Below, piece after piece: positions 1 through 48,005 of a stretch of DNA of 48,005 nt (its first letter is position 1; the number at the start of each line of letters is the position of its first letter). Below the pieces are notes generated by a model that searched no databases, was not told the origin of the DNA, and worked only from the letters and a program-made list of their open reading frames with translations. Position numbers and translations under genes: made by a program. This DNA comes from Acidobacteriota bacterium (lineage in GTDB: Bacteria; Acidobacteriota; Thermoanaerobaculia; Gp7-AA8): NCBI GenBank assembly GCA_016184115.1, contig JACPDH010000100.1, forward strand, positions 1 through 48,005, given 5' to 3'.

Positions 1-275
1 CCGGTCCCTTTCGAGACGGCCCCCGACGCGGCGAGATCCTGTTCCTGCAGCACCGAATTGAGCTTCGCGCGCTCGACCATCTTGAACTTCTCCGTGGCGG
101 CGAGCTCGTTCGTGAGCATGTCGGCGAGGTCGTTGCCAACACCTCCGCTCCACCAGTACGCACCCGAGTGATTATCAAACTCGATCACGGCCATGACCGG
201 CTTGTCCTTCGCGAAGGCGCTGCCGGCGGTGAGAGCGAGTGCCAATGCGAATGTCATGGCGACTGCACGTTTCAT
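1..275 (-). CDS. CsgG/HfaB-like secreted protein (3' end beyond window)
   Basis: Only the first 91 codons are in the window; the gene runs off the left edge. The product begins with a clear signal peptide (MKRAVAMTFALALA... ending AFA-KDK, about 22 residues). The mature part opens with MAVIEFDN and continues through LADMLTNEL, FKMVERAKL and VLQEQDL, the usual N-terminal pattern of CsgG-family proteins (a beta strand, a helix, then an 'F-x-V/M-V-E-R' strand). CsgG itself is an outer membrane secretion channel for curli, but many distant relatives are periplasmic lipoproteins of unknown role, so function is not assigned further. The start is supported by an ACGGAGGAAC ribosome binding site just upstream, and a TAGAAT hexamer at 304-309 (minus strand) could be its -10 element. 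No lipobox is visible. Confidence 0.75.
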   Translation of the reverse strand, partial: MKRAVAMTFALALALTAGSAFAKDKPVMAVIEFDNHSGAYWWSGGVGNDLADMLTNELAATEKFKMVERAKLNSVLQEQDLAASGAVSKGT

Positions 276-342
276 GGGTTCCTCCGTTACGTGTTGAGTG
301 GGAATTCTATCGCGATTGTGTCCTGGCCGGCGGCGGCAGTGT

Positions 343-373
343 GTGAGCCGGCTCACGCTCCGGCGATCGCCGG
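343..373. repeat. Two tandem palindromes between convergent-facing gene ends
   Basis: Two perfect 14-bp palindromes sit almost end to end: GTGAGCCGGCTCAC at 343-356 and CCGGCGATCGCCGG at 360-373. They lie between the stop of the MBL-fold gene (383) and the start of the CsgG-like gene (275), both on the minus strand. They could form hairpins acting as a transcription terminator for the MBL gene, although no T-run follows them on the minus strand; on the plus strand the second palindrome is followed by CTTTTCT. An operator role for the downstream gene is equally possible. Confidence 0.45.
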
Positions 374-382
374 CTTTTCTGT

Positions 383-1396
383 TCACCCCTTCGCCGCGAC
401 GCCGATCTTCATGATCTCGGGGTGCGGTTCACGCGCCTCTTCGACGAGGAACTTCCCGACCGAAGCGTCCCAGACAAATCCGCGCCCTTCGACCGCGAGC
501 GCGAAGTTGTTGAGTCCCTTGCTTAGTCTGCGAAACGTCTTTTCGACGTCGGCGTCAGAGTACATCGGCCCGTGGTGCCCCGCGACAACGAGCGCTCCCG
601 GCGAGTTTCGCGCCACGTTCGCGGAGTGCTCCTGCGAGCCATGGCCAAAGCGCTGCTCGGCAATCGTCGGGAAGTGTGAATCGTAGAGGACAATCTTCGC
701 GTTCCTCGTCAGCTGCTGCTCCGACGACACCGTTCCCGGCCCTGGCTCATGATCCGAGAGGTAGCAGACGACGGGTCCCCCTTCGCGGCTGAGGCGGTAG
801 CCGCTCGTCTGCACCACGCTCTTGTCCTCGGGGGTTCCACTGTAGTGATTGAGTGCAATGTTCTCGAGCTTCCATCCACCCAGTTCGAGCACGTCTCCGA
901 ACGAGAAACTGATGAAGTCGAGTTGTGCGACCGTGAAGCGAGCCAGGAGATCAAGGTCGACGAATGATGGGTGCTCGTAGCCGCGCTGGATTGCGTTGAT
1001 CGCTTCGTCGAGGCCGATGACACGCACCTCGAGCCCGTTGTCGCGCTCCCAGAACCAGTCCGCGTCCTTCAAGCCCTCCCAGTGATCGAGATGCGCGTGC
1101 GTGATCAGCACGAAGATACGCTTGACCACGGAGAATCGTTTCTGGCGATGAATCTCGTAGGAGAGTGAGGCAAGGCCGAGACCGGCGTCGAACACGAAGA
1201 GGTCCGTACCGTCGTGCAGCGAGTAACACGACGTGTAATTTCCGATGCGCGATCGGGGAGGGATGAAGCTCTTCGAGCCGCGGCATCCCCACACGTCGAA
1301 CCTGACGGCTCCACCGAGAGCGCTGCCACCCTCACGCTTCGAGATCGTCGTTGCCTCCGTGCCGAAGATTGTAGCCAAAACTCGAGCCAACACCAT
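383..1396 (-). CDS. MBL-fold metallo-hydrolase
   Basis: A protein of about 337 residues with the metallo-beta-lactamase fold. Near its N-terminus is VRFDVWGCRGS followed by GNYTSCY, the opening typical of the phosphodiesterase/RNase Z-like branch. The metal-binding motif is HAHLDHWEG (H-x-H-x-D-H), and further on YLSDHEPG, YDSHF, GHGSQEHS and VAGHHGP provide the remaining histidine and aspartate ligands. Substrate is unknown. The frame is open back to 1540, but that extension would run through a terminator hairpin and the tRNA-Asn gene, so I chose the ATG at 1396. No strong ribosome binding site precedes it, and a start closer to the conserved domain is possible. It is transcribed in the same direction as the tRNA but separated from it by the terminator. 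Confidence 0.75.
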   Translation of the reverse strand: MVLARVLATIFGTEATTISKREGGSALGGAVRFDVWGCRGSKSFIPPRSRIGNYTSCYSLHDGTDLFVFDAGLGLASLSYEIHRQKRFSVVKRIFVLITHAHLDHWEGLKDADWFWERDNGLEVRVIGLDEAINAIQRGYEHPSFVDLDLLARFTVAQLDFISFSFGDVLELGGWKLENIALNHYSGTPEDKSVVQTSGYRLSREGGPVVCYLSDHEPGPGTVSSEQQLTRNAKIVLYDSHFPTIAEQRFGHGSQEHSANVARNSPGALVVAGHHGPMYSDADVEKTFRRLSKGLNNFALAVEGRGFVWDASVGKFLVEEAREPHPEIMKIGVAAKG

Positions 1397-1469
1397 AGCG
1401 GTTTCAGAAACGCGGCCTGATGGGGTCGGGGAGACGATGGGGCGTGGGGCGCGGGCGCTGGATAGAGAA

Positions 1470-1491
1470 AGGCCCGGGTTTCCCCGGGCCT
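1470..1491 (-). terminator. Intrinsic terminator of tRNA-Asn
   Basis: A 9-bp GC-rich stem (AGGCCCGGG / CCCGGGCCT with a 4-nt loop) is followed on the minus strand by TTTCTCT. It begins 14 nt after the encoded CCA of the tRNA, a normal position for a tRNA terminator, and it also rules out the longer N-terminal form of the MBL-fold protein. Confidence 0.8.
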
Positions 1492-1505
1492 GGTTCATCG
1501 TCATC

Positions 1506-1581
1506 TGGCTCCGGCAGTAGGACTCGAACCTACGACCCACGGATTAACAGTCCGTTGCTCTACCGACTGAGCTATGCCGGA
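1506..1581 (-). tRNA. tRNA-Asn (anticodon GTT)
   Basis: A complete cloverleaf is readable on the minus strand. The acceptor stem TCCGGCA pairs with TGCCGGA, followed by discriminator G and an encoded CCA (1506-1508). The D-arm contains GCTCAGTCGGTAGAGC. The anticodon stem-loop is CGGACTGTTAATCCG, giving anticodon GTT, hence asparagine. The T-arm is GTAGG-TTCGAGT-CCTAC. Length is 76 nt including CCA. The adjacent hairpin at 1470-1491 serves as terminator. Confidence 0.96.
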
Positions 1582-1666
1582 ACATCGTCGGCGGGCGCGC
1601 ACCGTAACAGAGCAGATCCCGCCAAGTCAAGCCGGATCAACCGCTCGGGCCGGAAGATTGTTCCAT

Positions 1667-1672
1667 TAGAAT
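1667..1672 (+). promoter_or_regulatory. Candidate -10 element of rng, possibly leaderless
   Basis: TAGAAT (consensus TATAAT, five of six) ends 7 nt before the ATG of rng at 1680. Transcription would then start at or next to the A of the ATG, and no ribosome binding site is present in the preceding bases. There is no convincing -35 hexamer, so confidence is modest. Confidence 0.4.
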
Positions 1673-1679
1673 CAGCGCA

Positions 1680-3173
1680 ATGTCTCAAGAGCTCGTCATC
1701 AACACCACCAACCACGAATCACGCATCGCCGTCCTCGACGAAGGGCAGGTCGTCGAGCTCTGGGTGGAGCGCCAAAAGCAGCGCACCGTCGTGGGAAACA
1801 TCTACAAAGGGCACGTCACGAAGGTTCTCCCCGGCATGCAGTCGGCCTTCGTCGATGTCGGGCTCGAGCGCGATGCGTTCCTCTACGTCTCCGATGTCGT
1901 CGAAGACTTTGAGGAGTACGAGGCAGAGCATAGCGACGAGCTTCATTTCGAAGATCAGGCGCCGCGACCCGAGACCTCGATCGCCGACTTGCTTCGCGAG
2001 GGGCAGGAGATCGTCGTGCAGGTGTCGAAAGACTCGATCGCGGGAAAAGGCGCACGCATCACGACGCACATTACGCTGCCGGGCCGTTTCCTCGTCTACA
2101 TGCCGACGGTCAGCCACATCGGCGTCTCGCGCCGGATCGAGGAGGAGGCGGAGAGGGGGCGCCTCAAGGTGATCCTCGAGCAGATCCGCGTCGGGCCGGG
2201 AGGCTTCATCGTACGCACGGCCGGTGAAGCGAAGAACGAAGAGGAGTTCCGCGCCGACCAGAAGTACCTCACGGGACTTTGGGAGGAGATCAAGCGGCGC
2301 GCCGAGAAAGCGTCGTCGCCGACCGCGCTGCATCACGACCTCGACCTCGTCCTGCGCACGATCCGCGATGTCCTCTCGCCTGACTTCAAGACCGTTTGGG
2401 TCGACTCGGTCGAGCAGTATCAGCGGATCGTCGAGTTTCTCGACAAGATCCAGCCGGCTCTCGTGCCAAGAGTCCGCCTTTACCGCCGCGAGGAGCCGAT
2501 CTTCGACGAGTTCGGGATCGAGCCGGAGATCGAGCGCGCACTCAAGTCGAAGGTCTGGCTGCGATCGGGCGGCTACATCGTCATCAACCAGACCGAAGCG
2601 CTCGTCGCGATCGATGTGAATACCGGCAAGTACGTCGGCAAGAAGAACCTCGAGGAGACGGTTTTCCGCACGAACCTCGAGGCAACGAAGGAGATCGTTC
2701 GCCAGATCCGTCTACGCGATCTCGGCGGGATCATCGTTGCCGATTTCATCGACATGGAAGTCCAGGAGAACCGCGACCAGGTCTACGACGCGTTGCAGAA
2801 TGAGATCCGCAAGGATCGCTCGAAAACGAAGGTGCTCCAGATCTCCGAGTTCGGCCTGATCGAGATGACGCGCAAGCGCGTTAGGCAAAGCCTGGAGCGC
2901 TCACTCACGCAGCCGTGTCCCTACTGCGGAGGGTCGGGCCGGGTGAAGTCGAACACGACGGTGATGATGGAGCTGTGGCGCGAGCTGATGAAGCTCCGCG
3001 ACCTCGAGGAGGAACAGGAAGTCATCGTCCGCGTGAATCCCGACATCTACCAGGCGGTGCGCAGCGACGAGCACGGAATCCTCGCCGACGTCGAACGGTC
3101 GCTCCGCGTTCACCTCGTGCTTAAACCCGATGACAACCTCCACCACGAGCAGTTCGACGTGGTGCGGGTTTGA
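1680..3173 (+). CDS. rng: Ribonuclease G (Rne/Rng family endoribonuclease)
   Basis: A 497-residue single-strand-specific endoribonuclease of the RNase E/G family, which matures the 5' end of 16S rRNA and initiates mRNA decay. An S1 RNA-binding domain spans about residues 35-120 (GNIYKGHVTKVLPGMQSAFVD). The two catalytic metal-binding aspartates are D312 in VAIDVNTGKY and D355 in IVADFIDM; their spacing of 43 matches E. coli RNase E (303/346). The zinc-link cysteines C413 and C416 appear in CPYCGGSG. The length equals E. coli RNase G (489), and there is no degradosome scaffold tail as in RNase E. It overlaps the next small gene by one base. Confidence 0.96.
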   Translation: MSQELVINTTNHESRIAVLDEGQVVELWVERQKQRTVVGNIYKGHVTKVLPGMQSAFVDVGLERDAFLYVSDVVEDFEEYEAEHSDELHFEDQAPRPETSIADLLREGQEIVVQVSKDSIAGKGARITTHITLPGRFLVYMPTVSHIGVSRRIEEEAERGRLKVILEQIRVGPGGFIVRTAGEAKNEEEFRADQKYLTGLWEEIKRRAEKASSPTALHHDLDLVLRTIRDVLSPDFKTVWVDSVEQYQRIVEFLDKIQPALVPRVRLYRREEPIFDEFGIEPEIERALKSKVWLRSGGYIVINQTEALVAIDVNTGKYVGKKNLEETVFRTNLEATKEIVRQIRLRDLGGIIVADFIDMEVQENRDQVYDALQNEIRKDRSKTKVLQISEFGLIEMTRKRVRQSLERSLTQPCPYCGGSGRVKSNTTVMMELWRELMKLRDLEEEQEVIVRVNPDIYQAVRSDEHGILADVERSLRVHLVLKPDDNLHHEQFDVVRV

Positions 3174-3433
3174 TGCACGCACCTTCCTCGGCGATGCAAG
3201 CGTTATCGAAGGCAATCGACGAGCTCGACGAACTACTCGGCGCGCTCGTCGCCACGCGGCATAAGGCTCTGCCTCTGCCGATCGAAGTGCTGATCGTCTG
3301 CCCCGACTGCGGGAAGAACCCTCCGTTCCGCAACCGCTGCCCGAAGTGCGGCGGCGACAGCTGGATCCCGGCGGGTCCTGTCAGCGGGGTTTTCGAGTGG
3401 GTGAAGGCACGGCAGTGGCGGCGCGGTCGCTGA
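3173..3433 (+). CDS. Small zinc-ribbon protein of unknown function
   Basis: An 86-residue protein whose ATG overlaps the rng stop codon (TGATG), implying translational coupling to RNase G. The first half is helical (ALSKAIDELDELLGALVATR). The second half carries two CxxC knuckles, CPDCGKNPPF and CPKCGGDSW, a typical zinc ribbon for nucleic acid or protein binding. I do not recognise a named family. Coupling to rng suggests, by inference only, a role linked to RNA processing. A TTG codon at 3170 is in frame, but the ATG is the better start. It ends 28 bp before the convergent acyl-CoA dehydrogenase gene. Confidence 0.7.
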   Translation: MHAPSSAMQALSKAIDELDELLGALVATRHKALPLPIEVLIVCPDCGKNPPFRNRCPKCGGDSWIPAGPVSGVFEWVKARQWRRGR

Positions 3434-3461
3434 GCGACGCGCGCCGCCTCCGGCGTGAACG

Positions 3462-4685
3462 CTAGTCCGCGACGGTCGCGGGCTCGGTGCCTTCGGGGAA
3501 GTGCTCGACGTTGCAGTCGAGATGTCCGGTGTAGTCCTTCAGCTCTCGCGTGAGCGAACGTCCGATCACGAGGCGCTGCACTTGGTTCGTCCCCTCGTAG
3601 ATCTGTGTGATCTTCGCGTCGCGCATGTACTTCTCGATCGGGTAGTCCTTGCAGAACCCGTAACCGCCAAAGAGCTGTACCGCGTCGGTCGTCACCTTCA
3701 TCGCCGTGTCGGTCGCAAAGACTTTAGCCATCGCGGCGATCTTGTTGACGTTCTTCGCGCCGGAGTCGATGACCCTCGCCGCGGTGTAGACGAGCTGTCG
3801 GGCAGCCTCGACCTGAGTCGCCATGTCTGCGAGCATGAACTGAATCGCCTGGTGCGACATGACGGTCTGGCCAAACTGTTTGCGCTCCGAGGTGTAGCGA
3901 AGCGCCCATTCGAGCGCGCCTTGCGCAAGGCCGACCGCTTGCGCCGCAACCCCGGGCCGTGCGCGATCGAGCGTCATCATCGCGTTCTTGAACCCGTCGC
4001 CTTCTTTGCCGCCGAGAAGCTGCGTCGCCGGCACGCGGCAGTTCTTGAAGTGGAGCTCGTGGACCGACACGGTGCGGATTCCCATCGTGTCCTCGCGTTT
4101 GCCGAGCTCGAAACCTGGCGTGCCGCGCTCCACGATGAATCCGGATATGCCGCGCATGCCGCGAGACGGATCGGTGAGCGCGTAGACCGAGTAGATCGTC
4201 GCCTCACCGCCGTTCGTGTTCCATTTCTTGTCGCCGTTGATCACGTACTCGGCGCCGTCCCTCGTTGCCGAGGCGCGAAGGCTCCCCGCGTCGGATCCCG
4301 AAGCCTTCTCCGACAGGGCAAACGCGATGAGCTTTTCACCCTTCGCGATCGGCGGCAGGTACTTGATCTTTTGTTCCTCGGTCGCGTTCAGCATGATCGG
4401 GAACGAGCCGAGCGCGTTGACCGCGTAGGCCACGCCGACTCCACCACAGGCGCGAGAGAGCTGCTCGACCACGAGACAGAGGTCGAGCACGCCCGCGCCG
4501 TGGCCGCCGTACTCCTTCGGAATCCAGATCCCGGTCAGCTCGTACTTCTTGAGCGCCTCGAGGATGTCCCATCCGTACTCGCCGGTGCGGTCGAGCTCCG
4601 CGGCCCGCGGTCTCACAAATTTCTCCGCAACCTCGCGGGCACGGTCCAGGTAATCGAGGTTCTGTTTGCTGAGCAGCTCGCGCAT
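3462..4685 (-). CDS. Acyl-CoA dehydrogenase
   Basis: A 407-residue FAD-dependent acyl-CoA dehydrogenase that introduces the alpha,beta double bond in acyl-CoA thioesters and passes electrons to ETF. The N-terminal helical domain includes IPKEYGGHGAG. The central domain has the family signature AFALSEKASGSDAGS and KKWNTNGGEA. The C-terminal helical domain has RKQFGQTVMSHQAIQF, LFGGYGFCKDYP and QIYEGTNQVQR, with the Glu of YEGT as the catalytic base, as in the short/medium-chain and butyryl-CoA type enzymes. Chain-length specificity cannot be read from sequence alone. The ATG follows a CGGAGGGAAC ribosome binding site. The gene stands alone between convergent rng and gyrA. Confidence 0.93.
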   Translation of the reverse strand: MRELLSKQNLDYLDRAREVAEKFVRPRAAELDRTGEYGWDILEALKKYELTGIWIPKEYGGHGAGVLDLCLVVEQLSRACGGVGVAYAVNALGSFPIMLNATEEQKIKYLPPIAKGEKLIAFALSEKASGSDAGSLRASATRDGAEYVINGDKKWNTNGGEATIYSVYALTDPSRGMRGISGFIVERGTPGFELGKREDTMGIRTVSVHELHFKNCRVPATQLLGGKEGDGFKNAMMTLDRARPGVAAQAVGLAQGALEWALRYTSERKQFGQTVMSHQAIQFMLADMATQVEAARQLVYTAARVIDSGAKNVNKIAAMAKVFATDTAMKVTTDAVQLFGGYGFCKDYPIEKYMRDAKITQIYEGTNQVQRLVIGRSLTRELKDYTGHLDCNVEHFPEGTEPATVAD

Positions 4686-4756
4686 GTTCCCTCCGGCGTA
4701 AATTGCGGCGCATTCTACACCGCGGCTCCGGAAATGGCAGTGAGGGGGGCTGCCTT

Positions 4757-7252
<2,496 letters not shown>

Positions 7253-7304
7253 GCTCTCTGTTTTTCCGTTCCGGCAGGAGGAGAGCGGCGCTCTCCTTGC
7301 AGCG

Positions 7305-9752
<2,448 letters not shown>

Positions 9753-9896
9753 TCAGGAGACGGCCGGGCTCGAAAACGACTCGTGTCGATGGCGTTTCAG
9801 CCCCCGAATTCTGGAAGTAGAACCGCTCTGGTTTGCACGCCGGAAAGAACACGGTCTAACGACAGGAAATTCTTCCCGGTAAAGGCTTTAATGCCT

Positions 9897-11015
9897 CTAC
9901 GGACGTCCTTCGGTGCGCGCCGTTCCAGCGCGTCCCGCGACGACCGGAATCGTGACGTGGGGGCCGATCGAGAGGCGCGACAACACCTCCTCTTTGGCCG
10001 AAGTCGCAAAGAGCTGGACTCCTCGCCGCAAGAACGTCATAAGTCGTTGAATGACAGGCAGATCGAGCTCGGCGTCTACGTCGTCGAAGATGAATAGCGG
10101 CTTCCTTCCGACCCGCTCTCGGTAGAGCGCAACCCGCGCGAGTTTCAGAAAGAGAACTGTCATCTTCGTCTCTCCACTCGAGAGTACCTCCGAGGCGTCG
10201 CGCCCGTGGACCCGAAAGGCGAGATCGTCGCGATGGGGGCCCCGAAGCGTGAAGCCTGCGCCGATCTCGCGGTCCCGATTCGCATCGAGCGACGATAGGA
10301 TCGTCTCGCGGTCAGCCAGATACGGGCCGGACGGCTCGTATCTCACTTCGAGCTCGTCGACGTGGTAGTCCATCTCGCGCACGATGCGTGTGAGCTCGGC
10401 CGAGAGAATCGCGGCGAATTCGGCCCGCGCCGCGGCCACGACGGCACCGGTTGTGGCAAGCTCCACGTCCCAGGCGTCGAGAGACGATTCCTTCTCCTCT
10501 CCGTCGGCCACGGCCCGCAGAAGCGCGTTTCGCTGTTCGACGGTCCGGTGGTATTTCGTCAGCGACGCGATGTACCCGGGATGGAGCGACGCGATTCCGC
10601 GGTCGAGAAAACGCCGTCGCTCGTCGGGTGCGCCGCGGATGATCTCGAGTCGCGCCGCGGAGTAGGCGATCACGGGAAGCTCCGCCACGTAGCGGTCGAG
10701 CGGCGTCTTCTCGCCGTTGATCAGGAGCTCGCGCTTACGCGCCGAGGCAGCCTCGAGACCGACCGACATGCTCTTGCGGATCCCGTCAGATTCAATGATC
10801 CCTTCCACGAAGAGATGGTCAGCATCGAAGCGAAAGAGGTTGACGGCACGATTCGTTCGAAACGATTTCGTCGTCGAGACGAAGTAGATCGCCTCGAGCA
10901 GATTCGTCTTTCCCTGGCCGTTCGACCCGACGAAGACGTTTGCGTCCGGGTCGAGCTCGAGCCTCGCCGATTCGAGGTTGCGGAAGTTCCGCGTCGCGAG
11001 CTCTCGAAGGATCAA
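9897..11015 (-). CDS. recF: DNA replication and repair protein RecF
   Basis: A 372-residue SMC-like ATPase that binds gaps in replicating DNA and loads RecA together with RecO and RecR. The Walker A motif GSNGQGKTN is at residues 30-38 within the canonical N-terminus LRELATRNFRNLE. Other family marks are TTKSFRT, PDERRRFLDRGI, the ABC-type signature LSSGETKM and the Walker B segment LFIFDDVDAELD. It starts 7 nt after the dnaN stop, so dnaN and recF form an operon, the classical order at bacterial origins. Confidence 0.95.
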   Translation of the reverse strand: MILRELATRNFRNLESARLELDPDANVFVGSNGQGKTNLLEAIYFVSTTKSFRTNRAVNLFRFDADHLFVEGIIESDGIRKSMSVGLEAASARKRELLINGEKTPLDRYVAELPVIAYSAARLEIIRGAPDERRRFLDRGIASLHPGYIASLTKYHRTVEQRNALLRAVADGEEKESSLDAWDVELATTGAVVAAARAEFAAILSAELTRIVREMDYHVDELEVRYEPSGPYLADRETILSSLDANRDREIGAGFTLRGPHRDDLAFRVHGRDASEVLSSGETKMTVLFLKLARVALYRERVGRKPLFIFDDVDAELDLPVIQRLMTFLRRGVQLFATSAKEEVLSRLSIGPHVTIPVVAGRAGTARTEGRP

Positions 11016-11022
11016 CGCCGGA

Positions 11023-12135
11023 TCAGCCGATTCTCATCGGCATCACGATGTAGACGTACTCGTAGGCGAGCGTCTCGCCGCCTAACGGACGAGCGATGCA
11101 CTGACTGTTCTCGTCTTTGAGGTCGAGCGAAACGGTGTCGGTGTCGATGGCCGCAAGGAAGTCCGCCACGTAGGTCGCGTTCAGTCCGACGTGAAATGGC
11201 GCACCCGTGTATTCGATAGGAACGGTTTCTCTCGCATCCCCGAGCTCCGCACTCGTGGATGAGACCGTGAGTTTGCCGGCCGCGAAATCGAATCGAACCG
11301 CGCGGGTTCGTTCGTTTGCAACGAGGGAGACGCGCTTGATGCTCGCGAGAAGCCGCTCTCGCGTGACGGTCACGCGCCGATCATTGTCGTGCGCGATGAC
11401 TTCCATGTAGTTAGGGAAGTTCACGTCCATCATACGTGCCATCAGGCAACGGCCGCCCGCTTCGAAGAACAGGTGATTCTCCGACGTTCCGAACTTCATC
11501 GATCCGTCTTCACCTGCGTCGATGCGGAGAAGCTCGTTGAGCGCCTTGCGCGGGATCAGAATCGTCAGATCCTGTCCGTCGCCGCTGAGCGGCATCGTGA
11601 CGAGCGCCATCCGATGACCGTCGGTCGCGACCATCTCCATTTTGCTTTCGGCGATCTTCAGAAGTGCACCGTTGAGCTGGAATCGCGTTTCTTCATGCGT
11701 GATCGCGAAGATGACCTTCTCGACCATGGTCTTCAGGTCTTGAAGATCGACAGAGATCGCCTTGCTCCGATCGATCTTCGGAAGCGTCGGGTAATCCTCC
11801 GCCGGAAGTCCGAGAATACGAAACTTCGCCGAACCTGACTCGACTTGCACCGAGTAGTTCTCGTCGAGACTGATCTTGACATCGTCTTCGGGAAGGGAAC
11901 GGACGATATCGAAAAAGCGGCGAGCATCGATGGTCACCATCCCCTGCTGCTTGACCGAAGCGCCGCACGTTGTCTGCAGCGTGACGTCGAGATCGGTCGC
12001 GGCAAGTTCGATTCCGTCCTTCGTCGCCTTGAGCAGGACGTTCGAGAGGATGGGAATCGTGGAGCGCCGCTCGACGACCCCCTGGCAGAGCTGCAGTTCC
12101 TTCTGCAGGTCCGATTTCGTAACGGTGAATTCCAT
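11023..12135 (-). CDS. dnaN: DNA polymerase III beta subunit (sliding clamp)
   Basis: A 370-residue beta clamp that encircles DNA and tethers polymerase III. It has the three-domain length typical of the family (366 in E. coli). Visible marks are MEFTVTKSDLQKEL at the N-terminus, RRSTIPILSNVLL, ATDLDVTL, FDIVRSLPED, ATDGHRMALV, and the C-terminal IVMPMRI, which forms part of the peptide-binding pocket. An AGGAAA ribosome binding site lies just before the ATG. It follows dnaA after a 289-bp gap that contains its own candidate promoter, and is followed within 7 nt by recF. Confidence 0.96.
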   Translation of the reverse strand: MEFTVTKSDLQKELQLCQGVVERRSTIPILSNVLLKATKDGIELAATDLDVTLQTTCGASVKQQGMVTIDARRFFDIVRSLPEDDVKISLDENYSVQVESGSAKFRILGLPAEDYPTLPKIDRSKAISVDLQDLKTMVEKVIFAITHEETRFQLNGALLKIAESKMEMVATDGHRMALVTMPLSGDGQDLTILIPRKALNELLRIDAGEDGSMKFGTSENHLFFEAGGRCLMARMMDVNFPNYMEVIAHDNDRRVTVTRERLLASIKRVSLVANERTRAVRFDFAAGKLTVSSTSAELGDARETVPIEYTGAPFHVGLNATYVADFLAAIDTDTVSLDLKDENSQCIARPLGGETLAYEYVYIVMPMRIG

Positions 12136-12229
12136 CGGTCGTTTCCTGAAAGACTAGATTCTTATAAATTCAGAAGTAGAAGCATGAAGAGAGCGCGGAA
12201 AACAGAGAATCGCCCGTAAGTGGCTCGAA

Positions 12230-12238
12230 AGTATAGCA
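12230..12238 (-). promoter_or_regulatory. Extended -10 promoter element for dnaN
   Basis: On the minus strand the sequence reads TGCTATACT, an extended -10 (TGn-TATAAT with one difference in the hexamer). It lies about 95 nt before the dnaN ATG. No good -35 is visible, which is common for extended -10 promoters. The rest of the 289-bp dnaA-dnaN spacer (12136-12424) holds one imperfect DnaA box and no gene that I can support. Confidence 0.5.
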
Positions 12239-12295
12239 GTCTTCGTCGGGCGCCCTGTGAGAATCGTCGCGGAAAACCCGATGCGAAGAGCCGAG

Positions 12296-12304
12296 GTTTC
12301 CACA
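12296..12304 (+). promoter_or_regulatory. Possible single DnaA box in the dnaA-dnaN spacer
   Basis: GTTTCCACA differs from the relaxed DnaA box TTWTNCACA only at the first position. It stands alone; no cluster surrounds it, so it may be incidental or a minor binding site. Confidence 0.3.
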
Positions 12305-12424
12305 GGGCGAGACGCGAGGCTCGTCGTGCGTTTCGTTTTCCGCAGCTTTTCGCGTCTGATTCGACAGGGTCTTGCGGGAAGAGTGAACGCTGCGTGGTGC
12401 CGTCGCATGAGTTCGTCTGTTCCC

Positions 12425-13744
12425 TCAGCGGAAATGCTTCGTGAGGTTGTCCAGCGTGTTGCCGACGGAGGGGTCGTCTTCGCGGAGCTTCTCGATCTTC
12501 TCGACCGAGTAGATGACGGTCGAATGATGTTTGTTGTTGAAGATCTTGCCGATCTCGGGATACGAAAGGTCGGTCAGGAGCTTGCACATGTACATCGCGA
12601 TCTGGCGCGGGTATGCGATTGGGCGCGAGTTCGACTTCGACTTCATCTCCGCGACTTTGATTCCGTAGTGGCTTGCGACGACGCGGAGGATTTCCTGTGC
12701 GGAGATCGGCTTGTTCTCCTTGGCGAGAAGATCTCGTAACGCTTCCTTCGTCAGGTCGAGGTTGATCGTGTGACCCGAGAGTGACGAGTAAGCACTCACG
12801 CGGTTGAGGTGACCTTCGAGCTCACGAATATTCGAACGGACGCGCTCGGCGATGAACATCGCCACTTCGTTCGGTAGAGAGATCTTCTTCTCCTCGGCCT
12901 TCTTGCGAAGAATCGCGATCTTTGTTTCGAGGTCGGGAGGCTGAATGTCGGCGGTGAGCCCCCACTCGAATCGCGAACGTAGTCGCTCTTCGAGAGTCGG
13001 GATGTCTCGAGGGGGGGCGTCAGAGGTGAACACGATCTGCTTCTGTGCTTCGTAGAGTGCGTTGAACGTGTGGAAGAACTCTTCCTGAGTCCGTTCCTTA
13101 CCGGCGATGAACTGAATGTCGTCGAGCAGAAGCGCGTCGATCGACCTGTAGCGATCGCGGAACTGCGACATCTTGTCGTAGCGGATCGACGAGATCAGCT
13201 CGTTCACGAAGCTGTCGGCCGACATGTAGACGACTTTGAGCGACGGCCTGCGCTCGCGGATCATGTGTCCGATTGCCTGGATCAGATGAGTCTTTCCGAG
13301 TCCCGCGCCGCCGTAAATGAAAAGCGGATTGAACGAGCCGCTCGGGTTCTCTGCGATCGAGAGCGACGCGGCGTAGGCGAGCTGGTTCGATGGACCCTGA
13401 ACGAAGGTCTCGAACCTGTACCGCGGATTGAAGACGGATGGGACGAAGTCGAGGTCTTGAGCCGCGGGTTGCAGAGGTGGGCGCTCCGAAGGGAAAGCCG
13501 GCTGGGAGACGGCGTCTGCCACAAACGTCGCAATCGTCCGCGCGGAAGCGATCTCATTCAGGATCTCCCGGATGCGGGGCCCGAAGCGATTGGAGATTTC
13601 AACCGCGGTTCGGTCGGTGGGAACCCTGACCTCGAGCTTCTCCCCTTTTTGGGCGAGAAGTTCGGTATCCCTGAGCCAGGCGTCGTATTCGGCGCCCGGG
13701 ATTTCGGCTTGCAACTGCCGGAGCACCTGGTCCCAGAGGTTCAT
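12425..13744 (-). CDS. dnaA: Chromosomal replication initiator DnaA
   Basis: A 439-residue DnaA. Domain I is at residues 1-80 (MNLWDQVLRQLQAEI), followed by a short proline-rich linker. The AAA+ domain III has Walker A GGAGLGKT at 145-152, Walker B LLLDDIQF and sensor motif RLRSRFEWGL. Domain IV has the DnaA signature SYPEIGKIFNNKHHSTV for box binding. I start at the ATG at 13744, which gives the standard N-terminus. A GTG further upstream at 13789 is in frame but lies inside the DnaA-box palindrome of the leader. The gene is driven by a good promoter at 13826-13854 and diverges from rpmH. Confidence 0.96.
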   Translation of the reverse strand: MNLWDQVLRQLQAEIPGAEYDAWLRDTELLAQKGEKLEVRVPTDRTAVEISNRFGPRIREILNEIASARTIATFVADAVSQPAFPSERPPLQPAAQDLDFVPSVFNPRYRFETFVQGPSNQLAYAASLSIAENPSGSFNPLFIYGGAGLGKTHLIQAIGHMIRERRPSLKVVYMSADSFVNELISSIRYDKMSQFRDRYRSIDALLLDDIQFIAGKERTQEEFFHTFNALYEAQKQIVFTSDAPPRDIPTLEERLRSRFEWGLTADIQPPDLETKIAILRKKAEEKKISLPNEVAMFIAERVRSNIRELEGHLNRVSAYSSLSGHTINLDLTKEALRDLLAKENKPISAQEILRVVASHYGIKVAEMKSKSNSRPIAYPRQIAMYMCKLLTDLSYPEIGKIFNNKHHSTVIYSVEKIEKLREDDPSVGNTLDNLTKHFR

Positions 13745-13781
13745 GATGGGCGAGACGGCTATCCCTTTGTAATTCCACAGC

Positions 13782-13801
13782 TTTTCCACAATTGTGGAAA
13801 A
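13782..13801. promoter_or_regulatory. Palindromic pair of DnaA boxes in the dnaA leader
   Basis: Two copies of TTTTCCACA (matching the relaxed consensus TTWTNCACA) face each other to form a perfect 20-bp palindrome, with a two-base overlap-free centre. They lie between the inferred dnaA transcription start (about 13819) and its ATG, so bound DnaA could repress its own transcription as well as mark the origin. A weaker AATTCCACA is adjacent at 13771-13779. Confidence 0.65.
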
Positions 13802-13825
13802 GCGACGGCAGGGAAAGGGTCGGGG

Positions 13826-13854
13826 AGAATAGCACAGCGACTAGGGCGTGGCAA
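13826..13854 (-). promoter_or_regulatory. dnaA promoter
   Basis: On the minus strand, -35 TTGCCA (13854-13849), a 17-nt spacer and -10 TATTCT (13831-13826), the latter preceded by TGC, which makes it an extended -10 as well. Predicted transcription begins near 13819, leaving a leader of about 75 nt that contains the DnaA-box palindrome. Confidence 0.7.
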
Positions 13855-13912
13855 TATCCCATTGCTGGAATAGAGGCTCGGGGTGAGGCGTTTGGCGTGC
13901 ACATCCGGTAAG

Positions 13913-13941
13913 TTGACCGGAGGGGGTGTTGTGTCTATACT
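13913..13941 (+). promoter_or_regulatory. rpmH promoter
   Basis: TTGACC, a 17-nt spacer and TATACT: a near-consensus sigma-70 type promoter about 42 nt before the rpmH ATG. It diverges from the dnaA promoter, whose -35 element lies about 60 bp away. It probably drives the long rightward cluster starting with rpmH. Confidence 0.75.
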
Positions 13942-13982
13942 CCCCGCCTCGTTCTAACTCTATCGCAGATCGGAAGTTAACC

Positions 13983-14117
13983 ATGAAGCGTACGTTCCAG
14001 CCCAACAATCGCCGCCGCAAGCGGACCCACGGCTTCCTCGAGCGGATGCGCACGAAGGATGGCCGCGCCGTCCTTTCGCGCCGTCGTCGCAAGGGCCGCA
14101 AGCGCCTGAGCGTCTAA
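13983..14117 (+). CDS. rpmH: Ribosomal protein bL34
   Basis: A 44-residue, very basic protein of the large ribosomal subunit. It begins [18 protein letters not shown] and ends RKGRKRLSV, the standard bL34 pattern with [18 protein letters not shown] in between. The ATG at 13983 gives the family's exact N-terminus; the frame is open upstream into the promoter but that extension is not real. It is followed 16 bp later by rnpA, the conserved pair in bacteria. Confidence 0.97.
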
Positions 14118-14133
14118 CCGGCGGCAGAATATT

Positions 14134-14526
14134 ATGGCCGCGCCGCTCGCCGGCGTCCGACCCTCCCAAGGGCTTCCACGCTCTGGGAGGATTCAGAAGC
14201 GGGCCGATTTTCTCCAGGCATACGAGAACGGCGCGAAAACGCACGGCCGGTTCGTCGTCGTTTTCGTTCGCGGCAATGACCGTGACGAGTCGCGCATGGG
14301 CGTGACGGTCACGAAGAAGGTGGGGAAGGCGGTCGCCCGCAATCGGGCGAAACGGTGGGTGCGTGAGGTTTATCGACGCGCCCGCCTGCAGGCCCCTCTC
14401 GCCGGAAAGAGGATCGACATCGTGGTCAACGTCAAGCCGTCGGCCGTCGATGCGCCATATCGTGAGTTCGCTGCAGACCTTGCAAGGGCGCTCGAGCGCG
14501 CCGCCGCGCGGAGCGAACAGACGTGA
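14134..14526 (+). CDS. rnpA: Ribonuclease P protein component
   Basis: A 130-residue basic protein, the protein cofactor of RNase P which removes tRNA 5' leaders. The conserved RNR signature is [15 protein letters not shown], preceded by [14 protein letters not shown], and the N-terminal [14 protein letters not shown] is the usual 'R-x-x-x-F-x-x-x-x-x-G' start of the fold. About 18 extra residues at the N-terminus precede this, so translation might begin slightly later than the ATG chosen. The stop codon overlaps the start of yidD (GTGA). Confidence 0.93.
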
Positions 14527-14753
14527 GCTCGATCAATACGCTGCCGCGCCAGGGAGCCATTCTCGCGCTGCGCGGATACAAACGATTCATCTCCCCAATG
14601 CTCCCGCCGATGTGTCGCTTCGAGCCGACCTGTTCGGTTTACGCGATGCAGGCAATCGAGAAATACGGCATCATGCGCGGAGTCTGGCTCGGCACGCGCA
14701 GGCTTCTACGCTGCCATCCATTCAATCCAGGAGGGTGGGACCCCGTTCCCTGA
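14523..14753 (+). CDS. yidD: Membrane protein insertion efficiency factor YidD
   Basis: A 76-residue small membrane-associated protein linked with YidC-dependent insertion. It carries the family's invariant segments [24 protein letters not shown] (seen in part here as YKRFISP and CRFEPTCS), [10 protein letters not shown] and the C-terminal [13 protein letters not shown]. It starts with GTG overlapping the rnpA stop by 4 nt, the usual arrangement. It is followed after one base by yidC. Confidence 0.95.
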
Positions 14754-14754
14754 A

Positions 14755-16428
14755 ATGGAAAAACGCCTTTTCGTAGCCGTCGGTCTGTCGTTGCTCTTTC
14801 TTTGGCTCTACTCGCTGCTCGTCCCGCGGCTTTTCCCGGAGATGGCCAGGAAGCCAGGTCCTCCTGTAACGGCGCCCGCAACGGAGGAGGCCCCTGCTTC
14901 CGACTCCTCGGCCACAGCGGCATCGTCGGATACAGCTGTGGCGGCGGCTTCCGCTCCGGCGGCAACCGTCAGCGCTCCAGTCTCCGCCTCCTCGGTTTCA
15001 GCCGCGGAAGCGGCGACCGCCGAAACGACGACGACGATCGACACGGCTGACTATCGCGCTGTCTTGAGTAACCGTGGAGCGCAGTTGCTCTCGTTCCGCC
15101 TCAAGAACTACGTCGAGAAGGACGGAACCGGGGTCGAATTGGTCCGCAAGGAGTCGCCCGCCGGCTACCGCCCGTTCTTCGTTGAGAGCTCCGATCGCAG
15201 CTTCAACACCCTCGCGAATCACGGACTCTACGTCGTGACCGACAATGTTGCCGGCGGCAGAGGCTCGATCGAGTACCGGGTCTCCGACGCAATGGGACGC
15301 TCCATCGTGAAGCGCTTCGAGTTCGGCGAACGGTTTCGGATCGGGTTCAAGGTGGAAGCGCGAGGTTTCGACGGAACGTACCGCGCGATGATCGGCCCCG
15401 GGATCCACGAGGTTGAGCGCAAGGAGAGTGGGCAGTTCGTCGTTGCCGGCAATGGAATCGCGCTTCAGGATGGCGATCTCGAGCTTATCAAGAAGGAAAA
15501 AGCTGCGACGCTTCAGCGCGTCAAGGGCGCTGCGTCGTGGGTTGGCCTCGAGGACAATTACTTCCTTGCAGCGATCCAGCCCACGCGCCCCGCCGACGTG
15601 CTTTTCCGACGGCTCGACATCCCGGCGGAGAACGAGAAGGCGCGCCCCCGCCAGGAGCTCCTCGCGGGCGTCAATGCGGCGGCCGGCGTCGTCGAAGGAA
15701 AAGCCTTTTTCGGTCCCAAGGAGGCTGACATTCTCGAGAGCTATGGCCTCGAGTCGGCGCTCCATCTCGGCTGGTTCAGTCCGATCGCGCGAGGGCTTCT
15801 CTATGCGCTCGTCTGGATCAGCGGGTTCACGAAGAACTATGGCTGGGCGATCGTCGTACTGACCGTGGCGATCAAGCTCGTACTCTTCCCGCTGCAGCAC
15901 AAGAGCATCGTCTCGATGCGCAAGATGCAGCAGGTTCAGCCGAAGGTGAACGCGCTGCGCGAAAAGCACAAGAAGGCGAAGACCGACCCGGCGGTTAGGC
16001 AGAAGCTCAACGAAGAGATGATGAAGCTCTACCAGGTCGAGGGGATTAACCCGATGAGCGGGTGTTTCCCGATCCTGCTGCAGCTTCCGATTCTCTGGGC
16101 GTTCTATTCGCTCCTCTCGCAGGCGATCGAGCTGCGCGGCGCGGAGTGGATCTTCTGGATCCACGACCTCTCGATCAAGGATCCGTACTACTTGACGCCA
16201 ATCCTCATGACCATCACGATGGTCGTGCAGCAGAAGCTTACGCCCACGACCGTCGACCCGGTGCAGGCGCGAGTTCTGATGATCATGCCGTTCGTCTTCG
16301 GGTTCATCTTCAAGGACTTCCCGAGCGGGCTCGTCCTCTACTGGCTGGTGCAGAATGTTCTGTCGATCATCCAGCAGATCCTGACGAATCGCTGGTGGAA
16401 GAACCACCCCGTAGAGACGGGCAAATAG
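14755..16428 (+). CDS. yidC: Membrane protein insertase YidC
   Basis: A 557-residue insertase/Oxa1 family protein of the inner membrane. An N-terminal membrane segment (LFVAVGLSLLFLWLYSLL, about residues 4-21) is followed by an Ala/Ser/Thr-rich linker (about 30-95) of low complexity, then the periplasmic P1 beta domain to about residue 330. The C-terminal 60-kDa-inner-membrane domain has five membrane segments, starting near GLLYALVWISGF and including LVLFPLQHKSIVSMRKMQ, GCFPILLQLPILWAFY and FPSGLVLYWLVQNVLS. The tail KNHPVETGK is short and moderately charged. It inserts proteins alone or with SecYEG. Located in the conserved rpmH-rnpA-yidD-yidC-khpB order. Confidence 0.96.
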   Translation: MEKRLFVAVGLSLLFLWLYSLLVPRLFPEMARKPGPPVTAPATEEAPASDSSATAASSDTAVAAASAPAATVSAPVSASSVSAAEAATAETTTTIDTADYRAVLSNRGAQLLSFRLKNYVEKDGTGVELVRKESPAGYRPFFVESSDRSFNTLANHGLYVVTDNVAGGRGSIEYRVSDAMGRSIVKRFEFGERFRIGFKVEARGFDGTYRAMIGPGIHEVERKESGQFVVAGNGIALQDGDLELIKKEKAATLQRVKGAASWVGLEDNYFLAAIQPTRPADVLFRRLDIPAENEKARPRQELLAGVNAAAGVVEGKAFFGPKEADILESYGLESALHLGWFSPIARGLLYALVWISGFTKNYGWAIVVLTVAIKLVLFPLQHKSIVSMRKMQQVQPKVNALREKHKKAKTDPAVRQKLNEEMMKLYQVEGINPMSGCFPILLQLPILWAFYSLLSQAIELRGAEWIFWIHDLSIKDPYYLTPILMTITMVVQQKLTPTTVDPVQARVLMIMPFVFGFIFKDFPSGLVLYWLVQNVLSIIQQILTNRWWKNHPVETGK

Positions 16429-16439
16429 AGGTGCATTGA

Positions 16440-17315
16440 ATGGCTCTCCGGCGATTCGAAGGGAAGAATGTCGAGGAAGCTCTCGACCATGCGGCCGAGG
16501 CTCTCGGTGTCGAGCGTTATAAACTCGGACATAACGTCGTCGTTGAGAAGCGCGGGTTCCTGGGCGGGACGCGCCGCGTCGTGATCGAGGCGTGGGAGGA
16601 CGATATCGGCAACAGGGCCGATGCGCCGCCAACGCACATACCGCCAGCTCTCGCTCCGCCCGCGCGCGACGCGCGCGCACGCCGTCCCCGGGGTGGTCGC
16701 GATCGAGGCGGTCGAGACGACCGCCGCTCCAGGGGAGGACGTCGCGAGAATAGCGACCGGGATCGCGCACCGAGACCGGCGTCTCCCCAGGATATGGTCT
16801 TCGAGACCGGCCCGACTCCTCCACTCCCCGAAAACGAGCCCGCACTCGCCAAAGAGTTTCGCGTCTGGCTCGAAGACCTGTTCGATCGCTGCGGTTTTCT
16901 TCTCGACGCGCGCGTCGAGGACGGCGACGAGAAGATCTCCGCAAGGATCTACGGGCGTGACGCCGGGAAATTGATGGCACACCATGGCGAGCTCATGGAC
17001 TCCTTGCAAATCATTGCAAACAAAACACTTATCGTAAGATCATCCGGAAAAACCGTCGAGTTGGATTGCGGCGAGTTTCGCGAGAAGCGAATCGGTGACC
17101 TCGAGAGACAAGCAAAAGAGACTGCCGCCGCCGTCCGCGAAGACGGTCGCGAGAAAGCACTTCCGCCGATGTCGCCAGTGGAGCGACGGATCGTTCATTT
17201 GGCGCTTCGCGATGACGCTGACGTCGAGACGTACTCGCGCGGCGAAGGCTTCTACAAGCGCGTGGTCATCGCGCCGAAGCAGGCGGGAAGCTCCGACGCG
17301 TCGCCGGAGTCGTGA
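16440..17315 (+). CDS. khpB: RNA-binding protein KhpB/Jag (Jag_N-KH-R3H)
   Basis: A 291-residue RNA-binding protein of the Jag/SpoIIIJ-associated family. The Jag_N domain is at residues 1-50 (FEGKNVEEALDHAAEALG, KRGFLGGTR). A long Arg/Gly/Asp-rich disordered linker follows (about 55-125). The KH domain then includes ISARIYGRDAGKLMAHHGELMDSLQ, and the R3H domain ends the protein with ERRIVHLAL (R-x3-H) and SRGEGFYKRVVIAP. The KH loop, usually GxxG-like (IGRRG), is here LMAHHG, a degenerate form. Such proteins bind mRNAs and influence cell division and envelope growth. A GAGGTGC ribosome binding site precedes the ATG. Its end overlaps mnmE by 4 nt. Confidence 0.92.
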   Translation: MALRRFEGKNVEEALDHAAEALGVERYKLGHNVVVEKRGFLGGTRRVVIEAWEDDIGNRADAPPTHIPPALAPPARDARARRPRGGRDRGGRDDRRSRGGRRENSDRDRAPRPASPQDMVFETGPTPPLPENEPALAKEFRVWLEDLFDRCGFLLDARVEDGDEKISARIYGRDAGKLMAHHGELMDSLQIIANKTLIVRSSGKTVELDCGEFREKRIGDLERQAKETAAAVREDGREKALPPMSPVERRIVHLALRDDADVETYSRGEGFYKRVVIAPKQAGSSDASPES

Positions 17316-18634
17316 GCGGGAACGCTGGGCGCGACACGATCGTAGCGCCGGCGACGGCGCCCGGCCGGAGCGCGATCGCCGTCGTTCGAATTGACGGGCC
17401 CGACGCGATTAGCATCGTCGAAGCGCTTGCCGGGCGCGAGCTCGAGACGAGGCGCGCGACCCACACCTCACTACGGGATGGCAACGAGGCGATCGATGAC
17501 GCGGTCGTCGTCGTTTACCGCGCGCCGTCGTCGTACACCGGGAATGACCTCGTTGAGGTGAGTCTTCATGGCAGCAGCTACCTCGTCGGCAAGCTGATTG
17601 ACGTGGTGCGCCGAAGCGGCGCGCGCATCGCGGAGCCGGGAGAGTTTACCGAACGAGCGGTGCTGAATGGCAAGCTCGACCTGGTGCAAGCGGAGTCGGT
17701 TGCCGATCTCGTCGACGCGCGCGCGGCGATGCAGTCACGCCTTTCGCTTCGCAACCTCAGCGGCGAATTGAGCCGCGCGTCGGAGTCGATGAGGGCGACG
17801 CTCCTCGATCTGGTTTCGCGGTTCGAGGCGGCGCTTGATTTCGCCGATGAGGGCTACGAGTTTGTGGGGCGCGCCGAGGCCCGGAGCCTGCTCGAATCTC
17901 TTCTCGGGGAGGTCCGCGAAACGGCGGCAACATGGAGCCGCGGGCACGCGATCCAGGCGGGACTCACGGCGGTGATCCTCGGGCTGCCAAACGCAGGCAA
18001 ATCGACGCTTCTCAATTTCCTTTGCGGAACCGAGAGAGCGATCGTGACGCCTGTTGCGGGCACGACGCGCGATCTGCTGAGGGAGACGGTCGATCTGGGA
18101 GGCGTCCCTGTTACGTTCGTCGACACCGCAGGCCTTCGCGCGAGCGGAGACGCGATCGAGGAGATCGGGGTGGGGCGTGCGCGCGAAGTGGCACGCACGG
18201 CTGACCTTGTGCTCTACCTGATCGACTCGAGCCAAGGGGTGACCGACGAGGACCGTGCCGAGCTCGGGCAGCTCCGCGACCCGATCGTCGTCTTTACGAA
18301 GAGCGATTTGGCGGAAGGGGGAGAAGGGGCGATTTCGGTGCTGGCCGGCCGGGGAACGAAGGAGCTTCTGGCGCGCCTCGACGCCGAAGTGAATGAGCGA
18401 TACGCGATGGCGGAGGAGTCTCCGACCGTGGTGAATCAGCGGCAACGGGGAGCGTTTGACGCATGTGCCGAGGCGCTCGAAGGAGCGCTGGCCGCGTTGC
18501 GAAGCGAGGCGAGCGAAGAGTTCGTCGCCGCCGACCTCCGGCGAGCGGCGAGCGCACTCGGCGCGCTGACCGGAGCGATTTCGAGCGACGACATTTACCG
18601 CGAGATCTTCGGGCGCTTCTGCATCGGCAAATAG
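17312..18634 (+). CDS. mnmE: tRNA modification GTPase MnmE
   Basis: A 440-residue GTPase that works with MnmG to place the carboxymethylaminomethyl group on U34 of certain tRNAs. The N-terminal tetrahydrofolate-binding domain shows DTIVAPATAPGRSAIAVVR and SLHGSSYL. The inserted G domain starts near residue 215 with P-loop GLPNAGKST, then TPVAGTTRD, DTAGLR and the TKSD motif in VFTKSD. The C-terminus is the diagnostic FGRFCIGK with the catalytic cysteine. It starts with GTG overlapping khpB, and 50 bp downstream, containing two parS sites, lies its partner mnmG. Confidence 0.96.
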   Translation: MSGNAGRDTIVAPATAPGRSAIAVVRIDGPDAISIVEALAGRELETRRATHTSLRDGNEAIDDAVVVVYRAPSSYTGNDLVEVSLHGSSYLVGKLIDVVRRSGARIAEPGEFTERAVLNGKLDLVQAESVADLVDARAAMQSRLSLRNLSGELSRASESMRATLLDLVSRFEAALDFADEGYEFVGRAEARSLLESLLGEVRETAATWSRGHAIQAGLTAVILGLPNAGKSTLLNFLCGTERAIVTPVAGTTRDLLRETVDLGGVPVTFVDTAGLRASGDAIEEIGVGRAREVARTADLVLYLIDSSQGVTDEDRAELGQLRDPIVVFTKSDLAEGGEGAISVLAGRGTKELLARLDAEVNERYAMAEESPTVVNQRQRGAFDACAEALEGALAALRSEASEEFVAADLRRAASALGALTGAISSDDIYREIFGRFCIGK

Positions 18635-18635
18635 A

Positions 18636-18651
18636 TGTTCCACGTGGAACA
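18636..18651. other. parS centromere site 1
   Basis: TGTTCCACGTGGAACA is a perfect match to the 16-bp palindromic parS sequence recognised by chromosomal ParB; with flanking A and T the palindrome extends to 18 bp. It begins one base after the mnmE stop codon. The cognate parA and parB lie 2.5-3.3 kb downstream. Confidence 0.92.
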
Positions 18652-18668
18652 TCGCTCGTTCCTGAGGC

Positions 18669-18684
18669 TGTTCCACGTGGAACG
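18669..18684. other. parS centromere site 2, abutting the mnmG start
   Basis: TGTTCCACGTGGAACG matches the parS consensus in 15 of 16 positions, the last base differing. It ends directly before the ATG of mnmG at 18685 and is spaced 33 bp (about three helical turns) from site 1 by start-to-start distance. Its GTGGA could also be the only ribosome-binding-like sequence for mnmG. Confidence 0.88.
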
Positions 18685-20604
18685 ATGCCTCTCCTCGACT
18701 CTTTCGATGTCGTCGTGATCGGCGGCGGACACGCCGGTGCCGAAGCCGCACGCGTCGCCGCGCGCGGTGGAGCTCGCGTCGCGCTCGTGACGATGATCCG
18801 CGACGCCATCGGAAGGATGTCGTGCAACCCCGCCATCGGCGGCCTTGCCAAAGGGCATCTGGTCAAGGAAATCGATGCTCTCGGCGGCCTCATGGGGGAG
18901 GCGACCGATGCCGCCGGAATCCAGTTCAAGGTTCTCAACCGCTCGAAAGGTCCCGCCGTTCAGGGCCCACGCGCCCAGTGCGACCGCGACCTATACGCCG
19001 CCGCGGTGCAGCGAATCCTTGCAGCGGAGCCCAATCTCACGATCATCGAGACGACTGTTTCGAGGATCGCGTACGAGGGCAACCGAGTTTCCGCCGTCAT
19101 TCTCGGCGACGGCGCTCGCATCGATACAACCGCGGTAATCGTGACGACCGGCACCTTCCTTCGCGCACTCATGCACTCGGGGGAGGCAAAAGTCGTTGGT
19201 GGACGCTTCGGGGAACCTTCCTCGGATGGGCTTTCCGACTCCCTCCGTGCCGCCGGACTCTCGCTCGGCCGGTTGAAGACTGGCACCCCGCCCCGCGTGC
19301 TCGCTTCATCGGTCGACTATTCAAGGCTGGATCTCGCCCCGGGCGACGCCGTTCCGCGACCGTTTTCGATCCTCACCGACACGATTGCACTGCCTCAGGT
19401 GTCGTGCTGGACGACATACACAGGCGCCGAAGCGCACGACGTCATCCGTCGCAATCTCGATCGCGCACCGATGTTCTCGGGCCAGATCAAGGCGACCGGG
19501 CCCAGGTACTGTCCGTCGATCGAGGATAAGGTCGTTCGGTTCGCCGACAAGGAGCGTCATCTGGTCTTCGTCGAGCCTGAAGGACTCGAACACCCGTGGC
19601 TCTACCTCAATGGTGTTTCGACCTCGCTTCCTGCCGACGTGCAGGATGCCGTCGTCCGGTCGATGCCTGGATTCGAGCGCGCCTCGATTGCACGTTACGG
19701 ATACGCAGTCGAATACGACTTCGTCAATCCGCAGCAGCTGACCCCTTCGCTCGAGGCCAGGAGCGTCGAAGGGTTGTTTCTTGCCGGCCAGATCAACGGT
19801 ACCTCCGGATATGAAGAAGCTGCCGCACAAGGCCTGCTCGCGGGGATCAATGCGCTTCAGCTGGTGAGGGGCCGCGAACCGGTTATCCTTCCGCGCGATC
19901 TTGCTTACGCCGGCGTGATGATCGACGACCTCGTGACCCTTGGCACCGAGGAGCCGTATCGGATGTTCACCTCGCGGGCTGAATACCGGCTCCTCCTAGG
20001 GTGCGATTCGGTCTATGAGCGGCTGACGTCGATGGCCGACGCGCTCGGAATCGTCGATGAGGAGCGGCTCCGGCGCGTTACTTCTCGCCTCCAGCGCACC
20101 GCTGCGGCTCGTGAAGCGATCGAAGGCGCTGAGCTTCGGCCCGATCGCGAAACCCTCGCCTGGCTGCTGCCTCTCGGAGTCTCAATCGCCGGCCCGACGA
20201 CGGTCGCCGGCCTTCTCGCAAGACCCGAGCTCGACGCGGACGCGCTATTCAGACACTGCGGGACGACCGGACAGCTTGCGCACCTCGCGGAGATTCGCGG
20301 GCGCCTCGCCGACGAAGAGCTCGAAGGAGTCGTGAATCGCGCGCGCTATTCTGGCTACATCGAAAAACAGGAACGCGAGGCGCGTAACCTCCGCGACGAC
20401 GATTCGCTCAAGATTCCTCCTGGCTTCCACTTCGAGCGGCCTGGGCTCTCGACCGAAGTCATCGAGAAGTTGAAGCGAGTGCAGCCTGCTTCGCTGGGAC
20501 AAGCGGCACGGATTCCTGGAATGACTCCTGCGGCTGTCGCCGTCCTCCGGATAAACCTTCGATACGAACTGAGGAGTGCGAGTGGGGCAGGCCGAGGCGC
20601 TTAA
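18685..20604 (+). CDS. mnmG: tRNA uridine-5-carboxymethylaminomethyl modification enzyme MnmG (GidA)
   Basis: A 639-residue FAD-dependent partner of MnmE. The FAD-binding Rossmann motif is VVIGGGHAGAEAA (residues 10-22). Family signatures CNPAIGGLAKGHLVKEIDALGG, GPAVQGPRAQCDR and LKTGTPPR are all present, as is the C-terminal EPYRMFTSRAEYRLLL. The C-terminal helical domain for tRNA/MnmE interaction ends with QAARIPGMTPAAVAVL. The frame remains open upstream into mnmE, but the ATG at 18685 yields the standard N-terminus. No good ribosome binding site is seen other than GTGGA within the parS site. It overlaps rsmG. Confidence 0.95.
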   Translation: MPLLDSFDVVVIGGGHAGAEAARVAARGGARVALVTMIRDAIGRMSCNPAIGGLAKGHLVKEIDALGGLMGEATDAAGIQFKVLNRSKGPAVQGPRAQCDRDLYAAAVQRILAAEPNLTIIETTVSRIAYEGNRVSAVILGDGARIDTTAVIVTTGTFLRALMHSGEAKVVGGRFGEPSSDGLSDSLRAAGLSLGRLKTGTPPRVLASSVDYSRLDLAPGDAVPRPFSILTDTIALPQVSCWTTYTGAEAHDVIRRNLDRAPMFSGQIKATGPRYCPSIEDKVVRFADKERHLVFVEPEGLEHPWLYLNGVSTSLPADVQDAVVRSMPGFERASIARYGYAVEYDFVNPQQLTPSLEARSVEGLFLAGQINGTSGYEEAAAQGLLAGINALQLVRGREPVILPRDLAYAGVMIDDLVTLGTEEPYRMFTSRAEYRLLLGCDSVYERLTSMADALGIVDEERLRRVTSRLQRTAAAREAIEGAELRPDRETLAWLLPLGVSIAGPTTVAGLLARPELDADALFRHCGTTGQLAHLAEIRGRLADEELEGVVNRARYSGYIEKQEREARNLRDDDSLKIPPGFHFERPGLSTEVIEKLKRVQPASLGQAARIPGMTPAAVAVLRINLRYELRSASGAGRGA

Positions 20605-21139
20605 GACTTACAGGGACGAGCTGCTCCGATGGACCGAGAAAATCAACCTCGTCGGTCCCGAAGCGAAGCGGAACATCGACGCACACATCGCGGAGGCGAT
20701 CGCGGCGGCGGAAATCCTCCATCCGACCGGGGATGTCCTCGATTTCGGCAGCGGTGGCGGACTGCCGGCGATTCCGATGGCGATCGTGAGCCCGAACGCC
20801 CGCTTCCATCTCGTCGAGGTGGACCAGCGGAAGTGGGCGTTTCTCAAGCACGCCGTGCGCGAGTGCGCGTTGAATTCGGTAGTTCACGGTGATAGATTGC
20901 AGCGCGCTCTCGAGAAGCTCGATCCGAAGATCCGCTTCTCCCTGGTGACGTCGCGCGCCGTCGGGCGACCTGAGGAGTGGGTCCCGATCGTTCGCGAGAA
21001 ACTTGCCGAGGACGGGCGCGTCGCCTTGTTCGAGCGCTCTCCTGAGCCGCCGCGGCTCGCCGGGTTTCCTCTCGAGACGGCGCACAGGCTTCCGCGAGGG
21101 GAAGACAACTTCCTGGTCATACTTCGTTTCGCCGGGTGA
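20582..21139 (+). CDS. rsmG: 16S rRNA (guanine-527-N7)-methyltransferase RsmG
   Basis: A 185-residue SAM-dependent methyltransferase (GidB) acting on G527 of 16S rRNA. The SAM-binding motif I is VLDFGSGGGLPAIPMAI. Other family marks are the N-terminal WTEKINLV, HLVEVDQRKWAFLKHA and VTSRAVGRPEEW. It is short for the family (E. coli 207). Two GTG codons (20576 and 20582) are possible starts; I chose 20582 because GAGGAG lies 5 nt upstream of it. It overlaps the mnmG 3' end by 23 nt and ends 4 bp before parA, so the gid-par genes are probably one transcript. Confidence 0.9.
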   Translation: MGQAEALKTYRDELLRWTEKINLVGPEAKRNIDAHIAEAIAAAEILHPTGDVLDFGSGGGLPAIPMAIVSPNARFHLVEVDQRKWAFLKHAVRECALNSVVHGDRLQRALEKLDPKIRFSLVTSRAVGRPEEWVPIVREKLAEDGRVALFERSPEPPRLAGFPLETAHRLPRGEDNFLVILRFAG

Positions 21140-21143
21140 ATAC

Positions 21144-21917
21144 ATGGGCATTGTCGTCGCGATCGTGAATCAGAAAGGCGGTGTCGGTAAGACGACGACC
21201 GCGGTCAACCTCGGGGCAGCGCTCGCTGCACTCGAAAAGCGGACGCTCGTCATCGATCTCGACCCGCAGGCGAACGCGACATCAGGCACTGGGTTCCCCA
21301 AGCGGGGGATCCCGTCGATGTATGGAGTGCTCGTCGAGGGACACGACATTCATACGGTCGTCCAGGATGCCGGCCTGCCGACGTTTCGCCTTGCTCCGTC
21401 TTCGATCGACCTCGTTGGCGCCGATCTGGAGCTTTCCGAAATCGATGGGCGAGAGGGGCGCCTGCGCGTCGCGCTCGAGATCGCGCGTGACGAGTACGAC
21501 TTCATCCTGATCGACTGCCCGCCCTCACTCGGGCTTCTCACGGTCAACGCACTGACGGCTGCGGATGTGGTCGTCGTTCCGCTGCAGGCGGAGTACTACG
21601 CCCTCGAAGGGGTGTCGCAGCTGGTCGATACGGTCGACCGCGTACGCGAGACACTCAATCCCGAGCTCGAGATTGGCGGCATCATCCTGACCATGTTTGA
21701 CGAACGTGTGAACCTGTCGCGTCAGGTCGCCGACGAAATCAGGAACTTCTTTGCGGAGCGAGTCTTCGAGACGGTCATTCCGCGGAACGTGCGGTTGGCC
21801 GAGGCCCCTTCATTCGGCAAGCCGATTCTGATGTACGACGTGAAGTCGAGGGGTAGTGAAGCGTATATCCAATTGGCTCAAGAGTTTACGAGGCGACTCG
21901 AGGTGGTGATCCAGTGA
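21144..21917 (+). CDS. parA: Chromosome partitioning ATPase ParA (Soj)
   Basis: A 257-residue deviant Walker A ATPase that forms the nucleoid-bound gradient used to move ParB-parS complexes. The motif KGGVGKTTT occupies residues 11-19 with both signature lysines. Walker A' and B segments are VIDLDPQANATSG and ILIDCPPSLGLLT. It lacks an N-terminal DNA-binding extension, as expected for chromosomal (type Ib-like/Soj) ParA. The frame is open upstream inside rsmG, but MGIVVAIVNQKGG is the normal N-terminus. The stop codon overlaps the GTG start of parB. Confidence 0.96.
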   Translation: MGIVVAIVNQKGGVGKTTTAVNLGAALAALEKRTLVIDLDPQANATSGTGFPKRGIPSMYGVLVEGHDIHTVVQDAGLPTFRLAPSSIDLVGADLELSEIDGREGRLRVALEIARDEYDFILIDCPPSLGLLTVNALTAADVVVVPLQAEYYALEGVSQLVDTVDRVRETLNPELEIGGIILTMFDERVNLSRQVADEIRNFFAERVFETVIPRNVRLAEAPSFGKPILMYDVKSRGSEAYIQLAQEFTRRLEVVIQ

Positions 21918-22780
21918 GCAAGAGCGCGAAGAAAGTGCTTGGGAGAGGGCTCGGAGCGCTGATCCCGCAGAAGGACTCGCAGCCGATCGGCCATAGTGGC
22001 TCGGCGCTGGAGCTTCCTGTCGAGGCGATCACTCCGAATCCGTACCAGCCACGCAAGACATTCGATGACGCGGCGATTCGAGAGCTCTCGGAGAGCGTTC
22101 GCTCGCACGGGATCGTCCAGCCGCTCCTCGTCACGCGAAACGGCGAGAAGTATCAGCTCATCGCGGGGGAGAGGCGATTTCGCGCGGCTAAGCTCGCCGG
22201 TCTCACGACCGTCCCCGCGATCGTGAAGGATCCGATCGTCGGGCTGGGCGCGCTCGAGATCGCGCTCATCGAGAACATCCAGCGCGAAGACCTCAACCCG
22301 ATCGAGGAGGCGCTCGCCTACCAGCAGCTTCACGACGAATTCGGCCTAACGCAAGATGAAGTCGCGAAGCGCGTCGGCAAGGAGCGCTCCACGGTGGCGA
22401 ACCACCTCAGGCTGCTCAAACTGCCTGACAAGGTGAAGACGCTCGTGGCCGCGACGCAGCTCACAATGGGTCATGCCAGGGCGTTGCTCGCGCTTCAGAC
22501 GGCCAAGCAGCAGGAAGAGCTCGCGGAGCGCGCCGTCCGCGACGACCTGAGCGTCCGGCAGGTCGAGGCGATCGTGTCGCCGCCGCCGCCGAAGCCGAAG
22601 AAGCAGCAGGAGCAGAAAGACGTATTCACGCGCGACGCGGAAGAACGATTGCAGAAGTCACTCCGCACCAAGGTCGAGATCCGCCGGAAGCGCCGCGGGG
22701 GAACGATTCAGGTCGCGTTTGCCAACGAAGATGAGCTGATCAGGCTCTTCGAGAGCCTTACGGGAGGACGACGAGCGTGA
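21914..22780 (+). CDS. parB: Chromosome partitioning protein ParB (Spo0J), CTP-dependent clamp
   Basis: A 288-residue ParB. The N-terminal start KKVLGRGLGALIP contains the ParA-interacting region. The CTP-binding domain includes PNPYQPRKTFD, GIVQPLLV, the GERRFRA motif (85-91) and ENIQREDLNPIEEA. A helix-turn-helix that reads parS follows (LTQDEVAKRVGKERSTVANHL). A proline-rich hinge (SPPPPKPKKQ) then leads to the C-terminal dimerisation domain. It starts with GTG overlapping parA by 4 nt and itself overlaps the bactofilin gene by 4 nt. Two parS sites lie upstream at 18636-18684. Confidence 0.96.
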   Translation: MSKSAKKVLGRGLGALIPQKDSQPIGHSGSALELPVEAITPNPYQPRKTFDDAAIRELSESVRSHGIVQPLLVTRNGEKYQLIAGERRFRAAKLAGLTTVPAIVKDPIVGLGALEIALIENIQREDLNPIEEALAYQQLHDEFGLTQDEVAKRVGKERSTVANHLRLLKLPDKVKTLVAATQLTMGHARALLALQTAKQQEELAERAVRDDLSVRQVEAIVSPPPPKPKKQQEQKDVFTRDAEERLQKSLRTKVEIRRKRRGGTIQVAFANEDELIRLFESLTGGRRA

Positions 22781-23154
22781 GCAGCAAGAAGGGTGGAGAG
22801 CTGAACGGATTCCTCGATCGCGGATCGACGTTTCGCGGCGAGCTCGAATTCGAAGACACGATGCGGATCGACGGACGCTTCATCGGCAAAGTCATCTCGA
22901 AGAACGAGCTGATCGTCGGAGATAGCGCCAACATCGAAGGAGAAGTCCTCGTCGGCAGCGTCGCAATCAGTGGCACAGTCCGAGGGAAGATCAAAGTGAC
23001 GGGCCGGGTCGAGATTCATCGCAACGGCCGCGTTTACTGCGACATCGAAACGCCTGCCTTGATCATCGAGGAAGGCGCAATATTCGAAGGGAACTGCGTC
23101 ATGGTGAAGGACGCCGCGAAAGGTGCAGCGACGCCCAAAGCCGCGGCGCACTGA
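22777..23154 (+). CDS. Bactofilin
   Basis: A 125-residue bactofilin (DUF583), a bacterial cytoskeletal protein that polymerises without nucleotide through a right-handed beta-helix. Residues 20-105 show the repeated short beta segments with glycines (FRGELEFEDTMRIDGRF, GKVISKNELIVGDSAN, EGEVLVGSVAISGTV, GKIKVTGRVEIH) and short polar tails on both sides. It begins with GTG overlapping parB. In Myxococcus xanthus bactofilins are known to position the ParABS machinery near the poles, so coupling with parB here suggests, by inference, a similar scaffolding role. It ends 14 bp before the convergent YkgJ-type gene, with no evident terminator. Confidence 0.92.
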   Translation: MSSKKGGELNGFLDRGSTFRGELEFEDTMRIDGRFIGKVISKNELIVGDSANIEGEVLVGSVAISGTVRGKIKVTGRVEIHRNGRVYCDIETPALIIEEGAIFEGNCVMVKDAAKGAATPKAAAH

Positions 23155-23168
23155 AGTCCTGGGTTACC

Positions 23169-23723
23169 TTAGTCGATGAAGAGGGAGGCGAGCACGACTG
23201 CCTCGGGAATCGTGAACTGATCTTCGGGACCGACGGCGTCCTCCCACTCGAGATCCCAGGCAGCCGATTCTTTCTCCTCGCGGAGCGCTGCGACGAAGTT
23301 GAGCTCACACTCCTGTCCGAGATAGCTGCTTCCTTCGCGAATCGGCAGACCGAACGTCCTGCAAACGAGCGGACGGTGATCGTAGAACATGCACGCCCCG
23401 TCGTCTGCGAGCGCGGGACAGGCGACATCACCCGCCCGTTCGAAGAACTCCTCCTTCTCAGAGGAGGAGCAATCGCGGATTGCGGGCGAGTCGAACGTCT
23501 CGAGGATCTCGCGCGAACGTGCGACGATACGGTCGCGGAGCGATGGAGCGGCAGCGCGCAGAGCATCGGTAATCATTGCGACGTCCGCCGCTCCGATCTC
23601 GAACAGACCGTGACAGCAGCCGGTACAGCCGAGGCGGCACTCGAGGTGCTGGCCGAGTCGCTTCCGGACGAGGTCGAAGTGGTCGTCGGCACGCCGCAGG
23701 ATTTCCCGGTATGAATCGCTCAT
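23169..23723 (-). CDS. YkgJ-family cysteine cluster protein
   Basis: A 184-residue protein with the cysteine pattern of the YkgJ/UPF0153 family, thought to bind zinc or an iron-sulfur cluster. The first cluster is CRLGCTGCCHGLF, followed by CPALADDGACMFYDHRPLVCRTFGLP and a late CELN. Its function is unknown; related proteins occur beside flagellar or redox genes. It stands alone, transcribed away from the ATP synthase operon, with which it shares a 154-bp spacer. No good ribosome binding site precedes the ATG at 23723. Confidence 0.82.
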   Translation of the reverse strand: MSDSYREILRRADDHFDLVRKRLGQHLECRLGCTGCCHGLFEIGAADVAMITDALRAAAPSLRDRIVARSREILETFDSPAIRDCSSSEKEEFFERAGDVACPALADDGACMFYDHRPLVCRTFGLPIREGSSYLGQECELNFVAALREEKESAAWDLEWEDAVGPEDQFTIPEAVVLASLFID

Positions 23724-23764
23724 CCGCGTGAGAAACCGAGGCGTTGCGCGCTTCGTTCCCTCGG

Positions 23765-23793
23765 TTGATTCCTCCCTACCTTTGGGGTATAAA
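23765..23793 (+). promoter_or_regulatory. ATP synthase operon promoter
   Basis: TTGATT, a 17-nt spacer and TATAAA: a strong sigma-70 type promoter. The predicted start near 23800 would leave an untranslated leader of about 78 nt before the b' subunit gene at 23878. There is no competing gene in the leader. Confidence 0.75.
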
Positions 23794-23877
23794 GCAGCCG
23801 CTTCGGAGAGGTGTCTCTACGCGAGCCGTATCGGTGCCAACCGGCGCCGTCTCTCCCGGGAAACAGGCGCCAAACGT

Positions 23878-24324
23878 ATGCTGATATCCGGCGGAATCAA
23901 TCTCACGCCCGACGAATCGCTGATCGCCATCATGGTGATCTTCTTCCTCGAGTACCTGGTACTGAGGGTGTTCTTCTTCCAGCCGCTCAACCAGGTGATG
24001 ACGGCCCGGGAGAAAGACGTGCGCGATGCAGCGACACGACATGAAGACGCACTCGCGCGTTTCAATGAGGCGACGCGGGAGATGGAAGCTCGGATCGGCC
24101 AGGCGAAGAAACAGGGTGCTGAGTTGCGGGAAGCGCTCAAAGCCGAGGCCGCGAGGCACCGAACCGAGACTGTCGACAAGACGCGCAAGGAAGCCGATGT
24201 GATCGTAGAAGAAGCGAGCGACGAGCTCGCGACGTCGGTCGCGGCGGCCAGACAGAAGATCGATGGCGAAGCCGGCGCGCTCGCACGCCTCGCGGTCGAA
24301 CGAATCGTGGGCAGGGCTCTGTGA
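23878..24324 (+). CDS. atpF': ATP synthase F0 subunit b' (second peripheral stalk subunit)
   Basis: A 148-residue peripheral-stalk protein. After LTPDESL comes one membrane segment (LIAIMVIFFLEYLVLRVFFFQPLNQVM, about residues 15-40) and then a long charged coiled coil rich in Ala, Arg and Glu (REKDVRDAATRHEDALARF through ETVDKTRKEADVIVEEASDEL). It has no signal peptide, unlike the following b subunit, and so pairs with it as a b/b' heterodimer, known in phototrophs, Acidobacteria and others. The ATG at 23878 is chosen because the upstream open frame lies in the promoter leader. The stop overlaps the next gene. Confidence 0.85.
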   Translation: MLISGGINLTPDESLIAIMVIFFLEYLVLRVFFFQPLNQVMTAREKDVRDAATRHEDALARFNEATREMEARIGQAKKQGAELREALKAEAARHRTETVDKTRKEADVIVEEASDELATSVAAARQKIDGEAGALARLAVERIVGRAL

Positions 24325-24929
24325 AAAACGCAATTCTGATCGTTTTGGCGCTGCTGCTCGCCGCGCTACCGCTCCTCGCCACCGCGGCGGAGAATGCCCA
24401 TGCCGCGGAAGCAGGGGGCGAAGCGTCTCACGTCGAGCAGACGTACTTTGGCATGCCTGCGTGGCTGCTCAAACTGATCAACATCGTGGTCTTTCTTGGC
24501 CTGCTCGGATATCTGCTGAAAGGACCGGTCTCGTCCGCCTTCAAGGCGCGTGGCGAGCAGATTCGGGCCGAGCTCGAAGAAGCGAAAGAACGGAACGCCA
24601 AAGCTGACCGCCTCGCCGCCGACATCCAGTCGAGACTCGACCAGATCGAAGCCGATGTAACCGCGATCGTTGAGCGCGCAAAGGTCGATGGCGAGAAACA
24701 GAAAATCGAAATCATTGAAGCGGCGCGGCTCGAGGCTGAAAAGATCCTCGCTGCCGCCCGCGGCGAGGTCGACTCGCGCATTAAGCAGGCGCGCAAGGAG
24801 TTGACCGAGTACGCTGGTCAACTCGCAGCTGACAAAGCCCATGAAGTGCTGAACACGTCGATGACGGACGCGGACCGGAAGAAGGTGTTTGCCGACAGCG
24901 TCCGCGCGATCGAGGAGACGAGGGCATGA
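24321..24929 (+). CDS. atpF: ATP synthase F0 subunit b
   Basis: A 202-residue peripheral-stalk subunit. Unusually, it opens with a signal-peptide-like stretch (MKNAILIVLALLLAALPL ending ATA-AEN), then a short polar segment, a membrane segment near residues 48-66 (WLLKLINIVVFLGLLGYLL) and a long coiled coil ending DRKKVFADSVRAIEETRA. The extra N-terminal leader is found in b subunits of several deep lineages. It starts with GTG overlapping the b' stop, and its own stop overlaps the ATG of atpH. Confidence 0.9.
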   Translation: MKNAILIVLALLLAALPLLATAAENAHAAEAGGEASHVEQTYFGMPAWLLKLINIVVFLGLLGYLLKGPVSSAFKARGEQIRAELEEAKERNAKADRLAADIQSRLDQIEADVTAIVERAKVDGEKQKIEIIEAARLEAEKILAAARGEVDSRIKQARKELTEYAGQLAADKAHEVLNTSMTDADRKKVFADSVRAIEETRA

Positions 24930-25459
24930 TTCGCCGCTTCGCTCGTCCGTACGCACAGGCGATTATGGAGGTCGTGAAGACCCCCGAGGCTGCGCGCGCG
25001 CTCTATGGAGAGCTCGGCCGCTTCGAATCCGTCCGCGCTCGATCCACCGAGCTCGAGACCCTGTTCGAGAACCCCGGCGTCGACGCGGCGGCCAAGAAGT
25101 CGATCGCGGCCGCGATCGGCGTTCGGCTCGGCCTCTCCGATCTAGCAAACCGGACGATCGCGGTGCTCGTCGGCAACGATCGGATCAACGACCTCGCATC
25201 GATCCTCGATGCCGTCGACTCGATGATCAACGAAGCAACGAATACGGTCGTCGCCCGCGTGCGCGCAGCGCACAGCCTTGGAGACGACGAGAAAGCGGGG
25301 CTCCAGCGCGCACTCGAGACGCGGCTCGGGCGCCGCGTGCAGATCGAGCTGTCGGTCGATGCGACGTTGCTCGGCGGGTTTGTGGCCGAAGTTGGCAGCG
25401 AAGTCTACGACGCCTCGGTTCTCGCGAGAATTCAGAAAATCCGTACCGCAAACGCGTAG
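24926..25459 (+). CDS. atpH: ATP synthase F1 subunit delta
   Basis: A 177-residue OSCP/delta subunit that connects the F1 crown to the peripheral stalk. It opens with RRFARPYAQAIMEV, the usual 'YA.AL' N-terminal helix, and its C-terminal domain shows ARVRAAHSLGDDEKAGLQRALETRLGR, then DATLLGGFVAEVGSEVYDASV, which is the OSCP signature region. Length is the family norm. Start and stop are tightly coupled to atpF (4-nt overlap) and to atpA, 30 bp downstream. Confidence 0.93.
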   Translation: MIRRFARPYAQAIMEVVKTPEAARALYGELGRFESVRARSTELETLFENPGVDAAAKKSIAAAIGVRLGLSDLANRTIAVLVGNDRINDLASILDAVDSMINEATNTVVARVRAAHSLGDDEKAGLQRALETRLGRRVQIELSVDATLLGGFVAEVGSEVYDASVLARIQKIRTANA

Positions 25460-25489
25460 CGATTTCCGTCTACCTTTTTGGGAGAATAT

Positions 25490-27033
<1,544 letters not shown>

Positions 27034-27034
<1 letters not shown>

Positions 27035-27885
27035 TGCCCAGCACACTCGACATCCGGCGGCGTATTCGCAGCGTCAAGAATACGCAGCAGATCACGAAGG
27101 CGATGAAGATGGTCGCCGCGGCGAAACTGCGCCGCGCGCAGGACCGGATCGTCTCGGCGCGTCCGTACGCCGGGGCGATCTCGCAAATCCTCGCTTCGGT
27201 TGCGAGCCGTGTGAACCCGGAGCAGCATCCGCTGCTCGCCGAGCGTGAAGAGAAGCGCGTTCTTCTGCTCGTCGTCACTGGCGACAAGGGGCTGGCCGGC
27301 GCATTCAACGGCAATATCTTCAAGGCGACGTTCAATGCGATGCGCGAGCGGGGTTGGAGCGAAGTTCAGCTGATTCCGATCGGGCGGAAAGCCAGCGAGT
27401 ACTTTCGCCGTCGCACCGTCCCGATCCGCCTTCAGGCACCGACCGTTTTCCAGGCGCTGTCGCTCAAGAGCGCGGGACAGATCGCGAACGTCGCGGTGGA
27501 GGACTTCACCGAGGACCGGATCGATGCCGTCTACGCGGTCTACAACGAGTTCCGTTCGATCATCTCGCAGGTTGTCCGCGTCGAGAAGCTGCTGCCGATC
27601 GAACGTGCGAAGAACGTCGAACCGACGATCGATTACCTCTACGAGCCTTCGCCGGAGCAGATCCTCAAGGACCTGATCCCGAAGCACCTCGAATTCCAGA
27701 TTTACAAGATTCTGCTCGACTCCGCTGCGGCGGAGCAGGGCGCCCGCATGACGGCGATGGAGGCGGCGACGAAGAACGCGGCCGACATGATCGACAGCCT
27801 AACACTGTCGTACAACCGGATCCGCCAGGCCGCGATCACGAAGGAGATCATCGAGATCGTTTCGGGCGCCGCCGCACTCGATTAG
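27034..27885 (+). CDS. atpG: ATP synthase F1 subunit gamma
   Basis: A 283-residue central rotor shaft. The long N-terminal helix starts DIRRRIRSVKNTQQITKAMKMVAAAKLRRAQ, the C-terminal helix has ARMTAMEAATKNAADMIDSLTLSYNRIRQAAITKEIIEIVSGAAAL, both classical gamma signatures. The middle domain has TGDKGLAGAFNGN. It overlaps the atpA stop by one base and is preceded by GGGAG. Confidence 0.96.
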
Positions 27886-29367
<1,482 letters not shown>

Positions 29368-29369
29368 AC

Positions 29370-29789
29370 ATGTCCGAGCTTCCGACCAAGTTGCGCCTCA
29401 CGCTCGTCACGCGCGAGAAGAAAGTCCTCGAGCTGGACGTCGACGAAGTCGTCGTCCCTGCCGTGAACGGGGCGATGGGAGTTCTTCCCGGCCACACGCC
29501 GCTACTCGCGGCACTCAAGGTCGGCGAGATGTCGTACCGCGTCGGCGACAAGCACTACATGATGGTGCTCACCTGGGGCTACGCCGAGATCCTCGCCGAC
29601 CGTGTGATCGTGATCGCGGAAGGGGCGATGACGCCGGAAGAAATTGGCGCGGAGAGGTTCGAGCAGATGAAGCTCGAGGCGGAGCGGGAGCTTCACGCGA
29701 TCGCATCGCACGACGAGGGTTTCGCTCGTGCCGAGGCGAAGCTCGACCAGGAAATCTCGAAGAGCATTGCGAGCAGCGCGAAACATTGA
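29370..29789 (+). CDS. atpC: ATP synthase F1 subunit epsilon
   Basis: A 139-residue epsilon subunit. The N-terminal beta sandwich is complete (KLRLTLVTREKKVLELDVDEVVVPAVNGAMGVLPGHTPLLAALKVGEM) and the C-terminal helices are present (AMTPEEIGAERFEQMKLEAERELHAI), so the inhibitory arm is likely retained. It ends the operon, followed 30 bp later by a GC-rich hairpin. The a and c subunit genes (atpB, atpE) are not in the window. Confidence 0.93.
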   Translation: MSELPTKLRLTLVTREKKVLELDVDEVVVPAVNGAMGVLPGHTPLLAALKVGEMSYRVGDKHYMMVLTWGYAEILADRVIVIAEGAMTPEEIGAERFEQMKLEAERELHAIASHDEGFARAEAKLDQEISKSIASSAKH

Positions 29790-29818
29790 CAGGTTCCGCG
29801 AAGAGCGAATCGTGCCGG

Positions 29819-29839
29819 ACGCCGCCCCCGAGGCGGCGT
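29819..29839 (+). terminator. Putative terminator of the ATP synthase operon
   Basis: ACGCCGCC and GGCGGCGT pair around a 5-nt loop about 30 bp after the atpC stop. The following bases are TCGCCATTTCG, a poor T-run, so this may be a factor-assisted terminator or an mRNA-end stabiliser. Confidence 0.45.
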
Positions 29840-29927
29840 TCGCCATTTCGGGGAAATCGCAGCGAATACAGGGCGTCCGGAGGCTCCGTGGCGTTCAAGT
29901 TCCCGGACAGAGGGAGGCGCGGAAGCC

Positions 29928-29957
29928 TTGCGCCGGCGGCTCTCCGCGGAATATAAA
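29928..29957 (+). promoter_or_regulatory. topA promoter
   Basis: TTGCGC, an 18-nt spacer and TATAAA (29952-29957). The predicted start near 29964 leaves a leader of about 70 nt before the GTG of topA. It lies in the 243-bp spacer between atpC and topA, in which no other gene is seen. Confidence 0.6.
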
Positions 29958-30032
29958 GGCGCGGCTCTCCCGTTGCCGAAAGCCCGTTGAGCCGCGTTTT
30001 CCGCGTGAAAGCGGGCGCTGGAAGGATCCTGA

Positions 30033-32462
30033 GTGTCGAAAAATCTGGTCATCGTAGAGTCTCCTGCGAAAGCGAAGACGATTAACAAGTTCCTCGGCAA
30101 AGACTTCGCCGTGAAGGCTTCGGTCGGGCACATTCGTGATCTTCCCAAGAGTGACCTCGGCGTCAACGAGGAGACCTTCGAGCCCGAATACGTCGTGCTC
30201 GAGACGAAGGAAAAGGTGGTGGCCGAGCTTCGCGCGGCAGCGAAGAAGGCCGACAACGTCTACATCGCATCCGACCCTGATCGCGAAGGAGAGGCGATCG
30301 GCTGGCACGTCATGAACGTGCTTGGCAAGGACGCGAAGAAGGTCCGCCGAATCCTCTTTCACGAAATCACGAAGAGCGCCGTTCAGAAAGCGATCAAGCA
30401 GCCCGGGGAGATCGATCTCAACAAGGTGAACGCCCAGCAGGCGCGTCGCGTGCTCGACCGTCTCGTCGGATACAAGCTCTCGCCGCTACTCTGGGACAAG
30501 GTGCGCCGCGGTCTCTCGGCTGGGCGCGTCCAGTCGGTCGCGCTGAAAATGATCGTCGACCGGGAAGACGAGATCGCGAAATTCAAGCCGGCGGAGTACT
30601 GGACCTTCGCCGCGAGACTCGATGCCTCGCAGCCGCCACCCTTCATCGCGAAGCTCTTGAAGATCGATGGCAAGAAGGCTGAAGTTCCCAATGAAGAGAC
30701 GGCGCGAGCGATCGAGAAAACGCTGAAGAACGGCTCGTTCGCGGTCGCGAAGATCGCGCGAAAGGAACGGAAGCAGTCACCTCCTGCGCCGTTCACCACG
30801 TCGAAGCTTCAGCAGGAAGCATACCGCCGATTCAAGTACCCGGTTAAGCGGACGATGCAAATCGCGCAAGGGCTCTACGAAGGCAAGGAGCTCGGCAAGG
30901 ATGGGCAGGTCGGCCTCATCACCTACATGCGTACCGACTCCGTCCGCATCTCCGACGACGCGCTCACCGACATGCGAAAGTACATCGGTGGGAAGTACGG
31001 CGAGGACATCCTTCCCGAGAAGCCTAACGTCTACCGCTCCAAGAAGTCGGCACAGGAAGCACACGAAGCGATCCGCCCCACCTATTTCGAGTATGAGCCC
31101 GACGCCATCAAGGACCACCTCTCGCGTGACGAGTACAACATCTACAAGTTGATCTTCGAGCGGACGGTTGCGTCGCAGATGAAGCCGGCGCTTTTCGACG
31201 TGACCGACGTCGAGATCGAGTGCGCGAATCTGACGCTGAAGGCCTCGGGAGAGGTTCAGAAGTTCGCCGGCTTCCTCGCGATCTTCCAGGACGACCTCGA
31301 AGAGGACGAAGCCGCCGAACACGAGGAGCTTCTCGCGAAGAAGCTGCCGAAAATGCAGGAAGGCGAAGCGCTGAAGCTCCGCGACCTCGAGACGAAGCAG
31401 AACTTCACGCAGCCGCCGCCACGGTACACCGAAGCGACGCTCGTGAAGGCACTCGAAGAGAACGGCATCGGGCGCCCATCGACCTACGGCGCGATCCTCC
31501 AGACGATTCAGACGCGCGACTACACCTTCAAAGACGAAGGGAAGTTCTTTCCGAGCCAGCTCGGTACGCTGGTGACGAACCTTCTCCGCGAGTCATTCGG
31601 CGACATCATCGACGAGGGCTACACGGCCCGCCTCGAGGACGAGCTCGACGAGATCGAGGAAGGGAAGCTCGACTGGACCGCGGCACTCGTGCGCTTTTCG
31701 AAAAAGTTCAATAAGGATCTCGGCGTCGCGCAAGAGCAGATGCGCAGCGTCAAGGGGCAGGGCGTCGAGACCGACGAGGTCTGCGACAAGTGCGGGGCGA
31801 AGATGGCAATCAAGTTCGGCCGCTTCGGCGAGTTCCTCGCCTGCACGAACTACCCCGAGTGCAAGAACACGAAGGAGATTCCGCAGCAGGCCGCCGCGAA
31901 GGCCAACGGAGACCAGCCCCTCGTCTGCGACAAGTGCGGCAAGCCGATGGCGCTCAAGCGCTCGCGCTTCGGACAGTTCTTCGCCTGCACCGGCTACCCC
32001 GACTGCAAGAACACGAAGGACCCGAAGCTGCTCAACATGCCGCAGAGCAACGAGCCGGTGCCTCCCTGCGAGAAGTGCGGCAAAGAGATGATTCTCAAGC
32101 GCGGCCGCTTCGGCCCCTTCTACAGCTGTTCCGGATATCCCGACTGCAACAACATCCGGAAGATGGGAGCGAAGGGAAAGCCGGCAGAGCCGACCGGCGT
32201 GAAGTGCGCGAAATGTGGTGAAGGCGAGATCGTCATGCGCATCTCACGGCGCGGTCCCTTCTACTCGTGCAACCGCTATCCCAAGTGCGAGTTCTCATTG
32301 AACAAGCGGCCGGTGCAGCGTTCCTGCCCCAAGTGCAAGGCGCCTTACCTGCTCCTCCACGAGACGAAGCGCGAAGGGAAGATCGAGCTCTGCAATAACG
32401 CAGAGTGCGATTATCGAGCGCCGTTGCGCGAAGAGCCGGGTGTGACGCCCGTCGAAGGCTGA
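30033..32462 (+). CDS. topA: DNA topoisomerase I
   Basis: An 809-residue type IA topoisomerase that relaxes negative supercoils, balancing gyrase. The TOPRIM domain begins LVIVESPAKAKTINKFLG and includes IASDPDREGEAIGWH. The active-site tyrosine is Y298 in GLITYMRTDSVR. After the core (ending about residue 575) comes a zinc-finger tail with five cysteine modules: CDKCG...CTNYPEC, CDKCG...CTGYPDC, CEKCG...CSGYPDC, CAKCG...CNRYPKC and a final CPKCK...CNNAEC. Escherichia coli TopA has fewer canonical four-Cys fingers. The GTG start sits behind GGAAGGATC. A terminator hairpin follows the gene. Confidence 0.96.
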   Translation: MSKNLVIVESPAKAKTINKFLGKDFAVKASVGHIRDLPKSDLGVNEETFEPEYVVLETKEKVVAELRAAAKKADNVYIASDPDREGEAIGWHVMNVLGKDAKKVRRILFHEITKSAVQKAIKQPGEIDLNKVNAQQARRVLDRLVGYKLSPLLWDKVRRGLSAGRVQSVALKMIVDREDEIAKFKPAEYWTFAARLDASQPPPFIAKLLKIDGKKAEVPNEETARAIEKTLKNGSFAVAKIARKERKQSPPAPFTTSKLQQEAYRRFKYPVKRTMQIAQGLYEGKELGKDGQVGLITYMRTDSVRISDDALTDMRKYIGGKYGEDILPEKPNVYRSKKSAQEAHEAIRPTYFEYEPDAIKDHLSRDEYNIYKLIFERTVASQMKPALFDVTDVEIECANLTLKASGEVQKFAGFLAIFQDDLEEDEAAEHEELLAKKLPKMQEGEALKLRDLETKQNFTQPPPRYTEATLVKALEENGIGRPSTYGAILQTIQTRDYTFKDEGKFFPSQLGTLVTNLLRESFGDIIDEGYTARLEDELDEIEEGKLDWTAALVRFSKKFNKDLGVAQEQMRSVKGQGVETDEVCDKCGAKMAIKFGRFGEFLACTNYPECKNTKEIPQQAAAKANGDQPLVCDKCGKPMALKRSRFGQFFACTGYPDCKNTKDPKLLNMPQSNEPVPPCEKCGKEMILKRGRFGPFYSCSGYPDCNNIRKMGAKGKPAEPTGVKCAKCGEGEIVMRISRRGPFYSCNRYPKCEFSLNKRPVQRSCPKCKAPYLLLHETKREGKIELCNNAECDYRAPLREEPGVTPVEG

Positions 32463-32485
32463 AGACGTTGAGGCGATGAACCGGA

Positions 32486-32511
32486 GCCGGCGATGACGTT
32501 CCGTCGCCGGC
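32486..32511 (+). terminator. Putative terminator of topA
   Basis: GCCGGCGA (32486-32493) pairs with TCGCCGGC (32504-32511) across a 10-nt loop, 24 bp after the topA stop. The downstream sequence (CCTTCGCGTTCTT) is only partly T-rich. Confidence 0.5.
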
Positions 32512-32591
32512 CCTTCGCGTTCTTGTGGTAGCGTAACTCCGCCTCACGCAATCGAGGATTCAAGCGGCCGGGATTCACTCTCGAACAGACG

Positions 32592-34112
32592 ATGTCCGAA
32601 GGTCAGGAAGGGACGATCTCTCTCCGACGCACCGCGATCTGCATCTCCGCGGCGGCGCTCGTGTTTCTCGTTCCGACTGGAGGGTCGTTTACGCCGTCCG
32701 TCCGTACGACTGCAGCGACCGGGCTCCTGATGGGGCTCCTCTGGCTCTCCGAAGCGCTGCCCCTCGGCCTCACTGCGCTCGTGCCTCTCGTCGTGTTCCC
32801 TCTCACCGGAATCAGAACGGCAGACCAGGCTGCAGCGCCGTACGCGAATTCAGCAGTCTTTCTCTTTCTCGGAGGCTTTCTTGTCGCATCGGCAGTCGAG
32901 AAGTGGGGTCTGCACCGCCGGATTGCGTGGCATACGCTGCGGCGGGTCGGAACCGAGCCGCGACGGATCGTGCTCGCGGTGATGATCGCGACGGCCGGGC
33001 TCTCGATGTGGATCTCGAATACGGCGACGACACTGATGCTTGCACCGATCGCCGTCGCAATCGTCCACGGTGCGTCGGGCACGCACGAAGACGAGCTCGG
33101 GGCCTCGCACGACAATCCGCTCGCTCGTCTCGGAAGCGCGACGCTCCTCGCGGTCTGCTACGGAGCGTCTCTCGGCGGGCTGGGAACGCCGATCGGCACG
33201 CCGACGAATCTGATCTTCTTTGGCTCGGTCAGAGAGCTCTTTCCGACGATTCCCGCGATCAGCTTCGCCCAATGGCTGATCGTCGGCGTTGTCTATCTCG
33301 CGCTCGCGCTTCCTGCCTGCTGGCTGATTCTCATCGTTGGCATGCGTCTGGGAAAGGGCGCTCCGATTCCGATCGAGAGACTTGGCCTCACAAAACCGAC
33401 GACGATGACGCGCGGTGAGAAACTGACGATCGCGCTCTTCACGGCAACGGCCATCCTGTGGATCTTCCGTGCCGACATCGCGATCGGACCGAACTTCCAC
33501 ATTCCGGGATGGGCAAGCCTCTTTCCCGCGGCGAAGTCGATCAACGACTCGACCGTTGCACTCGTGATGGCGTTCGTCGGGTTCATGCTTCCGGCCGGAG
33601 GGGGCCAGCGCCTCATCGGATGGAGCGAGTTCAAGCGCGCGCCGTGGGAGATTCTGATTCTCTTTGGCGGAGGTTACGCGTTGGCCGACGCGCTCGAAGC
33701 GAGCGGCTTCTCGAAGTGGTGCGGCGAAAGGCTGGAGTTCGTCGGAAGCTGGCCTCCAGTCGCCACGATCGTCGTCATCTGCATCGTCGTAACGCTGCTC
33801 AGCGAGATGGCGTCGAACGTCGCCACGGCCTCGGCGATGATGCCGGTGATGGCCGCGGTCGCGACGACGATCGGGGTGCACCCTTACTTCCTCATGCTCC
33901 CCGCGGTGCTCGCCGCGTCATCCGGATTCATGCTCCCCGTTGCGACGGCGCCTAACACCATCGTCTTCGGAACGGGTCTCGTCAAGGTGCGCGACATGGC
34001 GAAATCGGGCTTCGCACTCGACCTGGCGTGCACGCTCATCATCACATTGTTGACCTTCTTCGTGATTCCGTTCGTCCTCGGCGTCAATCTCCGCGCACCA
34101 CTCGCTCGGTAA
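32592..34112 (+). CDS. DASS (SLC13) family sodium/dicarboxylate or anion symporter
   Basis: A 506-residue inner membrane transporter with about 11 hydrophobic segments. It contains the two family hallmark motifs: SNTATTLM in the first half and SNVATASAM in the second, each of which places a sodium-binding SNT at a hairpin tip. GTPIGTPTNLIF and LGGLGT flank the first. The internal two-fold repeat is apparent (the pair FLFLGGFLVASAVEKWGL and LILFGGGYALADALEASG). Substrates in the family are succinate, citrate or sulfate; which one applies cannot be told. The ATG has no clear ribosome binding site. It appears to be a single-gene unit. Confidence 0.9.
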   Translation: MSEGQEGTISLRRTAICISAAALVFLVPTGGSFTPSVRTTAATGLLMGLLWLSEALPLGLTALVPLVVFPLTGIRTADQAAAPYANSAVFLFLGGFLVASAVEKWGLHRRIAWHTLRRVGTEPRRIVLAVMIATAGLSMWISNTATTLMLAPIAVAIVHGASGTHEDELGASHDNPLARLGSATLLAVCYGASLGGLGTPIGTPTNLIFFGSVRELFPTIPAISFAQWLIVGVVYLALALPACWLILIVGMRLGKGAPIPIERLGLTKPTTMTRGEKLTIALFTATAILWIFRADIAIGPNFHIPGWASLFPAAKSINDSTVALVMAFVGFMLPAGGGQRLIGWSEFKRAPWEILILFGGGYALADALEASGFSKWCGERLEFVGSWPPVATIVVICIVVTLLSEMASNVATASAMMPVMAAVATTIGVHPYFLMLPAVLAASSGFMLPVATAPNTIVFGTGLVKVRDMAKSGFALDLACTLIITLLTFFVIPFVLGVNLRAPLAR

Positions 34113-34143
34113 GGGCGACATAGCATCGCGAACGAAATGCCGT

Positions 34144-35733
34144 CTAGTCGCGGACGTATACGATGTACTTGTAAGAGACTGCCTTCCGCTCACCGGGAGC
34201 GATCGGCACGTTCCAGTCGATGCGCGACGCCGGGTTCACAGCGCTGGGGCGGGTCGAAAGTTTGGTCGCCTTACCCTCGTCGCTCGAAGATGCGACAGTC
34301 CCGGTGACCAGTTTGCGGATTGACAGCGTGATCGCTTCGCGCCTGCGGTTCGTGATGTCGAGCTTCCCTTCAAGCGTCACTGCGTCGTACCGACGCCCGA
34401 ATCGTTGAAGCGCTCCGCTTTGGCGCGACGCTTCCCACTCCTCGCGCTCCGCGAGGACGTCGGGAGCCACGGTGAGCCGCAGCAGCGTCGACGCGCCCGG
34501 CGCAGTGTAGTGGAGCGTATTTTGCGCGAGCGGCGTTCCCCGCTCGGTCACAATCGCCGGACCCGTCGTCCACGGAAGCGTTCCTGCGTTCTCGATACGA
34601 AGCGAATGCCACACCTGGTCGGCAAGGATGGCGCGTTGCTCGGGTGTGCGATAACCCCACGCATCGACGCTGGCCGCATCGCCGATCTCCCAGTCGAAGA
34701 CATGGGTGTACGACGGGGTCGAAGTCAGGATCGGGAAGGCCGCGCGCTCGCCTTTCCTCACGGAAACCGCCGGCTTCGAGTAGAGAAAGAGATCCTGTTC
34801 CGCTTCGCCCGCGACTCCTGAGGCGGTGCTGTCGTAGCCTCCCTCGTCGTGCGACGCGGAAAGCCCACGCGGAGACACCACGGATTGCACCATGACGTTG
34901 TCCAACGCGTTCGCGCGCCAGACAGTGCGATCGCGCTGCAGCTCCTGGAAGAAATTCGCGAGCGATCTCCGAACGTCGAGCGGTGTTGGAACTTCGGCGA
35001 ACGTGAAACTCGGATATCCGACCGCAAAGAGAACTTCAGCGTCCGACAGGTCGATCGAGTCATTGATCAACAGTGCGCGCATCGAAAGCGTCGCCTTGCC
35101 GTCTGGTCGGATGTCCACCGAGTACTCCGGAGTCCAGCCGATCCCTTTCGTGAGGTAGCTCATTGAAACGTCATGCCGGCCATCGCGGGCATCTGTCTGG
35201 ATGCGAAGCAACTCACGAGTCTTCTCGGCCGGCACCGAGACGCCTGGACGCGAGGCGAAGGAGACAGAGAGCACATCGTTCGAGTCGAGCGCTATGAAGC
35301 GCCCACTGCTCTCAATGAGAAAGGTGGTGGGCGATTCTGCGCCGCTCGAAGGAGGTGTCGCGAGCGACCCGGATATCGAGCTGCCTCCGCGAAGTGCCAG
35401 CGTGACCTGAGCCCTCGGATTGGCAGCGACGAGATCCCGAATCGAAACGGCAGGTCGCTCGCTCTTCGACGTCTCGGTCACGGCATTGACCTCGGACACC
35501 CTGCTCCCGTCGGTGAAGCCCATCCACAACGTGCCGTAGCTCGCGGGAGGAATCTCTTCGACGGTTGCCACACCCTTGTCGACCACGACGGGGCCGGAGC
35601 GAGTCAGGAATCCGAGCCCGTTCTTGAATGCGACGACGCGGCGAACCGGGAGCATATCGGCCGCCGAGGCAGTGCAGGTGAAGAGCACGACGGCGAGCGC
35701 AAACCCGCGCGCGAGGAGACGGTCCAGGAACAT
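34144..35733 (-). CDS. Secreted DUF4139-like protein of unknown function
   Basis: About 529 residues with a signal peptide (MFLDRLLARGFALAVVLFTCTASA). The mature N-terminus VRRVVAFKNGLGFLTRSGPV is followed by beta-rich segments (AQVTLALRGGSSISGSL) and a central MSYLTKGIGWTPEYSVDIR. The 'GIGW-P-Y-V' segment and the 'YKNGLGF' opening resemble the mucoidy-inhibitor A/DUF4139 group, but I assign it only loosely. The C-terminal part has immunoglobulin-like beta pattern (KLDITNRRREAITLSIRKLV). The start is at 35733, after GAGGTG; the open frame upstream runs into lepB and is spurious. It lies 44 bp downstream of lepB on the same strand, so they are likely co-transcribed. Confidence 0.65.
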   Translation of the reverse strand: MFLDRLLARGFALAVVLFTCTASAADMLPVRRVVAFKNGLGFLTRSGPVVVDKGVATVEEIPPASYGTLWMGFTDGSRVSEVNAVTETSKSERPAVSIRDLVAANPRAQVTLALRGGSSISGSLATPPSSGAESPTTFLIESSGRFIALDSNDVLSVSFASRPGVSVPAEKTRELLRIQTDARDGRHDVSMSYLTKGIGWTPEYSVDIRPDGKATLSMRALLINDSIDLSDAEVLFAVGYPSFTFAEVPTPLDVRRSLANFFQELQRDRTVWRANALDNVMVQSVVSPRGLSASHDEGGYDSTASGVAGEAEQDLFLYSKPAVSVRKGERAAFPILTSTPSYTHVFDWEIGDAASVDAWGYRTPEQRAILADQVWHSLRIENAGTLPWTTGPAIVTERGTPLAQNTLHYTAPGASTLLRLTVAPDVLAEREEWEASRQSGALQRFGRRYDAVTLEGKLDITNRRREAITLSIRKLVTGTVASSSDEGKATKLSTRPSAVNPASRIDWNVPIAPGERKAVSYKYIVYVRD

Positions 35734-35777
35734 TGACGCACCTCTTCGATTCGAGATGCGCTGAGTATACGGCTCCG

Positions 35778-36467
35778 CTACAACAGTTTGTCGAAGAAGC
35801 GCCCGGTGCGGGGAAGCCACCAGTTGTCGCGGTCGACCGAGACGACGACCGAGATTGCGTGCCCGACGATCTGCCTGCGTTCGACGAAGCCGAAGTATCG
35901 GCTGTCGAAGCTCTCGTCGCGGTTGTCACCCATCATGAAGTACTTTCCCGCGGGGACGGTGACCGGGCCAAAGTTTCGAACCGAGAGTTGATCGGGAGCA
36001 ATGAGGATCGGATGCGTCACGACGTCGTCGACGCTCTCCTTGAAGAAGATGTAGCGGTCGGGATCGCGGAGGCCGTACTGCTGTTTGACACTCTCATCGA
36101 TCGCATCGTACTTCGCCGGAACGCCGTTGACGTGGAGACGCCCGACGCGCATCTCGAGCGTATCCCCCGGAACGCCGACGACGCGCTTGACGAGCCGCTT
36201 GCCGTCGTGGGGCGAAAAGAAGACGACGATGTCTCCCCTCTTCGGATTGTCCCACTCGGCCAGTCGCCAGAGTGTGAATGGAAAGCGCAGGTCGTACGCC
36301 ATCTTGTTTACGAAGACGCGGTCGCCCTCCAGGATCGTCGGCTTCATCGAACCGGTCGGAACGTCGTTCCAGTCGGCGAGCGCCGAGCGGAGCGAGCCCA
36401 GAACCAAAGCGATGAGCAGGAACGGGCGGACCCACTCGAGCCAGAACTTCTTCAGCGATTCCTTCAC
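35778..36467 (-). CDS. lepB: Signal peptidase I
   Basis: A 229-residue membrane serine protease that removes signal peptides from exported proteins. One N-terminal membrane segment (FLLIALVLGSLRSALA, about residues 16-31) precedes the catalytic serine S40 in VPTGSMKPTI. The general base is K94 in LVKRVVGVPGD, and the C-terminal box is FMMGDNRDESFDSRYFGFV. It begins with GTG behind CCGAGGTAAC. It lies upstream of the secreted DUF4139-like gene and 89 bp downstream of metX. Confidence 0.95.
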   Translation of the reverse strand: MKESLKKFWLEWVRPFLLIALVLGSLRSALADWNDVPTGSMKPTILEGDRVFVNKMAYDLRFPFTLWRLAEWDNPKRGDIVVFFSPHDGKRLVKRVVGVPGDTLEMRVGRLHVNGVPAKYDAIDESVKQQYGLRDPDRYIFFKESVDDVVTHPILIAPDQLSVRNFGPVTVPAGKYFMMGDNRDESFDSRYFGFVERRQIVGHAISVVVSVDRDNWWLPRTGRFFDKLL

Positions 36468-36556
36468 GGGTTACCTCGGACAGTGTCAAACAGCAAACCA
36501 GCTCCCGGGAATCCCTCTTCGGCGGTGCGATCGCAAATTGGGGGTGACGGTACCGC

Positions 36557-37684
36557 TCAGCGCCCCACCGCGACTCCGATCCGGGTAAGGAAATCGCGTA
36601 CCGGAGGGGTGATCAGGTGGAAATCGATCAAGAACGCGTCGTGACCGTTGCCCGTCACGATCTCCATGTAGGTGGACTCGACACCGTTTGCCTTGAGGGC
36701 GACGTCGACTTTCTCGACTTCGGTGGGAGGAAACAGCCAATCGCTGTCGAACGAGATCAGGAGCGCCTTCCCCCGATATCGAGCGAACGCCTGCTCGAGC
36801 GAGCCGAAGATCTCTTCGATGTCCATTTCGTCCATCGCGGCCTGGATTCGCACGTACGAGTTCGCGTCGTACGACTTGGAGAACTTCGAACCCTGATACT
36901 CGAGATACGAGTCGATCTCGAACTGACTCGAGCCGTGCCTCCGGCGACGCCCGAATTTCCGCTCGAGCGCTTCCTGCGAGAGATAGGTCATGTGCCCAAC
37001 CATCCGTGCGACCTGCAAGCCTCGCAGCGCCTCGGGATTGTCGTAGTAGTCGCCGTTGTGAAAGTGGAAGTCGGACTCGATGATCTTGCGGCCGATGATG
37101 TGCCAGGCAACCCCTTCCACAGGCACAGCCGCTGCTCCGGCCATTGCGACGATCGACTCGACCGCGTCGGGGAAGAGCGACGCCCACATCAGCACCTGCA
37201 TGGCGCCGAGCGATCCGCCTGCCACGCAACGGAGCTTCTCGATGCCGAGATGCTCCACGACGAGGCGTTGTGCGCGCACCATGTCGGTGATCGTCACCCA
37301 CGGGTAGAGCGAGCCGTATGGCTTTCCGGTGTCAGGATTCACGCTCGCGGGCGCCGTCGTGCCCCAGCATGACCCGACGAGATTCACACAGATCACGAAG
37401 TAGCGGTCGAGGTCGAATGCCTTGCCGAAGCCAACCATCCCATCCCACCAGCCGGGCTTCTCATCCTCAGCTGAGTATTTGCCCGCAGCATGTGCGCTTG
37501 CCGAAAGGGCGTGGCAGACGAGGATCGCATTCGAACGGTCGGCATTGAGCTCACCAAACGTCTCGTAGCAGATGTTGAACGGACGAATCGCCTGGCCGTG
37601 CTCGAAACCGAACCCCTCGGGGAGCTCGAGATACCGCGGCGGACGGCCAATGAAGGTCGAACCGATTCGAGTGTGCGATGACAT
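36557..37684 (-). CDS. metX: Homoserine O-acetyltransferase MetX
   Basis: A 375-residue alpha/beta-hydrolase acetyltransferase that converts L-homoserine and acetyl-CoA to O-acetylhomoserine in methionine synthesis. The nucleophile S158 lies in the elbow GGSLGAMQ; the acid is in SFDSDWLFP and the histidine in GNGHDAFLID. Oxyanion and substrate segments are HALSASAH and NLVGSCWGTTAP. The closely related serine/homoserine O-succinyltransferases share the fold, and a substrate shift cannot be excluded. No ribosome binding site is seen; TAAACT at 37694-37699 (minus strand) ends 9 nt before the ATG, suggesting a nearly leaderless mRNA. An AT-rich spacer of 150 bp separates it from mnmA upstream. 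Confidence 0.92.
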   Translation of the reverse strand: MSSHTRIGSTFIGRPPRYLELPEGFGFEHGQAIRPFNICYETFGELNADRSNAILVCHALSASAHAAGKYSAEDEKPGWWDGMVGFGKAFDLDRYFVICVNLVGSCWGTTAPASVNPDTGKPYGSLYPWVTITDMVRAQRLVVEHLGIEKLRCVAGGSLGAMQVLMWASLFPDAVESIVAMAGAAAVPVEGVAWHIIGRKIIESDFHFHNGDYYDNPEALRGLQVARMVGHMTYLSQEALERKFGRRRRHGSSQFEIDSYLEYQGSKFSKSYDANSYVRIQAAMDEMDIEEIFGSLEQAFARYRGKALLISFDSDWLFPPTEVEKVDVALKANGVESTYMEIVTGNGHDAFLIDFHLITPPVRDFLTRIGVAVGR

Positions 37685-37812
37685 GGATGGCGAAGTTTAG
37701 TGGAGCCGGTGCCCAGGGAGAACGTCGAATTGCGGATCGAACAATAGAAGCTGATAACGACACGGACTTATGAGTGCTTTGCTATATCCCATCTTATATA
37801 GTCGCTATCGTG

Positions 37813-37826
37813 TCGTAATATTACGA
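37813..37826. repeat. 14-bp palindrome in an AT-rich metX-mnmA spacer
   Basis: TCGTAATATTACGA is a perfect palindrome 9 bp after the mnmA stop, within a markedly AT-rich stretch (about 37745-37855) in this otherwise GC-rich window. The same stretch holds TATATAAG and GATATAG. It could be an operator for metX or part of its promoter region; no gene is seen in the spacer (37685-37835). Confidence 0.4.
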
Positions 37827-37835
37827 ATTCAATAT

Positions 37836-38966
<1,131 letters not shown>

Positions 38967-39052
38967 GTCAGGCCTGAATGGGGCACGCCCTCTCGCGAAT
39001 TCCACGCGCAGCGGAACGGGGTAGACTTAACGGCGAACACCCGGAGGACCAC

Positions 39053-40609
39053 TTGCAGGAAGGCACTGATCGCGTCGGTGAAGCGACCGAGAACGGCGAA
39101 TTGCTCGCTGAGGCATGCCGTGCCTTCCACGCCGCCGAGTATGCAGCTGCGGAAAGTGCGGCGAGCCGTGCGCTCGAGGCGATCCGCGCGAGCGGTGTGG
39201 GTGGCATCGCTGAGGCCGAGGCGCTCACTTGGATCGGTGCCGCGCTGACGCAACAGAGTCGCTACCAGGAAGCGCTGGTCCGGCTCAAAGACGCCGAAGA
39301 CAGGTACAGGGCGATCGGGAGGCCGGAGCTCGCAAGCCGCGCACTCAACTACCTTGCCGTCGTCCACGAGGAATTGGGTGACGTCGACAAGGCGCTCGAG
39401 ATCTATGCCCGCGCCGAGGAAGCTGCCCGGAACGCGGACAACGTCGAGATGCTTGCGCGCGTTCTTGCGAATGTCGGCGAAGCGTACGTGAACCTCCGCC
39501 GCTGGGAAGGAGCGCTGGCGTCTCTCGGGCGATCGGCCGCGCTGCTCGCCCCGCTTACCGAACATCGCTCCCTATTCGGCTGGTCTCTACTTGGCATCGC
39601 GAGGGTCTACGTGGAGATCGGCGAGCATGCCACGGCGCTCGAAGTCTTCTCGAAGGCGCTCGATGCGGCGCGCGAAGGGGAATCGCTGCGCGTCATGGCC
39701 GAGATCCATACCGCCTTCGGCTCGCTTCTCACCGACATGGGGGACCAGAAGGAGGCGATCGTCAACCTCCGCCAGGCGCTCGCGCTCGCGGAAGAAGCAG
39801 GTGTGCCGCGCGAGATCTTCAGCGCGCATCTCGCCCTCTCGCGCGCGTACGAAAAATTCGGCGAGTACCGCGCAGCGCTCGAACACTTCCGTCACTACCA
39901 TCAGGAGCGCGGCCGAGTGTTTGACGAGCTTGCGAAGGAAAAGATCGACAGCCTGACGGCCGAGATCGAGCTCGTGAAAGTGAGGCACGAGCAGGAGGTC
40001 TCGCATCTCCGCAACGTCGAGCTCGGCACGGCGAACGCACTGTTGGAACGTCAGAAAGGCGATCTCGAGCGGGCGAACGAGCTGTTGGAGAAACAGGCCG
40101 CGGAGCTCGACAAACTCAGCGTCCACGACAGCCTAACCGGCGTGAACAACCGGCGCTACCTCGACAGGCATCTCGCCGAGGAGATGGAGCGGAGCCGGAG
40201 ACACGGCCACGCGCTCAGCATTGCGATGATCGACGCTGATCATTTCAAGGACGTGAACGACCGATTCTCGCACCGGATCGGAGACGTCGTTCTGCGCACG
40301 CTGATGGAGATCGTCTGCAGACGGAAACGCCGCACCGACGCTGTGGCGCGCTACGGTGGCGAAGAGTTCGTCATCGTATTTCCCGAGACGCCGATCGATC
40401 AGGCTGCCGTGGCCGCCGAGGGCATCCGCCTCGCGATCGAATCGTATGACTGGAGCGAAGTTCACCCTCAACTGCGCCTAACAGTCAGTATCGGGGTTGC
40501 GTCCAACGACATGTTCCCTGATCCGCAGTCGCTGCTCGACGCCGCGGACAAATGCCTTTACGAGGCGAAAAGCGGTGGACGAAACCGCGTCGTCGCGCGG
40601 CGAACGTGA
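39053..40609 (+). CDS. TPR-GGDEF diguanylate cyclase
   Basis: A 518-residue cytoplasmic protein. Residues about 15-300 are tandem tetratricopeptide repeats (ALTWIGAALTQQSRYQEALVRLKDAEDRYRA, LNYLAVVHEELGDVDKALEIYARAEEAAR and similar). A coiled coil (LAKEKIDSLTAEIELVKVRHEQEV to LEKQAAELDKLS) leads to a GGDEF domain starting SLTGVNNRRYLDRHL. The active loop is GGEEF at 435-439, so it should make cyclic di-GMP, and RRTD ahead of it matches the inhibitory RxxD site with normal spacing. I chose the TTG at 39053 because GGAGG lies exactly 5 nt upstream. An in-frame extension to 38978 would overlap the mnmA start region and a possible TAGACT -10. Confidence 0.88.
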   Translation: MQEGTDRVGEATENGELLAEACRAFHAAEYAAAESAASRALEAIRASGVGGIAEAEALTWIGAALTQQSRYQEALVRLKDAEDRYRAIGRPELASRALNYLAVVHEELGDVDKALEIYARAEEAARNADNVEMLARVLANVGEAYVNLRRWEGALASLGRSAALLAPLTEHRSLFGWSLLGIARVYVEIGEHATALEVFSKALDAAREGESLRVMAEIHTAFGSLLTDMGDQKEAIVNLRQALALAEEAGVPREIFSAHLALSRAYEKFGEYRAALEHFRHYHQERGRVFDELAKEKIDSLTAEIELVKVRHEQEVSHLRNVELGTANALLERQKGDLERANELLEKQAAELDKLSVHDSLTGVNNRRYLDRHLAEEMERSRRHGHALSIAMIDADHFKDVNDRFSHRIGDVVLRTLMEIVCRRKRRTDAVARYGGEEFVIVFPETPIDQAAVAAEGIRLAIESYDWSEVHPQLRLTVSIGVASNDMFPDPQSLLDAADKCLYEAKSGGRNRVVARRT

Positions 40610-40617
40610 CGACGCTC

Positions 40618-41553
40618 CTATTCGCCGTCGCTTGCGAACGGGTCAGTCGGCGGCAACTCGTCCTCGCCCTCGTCGCGGATCAACTTCTTCAAGACCTTCA
40701 TCGACGGTCGAGAGCTGATCACCGGAGCGTCGTCAGCGTCACTTTCCTGCATCCCTTCAATCGCGTCGGCAAGTCCTTCCGAGCCCTCGCGCACCGAGTC
40801 CATCAAGCTCTGCGTCTCCTCGCGCTTCGTCTTCGGCGGGCTTGCGACCTCGGCTCTCCTGAAGGCGTCGTTCCAGATCAGGATCGTCGGTACGAGCTTC
40901 TGGTATAGCTCGCACGTCGCGCGGACATCATCGAGGCAATACGTCGCGATCTCCTCGTAGCGTCCCTCGCGGTACGCAGCCTCGACCGCACGGCCATCCA
41001 TCGAGTCGGTCTTCGAGCTCGAAATGCCGAACGCCTTGCAGGCGAAATCGAGGTTGAAGCGAATCTGACGCGTATTCACGGTGCCGTTGAAGGTGAGCGC
41101 GTCGCGCAAATCGCAGTTCGGATGGAACGCATAGCGCGGACCGACGAGATCGCGTTTCGGCTCGACGCCGTTGATCGCGGAGCGGATCATGATGAATGGC
41201 CCATCGAATTGGCGGCCGTTGAACGAAATGAAACGATCCTCCCGATTCATGTAGCTCCAGAATTGCTGCAGGATCAGCTTCTCCGTTCCGGAGATGAAGG
41301 TGCGGTTGCCCTCTTTTCGCGTGACGAGCTGTTCCTGACCGGGAACCTCGTAGAGCACTGCGCCCCGCCCGTCGTCGGCATTGATCACTCCGATGGCGAC
41401 GATCCGGCCACGAAACGGCGATAGTCCGCCCCGTCTCTTCTCTTCCTCGGCCTCCGCGTCGCTCATTCCTTTGATCAAGAACTCGCGAACGTACGGATCA
41501 TGCTCATCCCACGGCGTGCCGACCGTCTCGATGTCGATCACCAGGCGCTTCAT
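40618..41553 (-). CDS. DEDD-type 3'-5' exonuclease (PolB-like/YprB-like)
   Basis: About 311 residues of the RNase H-like exonuclease fold. The first metal-binding motif is VIDIETVG (D7, E9). The second is FNGRQFDGPFI and the third YCLDDVRATCELY, giving the DEDDy set of the DnaQ/PolB family. DALTFNGTVN and AVEAAYREGRYEEI agree with predicted 3'-5' exonucleases related to the PolB exonuclease domain. There is no polymerase domain. The C-terminal 80 residues are acidic, low-complexity (GMQESDADDAP, DEGEDELPPTD). The ATG at 41553 was preferred to one at 41559 because GAGG lies 8 nt upstream. It is convergent with the diguanylate cyclase gene, 8 bp away. Confidence 0.85.
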   Translation of the reverse strand: MKRLVIDIETVGTPWDEHDPYVREFLIKGMSDAEAEEEKRRGGLSPFRGRIVAIGVINADDGRGAVLYEVPGQEQLVTRKEGNRTFISGTEKLILQQFWSYMNREDRFISFNGRQFDGPFIMIRSAINGVEPKRDLVGPRYAFHPNCDLRDALTFNGTVNTRQIRFNLDFACKAFGISSSKTDSMDGRAVEAAYREGRYEEIATYCLDDVRATCELYQKLVPTILIWNDAFRRAEVASPPKTKREETQSLMDSVREGSEGLADAIEGMQESDADDAPVISSRPSMKVLKKLIRDEGEDELPPTDPFASDGE

Positions 41554-41714
41554 CGTCATTGCCTCGTGCGCAAACGTTAGTGCAACAGCGTGCGAGGGGC
41601 AAGGGAAGCAGGGGGACCAAGAGAAACGATCCAGGAGAAAGGAAACCTTCTGCCAATGGAGTCCTTTCGCCTTCTCCCTGTTCCCGCTTCCATGCCGTGC
41701 ATTACGATAGCCAA

Positions 41715-42176
41715 ATGAGCCAGAGCCTTCAGGACCGCTACGCACCGCATAACCGCTGCTTTGGCTGTGGGCCATCGAACGAGAAGGGGCTTCGGATCAA
41801 AAGCTTCGTCGAAGGGGGCGAGGTCGTCTGCAGGTGGCACGCCGAAGCGCATCACGAGGCGTTTCCCGGAATGATGAACGGAGGAATCTGTGGCGCTCTC
41901 CTCGACTGCCACAGCAACTGGACGGCCGCCTGGCACCTGATGACGAAGGCGGGGGCGGAGACCCCTCCCTGCACGGTTACGGCGGACTTTCACGTGCGGC
42001 TACTTCGCCCCACACCGCTCGAAGCCGAGGTTACTCTTCGCGCGCACGTTGCCGAGGCGACCGACGACCGCGCGGTGATCGAAGCGACGCTCGAAGCGCG
42101 CGGGAAGATCACGGCAACTTGTCGCGGTACTTTCGTCGCGGTGAAAGAAGGCCATCCGGCGTATCACCGGTGGTGA
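41715..42176 (+). CDS. PaaI-family hotdog thioesterase
   Basis: A 153-residue single-domain hotdog thioesterase. It starts with HNRCFGCGPSNEKGLRIK, a common N-terminal CxxCG segment in this branch. The catalytic helix is PGMMNGGICGALLDCHSNWTAAW, and PCTVTADFHVRLLRPTPLEA follows. It probably hydrolyses acyl-CoA thioesters, but the substrate is unknown. The ATG is at 41715; no ribosome binding site precedes it, and TACGAT at 41703-41708 ends 6 nt before the ATG, so the transcript may be leaderless. It is divergent from the exonuclease gene. Confidence 0.85.
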   Translation: MSQSLQDRYAPHNRCFGCGPSNEKGLRIKSFVEGGEVVCRWHAEAHHEAFPGMMNGGICGALLDCHSNWTAAWHLMTKAGAETPPCTVTADFHVRLLRPTPLEAEVTLRAHVAEATDDRAVIEATLEARGKITATCRGTFVAVKEGHPAYHRW

Positions 42177-42271
42177 TGAGATTTCAAATTTACCAGCGAT
42201 ACCATTTGTTGTTTCCATAAGCCTATTTCGATTGCTTTTTTGGTGAACTAATCATGCATCTTTTAGATCAC

Positions 42272-42299
42272 AACTTCGAACTTCGAACTTCGAACTTCG
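42272..42299 (+). repeat. Four tandem copies of AACTTCG
   Basis: The 7-bp unit AACTTCG is repeated four times without gap, followed by AAATC. Each junction creates the palindrome TTCGAA. It sits 22 bp before the aldo/keto reductase ATG at the end of an AT-rich spacer (42177-42271) that otherwise shows no gene. Confidence 0.85.
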
Positions 42300-42321
42300 A
42301 AATCTCAACGAGGGCTCTCTG

Positions 42322-43287
42322 ATGCGCCGCGTGAGTTTTGGTCGCACCGGTGTTTCCGTTCCCGCCGTCAGTCTCGGCACATGGGGCTACAGCGGCGCAA
42401 ACATGAACAACGGCGTCTCGGTCGGCTGGACCGGCCACGATGACGAGCTGGCACGGAAGGCGCTCGTTCGCGCCGCCGCGGAAGGAATCGACCACTGGGA
42501 CACGGCCGACGTCTACGGCAGCGGCCGATCGGAAGCGTTGATCGGCGAGATGTGGGGGGACGTGCGGAGGGACACGATCTTCCTCGCGACGAAAGTCGGT
42601 TGGGACAAGGGAGGACATGACCACTTCTACCATCCCGACGTGATTCGCGCGAACTTCGAGCGATCGCTGCGCAACTTGCAGACCGACGTCATCGACCTCT
42701 ACTACCTCCACCAGTGCGATTTCGGGCCGAACGACGAATACTTCGACGACGCGATCGCGCTTGTGCGACGATTCCGCGAGCAGGGCAAGGTGCGCTTCAT
42801 CGGATTGTCCGATTGGGATGCGCGCAAGATCATGCGTTTCATCGATCGCGTCGAGCCCGACGTCGTCCAGCCCTACCGGAACGTCGTGGATGACGACTTC
42901 GCGGAGTCGGGGCTTCGAGACTGGATCACGAAGCATGAGGCGGGGGTGGCGTTCTTCTCACCGATCATGCATGGACTTCTCCTCGGAAAGTACGAGGCGC
43001 CGGTCTCGTTTCCGGAAGGCGATTTCCGGAGAAACGTCGAAGGGTTCGGTAGCGCGGCAGTGATTGCGAGGATGCAGCGCGCCAGGAAGCAGGTGGAGGC
43101 GCGGTGGCCGTTGCATCCGCAGCCGGTGCTGCACGCGCTCATCGGTGCGCTACTCGCCGACGCTCCGACAGGATGCGTGCTTCTTGGCCAGCGAAATCCG
43201 ACGCAGGTCGTGTCGGCGGCTGCGGTTGGCGAGGCGCTCAAGCCGGAAGATGTGGCGTGGATTCGGGAGATCTACCGCGAAGGGTGA
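42322..43287 (+). CDS. Aldo/keto reductase
   Basis: A 321-residue NAD(P)H-dependent oxidoreductase with the (beta/alpha)8 fold. The catalytic tetrad is visible: D60 and Y65 in WDTADVYGSG, K91 in LATKVGWD, and H130 in DLYYLHQCD. GLSDWDARKI and FFSPIMHGLLLGKY match the yakC/YajO-like group. Substrate is unknown. GAGGG lies before the ATG. The tandem AACTTCG repeats precede it. Confidence 0.9.
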   Translation: MRRVSFGRTGVSVPAVSLGTWGYSGANMNNGVSVGWTGHDDELARKALVRAAAEGIDHWDTADVYGSGRSEALIGEMWGDVRRDTIFLATKVGWDKGGHDHFYHPDVIRANFERSLRNLQTDVIDLYYLHQCDFGPNDEYFDDAIALVRRFREQGKVRFIGLSDWDARKIMRFIDRVEPDVVQPYRNVVDDDFAESGLRDWITKHEAGVAFFSPIMHGLLLGKYEAPVSFPEGDFRRNVEGFGSAAVIARMQRARKQVEARWPLHPQPVLHALIGALLADAPTGCVLLGQRNPTQVVSAAAVGEALKPEDVAWIREIYREG

Positions 43288-43329
43288 ACGTGGCCGAACG
43301 AAACCGGCTGGCGAACGAGACGTATCGAA

Positions 43330-43836
43330 GTGTATAAGGCAGCGACAGTGAACGCGGAATCGTCAGGCAGCGATTTCGTCGCCGCGGGAGCCGGCGGCGG
43401 GCAGTCGGTGCTACGTTTCCATTGGAACGTCGACAACGAGACGCTCAAGGACGTGAACCGGGCGTCAGGAATGGACTCGACGGCGTCACACCTCCGAGGA
43501 TTTCTCGCGCGGTTGATCAACGCCTGGCTCGACACGCCATCGGAGAATCGTCCGCTGCTCGAGGTTCCGACGGTTCTCAGCGAAGACCTCGTCTACATTC
43601 CGAGTCCGTGCTACGTGCTTGCGATCTCGACCGACCGCTCGACTGTCGTCTGCTGGTACTCGGTGTTGATCGACGCTGCAGCCGCGGAGTTGATGGAGGG
43701 TAAGGCTGGCGTGAAGATGTTCACGATCACCGGCACATCCGACGTTCTCGGCACGTTTCTCGACGACACGGTTCGCCTGTTCCGATTCCGGTCGCGGACG
43801 AGGCACGCAGACTTCACCGTCCATAAACGGCTCTGA
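43330..43836 (+). CDS. Hypothetical protein of unknown family
   Basis: About 168 residues that I do not recognise. The sequence is soluble, without signal peptide or membrane segment. It shows short motifs such as LRFHWNVDNETLKDVN, DLVYIPSPCYVLAIST and TGTSDVLGTFLDDTVRLFRFRSRTRHADF; no catalytic or metal motif stands out. The start is uncertain: GTG at 43330 opens the frame, and GTG at 43348 has an AAGG ribosome-binding sequence. It follows the aldo/keto reductase after 42 bp and is convergent with the ATP-grasp gene. Confidence 0.6.
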   Translation: MYKAATVNAESSGSDFVAAGAGGGQSVLRFHWNVDNETLKDVNRASGMDSTASHLRGFLARLINAWLDTPSENRPLLEVPTVLSEDLVYIPSPCYVLAISTDRSTVVCWYSVLIDAAAAELMEGKAGVKMFTITGTSDVLGTFLDDTVRLFRFRSRTRHADFTVHKRL

Positions 43837-43855
43837 CGCTCGAGACCTGCACGCG

Positions 43856-45052
43856 TTAGGCCGTAGGTTTTGCCGGAGCCGGGAGCGTTGCCGAGAAGTC
43901 GCGCTCGATGCGCGGCATATAGGCGTCGACGAGCTCCTCGACTCGCTCCGGTGTGGGCGCCGTCACGATGAAGCCGACATGGTGTTTCTTGTCGAGCCGC
44001 CAGACGATCTCGGGGTCGTTGTACGCGGACGTATCAGGCCGCTCCTGTCGTGCGAGCGAGACGATGAGCCCGGCATAGTCCTTGCGCGGCGTCGGTGGAA
44101 CGTATGGGAACTCACCCTGGCTGACCTCGATCTTCGCCCACTCTTCCCAGAGGTTGACGCCGGTGGCCGCTTCGACCATCTCGGCGATATGGGCACCGCC
44201 GACGCGCGCGGCAGTCTCGAGAAAGTAGAGCTCCTCGTCGTGCCCCTTGATGAACTCGGTGTGCAGGACTCCCCGTACGAATCCGAGATGCCGCACCAGC
44301 TCCTTGTTGAACTGCATCAGTTCGATCGTGTCGGAGTCATCGCGCGCAAGAAGCGTCGTTGCGAAGATGCCACCGGAGTGGGTGACGTCGAAGAGCGGGC
44401 GCTTGTACTTGCTCGCCTCCGCAAACACGACCTCCCCCTCGGAGACGATCGAGTCGACGTGATAGACGTCGCCGGGGATCATCTGCTCGAGGAGATAGCG
44501 CGACTGCAAATCGCCGAGCTCCTCGACGACCTTCCAGACCTCCTCGGGAGTCGAGAGCTTCTTGATGCCGATCGACGATGCTTCGGCGCGCGGCTTGAAC
44601 ATCCAGGGAGGAGGCACCTCGCACATGAATCGATCGATCCGGGCGTGATTGAGAACGTGCACGAAACGGGGAATCGGAAGCCCGCGGAACTCGGCGCGGG
44701 AACGCATCGCCAGCTTGTCGCGAAAGTAGCGCGCGGTCGTCTCGCCCATTCCGGGGACGCGCATGAACTCGCGAAGTCGCGCGACGCGCTCAACGTCGTA
44801 GTCGTCGAGCGGCGCGATGCGGTCGATCTCGTGATTCCGGGCGAGATAGGCGACCGTGTTGACGAGCGTCGCGTCGTTCTCGAAATCGGGAAGCGCCCAG
44901 ACTTCGTCGATCGCGTGGCGCGGCCACGGCTCCTTGAGCAGCTTCTCGATCGTGAGAAGGTAAACGGTGCAGCCTTCGCGCTTGCAGGTCTCGATGAAAC
45001 GGCTGCCTTTGAAGTAGCCCGATACGCAGAGAATCGTCGGCGCCTTCGTCAT
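43856..45052 (-). CDS. ATP-grasp domain protein
   Basis: A 398-residue protein with an ATP-grasp fold. The N-terminal pre-ATP-grasp domain begins TILCVSGYFKGSRFIETCKREG. The nucleotide-binding lysine region is PPWMFKPRAEASSIGIKKL, and the C-terminal metal-binding part is HTEFIKGHDEELYFLETAARVGGAHIAEMVEAATGVNLW. Relatives are carboxylate-amine ligases, including carbamoyl-phosphate synthase L-chain-type and dipeptide ligases; substrate is not evident. A strong AGGGGAGGGACGG ribosome binding site precedes the ATG. It follows the V4R-like gene by 22 bp on the same strand, so the two are an operon. Confidence 0.85.
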   Translation of the reverse strand: MTKAPTILCVSGYFKGSRFIETCKREGCTVYLLTIEKLLKEPWPRHAIDEVWALPDFENDATLVNTVAYLARNHEIDRIAPLDDYDVERVARLREFMRVPGMGETTARYFRDKLAMRSRAEFRGLPIPRFVHVLNHARIDRFMCEVPPPWMFKPRAEASSIGIKKLSTPEEVWKVVEELGDLQSRYLLEQMIPGDVYHVDSIVSEGEVVFAEASKYKRPLFDVTHSGGIFATTLLARDDSDTIELMQFNKELVRHLGFVRGVLHTEFIKGHDEELYFLETAARVGGAHIAEMVEAATGVNLWEEWAKIEVSQGEFPYVPPTPRKDYAGLIVSLARQERPDTSAYNDPEIVWRLDKKHHVGFIVTAPTPERVEELVDAYMPRIERDFSATLPAPAKPTA

Positions 45053-45074
45053 CCGTCCCTCCCCTTTCGACTCC

Positions 45075-45653
45075 CTACGCCCAACTCATCGAAAACGTGC
45101 ACGAAGCGTCGCCGCGACACTGACAGGTGGTCTCGGTGACCTTCACGTTCTTGCCACCGAACATCGTCACGCACTGTTCGAAGAAACCGAACGCGCTCTC
45201 ACAGAAGACGACGCTGTAGCAAGGGTACTCGCGATAGATCATCTTCCCGCCGTTGTCGCCGGTCTGTTCGTACGCCGCCTCACCGAAGTCCTGGAAGCGG
45301 TCATGGAGCTTGACCGAGTTTCGGAAGAACTCGTGAATCGTCATCGCATTGACCATCGAGGTGACGTTCATCTTCGCGGAGTAACGGCCGAACTCCTTGA
45401 GCACGTCGGGCGTCTCCGCTCCGAAGCGCGCGACAAACGCGTTGTCGACGGCAATGAGGTCGCTGAACTCATACCAGTCAGACGCGAGGATGCCGCGCAG
45501 AAGCTTCCCCCGAGTGGGCTCGGGGAGCGACTCGACGATCGTGCGGCGGTCGATCTCGGGATGCACGTCCTTCAGCCAATCGAATCGGGAACGGATCATG
45601 CTTCCCTTGATCCTTCCGCCATCGAGCTTCTCTTTGCTTCCGGTTCGCAGCAT
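45075..45653 (-). CDS. V4R/TIGR02265-like ligand-binding protein
   Basis: A 192-residue protein. RSRFDWLKDVHPEIDRRTIVESLPEP is a helical N-terminus and ILASDWYEFSDLIAVDNAFVARFG a typical link, while the C-terminal part ends CESAFGFFEQCVTMFGGKNVKVTETTCQCRGDASCTFSMSWA. The CxC...C cluster and the overall pattern resemble the 4-vinyl reductase (V4R) sensor domain and TIGR02265/DUF2378 proteins, which bind small hydrophobic ligands; this is an inference from pattern. AGGTGAGG precedes the ATG. It lies upstream of the ATP-grasp gene, with which it is likely co-transcribed. Confidence 0.7.
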   Translation of the reverse strand: MLRTGSKEKLDGGRIKGSMIRSRFDWLKDVHPEIDRRTIVESLPEPTRGKLLRGILASDWYEFSDLIAVDNAFVARFGAETPDVLKEFGRYSAKMNVTSMVNAMTIHEFFRNSVKLHDRFQDFGEAAYEQTGDNGGKMIYREYPCYSVVFCESAFGFFEQCVTMFGGKNVKVTETTCQCRGDASCTFSMSWA

Positions 45654-45759
45654 CGGAACCTCACCTTTCAGGGACCTGGGGAGCGCTGATTGTACTTCGA
45701 CCCGCGCCCGCAGGTGTCGAGGAATCGACCGCGCTGCGAGCGACTTCCTCAGGTGCTAC

Positions 45760-45807
45760 GTACAGCTCCCCGGAAATTGGTGGCCACGAATTTCCGGGGA
45801 GCTGTAC
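45760..45807. repeat. 19-bp perfect inverted repeat between divergent genes
   Basis: Arms at 45760-45778 and 45789-45807 are perfect reverse complements (GTACAGCTCCCC... to ...GGGGAGCTGTAC), with a 10-nt loop that itself contains TGGCCA. Genes point away on both sides: V4R-like (start 45653, minus) and PilZ (start 45835, plus). It is therefore unlikely to be an ordinary terminator. It could be an operator, a REP/MITE-like element, or the joined ends of a lost transposon. Confidence 0.9.
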
Positions 45808-45834
45808 TAAGCTGTTCGCCGGAACTGCGAAGAG

Positions 45835-46530
45835 ATGGCTCCACCGGACAACACTTCGAGGCGTGCGACCAACAGGCTCACGTTCAAGATGCCACGCCCG
45901 GCACGCTTTGCGACGTTTGAGGTCGTGCTGGTCGACCTGAGCCTGAAGGGCGCCGGGATCCAACATCCGAACCAGATCCCACCCGGAACGCGCAGCACGC
46001 TTCGTTTCCGTCTCGAGCGCGAGTTTCATGAGCTCACGTGCGAGATCCGGCGTTCGAAGCTCCAGCTCGTGCGCCAGGGAGCGAAAACGCTTCAGATCTA
46101 CCGCTCCGGGCTCCAGTTCGTTGGACTCGAGGGGCAGACCGACACGATCAAGGAGGCGCTTCGCAAGCGTGTGCAGCGCGCGATCGCGCGACAGCAGGCC
46201 GACGCGTTCTCGAACGCCGAAGCGATGAACGGGATCGACGAGTCGAGCGGAGCCCTCTCGCTCGCCGCGCTCGCGAGCTGGATGGAGACGCGTCCCTATG
46301 TCCGCTGCGTGCTCGAGCGAAGCGGACGATGGAAGAACGACAAGGTCGACTCACCCGATCAGCCTGCAAACGGATTCACGGTCTCCGCCGACGAAGGAGA
46401 CAAGGAGATCGAACTGCTGCGCCGCGCCTTCGAAAAAGCGAACGAGGAGCAGCGCCGCCTCATCCGGGTCTTCGCCCAGATTACGCTCGCCGAACCCTCC
46501 GACGAGCCGCGCGGACGATACGAGCCGTAA
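45835..46530 (+). CDS. PilZ-domain cyclic-di-GMP receptor candidate
   Basis: A 231-residue protein with an N-terminal PilZ domain. The c-di-GMP motifs are RRATNR (RxxxR, residues 9-14 within the basic N-terminus) and DLSLKGAG (D/NxSxxG, residues 34-41). The rest is helical (TDTIKEALRKRVQRAIARQQADAF, LLRRAFEKANEEQRRLIRVF) and of unknown partner. A GAAGAG ribosome-binding-like sequence precedes the ATG. Together with the TPR-GGDEF protein 5 kb away it suggests c-di-GMP signalling in this organism. It is divergent from the V4R-like gene, and the inverted repeat lies 28 bp upstream of its start. Confidence 0.8.
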   Translation: MAPPDNTSRRATNRLTFKMPRPARFATFEVVLVDLSLKGAGIQHPNQIPPGTRSTLRFRLEREFHELTCEIRRSKLQLVRQGAKTLQIYRSGLQFVGLEGQTDTIKEALRKRVQRAIARQQADAFSNAEAMNGIDESSGALSLAALASWMETRPYVRCVLERSGRWKNDKVDSPDQPANGFTVSADEGDKEIELLRRAFEKANEEQRRLIRVFAQITLAEPSDEPRGRYEP

Positions 46531-46554
46531 GGCAGGTTTGAGGTCAAACCTTCG

Positions 46555-47073
46555 TTACTGCGGCCTCACCCCGACGTATGATCCTGCGATGTTGATCGTG
46601 TTCCAGAACTCCCCGCTCTCGATCGCGAACGACTTCGTGAACATCGCTTCCGCGCCGGTTCGGTCGCCTTCGAGGTTGTAGTAGCCGCCGATCTCGGCCA
46701 GCCAGGGGGCGTCCTTCGGTGAAGCTTCGAGCGCTTTGTCGAATGCGCCCTTCGCCTTGTCCCATTCCCGCGCCTCGTAGTAGACCCGCCCGATGCGAAG
46801 CCAGTCGCTTCCCTCGGGCTTCTTCGCAGTCACCGCGTCGAAGATCGCCTGTCCCTCGGCCTTCCGGCCCGCGAGGTAATGAACGCGGCCGAGCGCAATT
46901 CTCTCCCACGAGCCCTTGCCGGCCTGCTCCGTCGCGATGACGAGCAGAGCGTCGGAGGCTTCCTTGGGGCTCTTTCCCGTGAAGACGGAGGAGTCGAGCC
47001 CCTTCTTCGCCGCAAAAGCGCCGGCACTTACGCCGACGAGGAACACCAACACGAATGCATAGACACGTTTCAT
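46555..47073 (-). CDS. Secreted tetratricopeptide-repeat protein
   Basis: A 172-residue protein with a signal peptide (MKRVYAFVLVFLVGVSAGAFA, cleavage after AFA) and then TPR-like helical repeats, such as LRIGRVYYEAREWDKAKGAFDKALEASP and LAEIGGYYNLEGDRTGAEAMFTKSFAI. The function is unknown; TPR proteins usually mediate protein-protein contacts in the periplasm. Translation starts at 47073 behind TACGGAGGATTG; the frame is open upstream of this into the divergent gene, but that extension is spurious. It is convergent with the PilZ gene, 24 bp away. Confidence 0.75.
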   Translation of the reverse strand: MKRVYAFVLVFLVGVSAGAFAAKKGLDSSVFTGKSPKEASDALLVIATEQAGKGSWERIALGRVHYLAGRKAEGQAIFDAVTAKKPEGSDWLRIGRVYYEAREWDKAKGAFDKALEASPKDAPWLAEIGGYYNLEGDRTGAEAMFTKSFAIESGEFWNTINIAGSYVGVRPQ

Positions 47074-47208
47074 CGTCAATCCTCCGTAAAGCGCCAATCG
47101 TAACTCGACCGATCGGACTGCTGCGCAACAATGTCGAGACCATCGGCGTCGAGCGAATGACTCCTGGACGTCTCCAGAACTCCGACGCGATCCGCTACCA
47201 TTGCGCCG

Positions 47209-48005
47209 ATGGAGAACGATGGAGTGCGACGCACCGCGACGTTGGTCCTCGTGGTGCTCTGGATCGTGCTCTTCGTTCTCTCGCTCGGGTTGCGCACTGC
47301 GAACTCGCGGGCCGCGATCCATGACGGCCTACCGGTTCTGTCGCCTAACGACGATCTTTACCACGCGAAGCGGATCCTCCATTCCATCGACCACTACCCT
47401 TCACTTCTTCGATTCGATCCCGACCGGAACGTGACGGGCGCCTGGTGTCCATGGCCTCCGCTGTGGGACTTCTCGATTGCGAGTCTGCTCCGCGCGCTCG
47501 GATTCACGGGTATCGACGCGCTCGCGGTTGCGATCTGGGTCGCACCGCTGCTCGGCGCAATCTTTGCGGCGACACTCGGCGTGGCGATCGCATGGAGAAT
47601 GGGAGTGCCCGCCGGGTTGGTCGCGGGGCTGGGGGTCGCGGTTCCCATGCCGCTGATCTTCGTTTCACAGCTCGCGCGGCTCGATCACCATGTGGCCGAG
47701 GGACCGTTGATGGTGGCGATCGCGGCGACGGTTGCGTGGATCGCCGGCGACGACAGCGGCCGGATTCGCCCGGGACGCGCGCTCGTGCTGGCCATCGCGC
47801 TCACGTCAGCGCTCTTCGTACAGACCGCGTTGCTTCTCGGCTGCGGCATCGCCTTTGGCGCGTTGCTGCTTCTCGCGCCTTGTCGCGCGCGACTGGTCGA
47901 AGGGGCGATTGGGTTCGCGGTGTCGGCGCTTGCCATTGGCGCTTACAGGCTCACGCTGCCCGCCGATTATCCGGAGAGCGCTTGGTTCCTCGGCGTGCCA
48001 CATGC
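47209..48005 (+). CDS. STT3/PglB-like membrane glycosyltransferase (3' end beyond window)
   Basis: The first 265 codons of a polytopic membrane protein. After the first membrane segment (TLVLVVLWIVLFVLSLGL) comes a periplasmic loop with DGLPVLSPNDDLYHAKRI, the DxD-like motif of GT-C oligosaccharyltransferases. Next are TGAWCPWPPLWDFS and, after two more membrane segments, LARLDHHVAEG, a DHH..E loop as in STT3/PglB. Acceptor specificity is not evident. The start at 47209 has no ribosome binding site; TACCAT at 47196-47201 ends 7 nt before it, so it may be leaderless. It is divergent from the TPR gene across a 135-bp spacer. Confidence 0.8.
   Translation, partial: MENDGVRRTATLVLVVLWIVLFVLSLGLRTANSRAAIHDGLPVLSPNDDLYHAKRILHSIDHYPSLLRFDPDRNVTGAWCPWPPLWDFSIASLLRALGFTGIDALAVAIWVAPLLGAIFAATLGVAIAWRMGVPAGLVAGLGVAVPMPLIFVSQLARLDHHVAEGPLMVAIAATVAWIAGDDSGRIRPGRALVLAIALTSALFVQTALLLGCGIAFGALLLLAPCRARLVEGAIGFAVSALAIGAYRLTLPADYPESAWFLGVPH

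Follow-up and report, generated by a model that had tools for sequence, protein, structure and literature searches.

The palindrome at positions 45760-45807 is very probably the ends-only miniature of a non-autonomous, MITE-like element, i.e. a sequence of mobile origin that would have lost its interior. It was found in a stretch of 48,005 nucleotides, here called the window, where it separates two divergently transcribed genes. Among the origins that had been suggested from the sequence-only reading, transposon ends or a MITE-type palindrome are those that agree with the results: copies are dispersed in the genome, a relative has what looks like an empty site, and the sequence is identical to a predicted ends-only deletion product. 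In kind the palindrome is ordinary, a MITE deletion derivative, and it is not conserved at its site. It nonetheless provides a clean case in which a MITE-like ends-only product can be traced base by base to its parent, and in which an operator-looking palindrome between divergent genes would be a transposon scar.

Structure of the palindrome and its locus

The two 19-bp arms (45760-45778 and 45789-45807) are complementary without mismatch and enclose the 10-nt loop GGTGGCCACG, in which TGGCCA is contained. Sequence and repeat scan thus bear out the initial description of a perfect inverted repeat. In order, the palindrome reads GTACAGCTCCCCGGAAATT-GGTGGCCACG-AATTTCCGGGGAGCTGTAC. The loop consists of the 8-bp palindrome GTGGCCAC behind one G/G mismatch, and the entire 48 bp form a single palindrome with one mismatched position. 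The features of the locus are as follows.

45075-45653, minus strand: gene with a weak V4R domain, 192 aa, belonging to the host locus and not to the element (PF02830, E 4.6e-6, 27 bits, below the Pfam cut-off of 31 bits)
45757-45759, no strand: putative left target-duplication copy of 3 bp, now TAC and, before one inferred mutation, TAA (the site in the relative G001 reads GTGCTAAGCT; flank tally)
45760-45778, plus strand: left terminal inverted repeat GTACAGCTCCCCGGAAATT (with up to 3 mismatches allowed, 16 copies in the genome and 0 in the control)
45779-45788, no strand: 10-nt loop GGTGGCCACG, a probable deletion scar with the ends joined at the direct repeat GTGGCC/GGCCAC (48/48 identity to the C61 deletion product)
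45789-45807, minus strand: right terminal inverted repeat, reverse complement of the left one (repeat scan and genome arm search)
45808-45810, no strand: putative right target-duplication copy, TAA (removal scoring against G001 and flank tally)
45835-46530, plus strand: PilZ-domain gene, 231 aa, belonging to the host locus and not to the element (PF07238, 31.3 bits, above the cut-off)

In a repeat scan of the window, this palindrome ranked first among 15 short-range inverted repeats. At up to 3 mismatches the arm was seen twice in the window, with 0.02 matches expected. Folded as RNA with its flanks, the palindrome gave z-scores of -6.9 and -7.8 on the two strands, and none of 200 shuffles was as stable. 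The arm is not expected by chance in the window, in agreement with the view that the arms are too long and too exact for it. Elsewhere in the window, at 18636-18684, two copies of TGTTCCACGTGGAACA lie 33 bp apart, the second with one mismatch, directly past an ORF ending at 18634. This pair looks like parS centromere sites between mnmE-like and mnmG-like genes.

The PilZ gene starts 27 bp past the end of the palindrome, and the V4R-like gene starts 106 bp from it on the other side. The gene calls agree with the expected divergent pair, with the V4R match below the Pfam cut-off. A scan of 45600-45900 gave neither a terminator-like nor a sigma-70-like site. A hairpin that is very stable on both strands would suit an intrinsic terminator acting in both directions, or a role in RNA processing. 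However, the palindrome is upstream of both genes, has no T tract behind the stem, received no terminator call and is absent in G001, so that this function is extremely improbable.

Dispersed copies in the genome

The genome of origin is a draft assembly of 4,422,315 bases in 126 contigs. The arm was searched in it at up to 3 mismatches, which gave 16 matches, while the reversed pattern used as control gave 0. Most of these arms are paired as inverted repeats, 48-271 bp apart from outer end to outer end; we refer to them as F type elements. The shortest outer length, 48 bp, is shared by the palindrome itself (contig C4) and a copy on C91. Further copies measure 55 bp (C37), 221 bp (C89), 270 bp (C61) and 271 bp (C31 and C118), and in the copies on C45 and C125 only one arm is intact. 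Two variants of the end occur: GTACAGCTCC..AAATT on C4, C37 and C61, and GTACTGCTCC..AAATA on C31, C45, C89, C91, C118 and C125. The long copies (220-271 bp) are non-coding and MITE-like, and have their terminal inverted repeats in common with 45760-45807. The palindrome has 48 bp and full copies do not exceed 271 bp between their outer ends, which leaves no capacity to code for a transposase.

A genome search for the arm had been proposed along with the palindrome, and it revealed the multi-copy dispersal that a mobile origin predicts. A single copy conserved in position would have spoken against such an origin, and the opposite was found.

An apparently empty site in a same-genus genome

G001 is the only same-genus genome examined, and one locus was compared. 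It keeps the divergent V4R/PilZ pair, with PilZ 82% identical, the V4R-like gene syntenic and the DNA 82% identical through the V4R gene. The spacer in G001 reads AGGTGCTAAGCT (L143:1468), whereas the window reads AGGTGCTAC-(48 bp)-TAAGCT. The difference amounts to the 48-bp palindrome together with a putative 3-bp duplication of the target at C-TNA-G (TAA, with a mutation in one of the copies).

Five removals from the window were scored against G001. Removing 45757-45807, i.e. the 48 bp and one TNA copy, scored best with 44, the others reaching 31-40. The match spanning the resulting junction is 12 nt long. Shuffling the G001 spacer 2000 times gave no such match longer than 9 nt, and 9 nt was likewise the maximum among 75 alternative junctions. 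A global alignment of 1482 deletions of 45-57 bp to G001 placed the best ones at 45714-45767, away from the element, owing to the poor conservation of the remaining spacer. Altogether the site in G001 is apparently empty, as judged in this one same-genus genome from the fitting length and the 12-nt match across the junction.

This comparison bears on the suggestion that the palindrome is an operator, a dyad-symmetric regulator site controlling both divergent genes. Its perfect symmetry and its place between divergent starts are what such a site would show. On the other hand, G001, the single genome of the genus that was examined, has no such palindrome in the orthologous spacer; the same arms are present at unrelated loci; and the sequence can be fully accounted for as a deletion product. 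Operators are also usually shorter than a near-perfect symmetry of 48 bp. An operator for both genes is consequently a very improbable explanation, and the suggestion found no support. As a mobile insertion, the palindrome is probably neutral and without a regulatory role, and it may have been co-opted as an operator later.

Target site and flanks

For the flank tally, 13 F type copies with both flanks readable were used (8 from the own genome, 4 from G029 and 1 from G008), excluding the C45 copy and single-ended matches in G029 and G013. The outer base was C in 12 of the 13 copies on one side and G in 12 of the 13 on the other. The 3-bp TNA-like flank copies were identical in 6/13 and differed by one mismatch in 7/13; those of 45760-45807 differ at 1 of 3 bases. 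Thus, concerning the target-site duplication that had been suggested as a check, the C-TNA-G context is clear, but the 3-bp copies are identical in only 6/13. One-base differences were found on C4, C61, C89, C91 and C118 of the own genome, on C39 of G029 and on C41 of G008. Some of these copies look young, and the mismatch occurs even in C118, which is 97% identical to another copy.

According to PMC12016507, the IS1031 group of IS5 has a TNA target with a 3-bp duplication, which the putative target of the F type elements resembles. The ends are different: those of F type (GTACWGCTCCCC) are unlike the GAACCTGTC end quoted in the same paper (PMC12016507).

Probable derivation from a longer copy

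To obtain candidate deletion products, prefix and suffix joins of four full elements were made in both orientations and compared with the three miniatures. Read backwards, 45760-45807 equals the ends-only product of the 270-bp C61 copy at 48/48 bases. The junction lies inside the 6-bp direct repeat GGCCAC (reverse-strand reading), which gives 6 bp of microhomology. The C91 miniature fits the products of C118 and C89 at 45/48 with the junction in TGGCCA, and the C37 miniature fits C61 at 52/55 without clean microhomology. The miniatures on C4 and C91 differ in their end variant, so that the ends seem to have been joined at the inner repeat on at least two occasions.

The probable course of events is the following. 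The full F type element, about 270 bp long, non-coding and bounded by GTACWGCTCCCCGGAAATW inverted repeats, would insert at C-TNA-G with duplication of the 3-bp TNA. In the copy from which the palindrome stems, the direct repeats GTGGCC/GGCCAC that lie directly inward of the two ends would have recombined, either by replication slippage across the hairpin or by short-homology deletion, so that the interior was lost and the ends came to form the 48-bp hairpin; this may have happened before or after the insertion at the present site. A DDE transposase that targets TNA, be it IS5/IS1031-like or of another family, may have mobilised the element in trans.

Search for a mobilising enzyme

Searches for four DDE families and for Y1 yielded no transposase with F type ends, neither in the own draft assembly nor in the relatives examined. 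A transposase-sized copy was not assembled in the own genome either, where all F arms pair at 271 bp or less. PF13340 matched in 0/11 genomes, PF13586 in 0/6 and PF13358 in 0/1, this being the own genome. For PF01609, the own genome has one protein, with an IS4-type N-terminus and other ends; this family was matched in 6/9 relatives, none of the matches bearing F type ends. An IS5-type transposase, the mark of the IS1031 group, was not detected with F type elements, and because none was found, the DDE, IS1031-like mechanism is something that we infer. The element may be classed as MITE-like, and a putative IS1031-like mobilisation is suggested by the resemblance of the TNA target.

A REP/REPIN or TIRYT-type repeat, which would be moved by a Y1 tyrosine (HUH) transposase that acts on single-stranded hairpins, has to be weighed here as well. 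Y1_Tnp matches are present in the own genome (8), G013 (9), G029 (1) and G008 (1), the elements are hairpin-rich, and the paired TNA copies often differ, which would be compatible with a transposase that does not duplicate its target. However, the 19 Y1 loci in these four genomes contained no F element and no core, just two stray arm-like matches with 2 and 3 mismatches. At the 8 Y1/RAYT-type loci of the own genome, no F type element lies within about 1.5 kb. Several Y1 genes carry other repeats, e.g. inverted repeats of a GGGGTCA type, similar to the GGGGWSAS motif that PMC3733652 gives for TIRYT genes. The F element is symmetric with GTAC ends, as opposed to the GTAG or CGTC tag that published REPs have at one end only (PMC3733652). 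Finally, the symmetric C-TNA-G target, with outer C and G in 12/13 each, better fits double-strand (DDE) insertion. Mobilisation by a Y1 transposase is therefore unlikely, and the REP interpretation offered initially found no support in a one-sided GTAG tag or in a neighbouring Y1 gene.

The Y1 genes L172 (C117), L183 (C19), L185 (C59) and L186 (C34) bear repeats of their own, which are GGGGTCA-type inverted repeats at three of these four loci, and the C117 gene (L172) is surrounded by a GTAG-containing GC-rich repeat. In this they resemble the TIRtrons and REPtrons of PMC3733652.

Relatives, collections and literature

At up to 1 mismatch the end was found in 0/59 relatives, among which are 16 genomes of the same family and the one of the same genus. 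With 3 mismatches allowed, related ends were multi-copy in G013 of the same family (4 matches) and in G029 from another family of the class (12 matches), where three arm pairs have TTA/TTA flanks. A phylum-wide pattern search at 3 mismatches matched 54/396 genomes, mostly with one or two dissimilar matches. As real multi-copy families we took only those of the own genome, G013 and G029, plus one match in G008, which is a two-ended element. In these relatives (L123-L127 in G013/G008 and L117-L122 in G029), the F-type ends enclose different non-coding nested palindromes. Ends are thus kept and middles differ, the reverse of what the core family of the own genome shows.

The 291-bp element was unmatched in the phage and plasmid collections, and two patterns gave 0 matches in viral contigs. 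In the genome_contigs collection 16 stretches with a single match each, scattered over taxa, were read as chance. Rfam detected only tRNA in the window, and on nine full-element loci nothing at threshold, with three sub-threshold matches. A literature search returned no title describing the F type element or its core, which is weak evidence of absence as most subscription journals lie outside its coverage.

The core of the parent family

A BLAST search with the 291-bp stretch that contains the C31 element gave 57 matches in about 40 places of the own genome. The stretch was also matched in 6/17 same-genus or same-family relatives and weakly (E 4e-5 to 2.5e-6) in 4/42 more distant genomes. Most of the own-genome matches comprise the core alone, surrounded by at least five other kinds of ends that are mostly CTAG-bounded, examples being CTAGTGGCCTGTAAC, CTAGTGTTCTGTCCG, CTAGTGTAGTGTTTC, CTAGTGGCCTGTATT and CTAGGGAACCTCTG.

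For the core alignment, 22 of 26 distinct fetched places of the own genome were used, four broken or truncated copies being excluded. The aligned loci are non-coding elements of about 270 bp with six kinds of terminal repeats, and examples are:

L017:1508-1787, aligned core locus
L033:1469-1747, aligned core locus
L038:1452-1722, aligned core locus

RNAalifold predicted a three-way junction on this 22-locus alignment, with 82 pairs of which 60 have double-sided changes. In the two inner arms, with the ends excluded (48 pairs), 95.6% of 1031 cells were paired compared to 74.3% in shuffles, and 31/48 pairs had a double-sided change. The covariation of the inner arms was 0.507, compared to 0.151 in shuffles and at most 0.112 in slid versions. 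In one arm, the columns 72/102, 73/101, 75/99 and 77/98 are G.A or A.G in 22, 21, 22 and 22 of the 22 loci, and the pairs between them, 71/103 and 74/100, swap CG (12) for GC (10). These values are to be read with the provision that the structure was derived from the same alignment of related sequences, and that palindrome correction during replication could also keep the arms complementary.

Tentatively, and as a possibility that we do not favour, the core could mark an undescribed mobile group. In such a group, a single-strand-structured core, a three-way junction whose arms retain tandem G.A/A.G mismatches amid co-varying G-C pairs, would be kept by selection in place of the ends, under at least six sets of terminal repeats, and several transposases would be exploited by changing ends. 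If this is true, 45760-45807 would be the empty shell of a larger element group. A core with strong compensatory change under different ends raises the question of how a non-coding parasite makes use of a folded DNA or RNA. The parent core family is the more interesting part and merits a separate study.

Comparison with known systems

Bacterial MITEs are non-autonomous and bounded by terminal inverted repeats, with TA termini described as usual in PMC2229807. Like the MITEs of that account, F type elements are short, non-coding and dispersed, have terminal inverted repeats and a putative target duplication, and lack a transposase of their own (PMC2229807). They differ from them in being G+C-rich and largely palindromic and in having a C-TNA-G target rather than TA termini; in addition, 45760-45807 would be reduced to the ends alone (PMC2229807). 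REP/REPIN sequences with RAYT and TIRtrons with TIRYT, as described in PMC3733652, are likewise small palindromic repeats, and Y1 transposases are present in the genome studied here. In contrast to these systems, F type elements show no one-sided tag and no association with a Y1 gene, and both their ends and their target are symmetric (compared with PMC3733652).
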